Assembly: GCA_947444925.1 (NCBI GenBank)
Contig: CANFBW010000031.1
Location: 1 to 37,800 of the forward strand
Length of the DNA: 37,800 nucleotides
Source: Flavobacteriales bacterium
Lineage (GTDB): Bacteria; Bacteroidota; Bacteroidia; Flavobacteriales_C; GCA-002722245
Reading direction: 5' to 3'
Position 1 is the first letter of the stretch. Every line of letters begins with the position of its first letter. The notes below the pieces were generated by a model. That model did no database searches. It was not told where the DNA came from and saw nothing but the letters and a program-made list of their open reading frames with translations. Positions 1 to 37,800 of this stretch are shown here, piece after piece. The translations under genes were made by a program, and so were the position numbers.

Positions 1-140
1 CCGACATTAGCAAGGCAAAGGAAATATTAGACTGGGAACCTAAAACGAAACGCGCTGAAGGTTTAAAAAAAACCTTGGCTTATTTTAAATCACTACCCAC
101 TGAAGAACTATTTAAAAAAGAATTAAGTTTTGGAAACTAA
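1..140 (+). CDS. NAD-dependent epimerase/dehydratase (SDR), C-terminal end only
   Basis: Only the last 46 codons (first complete codon at 3) are in the window, ending with TAA at 138-140. The tail reads DISKAKEILDWEPKTKRAEG followed by a LKKTLAYFK-type helix. This is the usual C-terminal end of extended short-chain dehydrogenase/reductases acting on nucleotide sugars, such as UDP-glucuronate decarboxylase or UDP-sugar epimerases, where a '(R)PDISKAK..L.W.P' segment closes the substrate domain. It overlaps the next gene by 11 bases, so it is the upstream member of the same polysaccharide operon. The substrate cannot be told from the tail; the UDP-glucuronate decarboxylase class is my best guess from the DISKAK..LDWEPK wording. 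Confidence 0.75.
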   Translation, partial: DISKAKEILDWEPKTKRAEGLKKTLAYFKSLPTEELFKKELSFGN

Positions 141-717
141 AGAATTTTACGTGCACCCCTCCTCCTACATTGACGAAGGTTGCACCATAGGAAAAGGCAC
201 AAAAATATGGCATTTCAGCCACGTGATGCCCGACTCTACCATCGGCGAAAATTGCAATATTGGTCAAAATGTAATTGTTTCGCCAGGTGTAAGTCTGGGC
301 AACAATGTAAAAATACAAAGCAATGTTTCATTGTATACGGGCGTCGTTTGTGAAGACGATGTATTCTTAGGCCCATCTATGGTGTTCACCAACGTAATGA
401 ACCCAAGATCAGCTGTAAATAGGAAAAATGAATACCGCAAAACACTTGTCAAAAAAGGAGCAACAATAGGCGCCAACGCCACCATAGTGTGTGGCATTAT
501 GCTGGGTGAATATTGTTTTATCGGTGCTGGAACGGTAGTCATTCGTTCAGTAAAAGCCTATGCAATGATGGTTGGCAATCCGGCCAAACAAATTGGATGG
601 ATGAGTGAACAAGGAGAAAAATTAATTTTCAGCGAACAACACGAAGCCTTTTGCAAAGCAACGGGTGATAAATATTTGTTAGAAAACGGTAACGTGAAAA
701 AAATTAGCAATGTCTGA
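130..717 (+). CDS. wbpD: WbpD/WlbB-like UDP-2-acetamido-3-amino-2,3-dideoxyglucuronate N-acetyltransferase
   Basis: This 195-residue protein is built from left-handed beta-helix hexapeptide repeats (about residues 8-125, for example IGKGTKIWHFSHV, IGENCNIGQNV, LGNNVKIQSNVSLY, IGANATIVCGIMLGEYCFIG). It ends with the GNPAKQIGWMSEQGEKL signature typical of WbpD/WlbB enzymes. The family uses acetyl-CoA to acetylate the 3-amino group of UDP-GlcNAc3NA, giving UDP-GlcNAc(3NAc)A for O-antigen or capsule. The start is a TTG at 130, inside the end of the upstream gene; no ATG lies near, and the text after it (YVHPSSYIDEG) matches where homologues begin. It overlaps wbpB by 8 bases. The partner aminotransferase (WbpE) is not in the window and may lie upstream. 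Family is secure; exact substrate is inferred from context. Confidence 0.85.
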   Translation: METKEFYVHPSSYIDEGCTIGKGTKIWHFSHVMPDSTIGENCNIGQNVIVSPGVSLGNNVKIQSNVSLYTGVVCEDDVFLGPSMVFTNVMNPRSAVNRKNEYRKTLVKKGATIGANATIVCGIMLGEYCFIGAGTVVIRSVKAYAMMVGNPAKQIGWMSEQGEKLIFSEQHEAFCKATGDKYLLENGNVKKISNV

Positions 718-1729
718 AAAAGTTAAATTCGCAGTAGTAGGTTGCGGACATATTGGCAAACGCCATATGGAAATGATAGACAGGGATCCCGAAGGCGAAC
801 TGGTGGCGTTTTGTGACATCCGCGAAAAATCTGAATTGGGCATCGACCCAAAATTCACACAGCCCTATTTCAATGACATCGATGAAATGTTGAACGCATT
901 TCCCGAAATCAAAGTTGTGAACATCTGCTCTCCCAATGGATTGCATGCCAAGCACAGTTTAAAAGCCCTTGCGCACAACAAACACATCGTTTGCGAAAAA
1001 CCGATGGGCCTCACCAAACGCGAATGTGAAAAGGTTATTGAAAAAGCGCTTGACGTGTCTAAAAAAGTATTTTGCGTGATGCAAAACCGCTATTCACCTC
1101 CTTCTGTTTGGCTGAAAGAGGTAATGGACAAAAAACTACTGGGCAACGTTTTTATCGTGCAACTCAATTGCTACTGGAACAGAGACGATCGTTACTATAA
1201 AAAGAGTTCGTGGAAAGGCTCTAAAGACATGGACGGCGGCACTTTGTTTACCCAGTTTTCGCATTTCATCGACATCATGTACTGGCTCTTTGGCGACATC
1301 ACCGACATCCGCGCTCGTTTTGAAGATTTCTGTCATCAAGAAAGCACAGATTTTGAAGACACAGGCATTGTTAACTTTCGTTTTGTAAAAGGCGGAATCG
1401 GCACCATGAACTACTCCACTGCAATTTTCGACTCCAATTTAGAAAGCAGTATGACCATCATTGGCAACAAAGGAAGCATTAAAGTAGGCGGTCAATACAT
1501 GGATAAAATTGAGTATTGCAACATTAAAGATTATACAATGCCTGAACTTGCACCGGTCAATGCACCCAATGATTATGGAGATTACAAAGGATCGGCAGCC
1601 AATCACCACTACATCATTCAAAATGTCATCAATACCATAAAACGAGGCGATAAAGTAACCACCAATGCTTTGGAAGGTTTGAAGGTGGTAGAAATAATTG
1701 AAAGAATTTATTCATTAAAAGAACAATAA
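710..1729 (+). CDS. wbpB: WbpB-like Gfo/Idh/MocA oxidoreductase (UDP-GlcNAcA 3-dehydrogenase)
   Basis: The protein has 339 residues. An N-terminal Rossmann fold shows GCGHIGKRHM (Gly 11, 13, 16), and the Gfo/Idh/MocA hallmark CEKPMG is at about residues 95-100 (Glu96-Lys97-Pro98). A C-terminal alpha/beta substrate domain follows, with GGTLFTQFSHFIDIMYWLFG. WbpB enzymes oxidise C3 of UDP-GlcNAcA with NAD+, preparing the 3-keto sugar for transamination by WbpE and acetylation by WbpD. The gene overlaps wbpD by 8 bases, which supports that pathway; this assignment is inferred from the pairing as well as from the sequence. ATG start at 710, and 4 bases separate its stop from the next gene. Another sugar oxidoreductase of the family cannot be excluded. 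Confidence 0.82.
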   Translation: MSEKVKFAVVGCGHIGKRHMEMIDRDPEGELVAFCDIREKSELGIDPKFTQPYFNDIDEMLNAFPEIKVVNICSPNGLHAKHSLKALAHNKHIVCEKPMGLTKRECEKVIEKALDVSKKVFCVMQNRYSPPSVWLKEVMDKKLLGNVFIVQLNCYWNRDDRYYKKSSWKGSKDMDGGTLFTQFSHFIDIMYWLFGDITDIRARFEDFCHQESTDFEDTGIVNFRFVKGGIGTMNYSTAIFDSNLESSMTIIGNKGSIKVGGQYMDKIEYCNIKDYTMPELAPVNAPNDYGDYKGSAANHHYIIQNVINTIKRGDKVTTNALEGLKVVEIIERIYSLKEQ

Positions 1730-1733
1730 CACT

Positions 1734-3026
1734 ATGATTTCTGAAAGAATCGCCAAAAAAGAAGGGAAATTAGCACTAATTGGATTGGGCTATGTAGGAT
1801 TGCCTATCGCCTTAGAATTCGCTAAAAAAGTAAAAGTAGTTGGCTTCGACATCAATGCGGAGCGCGTAAAATTGATGCAGCAAGGCATAGACCCAAGCAA
1901 CGAATTAGAGAAAGAAGCCTTTGACGGCTGTGATATTCAATTCTCTTGCAACATCGAAGATTTGAGAGATGTCAACTTTTTCATCGTAGCCGTGCCCACA
2001 CCAATCGACCAGCACAACTTACCAGATTTAAAACCTTTGCTTTCTGCAACCAAAACAGTTGGGAAAGTGCTAAAAAAAGGCGATTATGTTGTCTTTGAAT
2101 CCACTGTTTATCCAGGCTGTACAGAAGAAGATTGCGTGCCTGTTTTGGAACAAGAATCTGGACTGAAATTCATGACGGATTTCAAAGTGGGCTATTCTCC
2201 CGAACGAATTAATCCCGGAGACAAAGAACACACACTCTCTAAAATCATTAAAGTAGTTTCAGGCTGCGGACCAGAATCTGCCGAACAAGTTGCCAATGTG
2301 TACAAAATGGTAATAGACGCCGGTATTCACAAAGCATCATCAATCAAAGTGGCCGAAGCCGCTAAAATCATCGAGAATACACAGCGCGATGTAAACATCG
2401 CATTGATGAATGAATTGTCGCTGATTTTCAATAAAATGAACATCAATACCTATGAAGTATTAGAGGCGGCGGGCACCAAGTGGAATTTTTTGAAATTTTC
2501 ACCAGGCCTCGTTGGTGGTCACTGCATTGGCGTTGACCCCTATTACCTGACATACAAAGCAGAGGAATTGGGCATCCATGCCAAAATCATCACTTCTGGT
2601 AGATCTACCAACGACTCAATGGGCCCATACTTAGCGCGAATGACCGTAAAAAAACTGATCACGCTTGGCAAAGACATCGCTAAAGTACGTGTACTTGTTA
2701 TGGGAACCACTTTCAAGGAGAATGTAACAGACATTCGCAATTCAAAAGTAGCCGATGTAGTGAACGAACTCAAATCCTTCGCAATCAATGTTGAAGTGCA
2801 CGATCCTCATGCTGATGCACACGAAATACAAGAGGAGTACGGCTATACGCTTGTTCCCGAAATTTCAGGAATTTACGACGCCATCATTGTCGCTGTAAAC
2901 CATAAAGAGTATGTTAATTTAGACCAAAGTTTCTTCAGCAAGCACATGAACAACAATGGCGTGCTCGTTGACATTAAAGGAATTTTCAGAAACAAAATAG
3001 CAATCGAAAACTACATCAGCTTATAG
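1734..3026 (+). CDS. tviB: UDP-N-acetylhexosamine 6-dehydrogenase, TviB/WbpO type
   Basis: This 430-residue UDP-glucose/GDP-mannose dehydrogenase family member has, in order: an N-terminal NAD domain (GLGYVGLPIALEFAKK, then GFDIN), the VAVPTPID loop, FESTVYPGCTEED, GYSPERINPGDKEH, the central helix with KVAEAAKIIENTQRD, the catalytic loop GGHCIGVDPYYL with Cys264 as nucleophile, and a C-terminal UDP-binding domain (MGTTFKENVTDIRNSK). The enzyme oxidises C6 of a UDP-HexNAc to the uronate using 2 NAD+. The wording is closest to the Vi-antigen TviB/WbpO group, and a TviC/WbpP-like epimerase lies three genes downstream. The product could feed both that epimerase and WbpB/WbpD. UDP-GlcNAc is the likely substrate, but UDP-GalNAc is possible. 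Confidence 0.85.
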   Translation: MISERIAKKEGKLALIGLGYVGLPIALEFAKKVKVVGFDINAERVKLMQQGIDPSNELEKEAFDGCDIQFSCNIEDLRDVNFFIVAVPTPIDQHNLPDLKPLLSATKTVGKVLKKGDYVVFESTVYPGCTEEDCVPVLEQESGLKFMTDFKVGYSPERINPGDKEHTLSKIIKVVSGCGPESAEQVANVYKMVIDAGIHKASSIKVAEAAKIIENTQRDVNIALMNELSLIFNKMNINTYEVLEAAGTKWNFLKFSPGLVGGHCIGVDPYYLTYKAEELGIHAKIITSGRSTNDSMGPYLARMTVKKLITLGKDIAKVRVLVMGTTFKENVTDIRNSKVADVVNELKSFAINVEVHDPHADAHEIQEEYGYTLVPEISGIYDAIIVAVNHKEYVNLDQSFFSKHMNNNGVLVDIKGIFRNKIAIENYISL

Positions 3027-3028
3027 CA

Positions 3029-4045
3029 ATGATTTTAGTTACCGGCGCAACAGGATACATTGGCTCACATACCGTGGTAGAATTAATCTCCCACGGTTAT
3101 GAAGTGCTTGCGTTGGACAACCTATCAACCTCAAGAGCTGCCGCAATTGATGCTATTGAAAGCATTACAGGCATTCGTGTACCACTCGAAATCATTGATT
3201 TAAAAGACCAGGCGTCCTTACTCAACATTGTAGGTAAATACCCCATCGAAGGCGTTATTCATATTGCAGGTCATCTCGCCGTTGGTGAATCTGTAGAGCA
3301 ACCTTTAAAGTACTACGAAAACAACGTTAACGGATTGATCAACCTCTTGCGCTTTATGGAATTGAGTAAGTGCGAAAATTTAATTTTCTCTTCCTCGTGC
3401 ACTGTTTATGGGGAAGTTCAGCAAATGCCTGTGAAAGAAAGTCTTCCAACCAAAAGGCCAAATTCACCTTACGGAAACACAAAAAAAATATCGGAAGAAA
3501 TCATTGAAGATCTCAGTGCTGCAGGTGCATTAAAAGCTATCTGTTTGCGTTACTTCAATCCGATCGGTGCACATGCATCTGGACTGCTCGGTGAAAACCC
3601 TGACAATGTATACAATCTACTTCCTCTACTGCTTAAAGCAGCTTCAGGACATTTACAAGAATTAAAGGTATTCGGCAACGACTACCCAACCAAAGACGGA
3701 TCTTGCGTTCGCGACTACGTTCATGTATTGGACATCGCTGCGGCACACGTGAAAGCCTTCCAGCGATTGAATTCAATCAGCACAAAAAACACTGTAGAAA
3801 AATTCAATCTAGGATCAGGCAAAGGCTACACTGTGATTGAAATGATTCAAGCCTTTGAAAAAATTAATCAAATAAAAATAAAATACCACGTTGAGGCAAG
3901 AAGAGATGGCGATGTAGCTGAAATCTACTCGGATTCAAAACTGGCTTTTGACAAATTAAATTGGACCACTAAATATACTTTAGACGACATGCTTTCATCG
4001 GCATGGAACCGCGAAAAAACATTTAGAAAAAATGAATTACACTAA
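3029..4045 (+). CDS. galE: UDP-glucose 4-epimerase
   Basis: This is a 338-residue extended SDR enzyme of usual GalE length. The NAD motif GATGYIGSH is at residues 6-14, then the GalE-like HIAGHLAVGES segment, FSSSCTVYG (Thr125 at the catalytic Ser/Thr position) and the SPYGNTK loop with catalytic Tyr148 and Lys152. LRYFNPIGAH and VRDYVHVLD are also typical. It interconverts UDP-glucose and UDP-galactose (in some homologues the N-acetyl forms) in the cytoplasm, supplying galactose units for surface glycans. It starts 2 bases after the dehydrogenase stop and overlaps rfbB by 14 bases, so co-transcription and coupled translation are likely. The GHLAVG wording in place of the common GLKAVG is a small deviation near the nucleotide-binding site. 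Confidence 0.9.
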   Translation: MILVTGATGYIGSHTVVELISHGYEVLALDNLSTSRAAAIDAIESITGIRVPLEIIDLKDQASLLNIVGKYPIEGVIHIAGHLAVGESVEQPLKYYENNVNGLINLLRFMELSKCENLIFSSSCTVYGEVQQMPVKESLPTKRPNSPYGNTKKISEEIIEDLSAAGALKAICLRYFNPIGAHASGLLGENPDNVYNLLPLLLKAASGHLQELKVFGNDYPTKDGSCVRDYVHVLDIAAAHVKAFQRLNSISTKNTVEKFNLGSGKGYTVIEMIQAFEKINQIKIKYHVEARRDGDVAEIYSDSKLAFDKLNWTTKYTLDDMLSSAWNREKTFRKNELH

Positions 4046-5090
4046 AAAAATATTGATCACTGGCGGAGCCGGTTTTATCGGAAGCTGCTTAGTGCGACAT
4101 CTTGTTGCAAAGTATCCCAATTACCTTATTGTGAATGCGGATAAATTGACTTACGCCGGAAATTTAGCAAACCTTGAAAGCATCAAAGATGCAAGCAACT
4201 ACCGCTTTGTAAAAGCTGATATTTGCGATGCAGCGGCAATGCAACAAATATTTACTGAATATTCCATCGACCACGTTATTCACACGGCCGCAGAATCACA
4301 TGTGGATCGTTCCATTTCGAATCCAATGGAATTTGTGCAAACCAATGTGGTGGGTACGGTAAAACTATTAAACATTTGCAAGTCAGCATGGCAAGACGAT
4401 GCAGCACATTTGTTCTACCATATATCAACAGACGAAGTTTATGGCAGCTTGGGGGAAACAGGTAAATTCACTGAAACAACGCCCTACGATCCTCGCTCAC
4501 CCTATTCATCGAGCAAAGCTTCGTCTGACCACTTTGTGCGCGCTTACCACGAAACTTATGGTTTGCCCACGGTCATTAGCAATTGCTCCAACAACTACGG
4601 CCCTTTTCACTTCCCCGAAAAATTAATTCCATTGTGCATCAACAATATTTTGCACGAAAAACCGCTCCCTGTTTATGGTAAAGGAGACAATATCCGCGAT
4701 TGGCTGTTTGTTCAAGACCACGTTGAAGCAATAGACCTCATTTTTCATCAGGGAAAAACAGGCTCAACATATAATATAGGAGGAGACAACGAATGGAAAA
4801 ACATCGATTTGGTGCGCGCGCTATGTAAAATAATGGACAGAAAATTGGGGCGAGCTATTGGCAGTTCTGAAAAACTAATCACATTCGTAAAGGACAGAGC
4901 GGGACACGATCAACGTTATGCCATTGATTTCACAAAATTAAACAGCGAACTGGGCTGGAAACCAAAAGCACAATTTGAAGAAGGTTTAGAAGAAACGGTA
5001 CAATGGTATTTAGACCACCAAAACTGGGTTGAACAAGTGATATCCGGAGAATACAAAAAATATTACGAAGCACAATACACCACACGTTAG
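4032..5090 (+). CDS. rfbB: dTDP-glucose 4,6-dehydratase
   Basis: The 352-residue extended SDR has GGAGFIGS at residues 11-18 and the dehydratase signature STDEVYG, with Thr133, Asp134 and Glu135. YSSSKASSDHFVRAYHETYG carries catalytic Tyr158 and Lys162, and SNNYGPFHFPEKLIPL follows. These residues define RfbB/RmlB, which converts dTDP-glucose to dTDP-4-keto-6-deoxyglucose, the precursor of rhamnose and other 6-deoxyhexoses. The partner genes rfbA, rfbC and rfbD are not in the window, so the final sugar cannot be told. The ATG at 4032 lies inside the end of galE (14-base overlap). Eight bases separate it from the next epimerase gene. Confidence 0.93.
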   Translation: MNYTKKILITGGAGFIGSCLVRHLVAKYPNYLIVNADKLTYAGNLANLESIKDASNYRFVKADICDAAAMQQIFTEYSIDHVIHTAAESHVDRSISNPMEFVQTNVVGTVKLLNICKSAWQDDAAHLFYHISTDEVYGSLGETGKFTETTPYDPRSPYSSSKASSDHFVRAYHETYGLPTVISNCSNNYGPFHFPEKLIPLCINNILHEKPLPVYGKGDNIRDWLFVQDHVEAIDLIFHQGKTGSTYNIGGDNEWKNIDLVRALCKIMDRKLGRAIGSSEKLITFVKDRAGHDQRYAIDFTKLNSELGWKPKAQFEEGLEETVQWYLDHQNWVEQVISGEYKKYYEAQYTTR

Positions 5091-5098
5091 TTCAATAC

Positions 5099-6085
5099 AT
5101 GAAATACCATACAGAAGATTTAAGTCAATTCAAGTTTCTCGTCACGGGTGGCGCTGGATTCATAGGTTCAAACATTGTGAAATACTTAGTGAAGCACAAT
5201 GCAGGTGAAATCAGAATCGTTGACAATTTATCCAACGGATACATTGAAAATATTCAAGCGCATCTTCACCTGCCAAATGTAAAATTTTACGAAGAATCCA
5301 TCGTTGATTTGGCAGTATGTCAAAGAGCTGTAAAAGGTGTCGACTACGTAGTACACCAAGCAGCCCTGGGTTCCGTGCCGCGATCAATCAGCAATCCAAT
5401 TGCCTCCAATGAAGCCAATGTGACTGGTTTTTTAAACCTATTAACAGTGGCAAAAGACGAAAAAGTAAAACGTTTGGTTTTCGCTTCCTCATCATCGGTT
5501 TACGGCGATTCACCAGATATGCCGCGAAGAGAAGATAAAATCGGAAATCCACTTTCGCCTTATGCAGTAACCAAACAAACCGACGAATTGTACGGCAAAG
5601 TATTTCACAAAACATATGGAGCGCCCTTTATTGGTTTGAGATATTTCAATGTATTCGGCCCGCATCAAAGTCCAAATGGTCCATATGCCGCTGTGATACC
5701 AATGTTTATGAATGCGCTGCTCTCAGGACAATCGCCCATCATACATGGAGAAGGCGATCAGTCTCGCGATTTTACTTTCATAGACAATGTAGTGCAAGCA
5801 AACATTAGAGCATTATTTACAACAGATGAACGCGCTTTAGGTGAAATGTTCAATGTTGGATTTGGCGAAGCCACTTCAATCATAGACTTATTTTCCATTT
5901 TGAAAAAAGCCGTTTCTTCTGACCTTGAACCTACCTTCACTGAAACAAGAGCTGGAGATGTAAAAGGATCTTTGGCGGATATCTCAAAAGCAAGGAAATT
6001 AATGAATTACAATCCTACGGTAAGTATCAACGATGGCTTAACAGAGACGATTCAGTGGTTTGAACAGAAATATTTTAAAAAATAA
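5099..6085 (+). CDS. wbpP: UDP-HexNAc(A) C4-epimerase, WbpP/TviC type
   Basis: This 328-residue extended SDR has VTGGAGFIGSN at about residues 15-25, HQAALGSVPRSI near residue 87, FASSSSVYG, and the PYAVTK loop with Tyr155 and Lys159. RYFNVFGPHQSPNGPYAAVIP is characteristic of WbpP/TviC/Gne-type epimerases. These act on UDP-GlcNAc/UDP-GalNAc or the corresponding uronates. With the TviB-like dehydrogenase in the same operon, UDP-GlcNAcA to UDP-GalNAcA is the most economical reading; this is inference. It starts 8 bases after rfbB and stops 3 bases before the phosphatase gene. Confidence 0.85.
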   Translation: MKYHTEDLSQFKFLVTGGAGFIGSNIVKYLVKHNAGEIRIVDNLSNGYIENIQAHLHLPNVKFYEESIVDLAVCQRAVKGVDYVVHQAALGSVPRSISNPIASNEANVTGFLNLLTVAKDEKVKRLVFASSSSVYGDSPDMPRREDKIGNPLSPYAVTKQTDELYGKVFHKTYGAPFIGLRYFNVFGPHQSPNGPYAAVIPMFMNALLSGQSPIIHGEGDQSRDFTFIDNVVQANIRALFTTDERALGEMFNVGFGEATSIIDLFSILKKAVSSDLEPTFTETRAGDVKGSLADISKARKLMNYNPTVSINDGLTETIQWFEQKYFKK

Positions 6086-6088
6086 ACG

Positions 6089-6835
6089 ATGTTTGGTTTC
6101 TTCAAAAAAAGACAAAAAACAGTGCTGCGTTCCCCTTTGGATGCACGACTGATTGGCGTTGACATGCACTCGCATCTCATTGCAGGTATTGATGATGGCG
6201 CGCAAACGCACGACGATTCACTGGCCCTTGTGAAAGGTTTGAAGGAATTTGGTTTTCAAAAATTCTGGACGAGTCCACACGTTATGTCCGACTTTTACAG
6301 AAACTCAACATCTACTATTGTCAATGGCACGCAAACACTGAATGACCTCTTGGTAAAAGCGCAAATTGACACATCCATTCACGCAGCAGCCGAATACTAT
6401 TTCGATGACAATTTCATGGACCTCATCGCGAAAAATGATTTACTCGCCATCAAAGGAGAATACCTCTTGTTTGAATTCTCCTATTTGAACCAACCCGAAA
6501 ACCCTTTTCCCGCCATTGAAAAAATAAAGGCTTTGGGATACAAACCACTTTTGGCTCATCCAGAGCGCTACCCGTTCTACTTCCACCGACCGGATTTACT
6601 AGAACAGCTACGGGCGGCTGGTGTATATTTTCAACTCAACATCAATTCACTAGCCGGTCATTACGGACCAGAATCACTTAAAGTAGCGCAGGGAATGATA
6701 GATGACAATATCGTTGATTTCTTGGGCACCGACATCCACAAAACAAGTCATCTTGAGGTCATTGATCGCGCGCTGCGTTCAGAGCATTTGTACAAACTGG
6801 TTGAGTCGGGACGACTGATCAATCCTGCTCTGTAA
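6089..6835 (+). CDS. PHP-family protein-tyrosine phosphatase (CpsB/YwqE-like)
   Basis: The 248-residue protein carries the metal-binding motifs of the PHP phosphoesterase fold: DMHSHLIAGIDDGAQTHDDS at residues 25-44 (His27, His29, Asp35-Asp36), SPHVM, LAHPERYPFY and GTDIHKTSHL. CpsB/YwqE/Wzb-type enzymes of this fold remove phosphate from tyrosine-rich tails of capsule-chain-length kinases and so control polysaccharide export. The first ~20 residues (FGFFKKRQKTVLRSPLDAR) are basic and may touch the membrane. It is the last gene of the polysaccharide operon, which fits a regulatory role. Its stop at 6833-6835 directly abuts the stop of the opposite-strand glycosyltransferase (6836). The cognate kinase is not in the window. 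Confidence 0.88.
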   Translation: MFGFFKKRQKTVLRSPLDARLIGVDMHSHLIAGIDDGAQTHDDSLALVKGLKEFGFQKFWTSPHVMSDFYRNSTSTIVNGTQTLNDLLVKAQIDTSIHAAAEYYFDDNFMDLIAKNDLLAIKGEYLLFEFSYLNQPENPFPAIEKIKALGYKPLLAHPERYPFYFHRPDLLEQLRAAGVYFQLNINSLAGHYGPESLKVAQGMIDDNIVDFLGTDIHKTSHLEVIDRALRSEHLYKLVESGRLINPAL

Positions 6836-7699
6836 TTAAAACAATTTGTAATTCTTGTACTCGCCAAATCTTTTGCCGGTAATCTTTTCCGTGAAAAGTT
6901 TGAACTTGTCTTTCAAACGCATTTTATTGAACGAAGGATCGAAATCAAAGCGCCAGTTCATTTGATTGATGCGTTCTTGCATTAGCGCCGGATGCGTTCC
7001 TTCAAAACGACTCAAGGCATCAACATTATCGTAGTTGAACATGGCCATCATTTTGTTGGGATCGTCGCTGTGCATCGCTTGATTGAAATTCATTTTTTCC
7101 GCCATTTTTTTTGGATCACGCACATATCCATAGTGAAAAATATCAGCATCAATCAACTTCACATTCAATTTTTCGTTCGGCAATTTGCGAAAACCTTGCG
7201 CATCTTTATAAGAAAAAATATCATCGCGTTTGCGCACAATACGCACCTCTCGTCGGTACCACCTTGGCGATGCCCCCAAGTAATCATAGCTACCATAAAA
7301 ATGTTGGTAATTAAAAAGCAAGCCGTCTACAGATGCATCGTCTTTCCATTGTTGCATTGCTTTATAAGTCACGTCAATGTACTTTTCATGCAAGGCCTCA
7401 TCACTTTGAATGTAAAAAGCCCAATCGCTGTCTTTCGCCACTGCGGCATAAGCCTTGTTGGTTTCAACAGCAAGAATCTCTAAGTTTTTCGATCGGTATT
7501 TTTCTTCTTCCCAAACCGTGTGAATGATTTTTATTTTTGGAGAATTTATACTTTGAATCAACTCCAAAGTACCGTCGCTGCAGTCGCCCACCGCCACAAT
7601 AAATTCGTCACAAAGCGGCAGCACTGAAGATATCGCTTCCACTACTGGGAAGTCGTATTTTACGGCATTGCGGATGATGGTAAAACCAGAAACTTTCAT
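6836..7699 (-). CDS. Family 2 (GT-A) glycosyltransferase-like protein
   Basis: The 287-residue protein opens with VSGFTIIRNAVKYDFPVVEAISS and CDEFIVAVGDCSDGTLELI, the nucleotide-sugar-binding start of GT2 enzymes. It then has DWAFYIQSDEAL, where SDE stands at the DxD-like metal/sugar position. No membrane segment or signal peptide is visible, so it is probably cytoplasmic or peripheral. The donor and acceptor are unknown. It starts 3 bases after hisS ends on the same strand, so it is probably co-transcribed with hisS, although its role likely relates to the convergent polysaccharide operon. The two stop codons at 6833-6838 are adjacent, leaving no room for a separate terminator between the operons. 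Confidence 0.8.
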   Translation of the reverse strand: MKVSGFTIIRNAVKYDFPVVEAISSVLPLCDEFIVAVGDCSDGTLELIQSINSPKIKIIHTVWEEEKYRSKNLEILAVETNKAYAAVAKDSDWAFYIQSDEALHEKYIDVTYKAMQQWKDDASVDGLLFNYQHFYGSYDYLGASPRWYRREVRIVRKRDDIFSYKDAQGFRKLPNEKLNVKLIDADIFHYGYVRDPKKMAEKMNFNQAMHSDDPNKMMAMFNYDNVDALSRFEGTHPALMQERINQMNWRFDFDPSFNKMRLKDKFKLFTEKITGKRFGEYKNYKLF

Positions 7700-7702
7700 G
7701 TA

Positions 7703-9091
7703 TTAACCTTCAGCATTAGTGTTGAAAAACTCACGTGTAAAAGCAGCATTGTCGTAGAAATGATCGGCATTCACCAGTTTCTGTTCGCCAGTTTTCATGT
7801 TTTTCAACGACACTTTATTTTCGTTCATTTCATTGGTACCTATCATCGCCACAAAACGCACCGCCTTGTTGTTGGCATAGGTCATCTGCTTTTGCATTTT
7901 CGCATTTGAAGGATACAACTCGCAGCTGATGCCATGTGCACGAAGGAGCTGCATAATTTTCATCGAATGCAAAGCTTCGGCATCTCCAAAGTTAACGAAG
8001 AGCACATCTGTGGTTTGCAATAAATTTTCAGGAAAGAGATTGTTTTCTTCGAGCACATCGTAAATACGATCGGCACCAAAAGAAATCCCAACACCTGAAA
8101 CACCTTTTAGTCCAAAGATTCCGGTGAGGTCATCATAGCGTCCACCTCCACAAATACTGCCTTTGAAATTTTCGGCACTCACCTCAAATATAGCTCCAGT
8201 GTAGTAGTTTAGTCCGCGTGCCAAAGTGATGTCTAGCTTCAATTTTTGATCTACTTTCAAAGCGGCACAAGAGGCAAAAATAAACTCCAATTCTTCCACG
8301 CCCTTTTGTCCTATTTGCGAAGTAGACAAAACACTTTTCAATGTCGCGAACTGCTCCGTTGTACTTCCCGACATTTGTATAATCGGCTGCAGTTTTTGCA
8401 CAGCATCATTGCTTACTCCCTTTGCAATCATTTCCTCGTTTACTTTCTCCAAGCCAATTTTATCCAGCTTGTCGATCGCCACAGTGATGTCCACAATTTT
8501 ATCAGCAGCCCCAACTACCTCAGCTATTCCTGAGAGTATTTTTCTATTGTTAATCTTTACTTCAAATCCCGGAACTTTTAATAGCGTAAGTGCCTCATTG
8601 AAAATTTGCACCAACTCTACTTCATACAGCAATGAATCACTCCCAACCACATCCACATCACATTGAAAAAATTCGCGGTACCTTCCTTTCTGCGGACGGT
8701 CAGCCCGCCATACAGGTTGTATTTGAAAACGCTTAAAAGGGAAATGAATTTCGTTTTGATTTTGCACCACAAATCGCGCAAAAGGAACCGTTAAATCATA
8801 ACGCAAAGCCTTCTCTGAAATTTCCTTTGTCAATGATCCCGACGTTTGCTGCGCGAAATCAGTAACGTTCGACAAATAATCTCCTGAATTCAATATTTTA
8901 AAAATCAATCTATCACCCTCTTCACCGTATTTTCCCATCAAAGTAGAAAGATTTTCTACCGCTGGAGTTTCAATTGGCAAGAAGGCATACTTTTTAAAAA
9001 TGCTTTTCAGCGTATCAAACAAATAATTCCGCTTCACCATTTGCTGTGGCAAAAAATCGCGAGTTCCTTTGGGAATAGACGGCTTGGACAT
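7703..9091 (-). CDS. hisS: Histidine--tRNA ligase
   Basis: This 462-residue class II aminoacyl-tRNA synthetase starts with [17 protein letters not shown]. It contains motif 2 as [20 protein letters not shown] followed by FQCDVDVVG, the histidine-binding [15 protein letters not shown] loop, and motif 3 in [13 protein letters not shown] and [13 protein letters not shown]-terminal anticodon-binding domain ([21 protein letters not shown]) completes it. It charges tRNA-His with histidine in the cytoplasm. The length fits Bacteroidota HisRS, which is longer than the 424-residue E. coli enzyme. The ATG at 9091 lies about 30 bases downstream of a good Bacteroidota-type promoter. The GT2 gene follows after 3 bases. 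Confidence 0.96.
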
Positions 9092-9121
9092 GAACAGTGT
9101 TTTAACAAATGACTATATCAG

Positions 9122-9150
9122 CAAAAATACATTTTTTTCTCAGTGCTCAA
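9122..9150 (-). promoter_or_regulatory. Bacteroidota-type promoter of hisS
   Basis: Read on the minus strand, TTG (9150-9148) is followed after 18 bases by TATTTTTG (9129-9122). This fits the Bacteroidota -33 (TTTG) and -7 (TAnnTTTG) boxes with the expected spacing of about 19. Transcription would begin near 9116-9118, giving a leader of about 25 bases before the hisS ATG at 9091. Confidence 0.6.
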
Positions 9151-9163
9151 CTAAGTTTCCATT

Positions 9164-10012
9164 TCAACTCTTGATTTTAACTCTGTACAATAGCGCAACG
9201 AGCAATGAAACCAAGGCACAAAGCAGTAAAACCATGCGAAGAAGAGGATACATATAAGTCGCCAAAGCGAACAAACTCAAAATATATACGGGCGCTAAGA
9301 ACAAAAACAAGAGTAACGCTCTGTTTTGCTTTCTAAATTTTACGCGCTCTTCATGACTCTTTCCAAAACAAAATATAAAATAACGCATCAAGAATATATA
9401 AGCCAACAATGAAAGATAGAAACTTGCCGTCACAAAAATTGCTCCGATTAGTCCAAAACCAATAGACCAATTCACGAGATAAGCCAACAAAATTCGCATC
9501 CCCACAGCAATAACGATGGCCAATATTACTTGACCAATGACCTTTAAAATTTTCTTTAGTAGCGTCGGCCGCGCTTCTGGATCTGTTTTTTTACGATTGC
9601 TCTTTATGGAATCAAGCACTGACACAGAAGCCTTATTGCAACTGACTTCCGATGAAGCAGCGAAAATATTTCGCGATGCGCTATCCTTTGTTATTTTCAT
9701 TTTACATTGGCGTTCCTGCTTTGCCGTGGTGTCTTGCAAAACCTTGCTTTTCGCTTTAACTACAGCCGCCGTAATATTCACAATTACAGAATCGACAATT
9801 TGAGAAAATGGTTTCTCAGCAGCTGACGATTCTTGAAAATTTGCAGACTCGCTGCGCGCTTCTGTTTTTGCTTTACCATTGGAGATTGAAAAATAATAGC
9901 CTTTTCTGTGTTTTCTCTTTTCTACAGTTAAGGAGCTGTGACAAGCCGTTAAAAAAAGACAACAAACTGTTGCCAATACCATCATTTTTGCACAAAAATT
10001 TCTTTTTACCAT
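9164..10012 (-). CDS. Putative polytopic membrane lipoprotein of unknown function
   Basis: I do not recognise a named family. The 282-residue protein begins with a lipoprotein signal, MMVLATVCCLFLTAC, with Cys24 as the likely lipidated residue (lipobox LTAC). It is followed by the basic VEKRKHRKGYYFSIS stretch seen after the lipobox in other Bacteroidota lipoproteins. Residues about 50-150 are hydrophilic and Ser/Lys-rich without clear motifs. The C-terminal half has about four to five hydrophobic segments (from LKVIGQVILAIVIAVGMRIL to MVLLLCALVSLLVALLYRV). A lipoprotein signal combined with several membrane helices suggests an inner-membrane protein. It is separated from hisS by 72 bases, which contain the hisS promoter, so it is probably its own unit. 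Confidence 0.65.
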   Translation of the reverse strand: MVKRNFCAKMMVLATVCCLFLTACHSSLTVEKRKHRKGYYFSISNGKAKTEARSESANFQESSAAEKPFSQIVDSVIVNITAAVVKAKSKVLQDTTAKQERQCKMKITKDSASRNIFAASSEVSCNKASVSVLDSIKSNRKKTDPEARPTLLKKILKVIGQVILAIVIAVGMRILLAYLVNWSIGFGLIGAIFVTASFYLSLLAYIFLMRYFIFCFGKSHEERVKFRKQNRALLLFLFLAPVYILSLFALATYMYPLLRMVLLLCALVSLLVALLYRVKIKS

Positions 10013-10389
10013 ATATACTTTTTCGAAGTATAACGGGGCCTTTCATATGATTATGCTGAATTTTTTAGAGCCATTGCACAACACAACACTCTGGACTGAC
10101 AAGTGCTGGCATGCAATTGATATTCCCTTTTCTTTCCGCTCGGACTTCAACCAATTGTTGATATATGTTGCCACTTCTTCCCAGTTTTCTACTTCGTAGC
10201 TATAATTCGTTCCTCGCTCCGCTTAGGCTTCTTTTGCCTAAGCGGTCTTTCAACTTTAGAGGCTTCGCCTCGTTTAATTTAAAAATAAGCCAAAGACTTT
10301 GGGAGTGGTAAAATCGCTTAGATTTGATATTAAGAGGAGAAAGAAACTTTCGGTCTTAAGAAGCCTAAGCGCGGCGAGGGAATAAAATA
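10013..10389. other. Gene-free 377-bp stretch with structured repeat and a possible coding remnant
   Basis: No intact gene is seen. The right part (10212-10379) is the inverted-repeat element listed separately. The left part stays open on the minus strand from about 10222 to a TGA at 10043-10045. It would read a protein-like stretch containing YEVENWEEVATYINNWLKSE but has no start codon; an in-frame TAA lies at 10223-10225, inside the inverted-repeat element. This may be the tail of a gene cut by the element, or chance. I cannot name a family for it. Confidence 0.35.
10212..10379. repeat. Inverted-repeat element, possibly MITE- or REP-like
   Basis: The outer arms, 10212-10233 and the reverse complement of 10358-10379, match at 20 of 22 positions around the core GCTTAGGCTTCTT. 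Inside the left arm is a perfect 10-bp hairpin, CCGCTTAGGC (10219-10228) with GCCTAAGCGG (10236-10245) and a 7-base loop. A short GAGGC/GCCTC hairpin lies at 10259-10271. The element is 168 bp and holds no gene. No convincing target-site duplication was seen. Confidence 0.55.
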
Positions 10390-10761
10390 CTATTTATGTC
10401 TATAAAAAGTCATTTCATCACATCCCTTTGCTGCCCACTGATGTCTTTCCTCATCAACAACATATTCGCAATTAAGAAAATACTGCTGATTGTAGTCTTG
10501 CGTAAAAACCAAAACACTATCTGCGACTTCATAAGTTCCCCATGAATACGATTCTCCAAAAGGCCAGCCGTATGTAACACCATAAAAAGTTGAATCTTTA
10601 TAAAGAAATACTTCAGAGTTCACCATGCCGCCATTCTCCTGACAAGTCGCAAAAATTTCCTTTTTTTCAAATTGTTTTAGATGGTAATTTTCATAGCAAT
10701 ACACACTCAAAACCACAACGTTAATACCAATAAAAACAAGCCTATCGGAACAAATATCCAT
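10390..10761 (-). CDS. Small membrane-anchored or secreted protein of unknown function
   Basis: This 123-residue protein is not recognised. From the ATG at 10761 it has one hydrophobic stretch (LVFIGINVVVLSVYCY), then a short Lys/Glu-rich linker. A probable beta-rich domain of about 90 residues follows, with several aromatic residues (DSTFYGVTYGWPFGESYSWG, VLVFTQDYNQQYFLNCEYVV) and Cys at three places. An ATG at 10787 in another frame would read MKEFIKVLKWIFVPIGLFLL, a better membrane start, before stopping after 26 codons. This raises the possibility of a frameshift or sequencing error near 10710-10740. It follows ettA on the same strand but lies beyond the ettA terminator. Confidence 0.5.
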   Translation of the reverse strand: MDICSDRLVFIGINVVVLSVYCYENYHLKQFEKKEIFATCQENGGMVNSEVFLYKDSTFYGVTYGWPFGESYSWGTYEVADSVLVFTQDYNQQYFLNCEYVVDEERHQWAAKGCDEMTFYRHK

Positions 10762-10810
10762 TTCAATACTTTAATAAATTCCTTCATTTAGAAACTAATT
10801 TAGAGACATA

Positions 10811-10848
10811 AAAAAGCCAAATCGAAGTTTCCTTCTTTTTGGCTTTTT
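10811..10848 (-). terminator. Rho-independent terminator after ettA
   Basis: Arms AAAAAGCCAAA (10811-10821) and TTTGGCTTTTT (10838-10848) are perfectly complementary, with a smaller GAAG/CTTC pair inside. On the minus strand the stem ends in a T-run, 23 bases past the ettA stop (10871). The A/T flanks make it usable in both directions. Confidence 0.75.
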
Positions 10849-10870
10849 ACTTTTACCTATTTACTTTCTT

Positions 10871-12559
10871 TTACGATTTCATCAACTTCTTGAACTTCAT
10901 TCTTTTTGGTGCCGCATCTCCTTTTCGTTTTTTTCTATTCTCTTCGTATTCAGAGAAAGAACCCTCGAATGAATAAATTTCTGAATCACCTTCAAAGGCT
11001 AAGATGTGCGTGCATACACGGTCGAGAAACCATCTATCATGCGAAATAATCACAGCACAACCTGCGAAATTTTCCACCGCTTCTTCGAGTGCACGCAAGG
11101 TATTTACGTCAATATCATTTGTGGGTTCATCTAACAACAATACGTTACCGCCTTCTTTCAAAGCCATTGCCAAATGCAAGCGATTTCGTTCTCCACCTGA
11201 AAGCACTCCGCATTTCTTTCCCTGGTCGGTTCCGCCAAAATTAAAACGTGTACAATAAGCACGCGCATTCATCATTTTACCACCCAACTCAATGTTTTCG
11301 GCGCCGCCACCCAAAACCTCAAAAACTGTTTTATTTGGATCAATGTCTTTGTGTGTTTGATCAACGTACGAAATCTTAACCGTTTCCCCTACTTTGAACT
11401 CACCACTTGTGGGCTGCTCCATGCCTAATATCATGCGAAACAATGTGGTTTTACCAGCACCGTTCGGCCCGATAATACCAACGATACCTGCAGGCGGCAA
11501 TTTAAAATTCAAATTTTCATAAAGCAATCTATCGCCGTATCCTTTAGACACATTGACCGCTTCAATAACATCACTGCCCAGACGCGGACCATTGGGAATG
11601 AACATTTCCAACGCCTCTTGTTTCTCTCGACCTGCTTCGCCCAACATTTTATCATAGTTCGCCAAACGCGATTTCGATTTTGTCCCGCGACCTTTAACCC
11701 CCATGCGCACCCACTCCAGCTCTCGGTCGAGCGCTTTTTTGCGCTTGCTTTCCGACTTCTCCTCCTGTGCCATGCGTTTTGTTTTTTGCACCAGCCACTC
11801 TGTGTAATTTCCCTTCCAAGGAATGCCTTCACCTCTGTCCAATTCTAAAATCCAGCCCGCAACATTGTCAAGGAAATATCTATCATGCGTCACAGCGATC
11901 ACTGTGCCTTCGTAAGTTTGCAAAAACACTTCTAACCACTGTACCGACTCGGCATCCAAGTGATTGGTAGGCTCATCGAGCAAAAGAATATCGGGTTTTT
12001 TCAACAACAAGCGACACAAAGCCACACGACGGCGCTCGCCTCCCGACAGCACGCTCACCGGTGTATCACCTTCAGGGCACTGCAATGCATCCATTGCACG
12101 CTCCAACTTATTGTCAATTTCCCAAGCATCCATCGCATCAATTTGTTCTTGCACCACTGTTTGGCGCGCGATGAGCTTGTCCATTTTATCAGCATCCTCC
12201 AGCACTTCAGGATCCATGAACTTGTTGTTGATCTCTTCGTATTCTTTCAATACGTCCATCACCTCCTGAACACCTTCCTGAATGATATCTTTCACTGTTT
12301 TTGTTTCATCCAGTTGAGGTTCTTGTTCCAAATAACCCACTGAATAACCCGATGAAAACACCACATCACCCTGGTAGTTTTTGTCGACACCAGCAATGAT
12401 TTTAAGTAAGGTAGATTTACCTGAACCGTTCAAACCGAGAATCCCAATTTTAGCGCCGTAGAAAAAAGACAAGTAAATGTCTTTTATTATTGTTTTTCCA
12501 GAAGGCAACACCTTGGATACCTTGGACATTGAAAATATAACCTTTTTATCGTCTGCCAT
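10871..12559 (-). CDS. ettA: Energy-dependent translational throttle protein EttA (ABC-F ATPase)
   Basis: This 562-residue ABC-F protein has two ATP-binding cassettes and no membrane domain. Cassette 1 has Walker A GLNGSGKST (residues 42-50), signature LSGGERRRVAL and Walker B ILLLDEPTNHLDAES. The linker is charged. Cassette 2 has GPNGAGKTT, LSGGERNRLHLA and VLLLDEPTNDID. The tail is Lys-rich (KRKGDAAPKRMKFKKLMKS). Length and wording match the EttA subgroup, which binds the ribosomal E site and gates the first peptide bond according to the ATP/ADP ratio. Other ABC-F members are less likely. It is transcribed divergently from the gene at 12655, and a clear terminator follows it. Confidence 0.93.
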   Translation of the reverse strand: MADDKKVIFSMSKVSKVLPSGKTIIKDIYLSFFYGAKIGILGLNGSGKSTLLKIIAGVDKNYQGDVVFSSGYSVGYLEQEPQLDETKTVKDIIQEGVQEVMDVLKEYEEINNKFMDPEVLEDADKMDKLIARQTVVQEQIDAMDAWEIDNKLERAMDALQCPEGDTPVSVLSGGERRRVALCRLLLKKPDILLLDEPTNHLDAESVQWLEVFLQTYEGTVIAVTHDRYFLDNVAGWILELDRGEGIPWKGNYTEWLVQKTKRMAQEEKSESKRKKALDRELEWVRMGVKGRGTKSKSRLANYDKMLGEAGREKQEALEMFIPNGPRLGSDVIEAVNVSKGYGDRLLYENLNFKLPPAGIVGIIGPNGAGKTTLFRMILGMEQPTSGEFKVGETVKISYVDQTHKDIDPNKTVFEVLGGGAENIELGGKMMNARAYCTRFNFGGTDQGKKCGVLSGGERNRLHLAMALKEGGNVLLLDEPTNDIDVNTLRALEEAVENFAGCAVIISHDRWFLDRVCTHILAFEGDSEIYSFEGSFSEYEENRKKRKGDAAPKRMKFKKLMKS

Positions 12560-12643
12560 GAGTTTGATTTTTGAGAATGCTAATATCGGAAAATCCTTTT
12601 AGGTTTTAATCCTTTTCAGATGGCGCGAACAATTAAAATTCGC

Positions 12644-12651
12644 TATTTTTG
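12644..12651 (+). promoter_or_regulatory. Candidate -7 box just before an ATG start
   Basis: TATTTTTG fits the Bacteroidota -7 consensus TAnnTTTG. It ends only 3 bases before the ATG at 12655, so transcription would begin at or next to the start codon and the mRNA would be leaderless or nearly so. No good TTTG is found at the -33 position, which lowers confidence. Confidence 0.4.
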
Positions 12652-12654
12652 AGC

Positions 12655-14214
12655 ATGCCACGCAAATCGTCTTCTAAATTACACGAACTCATACATTCGC
12701 TTACCAAGGCCGAGAAGCGACATTTCAAGCTGCACTCATCGTTTACAATGAAAAACTCAGAAGGCAAGCAGTACCTGCGCCTCTTTGATGTTTTAGAAAA
12801 AGAAGCCCATTACGACGAAGAAAAAGTACTGCAATTGTTGCCCGACGTGAAAGAATTTTTCGTCATCAAAAATGTACTGTACAACAACATCCTAAAAAGC
12901 TTATCGGCACTGTATTCTGAAAAAAATCCGCGAATGTTCACCCGCAGCAAACTCAATGAAATAGAAGTGCTATTTCGAAAAGGCTTGTACAAACAGGGGC
13001 ACAAACAAATCGAACAAACCAAAAAAAAAGCAGAACAAAACGAACAGTTTGAAACATTGCTACAGCTGATCAACATGGAGCAAAAGCTTTTGGTGTCAGC
13101 AATGTCATTTAAAAGTTTAAAATCCTACAAGGAACGCATACGAGCACTCATCGACGAGACTAAAAAAGTACTCATCGTTTTAGAAAACATCAAAGACTAC
13201 GATGCCCTGCTATTGCCCATCACGCGTTTGCACTTTGAAGGGGCACAATTTCAACAAAAAAAAGACCTCATCTACCTGCAAGAGTTGATGAAAAACGAAT
13301 TGTTGCAATCACCGAGTAAAGCCCTTTCACAGCGGGCGCAACTGAACTTTCACTATATATGGGGAATTTACTACAAGCTCATTCACCAAAAAGAAAAAGC
13401 CTTACCTTATTTTCAAAAACGATTGGCGCTATTTGACGACATCGCTGTTTTTAAACAGGAACTTTTTTCCGACTACCTTTCTACCCTGCAAATGGCCACA
13501 GAATTGGCGAGCGAAACCAATTTGCCCGAACAGGCAGAAGAATGGCTAAAAAAATTAAAAACACTTTATTCCACCAAAGATGCGCTGTCGCCCGAGCAAC
13601 AAACGAATCTTTTTATTTACTATTTCTTGGCCAGTGCCGAATACCATAAAACGAGAGGCGATTACCTGCACATATTGAAAAATGCAAAAACAATAAGTTC
13701 AGGCATTGCACTGTACAGTGAGCAGATCAATCCCGGCTTGCAGCAAGAACTAATGTACTACATCGCCTATGCTTACTTCGCAACCGGAAAGTTTAGCACA
13801 GCCAAAAACATTTTGCAACCCATCATCGAAAACAAATCAACTGGCGTCAAATCCGATATTTACAACTTATCAAACATTTTGTATCTGCTGTGTTTACTTG
13901 AAACCGACGATCACTCATCGGTAAAGTCGGTGGCGAAAATTCGTTTGAAATCACTTGACAAAGAAAATGTTTACCACGACATCGACGCTGAAATCATTTA
14001 CCTCGTCATCAAACTCATTGGTGTTGAAAAAAAATACATGCGTCGCCACTACTATGACTTTCGAGATTACCTCATGAGCCGTCAATTCGAAATGGAACAT
14101 CTCAAACTTTACAAATACTTTGATGTTTTCGCTTGGTTAGAGGGAAAAATTCACAATCGAAGCATTGCTGAACAGCAAAATTACAGCATCGCTTACAATC
14201 CTAGCTCAACGTGA
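12655..14214 (+). CDS. Probable helical-repeat (TPR-like) protein of unknown function
   Basis: The protein has 519 residues from the ATG at 12655; a TTG two codons upstream is possible but less likely. It is mostly alpha-helical in appearance, charged and Lys/Gln-rich, with no signal peptide or membrane segment, so probably cytoplasmic. The N-terminus (KLHELIHSLTKAEKRHFKLH) is basic. Helix pairs such as QLNFHYIWGIYYKLIHQKEKALPYFQKRL, here described only by their look, resemble TPR motifs in the middle (about residues 215-420). Such proteins usually serve as protein-interaction scaffolds. No enzyme motif was seen. It is divergent from ettA with a 95-base gap. Confidence 0.7.
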   Translation: MPRKSSSKLHELIHSLTKAEKRHFKLHSSFTMKNSEGKQYLRLFDVLEKEAHYDEEKVLQLLPDVKEFFVIKNVLYNNILKSLSALYSEKNPRMFTRSKLNEIEVLFRKGLYKQGHKQIEQTKKKAEQNEQFETLLQLINMEQKLLVSAMSFKSLKSYKERIRALIDETKKVLIVLENIKDYDALLLPITRLHFEGAQFQQKKDLIYLQELMKNELLQSPSKALSQRAQLNFHYIWGIYYKLIHQKEKALPYFQKRLALFDDIAVFKQELFSDYLSTLQMATELASETNLPEQAEEWLKKLKTLYSTKDALSPEQQTNLFIYYFLASAEYHKTRGDYLHILKNAKTISSGIALYSEQINPGLQQELMYYIAYAYFATGKFSTAKNILQPIIENKSTGVKSDIYNLSNILYLLCLLETDDHSSVKSVAKIRLKSLDKENVYHDIDAEIIYLVIKLIGVEKKYMRRHYYDFRDYLMSRQFEMEHLKLYKYFDVFAWLEGKIHNRSIAEQQNYSIAYNPSST

Positions 14215-14275
14215 AGCAAGGATCCAAAAAAGACGAAACCTTCCGTAGCATCTGCTCGTACACGAAGCCCCATGC

Positions 14276-14283
14276 TATTTTTG
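14276..14283 (+). promoter_or_regulatory. Candidate -7 box upstream of the VGIGTTSP protein
   Basis: TATTTTTG matches TAnnTTTG and lies 28 bases before the ATG at 14312, giving a leader of about 24 bases. The -33 region has only a weak match (TCTG at 14251-14254). Confidence 0.4.
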
Positions 14284-14311
14284 GGGGCCGACGCACAACA
14301 AATTTACCGTT

Positions 14312-15400
14312 ATGAAACCAACAAAAAAAAACGCCATCACCCTCGCAATAACCTTATTTTTCAATGCTTTAGCCTATTCTCAAGTTGGCATTGGAACAAC
14401 TTCTCCATCCGAAATATTGGATGTCGAGTCCAGCAACGCCACTAAAACCGCCCTTGATATTAATTGTACCGGCGCTGGCGATCCCTTGATCCATTTTCAA
14501 ATTTCAGGAACTGCCGCATTTACAGTTGGGGTTGATAATAGCGATGCCGATAAATTTAAAATTGGAACGACCGCAGTTGAAACGTCAACAGCATTAACCA
14601 TTGATGCATCGCAAAATGTTGGAATTGGTATTACTGCGCCTTTAAGCACTTTAGATGTTTCGGGAAGTTTGGGTTTAAAAGTGACATCACTCAGTTCGGC
14701 AACCACCCTATCCGCAGCCCACAACGTTGTATTGGCAAGTGATGCAGGTGGCAGTTTCACAATTACCTTACCTGCTGCTGCCTCAAATGCAGCAAGAACT
14801 TACTACATCAAAAAAACAAACAGCAGTTCAGACATCATTACGATTGATGGAAATGGCGCTGAAACTATTGACGGCGCAACAACATTGGTGTTGTACATAC
14901 AAAATGATGCTTGCAGAATTGTTTGTGATGGTTCAGCATGGTATGTGCTTGAGCAGCACTTCACGCCGCATTCCGCATTTATGTCTAACACTGCCGACCA
15001 AACAATACCCAATACAACCAATACGAAGTTAGCATTTGACAACGAGACTTACGATTATGGAAATATTGCCGACTACACTACCAACGATAGAATTGACATT
15101 AAAAGAGCAGGCAGATATTTAATCGTTGGTTCATTGCGAACAAATGCCGTTTTAGATTTAGGTGAAGGAGCATCAATCGACATCAAGATCAACAACAGTA
15201 CATCGCCTATGAATGCTTGGTTTGAAAGCGCAGCCTCCGACCAAAATGTTTTTGTTACAGGTTCCATCATTTTAAATCTTGCGGCAGGTGATTATATTGA
15301 AATGTACAGCTGGCAGAATGAAGGAGGAGACGTAACAACAGGCAGTGGATCCAATGCCTATGAAGACCAAACATTAATGGTTACTGAACTACTTCATTAA
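14312..15400 (+). CDS. Secreted protein with VGIGTTSP motifs and a C1q-like C-terminal domain
   Basis: The 362-residue protein starts with a signal peptide (ITLAITLFFNALAYSQ). Then come two copies of the VGIGTTSPSEILDV / VGIGITAPLSTLDV motif (about residues 27 and 106), a hallmark of Bacteroidota surface proteins that resembles tail-fibre stalk repeats. A beta-rich middle follows (SFTITLPAAASNAARTYYIK). The last ~130 residues (LAFDNETYDYG, RIDIKRAGRYLIVGSLR, GSIILNLAAGDYIEMYSWQN) look like a C1q/TNF-type jelly roll, a trimeric binding domain; this is pattern recognition, not a search result. No T9SS domain is seen at the end (it stops at MVTELLH), so export past the outer membrane is uncertain. 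It is followed after 30 bases by a T9SS protein. Confidence 0.75.
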   Translation: MKPTKKNAITLAITLFFNALAYSQVGIGTTSPSEILDVESSNATKTALDINCTGAGDPLIHFQISGTAAFTVGVDNSDADKFKIGTTAVETSTALTIDASQNVGIGITAPLSTLDVSGSLGLKVTSLSSATTLSAAHNVVLASDAGGSFTITLPAAASNAARTYYIKKTNSSSDIITIDGNGAETIDGATTLVLYIQNDACRIVCDGSAWYVLEQHFTPHSAFMSNTADQTIPNTTNTKLAFDNETYDYGNIADYTTNDRIDIKRAGRYLIVGSLRTNAVLDLGEGASIDIKINNSTSPMNAWFESAASDQNVFVTGSIILNLAAGDYIEMYSWQNEGGDVTTGSGSNAYEDQTLMVTELLH

Positions 15401-15430
15401 AAAAAACAGCTCTGATTTTCAAAATATAAA

Positions 15431-16918
15431 ATGCGTCAATTAATAAAAATATACCTTCTTTTTAATCTACTTCTTGCAAGTGACTTTATCACTGCGCAAT
15501 CGTCTTTGACAAATTTAGGCACCACCGCTACTTTTTACATAGGCCCAAACCACACCGTGCATTGCGATGCCAATGTAAGCAATGAAGCCAATGCCACCAT
15601 GCAATTCGACGGCGCGTCTTCAAGTTTAATGCAACTCAAAGGCGACTTCACAAATAATACTTCAGGCATTTTAACTGCCGGCGTAGGCACAATTTCCTTC
15701 GTGGGCGCAGCTGCGCAAAACGCCAACTTCGGCGGCGACAACTTATACAACCTTAAAATCAGCAACACCAGTGGTGACGTAACGCTCACTCGCGCAGCAA
15801 CAGTGACCAACAACCTTAACTTTAGCAGTGGCGACTTGAATACTGATGCTACCAATATTTTAAGTCTAACCGCTGCCGCTACTGCCACAGGTGCGGCAAA
15901 TGGGAATCACGTACACGGACCAATGAATAAAACAACTACGGCTACTGCCACTTTTACCTTCCCCATTGGCAACGGAACCAAATACCGCCCCGCATCCATC
16001 TCGCCCACCACTACAGCAAGCACTGTTTGGCAAGGAGAATATTTCTTTTCAAAACATGCATTTACAAATCTTCAAGACTTAACAATAGTTCATGTTTCTA
16101 CGGCAGAATACTGGACACTTGCGCGCACCAGCGGCACATCAAACGGTGTAGTCACTCTTACATGGGATGCTGCAAGTGGTGTCACGGCGCTGGCTTCGTT
16201 AACCACCGCCTATTACAATACCACACCGCTGTGGACAAATTCAGGACGCAACAATTTAACAGGAACTACTTCTGCTGGAACTATTGACACTGATTCGTGG
16301 ACTTCGTGGAGTGGTGTTGACCGTTGGACTTTCGCCACCACTGCAGGTATCGACAACGGATTGCCGGTGGAACTCATTAATTTCAATGCAAACAAACTCA
16401 ACCAAAGTGTTGAACTGCTTTGGTCAACTGCATCAGAAATCAACAGCGATTACTTTTCTGTGCTAAAATCATATGACGGCAACAATTTCAGCTCAATAGG
16501 CACACAAACCGCAGCAGGAAATAGTTCTAAAGTATTAGATTATTTAATGATTGACAATGCACCTAAAAAAGGCATCAACTACTACAAACTCAAAGAATTT
16601 GACCAAGATGGCAAAACGCAGGAATCTAAAATTGTTGCCATCAACTTTACCTCAGACTTCAATTTGCTCACCGAATTGTATCCCAACCCGTCTAATGAGC
16701 ACACTACTTTATTTTTCAATTCACAAGAAGGTGGTTTGTACAAGCTACAAATCATCACTACCGAAGGCGATGCTCTCTATTTTGCCTATGTACCAGCAAT
16801 GATAGGAGAAAACAGATTCCCGCTATCCTTATCGAATTTCGCAGCAGGAAGCTACTTCATTCGCCTCACCGCTAGCGACAACAGCACTTCTAGTTTGCAG
16901 TTCATCAAAAAGGAATAA
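15431..16918 (+). CDS. T9SS type A cargo protein, large secreted repeat-like protein
   Basis: This 495-residue protein starts with a signal peptide (LIKIYLLFNLLLASDFITAQ). Residues about 25-300 are Thr/Ser/Ala/Asn-rich beta strands, probably a beta-helix or Ig-like fold (for example TLTRAATVTNNLNFSSGDLN). Next is the common pre-sorting module LPVELINFNA followed by VELLWSTASEINSDYFSV. The end (about residues 415-495) has LYPNPSNEHTTLFF and GSYFIRLTASDNSTSSLQFI, matching a T9SS type A sorting domain. This directs export by the Por system and attachment or release at the cell surface. Ligand or activity is unknown. It forms a block with the genes on either side. Confidence 0.85.
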   Translation: MRQLIKIYLLFNLLLASDFITAQSSLTNLGTTATFYIGPNHTVHCDANVSNEANATMQFDGASSSLMQLKGDFTNNTSGILTAGVGTISFVGAAAQNANFGGDNLYNLKISNTSGDVTLTRAATVTNNLNFSSGDLNTDATNILSLTAAATATGAANGNHVHGPMNKTTTATATFTFPIGNGTKYRPASISPTTTASTVWQGEYFFSKHAFTNLQDLTIVHVSTAEYWTLARTSGTSNGVVTLTWDAASGVTALASLTTAYYNTTPLWTNSGRNNLTGTTSAGTIDTDSWTSWSGVDRWTFATTAGIDNGLPVELINFNANKLNQSVELLWSTASEINSDYFSVLKSYDGNNFSSIGTQTAAGNSSKVLDYLMIDNAPKKGINYYKLKEFDQDGKTQESKIVAINFTSDFNLLTELYPNPSNEHTTLFFNSQEGGLYKLQIITTEGDALYFAYVPAMIGENRFPLSLSNFAAGSYFIRLTASDNSTSSLQFIKKE

Positions 16919-17020
16919 CAGCAATTACTTTTAATTTTAGTTGACAATTGGTGAAAGAAATACTTTCACTCCTTTTGTGCTATTTCGTAAATTCAGTTTC
17001 CCGCCAAAGAAAAAAGCACC

Positions 17021-19816
17021 GTGAAAATTATTTTCATTTCATCGGCCTTACTTTGCTTTCAGTTTACTTTCGGCAATGTAATTCATTCCGTGCAATCCGG
17101 AAACTGGAACAGCAGCTCCACATGGAAGGACGGCTTTGTACCGCAAAAAAACGACAGCACAGTCATCCTGTTTGGACATGAAATCATTATGAACAGCGAC
17201 AACATTGAAGTGCAAAAAATTGAAGTACAAGGCACCTTAAAATGGACTTCCTCCTACACAACAAAATGCAAAACGCTCTACAGCAAAAAAGGAGCAACCT
17301 TTCTCAGCAGTTCTGCTACGGGAACATTGCAAATTGATGAATTGTACGCTATTGAAGAAGGCATTTGCACGGTAGCCAACGTTAATCTCATTTGCAACAA
17401 CCAATGCAACATTCGAGGCACCTTACTTATGATTTCTGATGCCGGCAGCAAAACATTTTACAACATTTGCGTTTTTCCCTTTGGCGTGTGGAACAACCAA
17501 AGCAACAGCGATCCTATCATTCGCGGCAACATTAAAAACGACGGCACCTGGAAGGCTTGTACAGGTAGCGCCTGCACCTACCATTTCCCAAATACAAGCA
17601 GCATCAGTGGCGACTCACTTGTTACGCTGCCACGTATGGAAGGCAACAGCACCAATACTTTTACGAATGCTGGACGCTTCTCAATTACACATGCAATCAA
17701 TGGTTTTCCTCATTTAATTAACCAGGGCAAACTATACATCGCCCTTTCACCGCTTACTTTTCACGTGAGTTCCTTCTCCACCGAATTTCCTGAAAACACG
17801 GTCATTTACAATGATACTGCAATGCAAAACATCTTTCAACCCAACAGCGGCAGCTATGAAAATCTAGAACTGGCAAACGGCGTAAAACAGTTGCAAGGCA
17901 ACCTCCTCATCAATAACAATTGCACAATTAAACCCTTGACCACACTACATCTTGACACCTTCAAATTGCAAGGCAATAAGGCAGCATCTTTCATTTTAGA
18001 TTCACTCGCAACACTCATTATCGGAAACAACAAAAGCACAGTGAGCGCTGGATTTCCAGCAAATTTCAACAAAATAAATCTGCACCACTATTCAACAGTA
18101 AAATACCAAGCGAAAGGCGATGAAAACATAGCGTCAAATGTTGTTTATGGAAACTTAAACATCGACGACGGCAGTGTCACACAAAGTGTAAAATATATTC
18201 AAACCGATTCACTGACCGTACTTGGAAACCTAACGCTAGAAGAAAGTTCTGTGCTCGTGCAATGCAAACATTGTGTCATTCAACTTTCAGGAGATTGGAA
18301 TGGAAACGGCAATTTAAAAATGACAGATGGCACCTTCAATTTTCAAGGAAACGGCAACAATAGTGGCGTTTTCGAAGGAGGGACAAGCACCTTTACTTAC
18401 AATGGTATAAGTGATCAAATTGTCAAAGTAGGCAAGTACTACAAACTGTGTATTGATAAGCCTTTTGGGAAAACGGTTTTAAAAGGAAGTAACAATATTT
18501 TAGCGGTGCGAAAATTACTTCATCTCGCAAAAGGAACTTTTGAAATTGGCAATGAAACCATTGATGTGAGTGACAGCATATGGATAGAAGGCGCACTCAC
18601 TTTTACTTCAACAAAACAGAGTAAAAAATTTCAGCATTTCATCATCGATAGCAAAGGAATAGTGCTAATGAAAACAGCAACAACAATTCATGTTTTAGGG
18701 CAATGGAGCAACACTGGAACTTTCACTGCTGGAAAAGGAGAAGTTGTATTTTCCGATAGCATCACTGAACAAGAAATTAGCGGAAACAGCACTTTCTACA
18801 ACTTAAGCATCAACAAAAAAAGCAACACGCTGACGCTTTCATCATCCATTAGCGTTACGCACAATTTACAAATGATTAGCGGAAAATTAAATCTCAGGGA
18901 CTACAACATTCATCTGTCATCAACTTCGAAAATTGTCAACGAAAGTGAACAGAATCATATTTACGGTGATGCTGGGAAAATAGAAATTACCAAAAACATT
19001 TTGGGCAGCGTGAATGATTCCATGGGCAATTTAGGAATTGTCATTAGTGCATCAAAAAACTTAGGATTAACCACCCTATCGCGCTGTCACCAATCTACAA
19101 TCATCAACGGGTTTAAGTCCATCCAAAGAATTTACCACATACTTCCCAACGTGAACTCCCAATTGAACGAGCGCGTAATTTTTTCTTTTCTCAACAGTGA
19201 AACAAAACCACTTGAAAAAGCAAATTTAGAGCTTTGGAAATCAGAAGACGGCGTGAACAACTGGGGGAAATTTGACGGCACTTTAGACACCTTAAAAAAT
19301 CAGTTCACCGCGCAAAACATCAGCTCCTTTTCTTTTTGGACATTAGTGCCCAAGATCGACGATCCACTTCCCGTCACTTGGCTTAGTTTCAAGCTGCATA
19401 AAAATCAACAGGACATAGCCTTAGAATGGACAACAGGATTTGAAAAAAACCTCTCCTACTATAGCGTTGAATCTTCTGAAAACGGAATACATTTCAATGA
19501 AGTTGATCAAGTACTTCCGCTGCAATCTATTAATATCATTCACAACTATTACTTCAACCTACCAATTCCATTGGCGACGACCTATTACCGAATTAAAAGC
19601 ATTGATGATGATGGCTTTATTTCATACTCTACTGTACTCGTTTACACAACAAACAAAATCCACAACATAGAATACCAATATTTCAACATACAAGGTATTG
19701 AAGTGTTCAGATCAAATGCACCTCCCGCCAGCAATATTGATTTACCTGAAGGATTGTTTTTTTACAAAACAAGTGAGGGCAATAGCGGAAAAATATATTT
19801 GCAGGACTTATTCTAA
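17021..19816 (+). CDS. Large secreted surface protein with T9SS-like end
   Basis: The protein has 931 residues from a GTG at 17021, chosen because it directly begins a signal peptide (KIIFISSALLCFQFTFG). It is followed by SVQSGNWNSSSTWKDGFVPQ, a frequent opening of Bacteroidota T9SS cargo. Most of the protein is Asn/Thr/Ser-rich beta structure with repeated ladder-like phrases (NLKMTDGTFNFQGNGNNSGV, YNLSINKKSNTLTLSSSISV), suggesting a beta-helix. LPVTWLSFKLHKNQQDIALE and a TTYYRIKSIDDDGF phrase are the pre-sorting module. The final 45 residues (YFNIQGIEVFRS to GKIYLQDLF) look like a shortened sorting domain without the usual PNP motif. It overlaps the convergent arfB by 9 bases. Confidence 0.78.
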   Translation: MKIIFISSALLCFQFTFGNVIHSVQSGNWNSSSTWKDGFVPQKNDSTVILFGHEIIMNSDNIEVQKIEVQGTLKWTSSYTTKCKTLYSKKGATFLSSSATGTLQIDELYAIEEGICTVANVNLICNNQCNIRGTLLMISDAGSKTFYNICVFPFGVWNNQSNSDPIIRGNIKNDGTWKACTGSACTYHFPNTSSISGDSLVTLPRMEGNSTNTFTNAGRFSITHAINGFPHLINQGKLYIALSPLTFHVSSFSTEFPENTVIYNDTAMQNIFQPNSGSYENLELANGVKQLQGNLLINNNCTIKPLTTLHLDTFKLQGNKAASFILDSLATLIIGNNKSTVSAGFPANFNKINLHHYSTVKYQAKGDENIASNVVYGNLNIDDGSVTQSVKYIQTDSLTVLGNLTLEESSVLVQCKHCVIQLSGDWNGNGNLKMTDGTFNFQGNGNNSGVFEGGTSTFTYNGISDQIVKVGKYYKLCIDKPFGKTVLKGSNNILAVRKLLHLAKGTFEIGNETIDVSDSIWIEGALTFTSTKQSKKFQHFIIDSKGIVLMKTATTIHVLGQWSNTGTFTAGKGEVVFSDSITEQEISGNSTFYNLSINKKSNTLTLSSSISVTHNLQMISGKLNLRDYNIHLSSTSKIVNESEQNHIYGDAGKIEITKNILGSVNDSMGNLGIVISASKNLGLTTLSRCHQSTIINGFKSIQRIYHILPNVNSQLNERVIFSFLNSETKPLEKANLELWKSEDGVNNWGKFDGTLDTLKNQFTAQNISSFSFWTLVPKIDDPLPVTWLSFKLHKNQQDIALEWTTGFEKNLSYYSVESSENGIHFNEVDQVLPLQSINIIHNYYFNLPIPLATTYYRIKSIDDDGFISYSTVLVYTTNKIHNIEYQYFNIQGIEVFRSNAPPASNIDLPEGLFFYKTSEGNSGKIYLQDLF

Positions 19817-20200
19817 TTTTCCGCGCGACTTTTTCACATCGCCCCGACTTTTTTTCTCCTTTAATCTTTTTTCTTTTGAAGAGCGCGTGGCCTTTGTTTT
19901 TCTGCGCACTTTAGCTTTGTGCAAACATTGGGCTATTAAGGCCAAAAATTTTTCTACCGCCAATTCTTTATTGCGCAACTGCGAGCGATCACTTTCTTCG
20001 CTCACCATCAAAATACCTTCTTCGTTGATTTTATTGGCAGCTTTGTGCGCAATCAAGTCCTTTTGCACCTCACTCAAAACAGCACTGTTGCGAACATCAA
20101 ACAGCAGTTGCACCTTGGTTTCCACCTTGTTTACATTTTGCCCACCTTTGCCTCCGCTGCGTGAAGTTTTAAATTTTATTTCAGACTCAATTCCTTTCAT
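19808..20200 (-). CDS. arfB: ArfB/YaeJ-like peptidyl-tRNA hydrolase (ribosome rescue)
   Basis: This 130-residue protein has the class I release-factor catalytic loop SRSGGKGGQNVNK, with the GGQ at residues 19-21. It lacks the codon-recognition domains and ends in a long basic tail (RRKTKATRSSKEKRLKEKKS). In ArfB that tail enters the empty mRNA channel of stalled ribosomes while GGQ hydrolyses the peptidyl-tRNA. Length and layout agree with ArfB (140 residues in E. coli). Its stop region overlaps the 3' end of the convergent T9SS gene by 9 bases. Sixty-three bases separate it from the SPOR-domain gene upstream on the same strand. Confidence 0.9.
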   Translation of the reverse strand: MKGIESEIKFKTSRSGGKGGQNVNKVETKVQLLFDVRNSAVLSEVQKDLIAHKAANKINEEGILMVSEESDRSQLRNKELAVEKFLALIAQCLHKAKVRRKTKATRSSKEKRLKEKKSRGDVKKSRGKLE

Positions 20201-20263
20201 TGGAAAATAAAATAAAAGGCCGAAGTCAAAAAAACATACGCCTGTATTTTCTTGATTTGACTA

Positions 20264-20989
20264 TTAATTGAGCCTTTTTCCGTTCACAAAGGGCACAATA
20301 TAAGCAGTTGGAAATCCCTTCTCTTTAGCTTCCTGCAAGCGCACAAGCGCCTCCGACTTTAGGGCAAAAGATCCCGTGAAATAGCGGTAAACACCAGCAC
20401 CAGTCTCAACGCTGATTCCCGTTAATCCATTGAAAACAGCATCTTCCTTTTTCACACTAAAAGCGCCCAACTGTATTTTGTAAATCACATTTTGCATGGT
20501 ATCCAATTTGCTTGCCATGTCCTTTGCATGATCTGTCGCTACAGCTGTAACGGCGGCAGCTTCTGCTTTGCCGAACAAAATAGCATCTGACAAGATAACT
20601 TCCAATCTATTATCGCCAACAACATATAAAAATCGGCCCACCAAATGGTAATCCTTCATCAATTGACCAACTGGTTTCAATTTGTATTTTACTTTAAAAA
20701 CTTGTTGCAAAGGAATGGTCAACCAAACGATTTTCAATTTCTGTTGCTCAAAAGTAAAAACACCACCTATACTTTCGTATTCATAGGCGTGCAATCCTGA
20801 GGGTATGTCTTCAACCAATTTTGCTATGCCAACCGCATCACCCTTGTTTATTTCAACAGTCACCTCAATCTCACCACCCTCAGTCACTTGGTAGGTAGAA
20901 AAAGTTCTCTTACAAAATACCGACGAAACCGAAAATACCGAAACAGAGCAGCCCAATAACAGAAACACAGAAAATATTAGTCGCAGCAT
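20264..20989 (-). CDS. Secreted protein with a C-terminal SPOR-like domain
   Basis: The 241-residue protein has an N-terminal signal peptide (LRLIFSVFLLLGCSVSVFS). A beta-rich region follows (about residues 30-145, TYQVTEGGEIEVTVEI, GLHAYEYESIGGVFTF) that may be an Ig-like fold. The C-terminal ~75 residues contain YKIQLGAFSVKKEDAVFNGL and GVYRYFTGSFALKSEALVRL, the pattern of SPOR domains that bind denuded peptidoglycan glycan strands. It is probably periplasmic, perhaps linked to cell-wall or division processes; the exact role is unknown. A textbook Bacteroidota promoter lies just upstream, and prfC is divergent. Confidence 0.78.
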   Translation of the reverse strand: MLRLIFSVFLLLGCSVSVFSVSSVFCKRTFSTYQVTEGGEIEVTVEINKGDAVGIAKLVEDIPSGLHAYEYESIGGVFTFEQQKLKIVWLTIPLQQVFKVKYKLKPVGQLMKDYHLVGRFLYVVGDNRLEVILSDAILFGKAEAAAVTAVATDHAKDMASKLDTMQNVIYKIQLGAFSVKKEDAVFNGLTGISVETGAGVYRYFTGSFALKSEALVRLQEAKEKGFPTAYIVPFVNGKRLN

Positions 20990-21018
20990 ACCAGTTAGTT
21001 TTAAAATTGACGTATTTC

Positions 21019-21049
21019 CAAATATAGCTTCTACACTTTTGTTTACAAA
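21019..21049 (-). promoter_or_regulatory. Bacteroidota-type promoter of the SPOR-domain gene
   Basis: On the minus strand TTTG (21049-21046), a 19-base spacer, then TATATTTG (21026-21019) is a full match to the TTTG-N19-TAnnTTTG promoter. Transcription should start about 5 bases after the -7 box, near 21013, leaving a leader of about 24 bases before the ATG at 20989. Confidence 0.75.
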
Positions 21050-21119
21050 ACTTTATTTGTAATAGTAGCGAAAATCAAAAATCGTAGGGATACAGAATGA
21101 TGAACTCACCGCTGTACAC

Positions 21120-21127
21120 TATATTTG
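21120..21127 (+). promoter_or_regulatory. Candidate -7 box immediately before prfC
   Basis: TATATTTG matches TAnnTTTG exactly and ends 5 bases before the ATG at 21133, so the prfC transcript would be leaderless or nearly so. The upstream ATG at 21097 would lie before the start of such an RNA, which favours 21133 as start. The -33 region has no clear TTTG. Confidence 0.45.
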
Positions 21128-21132
21128 CACTT

Positions 21133-22716
21133 ATGAGTATTTTAGAAGAAATTGAAAAACGCAGAACCTTTGCCATCATTAGTCACCCCGATGCAGGGAA
21201 AACAACCTTAACCGAAAAATTATTGTTGTTTGGTGGAGCGATACAAACGGCGGGGGCCGTAAAGTCGAACAAAATCAAAAAAACGGCGACTTCCGACTGG
21301 ATGGAAATTGAAAAGCAGAGAGGAATCTCTGTGGCCACTTCAGTGATGGGCTTTGAATACAATGGCGTTAAAATCAACATTCTCGATACACCGGGCCACA
21401 AAGACTTTGCTGAAGACACCTACCGCACCCTCACCGCTGTTGACAGCGTGATCGTGGTGGTTGACGTTGCCAAAGGCGTTGAGCCGCAAACAATGAAACT
21501 TGTTGAAGTTTGCAAGATGCGCGCCACACCCATGCTTATTTTCGTCAACAAAATTGACCGCCCCGGAAAAGATGTGTTCGACTTGCTCGACGAAATTGAA
21601 AAGAAATTGAACGTAAAGGTACATCCGCTCAGCTGGCCTATTGGCAGTGGCCAACAGCTCAAGGGCGTGTACAATATATTTGAAAAAAAACTCAACATAT
21701 TCGAAGCTGACAAACAGAAAATTGCCAAAGAAAGTGTTGAAATCAGCGACATGGATTCACCCGAACTCGACACGCTGATTGGCGATGAAGCGGCCATGCA
21801 GCTGCGCGATGACCTCGACCTCATCAACGGCGTGTATCCTGAATTCGACAACTCCACTTATCTCTCTGGTGAAATATCTCCCGTGATGTTTGGCAGCGCC
21901 TTGAACACCTTTGGTATCAAAGAATTGTTGGATTGCTTCATCCGCATCGCACCAACACCAAAGCCCAAAGCCACCGAGCAACGCGTGATTCAGCCTTCAG
22001 AAGCAAAATTCACCGGCTTTGTATTTAAGATACATGCGAACATGGATCCCAAGCACCGCGACAGAATTGCTTTTGTCAAAATTTGCTCCGGTCAATTTCA
22101 ACGCAATACCAACTACTACCACGTTCGACTGAACAAACATATGAAGTTCTCGAACCCCACTTCTTTTATGGCGCAAAAGAAAGAAGTCATCGACGACGCC
22201 TACCCTGGTGACATCGTTGGTTTGTACGACAGCGGTAACTTTAAAATAGGCGACGCGTTGACCGAGGGCGAAAAACTTGATTTCAAAGGCATTCCAAGTT
22301 TCTCCCCCGAATTGTTTCAATACATTGAAAATGCCGACCCAATGAAGGCCAAACAACTCGCCAAAGGCATCGACCAGCTGATGGACGAAGGCGTTGCACA
22401 ATTATTTGTGCGCGTGCAAAACAACCGCAAAATCATTGGCACCGTTGGTCAACTTCAGTTCGAGGTAATTCAATACCGACTCGAGCACGAATACGGTGCG
22501 CTTTGTGCCTATGAGCCACTGCAGCTGCACAAAGCCTGTTGGATATCGAGCAAAAACAGAGAGCAACTGATCGATTTCAAAATGCGCAAGGCCCCATATA
22601 TGGCGCGCGACAAAGACGGAAAAGATGTATTTCTCGCCGACTCAGCTTATTCCATAGATATTTCAAAAGAAAAATATCCCGATATTGAATTTCATTTCAC
22701 CTCAGAATTCGAGTAA
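21133..22716 (+). CDS. prfC: Peptide chain release factor 3 (RF3)
   Basis: This is a 527-residue translational GTPase. G-domain motifs are [13 protein letters not shown] (G1), [16 protein letters not shown] (G3) and VNKIDRP (G4), followed by domain II ([20 protein letters not shown] then [20 protein letters not shown]) and domain III ([19 protein letters not shown]). These are specific to RF3, which uses GTP to release RF1/RF2 from the ribosome after termination. The ATG at 21133 is preferred over 21097: it begins [20 protein letters not shown], matching where E. coli RF3 (529 residues) starts, and it follows a promoter box. It is divergent from the SPOR gene. Confidence 0.95.
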
Positions 22717-22838
22717 GCACTAGTACGAATAAACACGTATTTATTGGGTAAAATAAAATTTGTGTGTAACGTTTGATTTCCCTAAATTGTCCTACAATTA
22801 GAACAGGGGGAATTACGACTACTACTTTACTACGAATT

Positions 22839-25800
22839 ATGAAAAGAATATTGCTCATCACCCTAATGGGTTTGTTCAGCAGTACGGCCTTCTCACAGGC
22901 TTGCTCAACAACAAGCAGAAACCCTTGGGAATGGCCATCACACCGAAACTGGCTGATAGGACCTCCTAACTTATGGAACGGACAAATACTCAATACACTT
23001 ACCAACACCGTCACTGTCGCTGGAACCGGCGGATCACCAGCCGTAAGCACTTATGAGGGAACCTCTGCAGCAAGTGACGACAAAGGCAATTTACTATTCT
23101 ACACCAATGGTCGTCGACTTTTTACAGGAACCGGCGCTGCCACAACACTAAAATTCGGCGGTTTACTAGAAGGAAATGAAGGTGGATTAAGCATTACTGG
23201 TAGTGCTGTACAAGGCATCATAACAGTTAGACATCCCTTGAACCCCAACAACTACTTCGTTTTTACCACAGACGACAACATTGGTGGCACACTCGGCTTG
23301 AATTATTGTGTTTTCGATAAAAACGGCAACAAAACAGCTGGACCAACTCGACTGGGCGGATACCGAACTACAGAAGGAATTACAGCAACATTTCATCAAA
23401 ACAGTGTTGACATTTGGATCACTGTTTTGGGCTCAGGAACCAGTAATTTCTATTCTTATAAATTGACCTGTACGGGCTTGAATGAAACCCCAGTGGTTTC
23501 CGGCGTCGCTCCCAATGTACCAGGTCAGGGAACAAATAAGGAACGTGGAGGTTTAGCGTTCTCTTGGGACAGCAAGCGGCTCGCAGCTGCAATGCCTTTG
23601 GGCGGTGGGCAAGACGTTTCCTTGTATAATTTTGACAATGCCACCGGAATTATCAGCAATAGAATCTACCTAACGTCGTCTCAAATTATAGACAAACCCT
23701 ATGACGTGATCTTTTCCCCAGACAACAAAAAAATATATTTCTCACAGCTACAGGGCAACTTGGCTTACTACGACATTAGTTCTGGAGTGCCGGCAACAAT
23801 GACTGCATCGCGCACATTGACCGCCATCACCACAGGAGTTACCGCCATTGAAATCAGTGCCAGTGGTGCGCTCTATGGGTCTTCTGGCAGCAATGCCTCC
23901 GGACCAGTTTACCAATACAACGGCAGTCTAAATGCAGGAGGACCTTTCACGCAAAGTGCTATTGCTGGAACCATATCCACCTATGGTCTTTCCACCATGT
24001 TTCTACCTCCACAAGAAGAACCCGATATACAAGAAGTTGGTCCCTATTGCAACAATGACGATGCGGTTGATCTTGCTACCAATTGGTTGTGCAGTGGGTT
24101 AAATGCCGAAGACCCTTTGGGTACGCCTCCAAGTGTTTACACTGCGAGTTGCGGCGCCTGTATCAATGCAGCAACTGGCCTATTCAACCCAACAACGGCG
24201 GGCGTTGGACTCCACCGAATTATTTTCACCAAATGCAGCGTCGATGACACCATTTGGATTGACGTCACGTCATGCACCATCATGTGTTTAGATACCACAC
24301 TCAAAAGCGCAGCACCCATTTGCGTGGGCAACAACATCGACTTAACAAGCATGCTCACCGGAACTTCTTCACCCGGCACTTGGACCATTCAAAGTGCCCC
24401 AGTAGGTGCAACACCAGCTACCATCACAGGAACAACCTTCAACGCAACACCCCTCACCACCATTGCCGGATCATATGTTGTTCGCCACACTTTAAGTCCG
24501 GCCCCTGCCGACCCGAGTTGTCCGAAATATTCTGAAAGAACCGTTGTGGTGAACGCGCTCCCAATTGTTACAATCGCAAATCAATCTATCTGCGCTGGTA
24601 CTTCCACTACTTTTAATGCTGGAAATGCAGGTTCAACTTTCGTTTGGAGTGTTTTGGGAACTGGCACTTTACAAAGCACCAACGCAAGCGCTGCTGGTAC
24701 TTATACTGTGCTTGTTACGAATGCTGCGAATTGCTCTGCTTCTGCTTCTGCAACTTTAACCTTGTTTGCAAAGCCCAATGTAACGTTGACAAATGCCATC
24801 ATATGTGCAGGTGATCCTGCAGCTACTTTTGATGCTGGCGCTGGATATACTTCCTATGCATGGATTAACAACGGAACTGGCGCTGCGAGAACAACTTCTG
24901 GAACAGCAGTTGGCACCTACACCGTACACGTGGTTGACGTCAATGGTTGTAAAGACACCGCCTCTGCAACTTTAGCAGTGAATGCAAAACCCAATATCTC
25001 GCCTCCTAACGACACCATTTGCGCAGGTGATGCAGCGGCATCTTTTGACGCCGGCGCTGGATATACTGCCTATGCATGGACAGGTCCTGCGACGAGTGCT
25101 TCAAGAACAATTACTTCTGCCCTTGCCGGAACGTACACCATTATTGTCACTTCGGGTTCAGGCTGCAAAGATACTGCTAGAGCTGTACTCACAGTGAATG
25201 CAAAACCAAATGTTGTGCTCACCAATGCAACCATTTGCGCAGGCGATGCAGCCGCAACTTTTGACGCTGGTGCTGGATACACTTCCTATGCTTGGGTTGA
25301 CAAAGGAAGTGGTGCTGCCAAAACTACTTCTGGCACAACAGCGGGAACATACACCGTGCACGTTGTTGACGCCAATGGCTGTAAAGACACCGCTTCTGCT
25401 ACTCTTAGCGTAAACACTAAGCCGAACGTGACTTTAACAAATGCCATCATATGTGCAGGTGATCCTGCAGCAACTTTTGATGCTGGCGCTGGATATACTT
25501 CCTATGCATGGATGGACAACGGAACTGGTGCTGCTCGAACAACTTCTGGAACAGCAGTTGGCACCTACACCGTGCACGTTGTTGACGCTAATGGCTGTAA
25601 AGACACCGCCTCTGCAACTTTAGCAGTGAATGCAAAACCCAATATCTCGCCTCCTAACGACACCATTTGCGCAGGTGATGCAGCGGCATCTTTTGACGCT
25701 GGCGCTGGATATACTTCTTATGCTTGGACAGGTCCTGCGACGAGTTCTTCAAGAACAATTAGCTCTGCCCTTGCCGGAACATACACGATTATTGTCACTT

Positions 25801-28088
25801 CGGGTTCGGGCTGTAAAGATACTGCTAGCGCTACACTTATTGTGAATGCACTACCTACACCAAGCATAGCGCCGCAAAGTATATGCGCTGGTGATGCGGC
25901 AGCGACCTTCGATGCAGGGGTCTACACTTCTTATTTATGGAGTGACAAAGGAAGTGGCGCTTTGCAAACTTCTTCTGGCACCGTAGCAGGAAATTACATT
26001 TGTCAAGTCACTGACAGCAAAGGCTGTAAAGCTTCTGCAACGGGCGTACTTACTGTAAATGCGCTACCAACGCCAAGCCTTGCGCCAAAAAGTATTTGCG
26101 CGGGCGATGCTGCAGCGACCTTCGATGCGGGGGTTTACACTTCTTACCTGTGGAGCGGCAACACAAATGTCACTACACAAAGTGCTTCAGGTACTGCAGC
26201 CGGGAACTACATTTGCCAAGTCACCGACAGCAAAGGCTGCAAAGCTTCTGCAACGGGCGTGTTAACGGTGAATCCATTGCCTACGCCAAGCATAGCGCCA
26301 AAAAGTATTTGCGCGGGCGATGCTGCAGCAACCTTTGATGCTGGAGTTTACACTTCTTATTTGTGGAGTGACAAAGGAAGTGGCGCTTTGCAAACTGTTT
26401 CGGGCACTGCGGCAGGAAACTACATTTGTCAAGTCACCGATAGCAAAGGATGCAAGGCTTCTGCAACGGGCGTACTCACCGTCAATGCGCTGCCAGCTTT
26501 AGAACTCGGACCCAATCAAACCATTTGCCCTGGAGGCACGGCAACACTGGGCTCAGCAAGCAATTTCGCGAACTACAAATGGCTGCCCAACAACGAAAAC
26601 ACCGCAACTATTTCTGTTGGAAATGCTGGAACATTCACGTTGACAATTACCGATGGCAATGGCTGTAAAAAAACTGATGCCATCGACGTCACTGTAAATG
26701 CTAACCTAAGCATTGACTTGGGTGTCGACAAAGAAATTTGTGCGGGTGACAACATTGTCTTCACGGCCAATTACTCTGGCAATGGCGTTAGCTATGCTTG
26801 GACAGGCACTGGCGGATACACCAACAACACAAAATCAATTACCGTTACGAGTGCAGGCACCTACCTCGTGCATGTGCAAGATCCATTAGGTTGTCAGGGA
26901 GATGGAGATGTAGTATTGAAAGTAAATCCCCTTCCAACACCAACAATGGCCGACATTGCAAAATGCCAAGGCCAAAGTGCAAGCTTCAACGCAGGCAACT
27001 ACAGCAGCTACAGCTGGGTTGGTCCAAATGCATTTACCAGCAGCAGCAATCCCATTACAGCAACTGTAGCAGGAACCTATACCGCAACAGTGAGCGATGC
27101 AAAAGGTTGCAAAGCCCCTGTTTCTGCGGCACTGAGTTTCAATCCCTTGCCACAAGTCAATTTAGGGGCAAACTACAAAGATTGCGGTGGAACTACGGCA
27201 CACTTTGATGCCGGAAATGCGGGTGCAACTTACCTTTGGAGCAACAATGCTTCATCGCAAACCATCGCCGTGACTACCGATGGAACCTACACTGTTACGG
27301 TCACCGATGGCAAGGGCTGCATTGGCACTGGAGCAGCTAGCGCATCTTTTATTGTAGTGCCACAATTGGACTTAGGCAGCGACATTCATCTTTGCGAAGG
27401 TCAAAGCAAAGTAATCACTGCCGACGTGCAACCATCGTCATCAGTCATTACTTGGGACAGCAAAGAAATCGGATTGTCCATCACCGTCAACTCAGCCAGA
27501 TTGGCCATCGCAACAGCCAACAACGGAGGCAATTGCTCCGCCATAGATACCATAGAAGTATTTGTGCACGCCTCACCACAAATAACTGGAATCAAAGACA
27601 GCACTGTGTGTTTCTTACAATTGCCGAACGGAATGTCAATTGATGCAGGGCCTACTGCCGATCAATATTTGTGGAGCGACGGACAGCAAGGCCGCAGCAT
27701 CACCATCACCGAGGGAGGAAAATACAAGGTGTCATTGCTCAGTCAATACGGCTGCGCAGCCAACGATTCGGTGCTCATTAGTGAAGATTGTCCTTCGTCC
27801 ATTTTTGTAGCCAACGCATTCACCCCAAACAACGACGACATCAACGATGTTTTTTATGTAAAGGGAGAAAATATTTACGATTTCGAACTCTTTGTTTTCG
27901 ACCGCTGGGGCGAAGTCATTTACCATGGCACCGACATGAATGAAGGCTGGAATGGCAAAAAACACAACAACATGCGCGACGCACAAATTGATGTGTATGT
28001 TTGGAAAATAAACTACCGTTACTGGGCCGACAAAAAAGAAGGCCACAAAATCAGAGAGCAAGTCGGGCGCGTCACCTTACTAAAATAA
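22839..28088 (+). CDS. Giant surface protein: propeller-like region, ~15 Ig-like repeats, T9SS type B domain
   Basis: The protein has 1749 residues from the ATG at 22839, chosen because it begins a signal peptide (KRILLITLMGLFSSTAFSQ). Residues ~30-395 (TYEGTSAASDDKGNLLFYTN, RGGLAFSWDSKRLAAAM, YDVIFSPDNKKIYFSQLQGN) look like a beta-propeller and match the usual N-terminal half of Bacteroidota gliding-associated surface proteins. Residues ~460-1650 are a chain of Ig/PKD-like domains of ~70 residues, most with a conserved Cys pair (ICAGD ... GCK) likely forming a disulphide. The last ~95 residues (FVANAFTPNNDDINDVFYVK, FDRWGEVIYHG, EGWNGK) are the gliding-motility-associated T9SS type B sorting domain. 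It probably acts as an adhesin at the cell surface; the ligand is unknown. No neighbour of the SprF type is present. Confidence 0.88.
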   Translation: MKRILLITLMGLFSSTAFSQACSTTSRNPWEWPSHRNWLIGPPNLWNGQILNTLTNTVTVAGTGGSPAVSTYEGTSAASDDKGNLLFYTNGRRLFTGTGAATTLKFGGLLEGNEGGLSITGSAVQGIITVRHPLNPNNYFVFTTDDNIGGTLGLNYCVFDKNGNKTAGPTRLGGYRTTEGITATFHQNSVDIWITVLGSGTSNFYSYKLTCTGLNETPVVSGVAPNVPGQGTNKERGGLAFSWDSKRLAAAMPLGGGQDVSLYNFDNATGIISNRIYLTSSQIIDKPYDVIFSPDNKKIYFSQLQGNLAYYDISSGVPATMTASRTLTAITTGVTAIEISASGALYGSSGSNASGPVYQYNGSLNAGGPFTQSAIAGTISTYGLSTMFLPPQEEPDIQEVGPYCNNDDAVDLATNWLCSGLNAEDPLGTPPSVYTASCGACINAATGLFNPTTAGVGLHRIIFTKCSVDDTIWIDVTSCTIMCLDTTLKSAAPICVGNNIDLTSMLTGTSSPGTWTIQSAPVGATPATITGTTFNATPLTTIAGSYVVRHTLSPAPADPSCPKYSERTVVVNALPIVTIANQSICAGTSTTFNAGNAGSTFVWSVLGTGTLQSTNASAAGTYTVLVTNAANCSASASATLTLFAKPNVTLTNAIICAGDPAATFDAGAGYTSYAWINNGTGAARTTSGTAVGTYTVHVVDVNGCKDTASATLAVNAKPNISPPNDTICAGDAAASFDAGAGYTAYAWTGPATSASRTITSALAGTYTIIVTSGSGCKDTARAVLTVNAKPNVVLTNATICAGDAAATFDAGAGYTSYAWVDKGSGAAKTTSGTTAGTYTVHVVDANGCKDTASATLSVNTKPNVTLTNAIICAGDPAATFDAGAGYTSYAWMDNGTGAARTTSGTAVGTYTVHVVDANGCKDTASATLAVNAKPNISPPNDTICAGDAAASFDAGAGYTSYAWTGPATSSSRTISSALAGTYTIIVTSGSGCKDTASATLIVNALPTPSIAPQSICAGDAAATFDAGVYTSYLWSDKGSGALQTSSGTVAGNYICQVTDSKGCKASATGVLTVNALPTPSLAPKSICAGDAAATFDAGVYTSYLWSGNTNVTTQSASGTAAGNYICQVTDSKGCKASATGVLTVNPLPTPSIAPKSICAGDAAATFDAGVYTSYLWSDKGSGALQTVSGTAAGNYICQVTDSKGCKASATGVLTVNALPALELGPNQTICPGGTATLGSASNFANYKWLPNNENTATISVGNAGTFTLTITDGNGCKKTDAIDVTVNANLSIDLGVDKEICAGDNIVFTANYSGNGVSYAWTGTGGYTNNTKSITVTSAGTYLVHVQDPLGCQGDGDVVLKVNPLPTPTMADIAKCQGQSASFNAGNYSSYSWVGPNAFTSSSNPITATVAGTYTATVSDAKGCKAPVSAALSFNPLPQVNLGANYKDCGGTTAHFDAGNAGATYLWSNNASSQTIAVTTDGTYTVTVTDGKGCIGTGAASASFIVVPQLDLGSDIHLCEGQSKVITADVQPSSSVITWDSKEIGLSITVNSARLAIATANNGGNCSAIDTIEVFVHASPQITGIKDSTVCFLQLPNGMSIDAGPTADQYLWSDGQQGRSITITEGGKYKVSLLSQYGCAANDSVLISEDCPSSIFVANAFTPNNDDINDVFYVKGENIYDFELFVFDRWGEVIYHGTDMNEGWNGKKHNNMRDAQIDVYVWKINYRYWADKKEGHKIREQVGRVTLLK
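24774..26492 (+). repeat. Eight tandem 213-216-bp repeats inside the giant surface gene
   Basis: Five units of 216 bp (24774, 24990, 25206, 25422, 25638) are followed by three of 213 bp (25854, 26067, 26280). Each codes for one Ig-like domain of 72 or 71 residues with ICAGD at position 10-14 and GCK near 58-60. Units 1-2 are nearly identical in DNA to units 4-5, an offset of 648 bp, so a larger block was duplicated. Units 6 and 8 are also very close. Confidence 0.9.
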
Positions 28089-28092
28089 AAAA

Positions 28093-28117
28093 GCCATCTT
28101 GATTTTCTCAAGATGGC
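28093..28117 (-). terminator. Convergent terminator between the giant gene and the small minus-strand gene
   Basis: Perfect 10-bp stem GCCATCTTGA (28093-28102) with TCAAGATGGC (28108-28117) and a 5-base loop. The T-run is strong on the minus strand (GGCTTTTTTATTTTA) and weaker on the plus strand (CCCTTTCGGTTT), so it mainly ends transcription from the gene at 28150 but may also serve the giant gene, whose stop is 4 bases upstream. Confidence 0.75.
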
Positions 28118-28149
28118 CCTTTCGGTTTGTTAGCGTAAAATACTCCCCT

Positions 28150-28365
28150 TTAATTCATCAACATTTGTTGTATTTTTAAAAAATCATTTACCAGTTTAAC
28201 TTCTGCTGGCAACTGAGTTTTGTATAATTTCATTTGGTAGTGGTCAACAGCCGTCAACAAATCCTTCAACATGTCCGACTGGCGATCGTTAAGCACCTCT
28301 TTATCTAAAAGAACATCTATCTTTTTGAGAACCGCGTTGTACTGAGAGCTATTTTCAATTTTCAT
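28150..28365 (-). CDS. Small helical protein, faintly like the N-terminal part of HigA-type antitoxins
   Basis: The product has 71 residues from the ATG at 28365; an ATG at 28401 would add a hydrophobic MAVLMGVFNFLS but gives a less usual start. The text MKIENSSQYNAVLKKIDVLL and DMLKDLLTAVDHYQ resembles the start of COG5499/HigA-type antitoxins (a conserved helical region before the helix-turn-helix), but there is no HTH after it and no toxin gene next to it. This may be a remnant or an unrelated small protein. It lies 77 bases beyond the LysE-type gene and is closed by a terminator. Confidence 0.4.
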   Translation of the reverse strand: MKIENSSQYNAVLKKIDVLLDKEVLNDRQSDMLKDLLTAVDHYQMKLYKTQLPAEVKLVNDFLKIQQMLMN

Positions 28366-28442
28366 AGATAAAAAATTAAACACACCCATAAGTACGGCCA
28401 AGGCTTCAATAATGTTCCAAAAATTATAAAATAAAATAATGA

Positions 28443-29126
28443 TTAAAGGAGTTTTCCTTCTATAAATATGAGGTAGAAACCAAGTACTACAAGGAGCGCA
28501 GAGATGGAGAAACGAATTGTAAAAAGAATTTTATTGCTGAATTTTTGCGCACCAATTTTTAGCAAACGAATGAAAAGCATGAACCACAATATTTCACCAA
28601 TCACGATACCCAAGAGCACCAATGAATAGTAATAGCTGTTAAAATCATAGTCCAAACCAAAAAGTTTGTCCGTCATGCTTTGCAACAGTGAAGCCATAAA
28701 GATCCAAAAAAACAACAATCCGGGGTTGAAGCCGCACAGCACCACTCCTTTAATGAAGTCGTACGACATCTTACCTGCAGTTTTAGGCAATTCTTCATGT
28801 GCTTCATCAACTTTGCTTTTTGATTTATACGCACCTACCAAGCCAACAACGCCCATCACCACTACAATAGATCCGCCAATCAGTGCGGCATACACACCAA
28901 CATTACTTTGCTCAATAAAAACATGGTAACCCCAAAACGACAAAAATGCAATTAGCACGTCGGCCAAAATAATGCCCACAATAAAAGGAAGCACAGCAAG
29001 TCGCGGACGCGCCAAATAGTGATCAGCAATCAATAAATTAATAGGTCCTAGGGGTGTTGAGGAAATAAATCCGGAACTGATTCCAAAAAAAAACAAAATG
29101 AGTATCAATCCAAGAGCTGTAAGCAT
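28443..29126 (-). CDS. LysE/RhtB-family transporter
   Basis: The 227-residue protein has about six membrane segments. After the first helix the family-like motif SSTPLGPINLLIADHYLARP appears, close to the G-P-(I/G)-(N/Q) and A-R motif of LysE-type amino-acid exporters, and then PFIVGIILADVLIAFLSFWG. GVVLCGFNPGLLFFWIF is the second family-like region (usual form: NPK). It is likely to export an amino acid or a similar small molecule through the inner membrane; the substrate cannot be told. It starts 3 bases after the psd stop, so it is co-transcribed with psd. Confidence 0.72.
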   Translation of the reverse strand: MLTALGLILILFFFGISSGFISSTPLGPINLLIADHYLARPRLAVLPFIVGIILADVLIAFLSFWGYHVFIEQSNVGVYAALIGGSIVVVMGVVGLVGAYKSKSKVDEAHEELPKTAGKMSYDFIKGVVLCGFNPGLLFFWIFMASLLQSMTDKLFGLDYDFNSYYYSLVLLGIVIGEILWFMLFIRLLKIGAQKFSNKILFTIRFSISALLVVLGFYLIFIEGKLL

Positions 29127-29129
29127 ACT

Positions 29130-29945
29130 TTATAGTGGTTCACCCATTTCTACTTGATCACCAACTTTTGTGTTTAAGCAAGGATCAGGAGAGGCAACAC
29201 AACAGGTAGAACCCAACAAGAAAGTAGCCACCTCTTGTCCAATCAACACCGAAGCGCCCACAAAAGTAGAGCTGGCCAAAACAATGCTACCAACCCCAGG
29301 ACCGCCCACTATGCTCATGTACCACTTTCTTCCTTTGTTGTCTTCAATATCAACGTTAATGCGTTCATTGCGCAATGCCGGCAAAGATGGTTCTTTGTAA
29401 GCCCACGGACGAAGCAGCACCAAGTCACCCGGTATGTGTTCAATTCTCTTCACCGTTCCCTGCACAGGAGCGTGTATTCTATGGTAATTGTTGTTGTGTA
29501 AAAATACGTTTGAAAAATAATAATCGTCGGGAATAGCGTGTCCTTCTTCACCAAAAACCGCACGCAAATGGCGTTTTTCACCCTTTACTTTCACCAAGCT
29601 CAACTCGCGCACCATGCCGTATTCACACAACAAACCTTCACAAGCCCAAATGGTTTCGCCAATGATGTTGGGCGGAAACTTCAGCACACGCGTAAAGAAA
29701 TCCTGAAAACTTCTGTAGTCGTTGGCTCTGCTGGCAGGCAGGTAATTGTCAAGATAATTTGGATCGTCGTAGTGGGCACGACAGTAGGGTTTAATCAAAT
29801 GTTTCGTCCACTTCTTGTTGTAAATATTCGCGTAAGTTCGAGAGATTTTTCTTTGCACCACGCCAGGCAAAACACCCCATAGGCTTATCGAAATAAACCT
29901 GAATGTGCTCGCTTTCAAACCCTTTCCTGTTCTGTTATTCTTCAT
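29130..29945 (-). CDS. psd: Phosphatidylserine decarboxylase proenzyme
   Basis: This 271-residue protein contains FQDFFTRVLKFPP near residue 75, NYHRIHAPVQGTVKRIEHIP, and close to the C-terminus FVGASVLIGQEVATFLLGST. The final LGST is the autocatalytic cleavage site: the bond Gly245-Ser246 is cut to form the pyruvoyl group. The enzyme decarboxylates phosphatidylserine to phosphatidylethanolamine at the inner membrane. The length and the basic N-terminus (MKNNRTGKGLKAS) fit membrane-associated Psd. After the LGST the sequence CCVASPDPC is Cys-rich, unusual to my eye. It forms a two-gene unit with the LysE-type gene. Confidence 0.88.
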   Translation of the reverse strand: MKNNRTGKGLKASTFRFISISLWGVLPGVVQRKISRTYANIYNKKWTKHLIKPYCRAHYDDPNYLDNYLPASRANDYRSFQDFFTRVLKFPPNIIGETIWACEGLLCEYGMVRELSLVKVKGEKRHLRAVFGEEGHAIPDDYYFSNVFLHNNNYHRIHAPVQGTVKRIEHIPGDLVLLRPWAYKEPSLPALRNERINVDIEDNKGRKWYMSIVGGPGVGSIVLASSTFVGASVLIGQEVATFLLGSTCCVASPDPCLNTKVGDQVEMGEPL

Positions 29946-30052
29946 AACTTCTCTTTAGTTGAACCTTTAACTCTCAATTCCCACGTAAGGTTCTACAATC
30001 CTTCCTTTTTTTCAAGGAGGACGAATTTAATAAAAAAAATCCTTTTTATGGA

Positions 30053-30640
30053 CTATTTTTCTATCCAATCACTTTGGTATTCCAATGGACGACGGTGACT
30101 TTGTGGCCACTCCGCTTTTGGATAACCGAGGTAAAAAACCCCTAAACAGCGGTCTTTAGCGCCCAAATCCAAAAAAGAATTCATGGCCGGGGTGTATATC
30201 AATGCCGGACTGCTCCAATAGCCTCCCAAGCCATAAGCCGTTGCCGTTAAATGCATGTTTTGCACAGCACAGGCAACCGCTTCAATTTCTTCTAACTCTG
30301 CCACTTTCTCGCTGTCTTGACGCTTCATACATACTGCAATTGCCACCGTTGATAGGCGCGGACGCGCTGCCAGCTGATCGTATTTCTTTTGCGTAAATTG
30401 TTCAGTAGGCGTTTGTGCTTTGTAAGTACCGGCCAAAAAATCCGCCAAACGCGGAATGCCTTCTTCCACAAAAACTTTAAAAAACCAAGGCTGTGTCATG
30501 CCATGTGTAGGCGCCCACAAAGCATTGTTCAATATCTCCACCACAATTTCTTTGTGCACCTTGCGTGCCGAAAAATCTTCGGGTTTTATCGTGCGTCGGT
30601 TTCTAATAATCTCGCGCAACTCGCTCAAATTGTATTTCAT
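30053..30640 (-). CDS. Nitroreductase-family FMN oxidoreductase
   Basis: The 195-residue protein starts with the nitroreductase opening IIRNRRTIKPEDFSARKV, the R-R-(S/T) FMN-phosphate-binding site. NNALWAPTHGMTQPWFFKVF and ATAYGLGGYWSSPALIYTP follow, the latter being the family's C-terminal FMN/active-site region. It probably is a dimeric cytoplasmic FMN enzyme that uses NAD(P)H to reduce nitro- or quinone-type substrates; the closest pattern is the short YdjA-like branch. The physiological substrate is not known. It is divergent from the oxygenase gene at 30766, with a 125-base gap that holds an inverted repeat. Confidence 0.85.
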   Translation of the reverse strand: MKYNLSELREIIRNRRTIKPEDFSARKVHKEIVVEILNNALWAPTHGMTQPWFFKVFVEEGIPRLADFLAGTYKAQTPTEQFTQKKYDQLAARPRLSTVAIAVCMKRQDSEKVAELEEIEAVACAVQNMHLTATAYGLGGYWSSPALIYTPAMNSFLDLGAKDRCLGVFYLGYPKAEWPQSHRRPLEYQSDWIEK

Positions 30641-30647
30641 AAATCAT

Positions 30648-30731
30648 GTTCAAGGTTAAAAGCTCAAGGCTCAATGTTAGCTAACAAAAATCCACCGTCG
30701 AACTTTAATCTTTGAACATTAAACTTTGAAC
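30648..30731. repeat. Imperfect inverted repeat of TTTGAAC-type motifs
   Basis: The reverse complement of 30648-30678 matches 30701-30731 at 23 of 31 positions, with most differences being transitions. The motifs are AACCTTGAAC and AACTTTGAAC. A related TTAAAGGTTCAACTAAAG stretch, on the minus strand, lies upstream of psd (about 29946-29970). This may be a dispersed repeat of the genome or a regulatory site between the two divergent genes. Confidence 0.5.
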
Positions 30732-30765
30732 TAAATTGATAACTTCGGAATAAATATAAAGCAAA

Positions 30766-31728
30766 ATGGCAGAAATCATATACAACAGCATCCCTTCCTT
30801 TGATTTAAATGATTTTACAAAAGGCAACGAACAAAGCAAAAATGAATTCGCACAAGCCATCGGCGAAGCTTACCACAATATCGGATTCATCGCCGTTAAA
30901 AACCATGGTTTCAGCGAAGCCCTGCAAAACAATTTGTACAGCAGCATACAACAATTTTTTGCATTGCCGCAACACATCAAAGAACAATACGACGGTGCTA
31001 AAACGCACGGACAAAGAGGCTACACCGGAAAAATGCGCGAGCACGCCGCGGGCAGAAACATTGGTGATTTAAAAGAATTTTACCACATCGGAAGAGCGCT
31101 TCCCAATGAAACAAGCACCCATTACCAAGCCAATATCTTCCCCACTGAAACACCCGATTTTGGCGCGCATACCTTGCAAACCTATGCGCAAATGGAAAAA
31201 GTGGGGCGCACCATTCTCCAAGCACTCGCTATTTATTTGAAACAAGACGAAAATTATTTCGAAAACAAAGTCGACAAAGGCATCAGCATTTTACGCCCCA
31301 TACATTACTATCCGTTGACTTCCGAAGAATCAGTTTCAGGCGCGGTGCGCGCAGCCGAACACGGCGACATCAACCTCATCACTATTTTGATGGGCGCCAG
31401 TGCCGAAGGACTTGAAGTAAAACGTCAAGACGGAACATGGATTCCCATCACCGCTGTTCCCGAGCAACTCGTGGTCAATGTAGGCGACATGCTGGAGCGC
31501 CTCAGCAATGGCAAATTAAAATCAACACACCACCGCGTGGTGAATCCCGCAAGTGCAAAAGTAGGAACAGCACGCTATTCCGTTCCTTTCTTCATGCATG
31601 GCAATCCTGATATGAGTTTGAAAGCATTGGACTCTTGTATCGACGAAAGCCATCCAAAGAAATTTGAAGATGCTACGGTAGAAGAATTTTTAATGCAACG
31701 CTTGAGGGAGATTGGCTTAGCGAAGTAG
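30766..31728 (+). CDS. Isopenicillin-N-synthase-like Fe(II)/2-oxoglutarate oxygenase
   Basis: The 320-residue protein begins with SIPSFDLNDF, and YHNIGFIAVKNHGFSEALQN is the N-terminal (DIOX_N) region. The metal triad is seen in AAEHGDINLITIL (His-x-Asp) and in STHHRVVNP (second His), with RYSVPFF supplying the Arg that binds 2-oxoglutarate or the substrate. The family hydroxylates, desaturates or cyclises small molecules using Fe(II) and O2. It is related in form to IPNS-like proteins, which also take part in secondary metabolism, but there is no biosynthesis cluster beside it. Substrate unknown. Confidence 0.88.
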   Translation: MAEIIYNSIPSFDLNDFTKGNEQSKNEFAQAIGEAYHNIGFIAVKNHGFSEALQNNLYSSIQQFFALPQHIKEQYDGAKTHGQRGYTGKMREHAAGRNIGDLKEFYHIGRALPNETSTHYQANIFPTETPDFGAHTLQTYAQMEKVGRTILQALAIYLKQDENYFENKVDKGISILRPIHYYPLTSEESVSGAVRAAEHGDINLITILMGASAEGLEVKRQDGTWIPITAVPEQLVVNVGDMLERLSNGKLKSTHHRVVNPASAKVGTARYSVPFFMHGNPDMSLKALDSCIDESHPKKFEDATVEEFLMQRLREIGLAK

Positions 31729-31767
31729 GATACAGCCTGCGGCGATTAATTGAAAATAGAATTTCAC

Positions 31768-32040
31768 ATGAATGAAGACCAAATAATTTTACTTCTTTGT
31801 TTCCTAATATACTGGGTAACGCTTGTCATTCTTACAATTTATAGCGAAAACAGAAAGAAGATACTGGTCACAAATCTCTCAATTCATATTCTTTATAGTT
31901 CGTATTTTCTTTATGGTTTAGCTTTTAAGTCTCAATATGGAGCTGGATTGGTTTGGCTTATTTTTTTGATGTTTGCAATTGGTTTGCATTGGCTGCTTAA
32001 TCTTGTAGCTTTATTAAGAGTTAAAAAAAAACATCAATGA
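31768..32040 (+). CDS. Small membrane protein of unknown function
   Basis: The product is 90 residues from the ATG at 31768 (a TTG at 31750 is less likely). It has three hydrophobic segments: DQIILLLCFLIYWVTLVIL, LSIHILYSSYFLYGLAF and AGLVWLIFLMFAIGLHWLL, with basic residues between and at the end (RVKKKHQ). It is not recognised as a named family. It overlaps the next small reading frame in an ATGA, so translation of the two is probably coupled. The AT-rich DNA marks the start of the accessory region. Confidence 0.55.
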   Translation: MNEDQIILLLCFLIYWVTLVILTIYSENRKKILVTNLSIHILYSSYFLYGLAFKSQYGAGLVWLIFLMFAIGLHWLLNLVALLRVKKKHQ

Positions 32041-32135
32041 AAAAAAGGTGGCTGTATTTTATTCCCTTAATAATCATTCTTCCTTTTTCGATATACCAAT
32101 ACCAAGGGGATTATGGTTTTGAAATAGTGAAATAG
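32037..32135 (+). pseudogene. Short membrane-type reading frame, probably a truncated gene
   Basis: The 32-residue frame begins at the ATG of an ATGA overlap with the previous gene and starts like a real gene: basic KKRWLYF followed by a hydrophobic IPLIIILPFSIYQY. It ends at TAG (32133-32135), in a short repeated run (ataggaaataggaaaatagg) just before the palindromic element at 32150. I read it as the 5' end of a gene lost when the element arrived; this is inference. It could also be a genuine small membrane protein. Confidence 0.4.
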
Positions 32136-32149
32136 GAAATAGGAAAATA

Positions 32150-32210
32150 GGGGACAGACGTATATTATTTTTCAATATGTCAATGAACTAATTAATATAC
32201 GTCTGTCCCC
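32150..32210. repeat. REPIN-like palindromic element, copy 1
   Basis: Left arm GGGGACAGACGTATATTA (32150-32167) and right arm TAATATACGTCTGTCCCC (32193-32210) are perfectly complementary over 18 bases around a 25-base centre. The 61 bases are identical, in the same orientation, to 35942-36002. The left flank reads GGAAAATA here and GGAAATA at copy 2, and both continue into CTGTTT on the right, so the element may be slightly longer than the stem. Confidence 0.9.
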
Positions 32211-32285
32211 TGTTTTTAACAATAAAAAAGTCCTCACTTCTAAAGACTTTTAAACTATTTAATTAGATTTTCGTATATTAGCTAT

Positions 32286-32513
32286 ATGGATTTACAAGCA
32301 AGAAAAATACAGCTTATTCAGTTCCTAGCCCTTACCTCAAGTGAATCTTTGGTAGAGAAAATGGAAAAACTAATTCAGAAAGATACAACTGATTTTTGGG
32401 ATGAACTTTCACCTGAATTACAATCAGCTATTGAAAAAAGTATCGCTCAAGCCAATAGCGGACAGCTAACTTCACATGATGAGGTAATGAAGAAGTACAG
32501 CCAATGGGTGTAA
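32286..32513 (+). CDS. Type II antitoxin, addiction-module (RelB/ParD-like) protein
   Basis: The 75-residue protein has DLQARKIQLIQFLALTSSES at the N-terminus, as in addiction-module antitoxins of the TIGR02574 type, and a C-terminal SAIEKSIAQANSGQLTSHDE then VMKKYSQWV. The latter is the toxin-binding end typical of this group. It would neutralise the following toxin and repress its own promoter. It overlaps the toxin gene by 10 bases, the usual arrangement. No RBS and no clear operator was found upstream. It is 75 bases downstream of the palindrome. Confidence in the pair is higher than in the subfamily. Confidence 0.82.
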   Translation: MDLQARKIQLIQFLALTSSESLVEKMEKLIQKDTTDFWDELSPELQSAIEKSIAQANSGQLTSHDEVMKKYSQWV

Positions 32514-32803
32514 AGAAAGTGTTTTGGACACCCGATGCCGAACGTACCTTTAGCAACGTCATTGATTTTATTCTTGTAAAATGGACTGGCAAAGAAGTTA
32601 AAAAGTTTACTTCCGCAACTCAAAAAACCGTTATCCAAATCGCTAAAACTCCTGAAATGTTTGTTAGTTCCCAGCACAAACATATTAGAAAAGCGGTTAT
32701 CACCAAACACAATTCCCTTTACTACCAAGTAAAAAAAGATTCTATTCATCTGCTTATCTTTTGGGATAACAGAAAGAATCCTGAGTATAATATTTACAAG
32801 TAG
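32504..32803 (+). CDS. Type II toxin, RelE/ParE family
   Basis: The 99-residue basic protein starts with KKVFWTPDAERTFSNVIDFI, close to the opening of ParE/RelE-type toxins. The middle KEVKKFTSATQKTVIQIAKT and the final KHNSLYYQVKKDSIHLLIFW with DNRKNPEY follow the family's C-terminal strands. RelE members cleave mRNA at the ribosome and ParE members poison gyrase; the sequence does not settle which. It overlaps the antitoxin gene by 10 bases. Its presence inside the island could hinder loss of the island. Confidence 0.85.
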   Translation: MGVKKVFWTPDAERTFSNVIDFILVKWTGKEVKKFTSATQKTVIQIAKTPEMFVSSQHKHIRKAVITKHNSLYYQVKKDSIHLLIFWDNRKNPEYNIYK

Positions 32804-32842
32804 TTTCATCATTTTTTTTAAATGAAATATGGTGCGAAATAT

Positions 32843-33710
32843 GGTGACAGCGACCATATTATTTTGCTTTTATTTTTTCATTTTTTGGTCTCCCTGCTTT
32901 TTTTAACGCAAAACTTCTTCCACTCAATTTTTCTATTTTCGTTGTGAATTTCTCATTCCCTAAAGGACGACCTGTCCTTGTTTTACTTCTTATTTCAGAT
33001 ATAATATCATCGTTTAACTTCTCTTTTAAATACTCCTGCCAATCATCAATTTCTAAATAATTATTTATTGAATCGAGCGGAATTTTTCCTTTTCCTGTAA
33101 TTCTCATCTTGGCACTCGTCCAATTATAACTCTCAATTTTTTTTATCATTCTTGCTCGTATAGGATTGAGCTCAACGTATCTCAAAGCTTCATATAAATG
33201 GTCATTATCCAATGCACATGAATAAAATCTTCCTTGCCACAAGTGACCGAAAACACCGCGCTTCTTATTAAAATATTTACTATAGGCAACATGAGTTGCA
33301 TTAAATACTTGAGCCAATGTTTTTTCCGTACTCGGCTCTACTATAAAATGAACATGATTACTCATTAAACACCATGCGTATAATTTCAAATCAAAACTCT
33401 CTTTGTATATCATAAAAAAAACCAAATATTTCTCCCTGTCAAAATCGTCTTCAAATATTTCCTGACGATAATTTCCACGCTGAGTTATATGATATGGAAC
33501 GGACGGGACTACTACTCTTGCTATTCTTGGCATATCTTTTTGTAGCTAAAATTACATCGAAAAACGCATCACAACCCCCTGAATGCTTCATAAATATTTA
33601 ACATATAGTAAACAATCTCAAAAAGTAATTCTGATTTTGTCTACATCGCGTCAACATTTCAATGAACTTTTTATGCTACTCTTTTAGCTTTAAATTGGGT
33701 CGCTGTCACC
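32843..33710 (-). mobile_element. RAYT unit with 13-bp perfect terminal inverted repeats
   Basis: GGTGACAGCGACC at 32843-32855 and its exact complement GGTCGCTGTCACC at 33698-33710 bound an 868-bp unit that holds one transposase gene. Outward flanks also agree (AAATAT and AAATAG). From its left end the unit reads GGTGACAGCGACCATATTAT, close to the palindrome arm GGGGACAGACGTATATTAT. Right after the right end, TCACCCTATTTA occurs twice (33706-33717 and 33719-33730). Confidence 0.75.
32859..33533 (-). CDS. REP-associated tyrosine transposase (RAYT, Y1/HUH)
   Basis: The 224-residue protein begins PRIARVVVPSVPYHITQRGN, the classical RAYT opening. The HUH metal motif is in MSNHVHFIVEP (His60, His62), and the probable catalytic tyrosine is Tyr119 in ALRYVELNPIRARMI, with GVFGHLWQGRFYS between them. 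The C-terminal part (GRPLGNEKF and a basic tail AGRPKNEKIKAK) is typical of this group. RAYTs are single-strand endonucleases that act on REP/REPIN hairpins. The gene has its own bordering inverted repeats, and related palindromes lie close by. Confidence 0.9.
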   Translation of the reverse strand: MPRIARVVVPSVPYHITQRGNYRQEIFEDDFDREKYLVFFMIYKESFDLKLYAWCLMSNHVHFIVEPSTEKTLAQVFNATHVAYSKYFNKKRGVFGHLWQGRFYSCALDNDHLYEALRYVELNPIRARMIKKIESYNWTSAKMRITGKGKIPLDSINNYLEIDDWQEYLKEKLNDDIISEIRSKTRTGRPLGNEKFTTKIEKLSGRSFALKKAGRPKNEKIKAK

Positions 33711-34208
33711 CTATTTAGTCACCCTATTTATTATTTCCTCTTGCGTACTATTTTGATAAGTTTGAAGTAAATCAATAGCTATTTCAGAGGACGATGCCAA
33801 GTGTTCATTTATGGCAGGAAACAAATGTTTGCCCCCCGTATGCCCTTGAATAACCTTTCTACGTAAGGTAAAGTCATTGTTGTGGATAGAGTTGTTAGAG
33901 TAATTTGAAAACCATTCATTTGCAGAAATTCCGTTGTTATCGGGAGATGGGTTTTTATGTAAATATTCTTCAAAATAATGTTTTATTTTTTGATCTAGTA
34001 AGGCATTAGAGGAGGGATTTGATTTAAAAACGATAGATACATTCTCTCCTCGAATAGAGTTTTTAAAAAACATGAAATTTTCAAACAATTTATCGTGTTC
34101 AATGCTTTTTAAAAATGGTGCAACAGCGTTGAAAATTAATTGATTCCAAGAATACTTATTAAAGTAGATGCTATAAGAAATATACTCTAAGTTGTTTAAC
34201 ATCTTCAT
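33711..34208 (-). CDS. Unknown protein, possible lantibiotic-dehydratase C-terminal (SpaB_C-like) domain
   Basis: The 165-residue protein has NNLEYISYSIYFNKYSWNQL, then VAPFLKSIEHDKLFENFMFF and GENVSIVFKS. This order (a strand-helix start, 'V.PFL', then 'FF..S......V.I.FK') resembles the C-terminal elimination domain of lantibiotic dehydratases, found as a separate small protein in thiopeptide-type bacteriocin clusters. The resemblance is weak and judged by eye. The end NRVTK and the stop lie in the direct repeat at the border of the RAYT unit, so the natural C-terminus may be lost. It overlaps the S41 peptidase by 4 bases (ATGA), a translationally coupled pair. Confidence 0.4.
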   Translation of the reverse strand: MKMLNNLEYISYSIYFNKYSWNQLIFNAVAPFLKSIEHDKLFENFMFFKNSIRGENVSIVFKSNPSSNALLDQKIKHYFEEYLHKNPSPDNNGISANEWFSNYSNNSIHNNDFTLRRKVIQGHTGGKHLFPAINEHLASSSEIAIDLLQTYQNSTQEEIINRVTK

Positions 34209-35866
34209 TTAGTAGTTCTAATTACTTCAATTGCTTTCTCTAATAATTCATCTCTTTTCTGACGAATTCCCTCAATGGTTTGCATTACTTCAATGTCAGG
34301 GACAATTCCAATTCTTTGGGTTTCCCGCCCATCTGGATAATAAATTCCTACGCCAGAAAAACATGTTTTAAAATCTCCCGGCAAACAGATGCATGATACA
34401 TTACCATCTGCTCCGGCAGTTTGACTTCCAATACTTATAACGTTGGGAGCGGTTTCTAATGCCATTAATGTGAATTCCGCATGACTTTGCGTTGAATCAT
34501 TAAATAGCAAAATAACTTTTCCTTTATATGCATTTTTATTTTTCAGGCCACAATAATATGTGTTAGTGTAGATAAACCGTCCGGGATAAGAAATATCTGG
34601 AATAGCTGGTTTTGCAAATGGTTGAGGATCGGTGTTTAGAAATTCCGCAATTTTAAACATTGTACCGTTGGCTCCGTTTCGCAAATCGAAGATTATACCA
34701 GATGTGTTTTGAATTTCACGTAATATTGAATCGACATTTGCCAATGATAGGTGTCCCACGTTCACATATGCTATGTTGCCATCTATAATTTTACAAAGTG
34801 CTCTTTGGTTGTAGTACTTCAACCAATCGAAATTTAGTTCTGAATAGTAATATCTGGTAATAATCTTGCTTGAAATTATTCCATTTCTTTCAAAGGTAAC
34901 TTCAACAGAATCAGTATTTCCGTTAAAAATGGCGTAATAGAAATCCCTTAGTTTTGATGGATTATTTGAAGCTTCAATATATTCATATTTTTCTTTTATT
35001 ATTTGTTCAATGCTTTTAGAGTTTACACTTAAAAATACATCTCCGTATTGAATGTCATTAACCTTACATAGGGAATCGTTATAGAAACTGGTTACGACGG
35101 CTTTATTATTTATTAATTTGAAACGGAATGGAGCCCATTTGAACCCAAAATATTTGTTAGTGTAGGGAGTTTCGAATTTGGCATGCGTATCATTTAATTT
35201 TGCTACTAATTTCAGTATTGACAGATGGTAAGAAGGTTTATCTTTAGAATCTCTGAATTCCGGGATCATTTCGCTAAGTACTACATCCCAATTTTGCCCA
35301 ATTAAATATTTATATGGAAAAAAATAATTTACCACATTCCAATATCTTGCAAGGGTTAATAACCTAAGTTGTGGCGAAGGGAAAACAGAATCGGGGTAAC
35401 AATTTTCTGTTTCAAAGCTACTATAGTGTCCAATGGAAAGATCAGATTTTACGTGATAATTTTCTTTACGACTTCTATTGCGTTTAATGTGCTGAAATTT
35501 GGTGACTAATTGACGGGAAAATTTGCTCGTATCATTTAACCATTCTAGATCAGGGGTTAATTTTATTGGCTTCCGATTTCCCTTGTCAACCCCCCAACAT
35601 TTATTGACTTTTCCTAATCCTTGTATCCATTGCAGATAAAATGTATTTATATCTTGTTTTGAATGCAGTGAATCCAGTTTTTTTATTTTAATAATAAATT
35701 CTTTGTCCCAATCAATAGCACCAGTTGCCACATTAGGATGGTAATACTTTAAGAATCCCCAAACTTTACAAAATGTTGCTATTTTATCAGACTCAGTAGT
35801 ACTCTGAGCACTAATTTCACTCATTAAAAGCAAAGATGTTATCCAGAGTAATAGTAGTTTTTTCAT
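34205..35866 (-). CDS. Secreted S41-family (C-terminal processing-like) peptidase
   Basis: The 553-residue protein has a signal peptide (LLLLWITSLLLMSEISAQ). An N-terminal helical region (FCKVWGFLKYYHPNVATGAI, TLARYWNVVNYFFPYKYLIG) is common in Bacteroidota S41 peptidases. A PDZ-like segment follows (FGFKWAPFRFKLINNKAVVT to VNDIQYGDVFLSVNSKS), then the S41 core: SGIIFDLRNGANGT, VILLFNDSTQSHAEFTLMAL with Ser461 as likely nucleophile, and GSQTAGADGN. A C-terminal GIYYPDGRETQRIGIVPDIE closes the fold. It acts in the periplasm or outside. The substrate is unknown; the neighbour of possible bacteriocin type makes leader or peptide processing a guess only. The DNA is AT-rich. Confidence 0.85.
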   Translation of the reverse strand: MKKLLLLWITSLLLMSEISAQSTTESDKIATFCKVWGFLKYYHPNVATGAIDWDKEFIIKIKKLDSLHSKQDINTFYLQWIQGLGKVNKCWGVDKGNRKPIKLTPDLEWLNDTSKFSRQLVTKFQHIKRNRSRKENYHVKSDLSIGHYSSFETENCYPDSVFPSPQLRLLTLARYWNVVNYFFPYKYLIGQNWDVVLSEMIPEFRDSKDKPSYHLSILKLVAKLNDTHAKFETPYTNKYFGFKWAPFRFKLINNKAVVTSFYNDSLCKVNDIQYGDVFLSVNSKSIEQIIKEKYEYIEASNNPSKLRDFYYAIFNGNTDSVEVTFERNGIISSKIITRYYYSELNFDWLKYYNQRALCKIIDGNIAYVNVGHLSLANVDSILREIQNTSGIIFDLRNGANGTMFKIAEFLNTDPQPFAKPAIPDISYPGRFIYTNTYYCGLKNKNAYKGKVILLFNDSTQSHAEFTLMALETAPNVISIGSQTAGADGNVSCICLPGDFKTCFSGVGIYYPDGRETQRIGIVPDIEVMQTIEGIRQKRDELLEKAIEVIRTTK

Positions 35867-35941
35867 AATCTATGCGTTCAATAATTTACTCTTTAAACTT
35901 TCCTTCATTGCAAAAATGAAATTTAATTCAACAAGGAAATA

Positions 35942-36002
35942 GGGGACAGACGTATATTATTTTTCAATATGTCAATGAACTAATTAATATACGTCTGTCC
36001 CC
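35942..36002. repeat. REPIN-like palindromic element, copy 2
   Basis: Identical over all 61 bases, and in the same orientation, to 32150-32210: arms GGGGACAGACGTATATTA (35942-35959) and TAATATACGTCTGTCCCC (35985-36002). To its right, 36003-36036 holds short tandem copies of (T)CCCTGTTTGGCAG-like DNA. It abuts the truncated hsdR-like fragment. Confidence 0.9.
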
Positions 36003-36036
36003 TGTTTGTCCCTGTTTGGCAGTCCCCTGTTTGGCA

Positions 36037-36192
36037 GGGATTTAAACGCTTGATGCTGCTGTTAAAAATATCGGTGAAAATATTGGTGCTTTCATCCCAG
36101 AGCTGCCCTTTCAACGAAAGGTACTCGTACCCTAATCGCACAAGGTGCAAAATAGTTGGTATTTTTACTCGAGAGTCTTCGTTAAATTTCAC
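36037..36192 (-). pseudogene. hsdR: Truncated type I restriction endonuclease subunit R (hsdR), N-terminal fragment
   Basis: The first ~52 codons, from the ATG at 36192, read KFNEDSRVKIPTILHLVRLG followed by YEYLSL and WDESTNIFTDIFNSSIKRLN. This is the recognisable opening of HsdR proteins of the EcoR124-like type, which are about 1000 residues long. After Asn-Pro (36037-36042) the frame runs into the CCCTGTTTGGCAG repeats and the palindrome and stops at 35980. The rest of hsdR, and hsdM and hsdS, are not in the window. I conclude that the gene was cut at or near the palindrome. The fragment could still be translated as a 70-residue product. Confidence 0.7.
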
Positions 36193-36429
36193 GTGAAAAG
36201 ATATCGTTTTATTTTTGTTTTTTTGGGATGACCTTCACCACAAAAAACACTTTAATTGGCAACGCTGGTAAATGTATAGAAAAGCACTACAGTCACTGTT
36301 CACACAGCAAGCATTTTATCAACATTTTTCAAAAAAGGGATCATCGCTCAGCACAATAAGCCTACTTAATTTTTAAGAAGAGAATTTAGGCAACAGCACT
36401 CCGTTGACGCACCACCAACACCTTAGCGC
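36193..36429. other. Intergenic stretch, no feature seen
   Basis: Between the hsdR fragment and the GH26-type gene I see no gene, RNA or clear hairpin. A promoter for the fragment would have to lie near 36200-36260 on the minus strand, but no TAnnTTTG box stands out. Confidence 0.5.
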
Positions 36430-37800
36430 TTACTCCACAAAGACCTTCAGTACTTTTTCTCCTTCGCTTGAATGCACGCGCACCAGCAATAAGCCACTTA
36501 AGGTGGTGGTGAACACCGGGCTACAAAAATGCTCGCTGTGGCCCAAGGCATCGTACACATCAATGCCACTGATTGCTGCATCAAATGAAACACTAAGTTG
36601 AGCATTTGCCGCAGCCGGATTGGGAAATACACGCAAGGCCTTGCCTTCAACATTTACATTTGAAATAGAGGTAATGACTTCGTCTAAAGTGATGACCTGC
36701 GCGTGATTGTACACCGCAACAACATGGGGCGTTGTGTTGTTTGATGCGACCATATCAACCCATGATGAAAAATAGCACCACATGGCATCGTCAGCTATAC
36801 AATTGTCAATATCGGGTATGGGTCCGTTTTCCGACATGGTGACTATTTTTTGCCCTTGCACCAAGGCGAAGAGCTGATCGAAAACCGATTTTTGTGTGGT
36901 ATAGTTGTATGCTGCCGGATAGGAATCATAGCCAATGAGATCGACCTTTGCATTTCCCGGATACCAATTTGCTTCGGGTGTTGACCACACCCAAATTAAA
37001 TTGTTTAAAGCATGATAGTTTGTCAATCTATCGTAAACAATATCATACAATTGCAAACAAGCTGTTGCTCCCTTAGCTCCCCACCAAAACCAAGCTCCTC
37101 CTGCTTCATGCAGTGGGCGCCACAAAACTGGAACTCCTGCAGCTTGCAAACGTTTCAATTGCGTTGCGATAGAATCAATGTCTCGAAGAACCGCGGTGTT
37201 TTCAGCGGTATTAGACTGCACGGCTTTGCTTGCGTCAAAAGTAGTGCTGTTGCTGTAAAAGGTATTTGTGCCCACGGTTCCACCTGATGGCGAATGCCAA
37301 TGCCACTGAAAAGTAACAATTCCTTTTCCACCAGTACTGTTGTACCAATTAATTGCCGCCTGTGTAGTGCCATCGTCTTCCCAACCAAAAACTTGTCCAT
37401 TGATTTGATTGCTCCATAAATAAGGATAACCCACAGTGTAATGCTGAAATTCAAAGGCTCTTACAACTGGTGTTTTACCTACTAAGGCAATCAATTCATT
37501 CCAGTATGCAGTTTGTCCCGAAATAATATTTTTACCATAATTGGCACGCAAATAAGCGTACACCTCATTGGTTTTGGCATTCGCATTGGCATTAATCAAG
37601 GCACTTGTTGTTTGCGTGTAATCATGTGGTGCAACCGATGTGAGCGTAAACTTATCAAAATACATATAGCCCCAACTTGCAGCAATTTTAATGGTATTTA
37701 CACCTGCGTTTAATCTTAAATTGCCGGCATTGAAATCAAAAAAAGAGTTGTTACCCGGAAATGCCAAAGTAGAAAGCAGCACAGTATTGAGGTACAAATC
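36430..37800 (-). CDS. GH26-type endo-beta-mannanase with CBM-like start and T9SS type A domain, partial
   Basis: The 5' end is cut by the window; 456 codons are visible. In order: the end of a carbohydrate-binding module (NAGNLRLNAGVNTIKIAASW, CBM35/CBM6-like), then the GH26 catalytic domain beginning AYLRANYGKNIISGQTAYWN, with FQWHWHSPSGG. WRPLHEAGGAWFWWG carries the likely acid Glu (codon 37105-37107), and TMSENGPIPD the likely nucleophile Glu (codon 36829-36831). The last ~75 residues, LRVFPNPAAANAQLSVSFDA to LKVFVE, are a T9SS type A sorting domain. The enzyme would cleave beta-1,4-mannan at or outside the cell surface. No SusC/SusD pair is visible, so any utilisation locus lies beyond 37800, if present. 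Confidence 0.85.
   Translation of the reverse strand, partial: DLYLNTVLLSTLAFPGNNSFFDFNAGNLRLNAGVNTIKIAASWGYMYFDKFTLTSVAPHDYTQTTSALINANANAKTNEVYAYLRANYGKNIISGQTAYWNELIALVGKTPVVRAFEFQHYTVGYPYLWSNQINGQVFGWEDDGTTQAAINWYNSTGGKGIVTFQWHWHSPSGGTVGTNTFYSNSTTFDASKAVQSNTAENTAVLRDIDSIATQLKRLQAAGVPVLWRPLHEAGGAWFWWGAKGATACLQLYDIVYDRLTNYHALNNLIWVWSTPEANWYPGNAKVDLIGYDSYPAAYNYTTQKSVFDQLFALVQGQKIVTMSENGPIPDIDNCIADDAMWCYFSSWVDMVASNNTTPHVVAVYNHAQVITLDEVITSISNVNVEGKALRVFPNPAAANAQLSVSFDAAISGIDVYDALGHSEHFCSPVFTTTLSGLLLVRVHSSEGEKVLKVFVE

Follow-up and report, generated by a model that had tools for sequence, protein, structure and literature searches.

The S41 peptidase gene and the short SpaB_C-like gene coupled to it are best explained as a decayed remnant, in which an intact peptidase gene stands beside a gene cut by a REP-associated-type Y1 transposase (RAYT) element, on a GC-poor island bounded by REP sequences. 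We assign this reading a probability of about 0.78. The window, that is, the whole stretch of DNA that was analysed, is the entire contig C31 (37,800 bases) of the genome G000, whose assembly comprises 3.24 Mb and is 99% complete. The island spans 3.7 kb (about 32.1-36.0 kb) and holds the gene pair, the RAYT, and toxin-antitoxin genes:

32138-32215: left REP doublet palindrome, island boundary, 78 nt
32286-32513, plus strand: RelB/ParD-like antitoxin (NCBIfam NF050811, E=2.7e-4, below cut-off)
32504-32803, plus strand: ParE-like toxin (Pfam PF05016, E=3.1e-4, just below cut-off)
32825-32855, plus strand: RAYT left end, an inverted copy of the right end
32859-33533, minus strand: REP-associated-type Y1 transposase, 224 aa (Pfam Y1_Tnp PF01797, 59.7 bits; NCBIfam REP_Tyr_transpos, 67.2 bits, below the cut-off of 80)
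33698-33728, minus strand: RAYT right end, AAATAGGGTGAC-T-AAATAGGGTGACAGCGACC, holding the stop codon of the SpaB_C-like ORF
33711-34208, minus strand: SpaB_C/Lant_dehydr_C-like stand-alone protein, N-terminal half, 165 aa; homology over codons 1-160, the five codons after them and the stop being part of the RAYT element end
34205-34208, minus strand: ATGA overlap of the S41 stop and the SpaB_C-like start, 4 nt
34205-35866, minus strand: secreted S41 peptidase gene, 553 aa, with signal peptide, N-terminal helical domain (WGFLKYYHP motif), PDZ-like region and S41 catalytic domain (Ser461, His228)
35930-36007: right REP doublet palindrome, island boundary, 96% identical to the left one, 71 nt identical

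The GC content is 0.32-0.33 over 32-36 kb, as against 0.36-0.50 elsewhere. The gene block up to 31.7 kb is common to four congeners, and beyond it other genes follow in the three with longer contigs, the contig of the fourth (G009) stopping at the 31.7-kb point. The segment was likely acquired as an island, probably by horizontal transfer, and the near-identical REP doublets on both sides of it are related to repeats found near another RAYT on contig C78. That such doublets enclose a toxin-antitoxin pair together with a RAYT suggests REP-mediated capture of cargo. Across the right boundary, a 70-aa ORF (35980-36192), considered as the start of a type I restriction subunit, has no support from Pfam or NCBIfam. 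It is followed by a glycosyl hydrolase family 26 (mannanase-like) gene at 36430-37797, which shows weak matches to CBM35 and to a T9SS sorting tail and runs off the contig end.

The earlier note on this DNA had seen in the small protein a weak likeness to SpaB_C, and this likeness is real, though partial. The TIGR03891 profile, which had been proposed for a search, does not match the 165-aa protein, whereas PF14028 does so below its cut-off (E=4.3e-4, 21.0 bits against 24.4) and over profile positions 2-127 of 255 only. The NCBIfam model TbtD_PbtD_pyrid (NF045556) likewise covers the N-terminal part only (E=2.4e-5, 23.7 bits against a cut-off of 325). Full-length relatives in a congener, a tandem of 339 and 341 aa in G006 retrieved by a search of the order, exceed the Pfam cut-off of PF14028 with 47.7 and 35.9 bits, and they are only 25-28% identical to the 165-aa protein. 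A local SpaB_C HMM, built from seven stand-alone SpaB_C proteins with the 165-aa protein left out, matches it with 62.6 bits over positions 3-154 of 334. In hhalign, the comparison with SpaB_C reaches 93.4% when the 165-aa protein is used by itself and 99.9% (311 columns) when a subfamily profile that also contains it is used, and a PDB sequence search with the profile of the 165-aa protein returned nothing.

Structure prediction, also proposed in the earlier note, points in the same direction. The AlphaFold model of the 165-aa protein, made from the single sequence, has a mean pLDDT of 58, with residues 10-90 mostly at 70-83, and shows the ferredoxin-like order beta-alpha-beta-beta-alpha-beta. 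Foldseek ranks TbtD first (E=2.1e-3, probability 1.00) and lists TsrL and MadB lower. In VIA-align, TbtD, MadB, and residues 735-824 of NisB (the elimination domain) are matched with Z values of about 8, amid other ferredoxin-like folds. Because Z values of this middling size often occur with this fold, weight is placed on the agreement between methods. Homology to SpaB_C/Lant_dehydr_C over the N-terminal half, as judged from sequence comparison and the predicted fold, is secured by the full-length proteins of the congener, which exceed the Pfam cut-off, together with the profile-profile comparison and the fold search. A chance likeness, with the small ORF being an orphan of no relation to SpaB_C, a reading for which the direct PF14028 score under the gathering cut-off would speak, is extremely improbable, since the sequence, profile, and fold evidence all agree on SpaB_C.

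The earlier note also entertained a rare minimal fragment, and this reading does not hold, for the 165-aa protein corresponds to the N-terminal half of a domain of ~330 aa and ends inside the RAYT element. All eight other stand-alone SpaB_C homologues examined are 296-341 aa long, and in alignments with stand-alone homologues the homology of the 165-aa protein ends at about residue 155-160. By codon count, residues 161-165 and the stop codon (33711-33713) lie within the RAYT right end. The inverted ends of the element, AAATATGGTGACAGCGACC at 32837-32855 and AAATAGGGTGACAGCGACC on the other strand at 33698-33716, have an expected number of 0 in shuffles, and a second AAATA(T/G)GGTG copy stands outward of each of them. 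Across the genome, the 14-base core of the ends is matched perfectly at the right end, and single-mismatch copies lie at the left end and at one further site; matches with two mismatches are no commoner than those of a reversed control pattern. The C-terminal SpaB_C half was sought in six frames over 31.6-36.4 kb and was not found, and neither an intact copy nor an empty site was seen for the insertion point, the window contig ending at 37.8 kb. RAYT-type elements are not known to cause target duplications, so that no insertion footprint is expected, and none was found.

From this geometry we infer an insertion event, the simplest reading being that the distal half was lost with it. The coupled gene would once have encoded a full-length stand-alone SpaB_C-like protein (~330-340 aa) of a diverged subfamily. 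The RAYT/Y1-transposase element would have cut this gene after about 160 codons, so that the ORF now closes with five codons and a stop that belong to the end of the element. What looks like a minimal peptide-modifying pair is thus best read as a RAYT-interrupted gene on a REP-bounded low-GC island, which calls for caution in the mining of short RiPP enzymes.

Canonical SpaB_C relatives carry the motifs FFIRYxxxGPHIRLRF, ERYGG, and HMTNNRLG. When a full LanB is aligned to NisB, R784, presumably a functional residue, and R786 fall in HIRLR, and R826 falls in ERYGG (the 6m7y numbering is, by our own count, offset by +3 relative to NisB). The NisB variants R786A, R826A, and H961A keep glutamylation and lose elimination (PMC4979651). 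In the 165-aa protein, R784, R786, and R826 correspond to S58, V60, and H123, within the local motifs N56-V-S58-I-V60 and H123-T-G-G, and the region of H961 is absent. In the two G006 copies, too, the arginines are missing, and K or R replaces the histidine. On account of these replacements, the subfamily appears unlikely to eliminate glutamate even in its full-length members. With half of the domain gone and the elimination residues absent, the fragment itself is most likely non-functional. Stand-alone elimination-domain proteins are known in class I clusters, and for some of them other chemistry has been suggested (PMC7268733).

Lanthipeptide partners were sought both near the pair and in the genome. 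The absence of a precursor, LanB, cyclase, and transporter near the pair, stated in the earlier note, is confirmed for the island, which holds no precursor, LanB, LanC, or transporter; small ORFs with a GG motif and rich in Cys are also missing from 31.7-37.8 kb. LanC (PF05147) has no match in G000, with matches in the controls and in G346. LanB_N (PF04738) has no match in G000 and G006, a weaker absence, as no control genome matched either, although the model recognises the LanBs from L063 and L097. A peptide-modifying function of the pair, the main suggestion of the earlier note, is accordingly left unsupported, with a 3'-truncated copy, no elimination residues, no LanB_N or LanC found in the genome, and the pair not seen elsewhere.

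In G006, the tandem of diverged SpaB_C-like proteins without elimination residues (341 and 339 aa; L005:10137-12174, contig C5) is accompanied by a C39-ABC exporter, HlyD, NRPS adenylation and condensation-like genes, and a phosphopantetheinyl transferase. A 304-aa protein of the same locus (L005:3582-4496), considered as a third SpaB_C homologue, is unsupported by Pfam and NCBIfam. A SpaB_C-like subfamily that lacks the elimination residues and is located in a biosynthetic cluster in which no LanB or LanC is found is a lead to be followed.

As described in the earlier note, the two minus-strand genes overlap by an ATGA at 34205-34208, and the larger one encodes a secreted S41 peptidase with a signal peptide, a PDZ-like region, and Ser461. 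The Sec-type signal peptide is read from the sequence, the Pfam Peptidase_S41 domain is matched with E=2.5e-12 (PF03572, 47.1 bits against a cut-off of 24), and profile comparison delimits a PDZ-like stretch at residues ~254-301, where the DegP PDZ was also matched. In an alignment of 48 S41 relatives, Ser461 is kept in 47 and His228 in all 48, and the candidates for the third catalytic residue are Glu464 (48/48), Gln517 (48/48), and Glu515 (39/48). CtpA-type enzymes carry a lysine 25 residues downstream of the catalytic serine, which is absent here. In Foldseek, the model of the peptidase (pLDDT 91.5) matches BACUNI_00178 (4ghn) with E=6.5e-24 and CPAF with 4e-19. The missing lysine at the CtpA spacing and the place of CPAF among the best fold matches make a Ser-His type likely. 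By its sequence, the gene is intact and its product exported; by analogy to CPAF and CtpA-like enzymes, the peptidase would most likely still work in the periplasm, where, as a Ser/His type, it would act on the ends of peptides or proteins. A phage or defence role is unsupported for either protein, as neither matched PHROGs or PADLOC; a search of viral contigs with the S41 protein retrieved no relative.

This S41 family of the Bacteroidota is present in 60 of the 395 class genomes sampled. Of 95 S41 loci, no other has a stand-alone SpaB_C gene adjoining the peptidase gene, so that the survey did not show the co-occurrence of the coupled pair that the earlier note had looked for in other genomes. 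LanC/LanB genes stand beside a gene of the family in five loci, three of them (L097, L131, and L159) from 80 named-genome loci and two (L063 and L079) from class genomes, the S41 of L079 being a distant family member (E=7.5e-22). In L097, from Flavobacterium sp. HJJ, one run holds the S41 gene together with LanC, LanB_N, a GG-leader peptide, and a 304-aa stand-alone SpaB_C protein whose gene overlaps LanB_N by 8 nt. In 12 Flavobacterium loci (L113, L117, L118, L120, L123 of F. hibernum, L127, L133, L135, L139, L143, L146, and L152), the S41 gene lies directly behind a C39-peptidase ABC exporter and HlyD, with small GG-leader peptides upstream in several. The locus is orthologous in these genomes, its flanking genes are held in common, and the 12 cases are taken as roughly a single event. 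The S41s with lanthipeptide links lie scattered over the tree, and the closest relatives of the window gene (L064, L065, L084, and L085) have no lanthipeptide genes nearby.

An association of the S41 family with modified or exported peptides gains some support from other genomes. A link with peptide export is plausible at the level of the family rather than for the window gene, and enrichment next to LanB/LanC is an impression from the loci counted. In Bacteroidota, the family recurs in operons for lanthipeptides and for the export of double-glycine peptides, a placement of which no report was found in the literature searched; it suggests exported peptides as one natural substrate class and is a second lead.

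Some of these loci show further features. In L079 (L079:1105-5448, G041:C79), proteins of 222 and 296 aa with similar starts precede the S41, LanC, and LanB genes; the 296-aa protein has no Pfam match, and the two could be long-leader precursors or partners. In Flavobacterium azizsancarii (L159:8119-11656), two tandem S41 genes of the family lie directly before LanC and LanB. A 275-aa protein without a Pfam match (L064:8261-9088) adjoins the closest S41 relative of the window gene.

Several points count against a decayed remnant. The 165-aa ORF has kept an open reading frame and its coupling to the S41 gene, and the protein could still be made. In addition, neither an intact nor an empty site was seen, the full-length ancestor has no close match, the congeneric proteins being only distantly related, and the structure model has a pLDDT of only 58. 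One could therefore imagine a working short protein, whose ferredoxin-like half-domain binds a peptide, as TbtD binds a leader, and delivers it to a partner or an exporter for trimming outside by the S41 peptidase. The open frame and the ATGA coupling fit this idea, as do the predicted folding of the ferredoxin-like half with its match to TbtD, and the G006 cluster, where two diverged relatives without detected LanB or LanC indicate that the subfamily may manage without them. It is nevertheless quite improbable, as the ORF ends within a mobile-element end, the homologues seen are all about twice as long, SpaB_C proteins are cytosolic and the S41 peptidase is exported, the island has no precursor or exporter, and the coupled pair is not seen in other S41 loci. 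A bolder version, in which the LanB/LanC-independent subfamily of the G006 type binds a peptide or modifies it through a new reaction, the half-length protein of the window is a working form of it, and the coupled S41 peptidase matures the product, we regard as very improbable.

The pair could also be what is left of a class I lanthipeptide cluster that was once complete, with LanB, LanC, an exporter, and a precursor, all other genes having been lost. This is in line with the five loci in which the S41 family neighbours LanC/LanB, and with L097, where the S41 gene, a GG peptide, LanC, LanB_N, and a stand-alone SpaB_C occur together. Against it stand the missing elimination residues in the subfamily of the fragment, the retention of two subfamily proteins in G006 with no LanB_N or LanC found, and the lack of lanthipeptide genes around the closest S41 relatives, and we consider it unlikely. 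The interruption of a stand-alone SpaB_C-like gene by the RAYT element is preferred.

Compared with known systems, the RAYT resembles RAYT/REPIN elements (PMC3116915) in its Y1 transposase gene with inverted palindromic ends and REP doublets nearby. Unlike that pattern, the 78-bp doublets differ from the ends of the window RAYT and resemble the repeats near the second RAYT. The TbtD/PbtD pyridine synthases (NF045556) give the best fold match and the best NCBIfam match, over the N-terminal part, but the 165-aa protein is half as long and has no thiopeptide genes around it. With the stand-alone SpaB_C proteins of Bacteroidota class I lanthipeptide clusters (PF14028, TIGR03891; PMC7268733) it shares homology over the N-terminal ~155 residues and the stand-alone gene; it differs from them in the lost C-terminal half, the absent equivalents of R784, R786, R826, and H961, and the lack of a detected LanB_N or LanC partner. 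An S41 peptidase is also conserved in a kind of peptide natural-product cluster in fungi, the dikaritin RiPP clusters, whose pathway is unrelated (PMC6514808). The window peptidase itself has the PDZ and S41 fold of BACUNI_00178 (4ghn), CPAF, and CtpA/CtpB, with Ser461 and His228, and, unlike them, carries an additional N-terminal helical domain with the WGFLKYYHP motif.
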